Source: Candidatus Saganbacteria bacterium
Lineage (GTDB): Bacteria > Margulisbacteria > WOR-1 > O2-12-FULL-45-9 > XYB2-FULL-48-7
Assembly: GCA_020051815.1 (NCBI GenBank)
Contig: JAGVQF010000139.1
Coordinates: 1 to 12,885 of the forward strand
DNA length: 12,885 bases
Reading direction: 5' to 3'
Shown: one piece after another, positions 1 to 12,885 of the stretch
Numbering within the stretch: the first letter of the stretch is position 1
Layout of the letters: each line of letters begins with the position of its first letter
The notes under the pieces: model-generated
Databases searched by the model: none
What the model was told of the DNA's origin: nothing
The model's input: the letters and a program-made list of their open reading frames with translations, nothing else
Position numbers and translations under genes: made by a program

Positions 1-1283
1 CGGCTTCTAATCGCGGCATCGACGAGATGCGCGAGTTGCGCGAGCGCGTCCGCTACGCGCCGATGGAGGGCCGCTACAAGGTCTACATCATCGACGAAGT
101 CCACATGCTGACGCAGGAGGCCTTTAACGCCCTTTTGAAAACCTTAGAAGAGCCGCCGGCGCACACGATCTTTGTTCTGGCCACGACCGAGAGCCAAAAG
201 GTCCCCATGACGATCGCCTCGCGTTGCCAGCGGCTCGACTTCGCCCGTCTCAAGCTTGACGAGATCAAGGAGCAATTAAAGAAAATATCGAATGCCGAAA
301 AGTTTGAGATCGATGAGAAGGCGCTCGACCTCGTTGCCCGCTCGGCCGAGGGGGCGATGCGCGACGCGATCTCTCTCCTCGACCAGCTGGTTTCTTTTTC
401 CGGCCACAAGATCGCCTACGACGACGTGGTGACTCTCCTCGGCACGGCGGATGAGGAACTGCTCTTTGGCTTTGGCGAAGCGGTGGTCGTCGGCGACATC
501 AAAGCGGTCATGGAACTGATCCGCAAAGGGATGGAAGAGGGGCGCTCGATGCAGCAGGTGGCGCGCGACCTCGTCCTCCACTTTAGGAATTTACTGCATC
601 TTAAGGTCGGCTCCGGCGAATCGCTTGAGCTGACGGCCGATTATCTCAAGCGGCTCGACACCCAGGCGCAGAAATTTACTCTTAACAGTATCAAAGAGAT
701 CATCAGCGCGCTCTCGCGCGCCGAGCTCGATATGAAGTGGCATCCTCACGCGCGGCTGGTGCTGGAGGTGGCGATGGTGGAGTTGATGGGAGAGAATCAG
801 AATATCAGAATATCAGAACGAGATGAACAGAAAATCAGAACATCAGACGAACAGAGAAAAAAACCGATCGACATAAAACCATCAACCATTCCAGCCGCCC
901 AACCTATCGACCTGAAACCAGAGGTACTTCCTGTTTCACATCATACAGATAATGACCATATGGGTAAGATCAAAGAACATTGGCCGGCCATCTTAGAAAG
1001 TATGCGCAAAAAGAGCATCTACGGCTACGTTTCCCTGCATGAAGGCGAGCCGATCGAGCTCAACGGCAGCGGCAAGCTGGTCATCGGTTTTCGCAAGGGG
1101 TATTCTTTCCATAAAGAACGTTTGGAAGAGGTCAAAAACAAGCAGGCGCTTGAGGATTCAATAAGGGATATCCTGGGTAAGCATGTCCCGATCGAGTGCG
1201 TGGTGAGCGACGGGATCGTCAAGGCCCCATCGCTTTCGGTCAGATCAGTCGCGGAATTCTTTGAAGGCAAGGTGGTTTCGTAA
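1..1283 (+). CDS. dnaX: DNA polymerase III subunit gamma/tau, 5'-truncated by window edge
   Basis: ATPase subunit of the clamp loader that places the sliding clamp on DNA. The reading frame is open from the first full codon (position 3), so the true start, the P-loop and the zinc-binding region, roughly the first 100 residues, lie outside the window. Visible are the AASNRG segment, Walker B/DExx (YIIDEVHML), the LLKTLEEPP stretch, sensor 1 (LATTESQK) and the SRCQ arginine-finger motif, followed by the lid and the clamp-loader collar domain. A low-complexity linker at 790-870 contains 8-bp repeats and joins the core to a C-terminal domain of about 110 residues ending at 1283. Identity of the core is certain. 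The C-terminal domain matches no specific family that I can name. The stop codon overlaps the asd start (TAATG), which suggests translational coupling. Confidence 0.96.
   Translation, partial: ASNRGIDEMRELRERVRYAPMEGRYKVYIIDEVHMLTQEAFNALLKTLEEPPAHTIFVLATTESQKVPMTIASRCQRLDFARLKLDEIKEQLKKISNAEKFEIDEKALDLVARSAEGAMRDAISLLDQLVSFSGHKIAYDDVVTLLGTADEELLFGFGEAVVVGDIKAVMELIRKGMEEGRSMQQVARDLVLHFRNLLHLKVGSGESLELTADYLKRLDTQAQKFTLNSIKEIISALSRAELDMKWHPHARLVLEVAMVELMGENQNIRISERDEQKIRTSDEQRKKPIDIKPSTIPAAQPIDLKPEVLPVSHHTDNDHMGKIKEHWPAILESMRKKSIYGYVSLHEGEPIELNGSGKLVIGFRKGYSFHKERLEEVKNKQALEDSIRDILGKHVPIECVVSDGIVKAPSLSVRSVAEFFEGKVVS
796..849 (+). repeat. 8-bp stutter repeat inside dnaX linker
   Basis: Five near-identical 8-bp units of the form ATCAGAAT/ATCAGAAC/ATCAGACG start at 796, 804, 812, 834 and 842. 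The units at 796-819 are contiguous, as are those at 834-849; 14 bases separate the two blocks. The array is translated in frame as a polar, charged linker between the clamp-loader collar and the C-terminal domain. It lies where insertion would be tolerated. Confidence 0.85.
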
Positions 1284-2305
1284 TGGCAAAAAAATACAAT
1301 GTTTGCGTCCTGGGCGCGACAGGTATGGTGGGGAAAGAGATGATGAAAGTCCTCGAGGAGCGGAACTTCCCGGTCAATAAATTTCTGCCGCTGGCTTCGG
1401 GACGCACCGCCGGCTCCAAAGTGACTTTTCAGGGTAAGGAATACACGGTTGAAGAAGCCAAGCCAGCTTCGTTTGACGGTATGGAGATCGGGTTATTTTC
1501 CGCCGGAGCCAAGGTTTCAGAAGCGCTGGCGCCCGAGGCGGCCAAACGCAAATGTGTTGTCATCGACAATACTTCCCATTTTAGGATGGACCCCGAGGTG
1601 CCGCTGGTCGTACCCGAGGTCAACGGCCACGCGATCAAAAAACACAAGGGGATCATCGCCAACCCGAATTGTTCAACCGCGCAGATGGTTTTAGCTTTGA
1701 AGCCAATTTATGACGCGGTCGGCATCGAGCGGATCGTGGTCTCCACCTATCAGGCGGTTTCGGGGTGGGGCAAAGAGGCGGTCGAAGAACTCTTGACCCA
1801 AACGAAAGCCCTGTTAGCCGACCCAAAAGCCAAAGTCGAAGTGAAATGTATCTTTAAGCGCATCGCTTTCAACGTCGTGCCGCAGATCGATCAGTTCGAA
1901 GCGAACGGCTACACCAAAGAAGAGATGAAGATGGTCAACGAAACGCAAAAGATATTTGAGGATGATTCGATTAAAATAACTGCGACGACGGTGCGCGTGC
2001 CGGTCATGATCGGCCATTCCGAATCGGTCAATATTAAAACAAAAAAGAAGATTTCCGCTGCCGAAGCCAGGAAACTGATGGGCAGTTTTGCCGATGTCAA
2101 AGTTGTCGATAACCCGGCCAAGGGCGAATATCCGACGCCAATCGATTGTGTCGGTAAAAACGAAACCCTGGTGGGTAGAGTGCGCGAGGATATTTCTCAA
2201 GAGAACGGCCTGGAGATGTGGATCGTTTCCGACAATCTGCGCCGCGGGGCGGCGCTCAACGCGGTGCTGATCGCCGAATTTTTGATCAGGAGCCAGCTTT
2301 TATAA
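1283..2305 (+). CDS. asd: Aspartate-semialdehyde dehydrogenase
   Basis: Cytosolic enzyme that reduces beta-aspartyl phosphate with NADPH to aspartate semialdehyde, the branch point to lysine/diaminopimelate, threonine and methionine. At 340 residues it has the usual family length. Seen directly: the N-terminal Rossmann loop GATGMVG (residues 11-17), the catalytic cysteine in NPNCSTAQ (Cys130), the STYQAVSG segment with Gln157, and the RVPVMIGHSE segment whose His245 corresponds to the family's general base. The start is the ATG of TAATG, preceded by a purine-rich GAAGGCAAGGTGG stretch that can serve as ribosome binding site. The gene is cotranscribed with dnaX by the overlap. Its 3' end overlaps the convergent minus-strand gene by 20 bases, leaving no room for a conventional terminator. 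Its product feeds the diamino acid pathway used by MurE further along the window. Confidence 0.97.
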   Translation: MAKKYNVCVLGATGMVGKEMMKVLEERNFPVNKFLPLASGRTAGSKVTFQGKEYTVEEAKPASFDGMEIGLFSAGAKVSEALAPEAAKRKCVVIDNTSHFRMDPEVPLVVPEVNGHAIKKHKGIIANPNCSTAQMVLALKPIYDAVGIERIVVSTYQAVSGWGKEAVEELLTQTKALLADPKAKVEVKCIFKRIAFNVVPQIDQFEANGYTKEEMKMVNETQKIFEDDSIKITATTVRVPVMIGHSESVNIKTKKKISAAEARKLMGSFADVKVVDNPAKGEYPTPIDCVGKNETLVGRVREDISQENGLEMWIVSDNLRRGAALNAVLIAEFLIRSQLL

Positions 2306-2801
2306 GGCCGCCGTTATTTCTGTTGAAATCTTCTTCCGACCAGAGTTCGAGATGATTGCCGAAGCCAGCGATTATAATTTTGTCCCGCCCAGAAACCCCT
2401 AGCCAGGCAACCATGAATTCGGGAACAGTAATTCGGCAATGTTTATCGAAAGTTGCCTTGTGGCTGGTGGCAATGATAGTTTCCCGGTCTTTGGCCAATA
2501 AGCGAGAAAGGTTTTCGCGCCAGCCGTTTTCTTCAAATAGTGCCAAAAAATGACCATTTGTTCCATTTCTTTTTGCTGAATTTCTGTGGCTTATCATCGG
2601 AATTAGATGCAGTTCCGGCCATTTTATTTCCAAAACAAAAGACCTGGGCACATAAATTCGATTCTTGCTTTCAAGAGAAATAAAATGCGACCCTGAAAAT
2701 TTAGGCTTCAAGGCGATTTCTCTTGGAAGAGGCGCTATGCCCATATATCTGCTTACGAATGTCATTGCAGTTGGAGTTCTCGGAGTTCTCATTGTAGGCA
2801 T
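2286..2801 (-). CDS. Orphan MraZ-like protein (two SpoVT/AbrB-like half domains)
   Basis: Probable DNA-binding regulator. From the upstream-most ATG it has 171 residues. Two repeated segments resemble the paired SpoVT-AbrB domains of MraZ: FSGSHFISLESKNRIYVP (residues 35-52) and ATFDKHCRITVPEFM (116-130), followed by an IIIAGFGNHLELWSEEDF stretch that closely follows the family pattern of glycine, hydrophobic and tryptophan residues. The usual DxxGR signatures are degenerate (ESKNR and DKHCR). MraZ normally begins a few residues before the first FxG, so the first 30 residues are either an extension or untranslated. Internal starts are ATG at 2792, 2765 and 2744, and TTG at 2711, which would best match family length; no strong ribosome binding site settles it. 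Unlike mraZ it is not beside rsmH/ftsL/ftsI. The gene is clearly richer in A+T than its neighbours, which hints at a different history. Confidence 0.8.
   Translation of the reverse strand: MPTMRTPRTPTAMTFVSRYMGIAPLPREIALKPKFSGSHFISLESKNRIYVPRSFVLEIKWPELHLIPMISHRNSAKRNGTNGHFLALFEENGWRENLSRLLAKDRETIIATSHKATFDKHCRITVPEFMVAWLGVSGRDKIIIAGFGNHLELWSEEDFNRNNGGLIKAGS
2773..2790. repeat. Perfect 9-bp tandem duplication near the 5' end of the MraZ-like gene
   Basis: GGAGTTCTC occurs twice back to back (2773-2781 and 2782-2790). If the longest start is used it encodes an Arg-Thr-Pro repeat at residues 5-10. If a downstream start is used it lies in the leader, where MraZ-type regulators bind short direct repeats, so it could be an operator. 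It does not match the TGGGN boxes described for MraZ. Confidence 0.5.
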
Positions 2802-2837
2802 ATTTCGGCTAAGTAAATAGAAAATTTCACTCTTTGC

Positions 2838-2846
2838 TGATATAAT
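2838..2846 (+). promoter_or_regulatory. Extended -10 promoter of the methyltransferase gene, predicted leaderless
   Basis: TGATATAAT is a perfect extended -10 element (TGN plus TATAAT at 2841-2846). Only 8 bases separate it from the ATG at 2855, so transcription should begin at or within a couple of bases of the start codon. There is no convincing -35 box, as is normal for extended -10 promoters, and no Shine-Dalgarno sequence. Confidence 0.75.
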
Positions 2847-2850
2847 TTTA
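2845..2850 (-). promoter_or_regulatory. Possible divergent -10 box for the MraZ-like gene
   Basis: Read on the minus strand this is TAAAAT (5 of 6 to TATAAT). It overlaps the plus-strand TATAAT by two bases, the same geometry as the shared promoter near 10495. It would give a leader of about 37 bases to the longest start. No TGN extension is present, so it is weaker than the plus-strand element. Confidence 0.4.
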
Positions 2851-2854
2851 ATTC

Positions 2855-3499
2855 ATGGACAAACAGGCGCAGATCGCGTATTTTGAGGGCTTGCTGGCCC
2901 AGCACGGGGCCAATTACCTGGCGCTCGATTGGAACTCGACCGAGAGCCAGCGCCTGCGCTTTAAGATCCTAAAAGAGCTTTTTCTCTACGGCAAAAAGGC
3001 CTCCGGTATTTCGCTTCTTGACGTCGGCTGTGGGCTGGGCGACCTCTACGGATTCTTTAAGGCGGATGGCCTGCTTAATCGCAATAAGATAAGCTATGCC
3101 GGCTACGATATTTCGCCCAAGCTTGTCGAAGCGGCGAAAAAAAGATATCCCGACGCAAAATTTGAGGTCAAAGATGTCATCGAAGAGCGCCACGTGCCCA
3201 AATTCGATTACATCATCTGTTCCGGCGTCTTCAATATCCGCACCACCGACCGGCTCGACCATCTCGATTTTGTCAAAGAGATGATGTTCCGGCTCTACGA
3301 CCTCTGTTCATACGGGGTGGGGCTGAATTTCTTGAGCGAGGGCGGCTTGCCGACTGCCAGCGCGGCTGACCTGGCCAGCGGCCGCTATTTTTTCTTTAAC
3401 CCGGAGGAAATACTAAGCTACAGCCGCTTCATCACAACCCGCTATATCATAAGACACGATTATCATCCGGGCGATTTTACGCTATACTTATTGAAATGA
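2855..3499 (+). CDS. Class I SAM-dependent methyltransferase
   Basis: Predicted cytosolic methyltransferase of 214 residues; substrate unknown. Motif I is clear (LLDVGCGLGDL, residues 54-64), followed by the acidic residue that contacts the SAM ribose in YAGYDIS (Asp85), motif III-like FEVKDV (102-107), and a YIICSGVFN strand corresponding to motif IV. The N-terminal 50 residues form a likely helical cap, and the C-terminal half has no recognisable substrate-binding motif. The start codon sits 8 bases after a perfect extended -10 box, so the mRNA is probably leaderless. The gene opens the plus-strand run, and its TGA overlaps the ATG of the channel gene (ATGA). Nothing in the context indicates whether it modifies a protein, a lipid or a small molecule. 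Confidence 0.88.
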   Translation: MDKQAQIAYFEGLLAQHGANYLALDWNSTESQRLRFKILKELFLYGKKASGISLLDVGCGLGDLYGFFKADGLLNRNKISYAGYDISPKLVEAAKKRYPDAKFEVKDVIEERHVPKFDYIICSGVFNIRTTDRLDHLDFVKEMMFRLYDLCSYGVGLNFLSEGGLPTASAADLASGRYFFFNPEEILSYSRFITTRYIIRHDYHPGDFTLYLLK

Positions 3500-4530
3500 A
3501 ACAACAGGATCATCCATTCGATTCTTATAATCGCAAATTGTGGCGGCACTTTTTTGTCCCGCTGCTGACCCTTTTAGTGGTGGCGGTCATTGGCATTATC
3601 GGCTTCATGCGGCTTAACCACGCGACTTTTCTGGAAGCTTTCTACATGGTGGTCGTCACCCTGACCACGGTCGGCTACCGGCAAGATGAAAAGTTGTCGG
3701 CCGCGGGGATATTGTTCGACTCGATCTTTGTCATGGTCAGCGTGGTCTTGATCGTTGTCGTGATCGGCCGCGCTCTGGAATTCATTGTTTCCGGGGAATT
3801 TGTCAGGATCAGGAGGAAAAGAAAAATGGAGAAAAAGATCGAAGGAATGAAAGGCCATTTTATTATCTGCGGGTACGGCCGGGTGGGGCACCAGGTCGCG
3901 GTCGAACTGAAGGCGGCCAAGATCCCTTACGTGGTGATCGACGGCAAGCCGGAAACGGCGGTTGAGTTGGAGGATTCCGACGTTAATTTTATCATCGGCG
4001 ACGGCTCTCACGATATCATTCTTGAACAGGCCGGTGTCAGGCGGGCGAAAGTGCTGGTCGCGGCCAACGACTCGGATACGGCCAACGTCTTCGTGACCCT
4101 CTCGGCCCGGGTGATCAATCCCGGGATCACTATCGTTTCCCGGGCCAGTTCCGTCGAGTCGGAAGAGAAAATGCGCAAAGCCGGGGCCAATAAAGTGATC
4201 TCGCCGTACTTTATTGCCGGTAAACGGATGGCGGCGCTGGCGACCAAGCCGACAGCGATCGATTTTGTCGATACGGTGATGCACAGCGAACATTTAGAGA
4301 TGGAAATCCGTGAGTTCCAGGTCGATGATATCTGCGGCTATGCCGGGAAGACTTTGGGCGAAGCGCAGATCCGCCAGCGATCGGGGGCTTATGTCGCGGC
4401 GATCAGAAAGACCGACGGCAAGTTCAATCTCCAGCCGGTGGCCGAATCAAAGATCGATCACGGGGACATTATTGTCGCTATCGGCACGCCCAAACAGCTT
4501 GAGCTGCTGGAAAAATGCCTGATCAAATAG
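3496..4530 (+). CDS. RCK (TrkA-N/TrkA-C) gated potassium channel, atypical filter
   Basis: Membrane ion channel of 344 residues with the MthK/GsuK-type plan of two transmembrane helices. TM1 spans about residues 19-38, the pore helix about 45-58, the filter 58-62 and TM2 about 72-94, followed by a basic linker (RIRRKRK). The RCK domain has a TrkA-N Rossmann fold (HFIICGYGRVG, 121-131) with an acidic residue at the end of beta-2 (YVVID), then a TrkA-C domain from about residue 260 that ends in AIGTPKQLELL. The filter reads TTVGYR rather than TVGYG. A perfect Shine-Dalgarno sequence inside the gene precedes Met111. The gene overlaps the methyltransferase by 4 bases and the DUF2148 gene by 16. 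A TATACT box (3483-3488) 7 bases before the start may add a leaderless transcript. Selectivity for K+ is inferred from the family, not shown. Confidence 0.9.
   Translation: MKQQDHPFDSYNRKLWRHFFVPLLTLLVVAVIGIIGFMRLNHATFLEAFYMVVVTLTTVGYRQDEKLSAAGILFDSIFVMVSVVLIVVVIGRALEFIVSGEFVRIRRKRKMEKKIEGMKGHFIICGYGRVGHQVAVELKAAKIPYVVIDGKPETAVELEDSDVNFIIGDGSHDIILEQAGVRRAKVLVAANDSDTANVFVTLSARVINPGITIVSRASSVESEEKMRKAGANKVISPYFIAGKRMAALATKPTAIDFVDTVMHSEHLEMEIREFQVDDICGYAGKTLGEAQIRQRSGAYVAAIRKTDGKFNLQPVAESKIDHGDIIVAIGTPKQLELLEKCLIK
3811..3828 (+). promoter_or_regulatory. Internal Shine-Dalgarno and start codon (Met111) in the channel gene
   Basis: AGGAGG at 3811-3816 is followed, after 9 bases, by an in-frame ATG at 3826. 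The resulting protein (234 residues) would consist of the RCK domain alone, starting just after TM2. The Arg residues here are encoded by AGG/AGA, while most Arg codons elsewhere in the gene are CGN. MthK, the family prototype, makes its separate RCK subunit from an internal Met at the same place in the fold. Confidence 0.6.
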
Positions 4531-5045
4531 CAGCCGCACTGGAGCGGACAGCGGCCGAGATGTGCCTGGCGGCGCGCACGGCGCCGAAGGCGCGGGGACT
4601 CGATTTTCTTGAGTTCGCCATTTTGAAAGGCGATGAAATATTGAAGCTCTCCGCGAAAATGAAGGAGATCGGCGAGCGCGAGGACAATTATACTTTCCGC
4701 CGCGATTCGGAGAATATCAAAAAAGCGCCGTTGATCGTCCTGATCGGCACGAAGAAACAGACGATCGGCCTGAAATATTGCTCATATTGCGGTTTTGCCA
4801 ACTGCGCGGAGAACGAGAAGGCCGGCGCCACTTGCGCCTATAACACGGGCGACCTGGGGATCGCGATCGGCTCGGCTGTTTCAGTCGCCATTGACCGGCG
4901 CGTCGACAATCGCGTTATGTATTCGGTTGGCCGGGCGGCGGTCGATATGAGGTTGATGGGCAAGGATGTCGCGATAGCCTACGGAATCCCGCTCTCGGCA
5001 ACTGCCAAAAATCCATTCTTTGATAGGCCCGCCTCCGGCGGGTAA
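4515..5045 (+). CDS. DUF2148 ferredoxin-domain protein
   Basis: Uncharacterised protein of 176 residues that I assign to the DUF2148 family (described as containing a ferredoxin-like domain). Cysteines cluster in [11 protein letters not shown] followed by a fourth in GATCAYN: C89-x2-C92-x4-C97-x9-C107, a plausible iron-sulfur or zinc site; Cys17 lies apart. The N-terminal half is helical ([20 protein letters not shown]), and the C-terminal part has a glycine-rich [16 protein letters not shown] stretch. No signal peptide or membrane helix is visible, so it should be cytosolic. It overlaps the channel gene by 16 bases. The last residues (RPASGG) are encoded by a GC-rich palindrome. Its biochemical role is unknown; the cysteine pattern suggests redox or metal binding but does not prove it. 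Confidence 0.85.
5028..5042. repeat. Short GC palindrome at the end of the DUF2148 gene
   Basis: CCCGCC-TCC-GGCGGG forms a 6-bp stem with a 3-base loop immediately before the TAA stop. No T-run follows, so it is not an intrinsic terminator. It may be a REP-like element or simply coding sequence (Pro-Ala-Ser-Gly-Gly). Confidence 0.5.
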
Positions 5046-5062
5046 AAAGTGAGGGATTAATC

Positions 5063-5569
5063 ATGTACATGATTGAAGATATAAAGGCGATATTTGACCG
5101 CGATCCGGCGGCGGCCAATATTATTGAGGTCTTTCTTTATCAGGGTTTGTGGGCGATCTGGATCCACCGCGCGGCGCATCTGCTTTATCAATTAAGGATA
5201 CCGGTCATTCCCCGCCTCATTTCCCAGATCATGCGCCTCCTGACCTTGATCGAGATCCATCCGGGAGCTGTGATCGGGCGAAGATTATTCATTGACCACG
5301 GCTGCGGCGTCGTCATCGGCGAAACTTCGGTCATCGGCCATGATGTCACGATCTTTCAGGGGGTGACGCTGGGCGGCACCGGCAAAGAAAAGGGCAAGCG
5401 CCATCCGACGATCGGCAACAAAGTCGTGATCGGGGCCGAAGCGATCATCCTGGGCAATATTACCATCGGTGACGGGGTCATGATCGGGGCCGGCTCGGTC
5501 GTCATCAAATCGGTTCCGGCCGGAGCGACGGTGGTCGGCAATCCGGCCAGGGTCCGGCCAGCGGCATGA
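5063..5569 (+). CDS. cysE: Serine O-acetyltransferase
   Basis: Cytosolic enzyme that acetylates L-serine with acetyl-CoA, the committed step of cysteine synthesis. It is the short form (168 residues), lacking most of the long N-terminal helical domain of the enterobacterial enzyme. After about 60 helical residues, hexapeptide repeats build a left-handed beta helix. Family signatures are EIHPGAVIG (Glu64, His66), [11 protein letters not shown] with the catalytic His79, QGVTLGGTG (99-107) and the KRHP loop with His114. A GAGG at 5051-5054 lies 8 bases before the first ATG and favours it over the in-frame ATG six bases later. The stop overlaps the cysS start (ATGA), which couples cysteine synthesis to cysteine activation; the cysE-cysS pairing is known from other bacteria. 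No T-box or other leader structure was seen. Confidence 0.95.
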
Positions 5570-6981
5570 CCCTCAAAGTTCACAATACTTTAACCCGCGA
5601 CAAAGAGGAGTTTATTCCTCTCGATCCACCCAAAGTCGGCATGTATGTCTGCGGCATCACCCCCTACGATGAAACACACCTTGGCCACGGACGCGCCTAT
5701 GTCACCTTTGATGTGATACGCCGCTATCTTGAATATTCTGGCTTCGAAGTCACACATGTGCAGAACGTAACGGATATAGACGATAAGATCATAAAAAAAA
5801 GTCGCGAGTTTCGAGTCACGAGTCACGAGTTGGCTGAAAAATACACGCAGTCATACTTTGAAGTCATGGATAAGTTAAATGTGAAGCGGGCGACCATTTA
5901 CCCTAAGGCGACGGAACACATTGAAGAGATGGTTGGATGGATAGATGGTTTGATCAAAAAGGGCTTCGCCTATCAACTCGAAGATGGGGTATATTTTGAG
6001 GTAGATAAGTTTGAGGATTACGGCAAGCTTTCGGGTAAGAGAAAAGAAGATCAGGAGTCGGGGGCGAGGGTGGAAGTTAAAAGCGGCAAGAAAAGCCCGC
6101 TGGACTTCTCTTTGTGGAAGAAAGCTAAAGAGGAAGAGCCCTCCTGGCCAAGCCCCTGGGGCGAAGGAAGACCCGGCTGGCACATCGAGTGCTCCGTCAT
6201 GTCGACTAAATACCTCGGTGAGCAGTTCGATATCCATGGCGGGGGCCTCGACCTCGAATTCCCCCACCACGAGAACGAAACCGCCCAGACCGAGGCTTTT
6301 ACCGGCAAAGTCCCCTGGGTCAAATACTGGATCCATAACGGCTTCGTCAACGTTAACCGGCAGAAGATGAGCAAGTCGCTGGGCAATTTCTTCACCTTGA
6401 AGGATGTGTTCGAACAGTTTGACCCGATGGTCGTCCGCCTGTTTTTGCTCTCGACCCATTACCGCAGTCCGATCAATTACAGCGACGTGGAACTCTCTGC
6501 CGCCAAAGAGGCCTATGGCCGGATCGTCAAATTTATAGAAGACATCGATTTTCGGCTGAAAAAAACGACTGAACGGGCGTCCGAGATCGAGCTCGAAGAC
6601 ATCGAAGAAGAGCTCGGGCATTTCCCCGACAAACTTAAAGCCTCGATGGATGACGATTTTAATACCGCTGGGGCGGTCGGCGCGATCTTTGAGGCGATCA
6701 AGTTCTGCCGCAAAACTCTGGGCGACGGTGATGTTGAGCGCGAATGCCTCGAAACGATGAAAAAGACGATCATCGAAATGTGCGAGGTCCTTGGGCTAAA
6801 GGTCGCGAGTCGCGAATCGCGAGTTACGAGCCATGAAATTGAAAAACTGATCAAAGAAAGAGAAGCGGCGCGGAAAAACAGGGATTTTAAGCGAGCTGAT
6901 GATATCCGCAAACAGCTGGCCGGGCAAATGATCGAACTCGAAGACACGCCGCACGGGACAAAATGGAAAGCTCAAGCCTGA
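5566..6981 (+). CDS. cysS: Cysteinyl-tRNA synthetase
   Basis: Class I aminoacyl-tRNA synthetase that attaches cysteine to tRNA-Cys; 471 residues, the usual length. Seen directly: the HIGH signature as HLGH (residues 38-41), KMSKS (267-271), and the zinc site that selects cysteine (Cys29, Cys209 in WHIECS, His234 and Glu238 in FPHHENE). The helical anticodon-binding region and the C-terminal [18 protein letters not shown] helix are intact. Unusual are two in-frame 7-bp repeat arrays at residues about 80-89 and 413-425 that encode almost the same peptide, SRExRVTSHE. The first directly follows the conserved NVTDIDDK segment, the second lies in the linker before the C-terminal helix. Catalytic motifs are unaffected, so the enzyme is probably functional. 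It overlaps cysE by 4 bases and the MFS gene by 19. Confidence 0.97.
5805..5832 (+). repeat. 7-bp repeat array 1 in cysS
   Basis: Four contiguous 7-bp units: CGAGTTT, CGAGTCA, CGAGTCA, CGAGTTG, with a partial unit upstream. In the cysS frame the array and its flank read [11 protein letters not shown]. Confidence 0.9.
6804..6838 (+). repeat. 7-bp repeat array 2 in cysS
   Basis: Units CGCGAGT, CGCGAAT, CGCGAGT, TACGAGC and a degenerate CATGAAA. In frame the array reads [11 protein letters not shown], the same phase and nearly the same peptide as array 1; most base differences between the two are synonymous. Confidence 0.9.
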
Positions 6982-8027
6982 TCCAGCTCTTCAGCTACGC
7001 CGCGATCATGGCCTCCTCGATCTTTATTCCGCTTCTGGCGCAGAGCTTTGGGGCGAGCCCGGCGCTGGTCGGCCTCCTGGTCGGGGTTTATAACGCTTTT
7101 TATCTCTTCTCATCCTATTTATTCGGTTTGCTGGCCGATAAATACGGCGGCAAGACCATCCTGCGGGCCGGACTGATGATCTCCATCCTGTTTTTCGCCA
7201 CGCAGATGATGGCGCGCGATCTTTTTTCGCTCATGATCGTCAGGGCGCTGGCGGGGGCGGCCACCGGCATTTTTCCGGCGGCGCTGGCGGTTTACGCTTA
7301 CCACGAATACAAGGGCAAGATGGGGCTCTTCACCGGCGCGGGTTCGCTGGGCTGGGCGCTCGGCGCGATCCTGGCCGGGCTGGTGTCGAACAACCAGACC
7401 GTCTTTGCCATGAGCTCGGTCTTTTTCGGCATCGCCTTTTTTCTTTCCCTCCAGATGAAAGAAGTGCCGGCGACGCCGCATAAAATTAAGTTGATCCCCC
7501 TCGGGCTCGTCCGGCGCAATTTGAGGATCTATCTGCCGTATTTTTTCCGCGCCCTGGGCGCGCAGGCGATCTGGTCGATCTTTCCGCTCTATCTCGTCTG
7601 GTCCGGCGCGGACAAACTTTGGGTCGGCATCGCCTATTTTATCAACACCTTTTCACAGTTCTTTATCATGCAGTACGTCGAAAAATACCGCAACCTATAT
7701 CTGATCAATATCGGCCTGCTTTGTTCGGTCGCGACCTTTATCGGCTACGCGATGTTCCCTTATCTGCCGGTCGTGCTCCTTTTCCAGTTCCTGCTGGCTT
7801 TCTCCTTCTCGACCCTGCAGGTGGGCGCCGTCCAGGAACTGCTCGGCAAGAATCTCGAGCAGTCGACGGCCATGAGCCTTCTCAATTCGATCGCCAATTT
7901 TACCGCGGTGCTCGGCCCTTTTATGGCCGGAGCTACGGCCGAGTATTACGGCTACAGCGGAGTGATGTGGCTGGGCGCGATCTTCTCCTTCATCGGTTTA
8001 GTTAGCTTTACTTCTGTGTTAGAATAG
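6963..8027 (+). CDS. Major facilitator superfamily transporter
   Basis: Inner-membrane secondary carrier of 354 residues, slightly short for a 12-helix MFS protein. Hydrophobic segments run the length of the protein, with 11 or 12 membrane helices likely. The cytoplasmic loop between TM2 and TM3 carries motif A as GLLADKYGGKTIL, and a polar loop (MKEVPATPHKIK) marks the centre between the two six-helix halves. A GSLGWALGAILAG stretch fits TM5 motif C-like sequences of drug or sugar carriers, but the substrate cannot be predicted. Translation starts inside the end of cysS (19-base overlap), pointing to coupling within the same transcript. It is the last gene of the overlapping run; the 43 bases after it hold a weak promoter and a repeat array before serS. 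Confidence 0.9.
   Translation: MESSSLIQLFSYAAIMASSIFIPLLAQSFGASPALVGLLVGVYNAFYLFSSYLFGLLADKYGGKTILRAGLMISILFFATQMMARDLFSLMIVRALAGAATGIFPAALAVYAYHEYKGKMGLFTGAGSLGWALGAILAGLVSNNQTVFAMSSVFFGIAFFLSLQMKEVPATPHKIKLIPLGLVRRNLRIYLPYFFRALGAQAIWSIFPLYLVWSGADKLWVGIAYFINTFSQFFIMQYVEKYRNLYLINIGLLCSVATFIGYAMFPYLPVVLLFQFLLAFSFSTLQVGAVQELLGKNLEQSTAMSLLNSIANFTAVLGPFMAGATAEYYGYSGVMWLGAIFSFIGLVSFTSVLE
8017..8025 (+). promoter_or_regulatory. Probable extended -10 promoter for serS
   Basis: TGTTAGAAT matches TGN-TATAAT at all but one base and overlaps the end of the MFS gene. Transcription would start near 8032, giving a leader of about 39 bases that consists almost entirely of the 7-bp repeat array. TTTAGT at 7997-8002 is only a weak -35. 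Confidence 0.45.
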
Positions 8028-8033
8028 CTTTGA

Positions 8034-9324
<1,291 letters not shown>

Positions 9325-9369
9325 GCCGGATACAAGTTTTTTACGGCTAAGACCGATAGATTTATTGAC

Positions 9370-9594
9370 ATGGTCGATAAAATTATCGGGTCAAGTTTTA
9401 ATTTCTCTTTTCCATCAAAGGCGGCGCCGGCGGGGAATGATAATTTTATGGATTCGTTAAAGGAGATCTTTGCCAAAGAAACGGGTAAATTGGTGGGGAC
9501 AAATCTGCCCGGGTTGCAAAACGGCGTGATCTATTCGCCTAATCCGCAGACACTGCTCTCACTCGGTTTGGCCGATAAGGCCGAGGGCGCCTGA
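9370..9594 (+). CDS. Small hypothetical protein (74 residues)
   Basis: I do not recognise this protein. Codon use resembles that of the neighbours, and no other good gene occupies the space between serS and fmdB. It begins MVDKIIGSSFNFSFPSKAAP, has a mixed amphipathic middle (MDSLKEIFAKETGKLVG) and ends in LLSLGLADKAEGA. It has no cysteines, no signal peptide and no membrane helix. No Shine-Dalgarno sequence precedes the ATG. A TAGATT hexamer 7 bases before it could be a weak leaderless promoter, the spacing seen at other genes here. Alternatively this is a non-coding stretch after serS; the start is uncertain. Confidence 0.5.
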   Translation: MVDKIIGSSFNFSFPSKAAPAGNDNFMDSLKEIFAKETGKLVGTNLPGLQNGVIYSPNPQTLLSLGLADKAEGA

Positions 9595-9615
9595 TCTTTT
9601 AATCCCCGCTGATCG

Positions 9616-9624
9616 TGATATAAT
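9616..9624 (+). promoter_or_regulatory. Extended -10 promoter of fmdB-like gene, predicted leaderless
   Basis: TGATATAAT, identical to the element before the methyltransferase gene, ends 7 bases before the ATG at 9632. There is no good -35 and no Shine-Dalgarno sequence, so the transcript should begin at the start codon or within a base or two of it. Confidence 0.75.
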
Positions 9625-9631
9625 TGATTTA

Positions 9632-9928
9632 ATGCCTCTTTACGACTACAAATGTTCAAAATGCGGCCATGTCTTCGAAGCGCTGCAGAAGATGTCCGAG
9701 GAGCCGCTCAAATATTGCCCGGTCTGCAAGGGGCCGATCAAACGGCTGATCTCGGCGGCCGGCGTTATTTTTAAAGGTTCGGGCTTTTACGCCACCGATT
9801 CTGGGAAGAAGGGGGAAAGGGCGGAAAAGGGAGATAAGGCGGAAAAGACTTTACCCAAGCCAGCCGAAAAGACGGAAAGTAAACCAGCTGAAACAAAGAA
9901 AGAAACAACCCCAAAGGTTGCCGGTTAA
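9632..9928 (+). CDS. FmdB-family zinc-ribbon protein
   Basis: Small protein (98 residues) whose first 45 residues match the FmdB putative regulatory zinc-ribbon family: [16 protein letters not shown], followed by [15 protein letters not shown]. The four zinc ligands are Cys8, Cys11, Cys29 and Cys32. Residues 46-55 ([10 protein letters not shown]) are the usual family continuation. The remaining 40 residues are a Lys/Glu/Pro-rich, probably disordered tail encoded by a purine-rich tract with repeated GCGGAAAAG motifs. The family is widespread, and its function remains poorly defined; a regulatory or nucleic-acid-binding role is only inferred. The gene has its own leaderless-type promoter, and its stop overlaps that of the convergent trpG gene. 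Confidence 0.9.
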
Positions 9929-10488
9929 AGCGCGAGGAAATTAGCCAGCAGTTGTTTGCCGGCCTCGGTCAAGATCGACTCCGGATGGAACTGCACCCCT
10001 TCGACTTTTAACTTCTTGTGCCGCAGGCCCATGATTTCCTTTCCCTTTGTCCAGGCGCTGATCTCCAGCTCTTTGGGCAGGCTCTTTCTCTCGACCAGGA
10101 GCGAGTGATAGCGCGTGGCGGTAAAAGGATTGGGCAGGCCCTTAAAGAGGGTCTTGCCGTCATGATAGATCTCTGACGTCTTGCCGTGCATCACGGTCCC
10201 TTTTCTCACGATCTTGCCGCCGAAGACCTCGCCGATCGCCTGATGGCCCAGGCAAACGCCCAGAATAGGAGTTTTGCCGGCGAACTCCCGGATAGCTTCT
10301 TCAGAGATGCCGGCCTGGTCGGGCGTACCCGGCCCCGGCGAGATGACGATGCGGGAAGGTTTTAGCTTTTTGATGCCGGCGAGCGTGATCTTGTCATTGC
10401 GATAGACTTTGATCTCCTCTCCCAACTCGCCAAAATACTGGACGAGGTTATAGGTGAACGAATCGTAATTATCGATCACAAGCAGCAT
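9925..10488 (-). CDS. trpG/pabA: Anthranilate/aminodeoxychorismate synthase glutamine amidotransferase
   Basis: Class I glutamine amidotransferase subunit that hydrolyses glutamine and passes ammonia to the chorismate-binding partner (TrpE for tryptophan, PabB for folate). From the ATG at 10488 it has 187 residues, the family length, and begins [20 protein letters not shown], the classical N terminus. The reading frame is open 30 codons further upstream, but that extension lies inside femAB and is not family-like. The triad is visible: Cys79 in GVCLGHQ, and His168 and Glu170 in FHPES. SPGPGTP (50-56) and MHGKTS (100-105) are also typical. The partner synthase is not in the window, so tryptophan versus folate use cannot be decided; in many bacteria one subunit serves both. 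The gene shares a palindromic promoter with femAB and has no leader. Confidence 0.95.
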
Positions 10489-10505
10489 GTTATAATTATA
10501 ACATG
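10486..10505. promoter_or_regulatory. Perfect 20-bp palindrome holding two start codons and two divergent extended -10 boxes
   Basis: CATGTTATAATTATAACATG is its own reverse complement. On the plus strand TGTTATAAT (-10 hexamer at 10491-10496) is followed after 6 bases by the femAB ATG (10503). On the minus strand the same sequence (-10 hexamer at 10500-10495) is followed after 6 bases by the trpG ATG (10488). The two hexamers share two bases. Both mRNAs are predicted to begin at their start codons. It could also act as an operator. Confidence 0.8.
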
Positions 10506-11570
10506 AGATCAAGGATCCTCGGTCCAGCCGATAAAGAAACATGGAACGATCATGTCGCACGCTCGCCGCACGCCTCAATCCTTCAATCGTACGAATGGGG
10601 AGAATTCAAAACGTGTTTTGGCTGGCGGCCGGTACGTGTCGCCCTGGAAGAAGAGGGGAAGCTGATCGCCGGGATCTCGATCCTCAAAAGGAACATCCCG
10701 CTGATCAAACATTCGCTCTATTACGCGCCGCGCGGCCCGATCGCTGACCTGGCCGATAGCGAGCTGATGCATAAATTGCTTGAGGCGGTCGAAAAAGAGG
10801 CCGATCACGATCGCGCCGTAACCCTCAAGATCGATCCGGAGATCCCAGAAGAGGAGATAAGGACGACGGCGAATTTGAAAACGCTGGGCTTTGAAAAAGC
10901 GGCCAAACAGGTCCAGCCGCGCGCGACTTTTATCCTGGACCTCGATCGCGACCTGGACGTGATATTAAAAAGTTTTGAGGAAAAGACCCGTTACAACATC
11001 CGCCTGGCCGAGAAAAAAGGGGTGACGATCGCCGAGGACCCCAGCGAGACGGGGATCAGGGCTTTTTGCGGGCTCTACCATGAAACGGCCAAGCGCGATA
11101 ATTTTCTGGTCCATCCCGACGCCTATTACCAGAAACTGCGCGAGATCATGTTCCCCGCCGGGCTGGGGACGAACTTTATCGCTTATTATGAGGGCAAGCC
11201 GATCGCGGCGGTCATTATCCTCGCTTTTGGCCGCAAGATCTGGTACATGTACGGCGCGTCGGCCTCGGAATACCGCAACGTGATGCCCAACCATCTGCTC
11301 CATTGGGCGGTGATCCAGTGGGCGAAGGACAAGGGCTTTAAAGAATACGATCTTTGGGGGATCCCGGCCAAGCCGCACGAACATCATCCGCTCTTTGGCG
11401 TTTATCGGTTCAAAAAAGGCTTTAACGGCCGGCTGGTCAAATACATCGGCGCTTACGACTTCCCCTACAGCCCGCTCTTATATTTTGCCCTCGAGCATGG
11501 CGTGGCCTGGTGGCAGAATGTAAGAAGCTTAATTACCAAAGGGAAGATAGAGGACTCGTTAGGGGAATGA
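10503..11570 (+). CDS. FemAB-family peptidyltransferase (peptidoglycan bridge formation)
   Basis: Cytosolic protein of 355 residues from the FemA/FemB/FemX family, which transfers amino acids from aminoacyl-tRNA to the stem peptide of lipid II. It has two tandem GNAT-like domains. Family features include [13 protein letters not shown] (24-36), a conserved aromatic YYAPRGPI stretch (73-80), the [14 protein letters not shown] segment (161-174), and a C-terminal [16 protein letters not shown] segment that matches the family's conserved Phe-Lys-Gly region. No long coiled-coil insert such as in seryl-tRNA-like FemA is seen. It is divergent from trpG through a shared palindromic promoter and lies just upstream of murE, which supports a cell-wall role. 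The added amino acid cannot be predicted; related proteins also act in other aminoacylation reactions. Confidence 0.88.
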
Positions 11571-11690
11571 AAACTTCAAACTTCAAACATCCAACATCAA
11601 AACAATTGGGAAAAGGGTCGAATTTCCAATTTTTCAATTGTGAGTTTTTTGATTGTTTTGAAGTTTGAAGTTGGATGTTTGAGGTTAAAT
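11571..11690. repeat. Inverted pair of 7-bp repeat arrays between femAB and murE
   Basis: The left arm has four 7-bp units (AAACTTC, AAACTTC, AAACATC, CAACATC; 11571-11598). The right arm has five (GTTTTGA, AGTTTGA, AGTTGGA, TGTTTGA, GGTTAAA; 11655-11689) in the opposite sense. The arms share the exact complementary blocks TCAAACATCCAAC and TCAAAACAAT and differ by one unit, so the RNA or single-stranded DNA can fold into a long hairpin. A second, smaller pair (AATTGGGAAA and TTTCCAATT) lies in the middle. The 124-base gap contains no other gene. GAGG at 11681-11684, the likely murE ribosome binding site, is part of the right arm. Confidence 0.85.
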
Positions 11691-11694
11691 AAGA

Positions 11695-12885
11695 ATGAGC
11701 ATTATTTACGATTCCCGCAAAGTTAAGCCCGGCGACACTTTCGTCGCCATTTCCGGTCAGAAGTTTGACGGCGCGGAATTTGTGCCGCAGGCGATCGCGG
11801 CCGGTGCTATTGTCATCGTGGCTGAAAAAGATCTCGCGGTCCCGGCCGGAGTCGAGTTTAAAAAAGTCCCATCCTCGCGCAAAGCCCTGGCCGAGCTGTC
11901 GGCCGAGTTTTATGGCCACCCGTCGAAAAAGTTGAAGCTGATCGGCGTGACGGGCACCAAAGGCAAGACGACCGTCACTTTTCTTATCCGGTCGATCTTA
12001 AATACCGCCGGCTTCAAGGCCGGGCTGATCGGCACGATCACGAGCAGTATGACGACCCCGGAATCAGCCGACCTGCAGGCCGAGCTGGCCGAGCTGGTCA
12101 AAGAAGGCTACACCCACTGCGTCCTTGAGGTCTCCTCCCACGCCCTGGCGCAGGAGCGCGTCCACGCCTGCCATTTTGAGATCGCGATCTTCACCAATTT
12201 GACCCACGATCACCTCGATTATCACGCGACGATGGCCGAATATCTGCTGGCCAAGCGCAAACTTTTTGAGATGCTTGATGAGCAGAGCACGGCGATCATT
12301 AATGTCGACGACCCGGCCAGCGCTTCGCTCATCGGGACGGTGAGAGGCGAGGTTATCCCTTACGGCATCGACCAGGCGCGCCACGAACTGCGCAGTACCA
12401 AACACAATGAATTCGACGTTGAGGTGGCCAGCGTCGATATCCGGAAAGATGTGATGATCCTTAAGCTGAATACGACCGAGCTGCGCACCCCGTTGATCGG
12501 GCTGCACAACGCTTATAATATCACTGCGGCTTTCCAGTGTGGCCTGACGCTTGGCATCCGGCCGGCGATCATCAAGCAGGGTATCGAGGCGGTCAAAGTC
12601 ATCCCCGGCCGGCAGGAAGAGATCAAGAGCGGCCAGCCGTTCCGGGTGATCGTTGACTTTGCCCATTCGCCCGACAGCCTGCAGAAATTACTGGGAACCT
12701 ACAAGCCCTTCGTCAAAGGCAAGCTTATTCTTGTCTTCGGCTGTCCCGGCGACCGCGACAGGGCCAAGCGGCCGATTATGGGCTCTATTGCCGCGCGGTT
12801 GGCTGACTACACGATCGTCACTACCGACGACCCTCATAGTGAAAAACCTGAAGACATCATCAAAGAAATCGCTTCAGGTTTTTCA
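11695..12885 (+). CDS. murE: UDP-MurNAc-tripeptide synthetase, 3' end beyond window
   Basis: Cytosolic ATP-dependent ligase that adds the third stem residue (meso-DAP or L-Lys) to UDP-MurNAc-L-Ala-D-Glu. 397 residues are visible with no stop. Family motifs occur in order: DSRKVKPGD (6-14), P-loop TGTKGKTT (86-93), MTTPES, EVSSHAL, NLTHDHLDYH, YLLAKRKLF with the lysine expected to be carbamylated, LHNAYN, IPGRQE, DFAHSPDSL, and FGCPGDRDRAKRP. The third-residue specificity motif reads DDPH instead of DNPR (DAP enzymes). The P-loop lies about 24 residues earlier than in E. coli MurE, because the N terminus begins almost directly at DSRKV; an in-frame stop at 11686-11688 rules out an upstream start. 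GAGG at 11681-11684 is the likely ribosome binding site. MurF/MurC family members are less likely given EVSSHAL and GDRD. Confidence 0.94.
   Translation, partial: MSIIYDSRKVKPGDTFVAISGQKFDGAEFVPQAIAAGAIVIVAEKDLAVPAGVEFKKVPSSRKALAELSAEFYGHPSKKLKLIGVTGTKGKTTVTFLIRSILNTAGFKAGLIGTITSSMTTPESADLQAELAELVKEGYTHCVLEVSSHALAQERVHACHFEIAIFTNLTHDHLDYHATMAEYLLAKRKLFEMLDEQSTAIINVDDPASASLIGTVRGEVIPYGIDQARHELRSTKHNEFDVEVASVDIRKDVMILKLNTTELRTPLIGLHNAYNITAAFQCGLTLGIRPAIIKQGIEAVKVIPGRQEEIKSGQPFRVIVDFAHSPDSLQKLLGTYKPFVKGKLILVFGCPGDRDRAKRPIMGSIAARLADYTIVTTDDPHSEKPEDIIKEIASGFS

What the first reader, a model, noticed from the sequence alone, without database searches (positions are those of the whole stretch)
10486..10505. 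Two divergent genes start inside one perfect 20-bp palindrome that is also a bidirectional promoter
CATGTTATAATTATAACATG holds the trpG start codon (minus), the femAB start codon (plus) and a TGTTATAAT extended -10 box on each strand, with hexamers overlapping by two bases and 6 bases from -10 to ATG on both sides. The sequence shows this directly. It implies that two leaderless mRNAs of unrelated pathways (amidotransferase and cell-wall ligase) are driven from one symmetric site that polymerase can read either way but not both at once. Bidirectional promoters based on -10 symmetry are known in bacteria; having both start codons inside the palindrome is extreme.
Basis: partly seen in the sequence, partly recalled or inferred. 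Interest (0 to 1): 0.75.

Follow-up and report, generated by a model that had tools for sequence, protein, structure and literature searches.

The report
Two genes starting from one promoter
A 20-letter DNA palindrome in an uncultured bacterium appears to be a complete two-way promoter that also contains the first codon of each of the two genes it drives, and the same compact design recurs at other gene pairs in its class.

Summary
Nearest relatives are WOR-1/Saganbacteria. Extended -10s 6 nt before ATG recur through this class, so leaderless start looks like a lineage habit. The trpG/femAB pair stays divergent in relatives. In the window's order all 15 genomes tabulated (of 19 searched) keep the two -10s overlapping or one base apart, but both ATGs lie inside the palindrome only in the window's genus, 2 of 22 rows. 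So it is two superposed promoters, not a conserved operator. Of gaps 6-29, only 14 fits two such promoters without conflict. The bare geometry occurs 30 times in 31 class genomes against 2 control sites; 18 have ORFs on both sides. The strict form occurs 14 times in the class; of 178 other genomes only one matches, by a repeat. Patterns for gaps 15-17 give none. Transcription is unmeasured. New variant of a known kind.

The parts
10486..10505 (.). perfect 20-bp palindrome: superposed leaderless promoters with both start codons
10491..10496 (+). -10 hexamer TATAAT of femAB; its extended TG (10488-10489) uses the complement of the trpG start codon's A
   Evidence: relatives
10495..10500 (-). -10 hexamer TATAAT of trpG (read on minus); its extended TG is the complement of C10502 and A10503 on the femAB side
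   Evidence: 21 of 22 rows keep TGnTATAAT 6-9 nt from the trpG ATG
10503..10505 (+). femAB start codon, inferred +1 of the plus transcript
   Evidence: position 7 after the -10; transcription start inferred, not measured
10486..10488 (-). trpG start codon, inferred +1 of the minus transcript
   Evidence: TIGR00566 aligned from residue 1; transcription start inferred
9925..10488 (-). trpG/pabA glutamine amidotransferase
   Evidence: PF00117, TIGR00566
10503..11570 (+). FemAB-family protein
   Evidence: PF02388
11695..12885 (+). murE (runs off the window), possibly in the same operon as femAB
   Evidence: in G001 the femAB stop overlaps the start of a murE-like ORF

Best explanation
The palindrome is a minimal bidirectional promoter for two leaderless mRNAs. 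On each strand TGTTATAAT serves as a sufficient extended -10 (no -35), and RNA polymerase starts 7 nt after it, at the A of ATG, giving trpG mRNA to the left and femAB(-murE) mRNA to the right. The two starts are 15 bp apart and the -10s share two bases. Each start codon's first base, with the base before it, supplies on the opposite strand the TG of the other promoter, so codon and promoter constrain each other. The two open complexes would melt the same DNA, so only one polymerase can sit there at a time. Shown: sequence, geometry, conservation and recurrence. Inferred: start sites, leaderless translation and exclusion.
For: TGnTATAAT-N-ATG peaks at N=6 in sampled DNA of G001: 17 ATGs with ORF of 100 codons or more at N=6, 0-4 at any other N from 0 to 20; G000 has 5 at N=6 and at most 3 elsewhere. 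The N=6 pattern occurs 24 times in G000 and 40 times in G001, control 0 in both. No Shine-Dalgarno-like run before either gene. trpG keeps a perfect TGnTATAAT 6-9 nt from ATG in 21 of 22 rows; femAB has a perfect TGnTATAAT in all 15 tabulated genomes of the order, and the two -10s overlap or lie one base apart there (G013 placed by inspection). The geometry has 30 sites against 2 control sites in 31 genomes, 18 with ORFs starting at both ATGs, 14 of those 18 with TG on both strands. Strict form: 14 sites in 9 of 31 class genomes; of 178 other genomes only one matches, by 9 copies of one repeat; control 2 sites in 209 genomes. Patterns for gaps 15, 16 and 17: none. Combinatorics explain why gap 14.
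Against: No transcript data. The femAB start lies 7-15 nt after its -10 in 17 of 22 rows and 6 nt in 5 (G000, G001, G022, G023, G029), so in most relatives femAB would have a leader of one to nine nt. In G004 the spacing is broader, with as many ATGs at N=8 as at N=6. Of the 30 geometry sites 9 have an ORF of 60 codons on one side only and 3 on neither. The crude gene caller finds a -10 at 6-8 nt in only 5 of 28 divergent genes of G000 (controls 2 and 2), 23 of 76 in G001 (8 and 3) and 18 of 54 in G004 (3 and 4). Over all 30 sites pair 4/17 is complementary more often than in shuffles (19 against 13.5, fraction 0.010), though not among the 18 two-sided ones. The patterns for gaps 15 and 16 fix 16 bases against 14 for gaps 14 and 17, so they are somewhat stricter tests.
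Confidence: 0.86

Rival explanations
1. The palindrome is an operator for a dimeric transcription factor that co-regulates the two genes, and its symmetry reflects the dimer.
For: Perfect 20-bp symmetry between divergent genes. The free pair 5/16 is complementary at 10 of 18 two-sided sites against 6.1 in shuffles (fraction 0.027, orthologous sites counted separately); over all 30 sites pair 4/17 is also in excess, 19 against 13.5 (fraction 0.010).
Against: At the 18 two-sided sites the other three free pairs show no excess. The same arrangement occurs at functionally unrelated pairs. Relatives keep the -10s and lose the full symmetry. Nine of ten pairs are forced by the promoters and start codons.
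Confidence: 0.07
2. Only one strand (trpG) has a working promoter; the femAB half is a by-product of -10 near-symmetry, and femAB-murE is transcribed from elsewhere.
For: The trpG -10 and its spacing (6-9 nt) are better kept than the femAB spacing (6-15 nt). Basal activity of the five bidirectional promoters tested in E. coli is low (PMC12825309).
Against: Full TGnTATAAT for femAB in all 15 tabulated genomes of the order, and a separate TGnTAnAAT before femAB in the six rows where the promoters are apart. Any promoter further upstream of femAB would lie inside trpG.
Confidence: 0.12
3. Chance coincidence in AT-rich intergenic DNA.
For: 9 of 10 pairs follow from two promoters at one spacing.
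Against: 0 of 200 shuffles; 30 against 2 sites; none for the patterns of neighbouring gaps; kept letter for letter in G001 at 81% FemAB identity.
Confidence: 0.02

Closest known systems
Bacterial bidirectional promoters based on -10 symmetry (Warman, Grainger and colleagues; PMC12825309, PMC10268837)
   Same: Two divergent starts from one short pseudo-symmetric -10 region; opposing polymerases exclude each other sterically (first part of each paper read, introductions included).
   Different: Published common start distances are 18, 10 and 23 bp, with small variations allowed. Here the inferred distance is 15 bp, with both starts at ATG. Published logic couples +1A to T at -18 of the other promoter; here +1A is T at -15 of the other promoter's extended -10. 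'leaderless' and '15 bp' do not occur in the main text of PMC12825309.
Leaderless genes with the -10 adjacent to the ORF (Deinococcus-Thermus, PMC12340547; survey PMC3160421)
   Same: -10 motif about 6-7 bp before the start codon, transcript without leader (PMC12340547 section 7 read; PMC3160421 passages).
   Different: 'bidirectional', 'divergent' and 'palindrom' occur 0 times in the main text of either paper. Here two such genes share one promoter, in the TG-extended full TATAAT form.

Membership tests
Bacterial bidirectional promoter | -10 elements on both strands sharing bases | tested here: met
   Overlap of two bases, both perfect TATAAT
Bacterial bidirectional promoter | divergent starts at the commonly reported distances of 18, 10 or 23 bp | tested here: not met
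   Inferred distance is 15 bp. The source gives these as the most common distances and allows small variations, so this marks a variant rather than an exclusion. The TG-extended leaderless form at 18 bp has 0 hits in 31 genomes.
Bacterial bidirectional promoter | RNA made in both directions from the site | not testable with these tools
   No transcript data held
Leaderless gene | -10 motif 6-7 bp before the start codon | tested here: met
   6 nt on both strands; peak at 6 in G001 and G000 samples
Leaderless gene | no Shine-Dalgarno sequence before the start | tested here: met
   20 nt upstream of each ATG inspected
Leaderless gene | mRNA 5' end at the start codon | not testable with these tools
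   Needs 5'-end mapping
Transcription factor operator | symmetry conserved beyond what the promoters require | tested here: not met
   At two-sided sites no excess at three of four free pairs and a weak one at the fourth; over all 30 sites an excess at pair 4/17; full symmetry lost in relatives

The most novel reading that the evidence does not exclude
A whole bacterial class (WOR-1/Saganbacteria) uses one fixed module, CATGnTATAATTATAnCATG, in which two leaderless genes are born from a single 20-bp site and each start codon is at the same time part of the opposite gene's promoter. The 15-bp start spacing would be the preferred bidirectional distance of this class, set by the joint fit of start codon and extended -10, unlike the 18 bp reported for other bacteria.
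Probability: 0.6. Interest if true: 0.72.

Novelty: new variant of a known kind. Interest (0 to 1): 0.62.

Why it matters
If confirmed, 20 bp carry two promoters and two translation starts, which would be a very compact expression unit (my judgement; no call ranks them). It gives a sequence rule that predicts transcription start, translation start and gene orientation in an uncultured lineage, and can correct gene starts in its genomes. It also makes a clean test of polymerase exclusion, because both directions have identical core elements and no recognisable -35.

Tried and rejected
Listing all divergent ATG pairs by ORF alone drowned in shadow ORFs, so I used motif-only geometry searches with reversed controls. 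Operator reading: rejected on the free-pair test and on relatives. A back-to-back form at gap 30 (16 fixed bases): 1 site in 31 genomes. Ancestral overlap across the whole class: left open, since G028 has the two -10s one base apart and G021 keeps the overlapping core beside trpG, both outside the order.

Literature: the listings (12 of 29 papers shown; 15 of 497; 15 of 51; 10 of 18; 15 of 261; 8 of 8; 12 of 35) show no paper that, by title and start of abstract, describes a bidirectional leaderless promoter with both start codons inside. Most of the hits of the larger searches were not shown, and only an open-access library is held, so this is weak evidence of absence. None of the 10 papers shown contains 'leaderless'. 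The 2021 paper by Warman and colleagues (recalled) is not held; its content is cited only through the two later papers.

Full report
Observation. The minus gene is a TrpG/PabA amidotransferase, with TIGR00566 above its cut-off and aligned from residue 1; the plus gene is a FemAB-family protein. A window-wide scan finds no longer perfect palindrome, and none of 200 shuffles gives even a 3-mismatch copy. No -35/-10 pair passes the promoter scan there, and no Shine-Dalgarno-like run is seen.

Lineage.

Leaderless habit. In sampled DNA the extended -10 TGnTATAAT stands 6 nt before an ATG opening at least 100 codons 17 times in G001 (569 kb), 5 times in G000 (230 kb) and 4 times in G004 (400 kb). 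In G001 other spacings from 0 to 20 give 0-4; in G000 spacing 9 gives 3; in G004 spacing 8 also gives 4. Genome-wide the N=6 pattern gives 24 hits in G000 and 40 in G001 with control 0 in both, and in each of the 31 class genomes the hits exceed the control. With a crude gene caller, divergent genes carry a -10 at 6-8 nt in 23 of 76 (G001; controls 8 and 3), 18 of 54 (G004; 3 and 4) and 5 of 28 (G000; 2 and 2). So leaderless starts are common but not universal, and G000 alone is weak on this count.

The gene pair in relatives. FemAB is found in 37 of 70 genomes searched. I extracted the trpG-femAB region for the 27 with strong matches in the class: two have trpG on another contig (G018, G020) and three have gaps of 179-681 nt (G019, G021, G024); the other 22 were tabulated. 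In 21 of 22 trpG keeps a perfect TGnTATAAT 6-9 nt from its ATG; the exception, G013, has an insertion there. The two -10s overlap by two bases in 11 of 22, lie one base apart in 4, and are 11-47 nt apart in 6. G013 keeps the overlapping core, by inspection, but has the insert on the trpG side. The femAB start lies 6 nt after its -10 in 5 of 22 rows (G000, G001, G022, G023, G029) and 7-15 nt in the rest. Only G000 and G001 have the 14-nt gap with both ATGs inside the palindrome. Of the 19 genomes of the window's order that were searched, three have no FemAB match (G009, G016, G017) and G018 is unlinked; the other 15 form one clade in a FemAB tree (support 100/98) and all 15 have overlapping or one-base-apart -10s, with states labelled by me. 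Outside it G028 has them one base apart and G021 keeps the core beside trpG. The conserved thing is the promoter overlap. The palindrome is its tightest form.

Recurrence. The palindrome at up to 3 mismatches is found in 30 of 31 class genomes (90 sites by the table, reversed control 0) and in 23 of 159 other genomes (31 sites, control 11). I examined 50 of the 90 class sites, from 18 genomes (those of G002, G004, G008 and G021-G030 were not looked at), and 25 of the 31 others. Counting an ORF of at least 50 codons, or 20 if it runs off the stretch, starting within a few nt of the site's end, 23 class sites have one on both sides, 25 on one side and 2 on none; elsewhere 1, 17 and 7. A search blind to the free positions (CATNNTANNATNNTANNATG) gives 30 sites in 15 of 31 class genomes and 2 control sites; 18 of the 30 have ORFs of at least 60 codons from both ATGs, 9 from one, 3 from neither. 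The ten pairs named with Pfam or NCBIfam are trpG/femAB, mannosyltransferase/glycosyltransferase 2, bioB/bioH-like (the bioH match is below its cut-off), short-chain dehydrogenase/aldo-keto reductase, RlmN-like radical SAM/ThiC, arginase family/PLP enzyme, alanine dehydrogenase-like/HMA protein, aminotransferase/RadC, dehydroquinase/penicillin-binding protein, and MraW/IGPS. The arginase-family pair in G023 carries a letter-perfect copy of the palindrome.

Specificity. The strict form CATGNTANNATNNTANCATG (14 fixed bases) has 14 sites in 9 of 31 class genomes. Among 178 other genomes only G102 matches, with nine copies of one repeat; the reversed control has 2 sites in all 209. The corresponding patterns at gap 17 (14 fixed bases, start distance 18) and at gaps 15 and 16 (16 fixed bases each) have none in 31 genomes, and the back-to-back form at gap 30 (16 fixed bases) has one.

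Why this geometry. Placing ATG, a 6-nt spacer and TGnTATAAT on both strands produces contradictions at every gap from 6 to 29 except 14, where the letters merge into CATGnTATAATTATAnCATG. At gap 14 the complement of each gene's +1 A and of the base before it is the TG of the other promoter. Gaps 15 and 17 have only one conflict, so their absence suggests that full consensus matters here; gap 16 has four conflicts and its absence says less. At the 18 two-sided sites symmetry at the free pairs is not in excess, except weakly at pair 5/16, 10 of 18 against 6.1 with orthologous sites counted separately; over all 30 sites pair 4/17 is in excess, 19 against 13.5. In one-sided leaderless genes of the samples the base before ATG is C in 12 of 19, so the opposite TG is often already present.

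Mechanism. I conclude that polymerase bound by an extended -10 starts at the A of either ATG and that the two open complexes exclude each other (inferred). At the bidirectional promoters tested in E. coli such exclusion shows only when one direction is strongly active (PMC12825309; first part and passages read), so antagonism between trpG and femAB should not be assumed. The plus transcript may include murE, since in G001 the femAB stop overlaps the start of a murE-like ORF.

Novelty. Both ingredients are known: bidirectional promoters by -10 symmetry and -10-adjacent leaderless genes. Their fusion in one fixed 15-bp geometry with both start codons inside was not seen in the listings named under Tried and rejected.

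Noticed in passing
window 11572-11686: An imperfect inverted repeat (35-nt arms, 83% complementary) sits between femAB and murE; in G001 these genes overlap with no room for such an element, so it looks like a small insertion.
   Followed up: partly
L045 (G013), just upstream of femAB: An insertion of roughly 75-80 nt separates the trpG ATG from its promoter, and the new leader carries an AGGAGG run before the ATG, as if a Shine-Dalgarno sequence replaced the leaderless start.
   Followed up: no
window 2838-2857: TGATATAAT stands 8 nt before the ATG at 2855, another likely leaderless or near-leaderless gene in the window.
   Followed up: no
window 9925-9928: The trpG stop and the stop of a convergent FmdB-type zinc-ribbon gene (9632-9928) overlap by four bases.
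   Followed up: no
L050/L070 (G021), between trpG and femAB: 681 nt lie between trpG and the femAB match, but the trpG side still reads GTTATAATTATAACATA, so the two-way core persists.
   Followed up: no
L266 and L267: bioB and a bioH-like hydrolase share the same two-way geometry in two genera (opposite contig orientation), a case where both genes plausibly belong to one pathway.
   Followed up: partly
G102, nine places: CATGATATCATGATATCATG occurs in nine exact copies, a repeat that looks unrelated to this finding.
   Followed up: no
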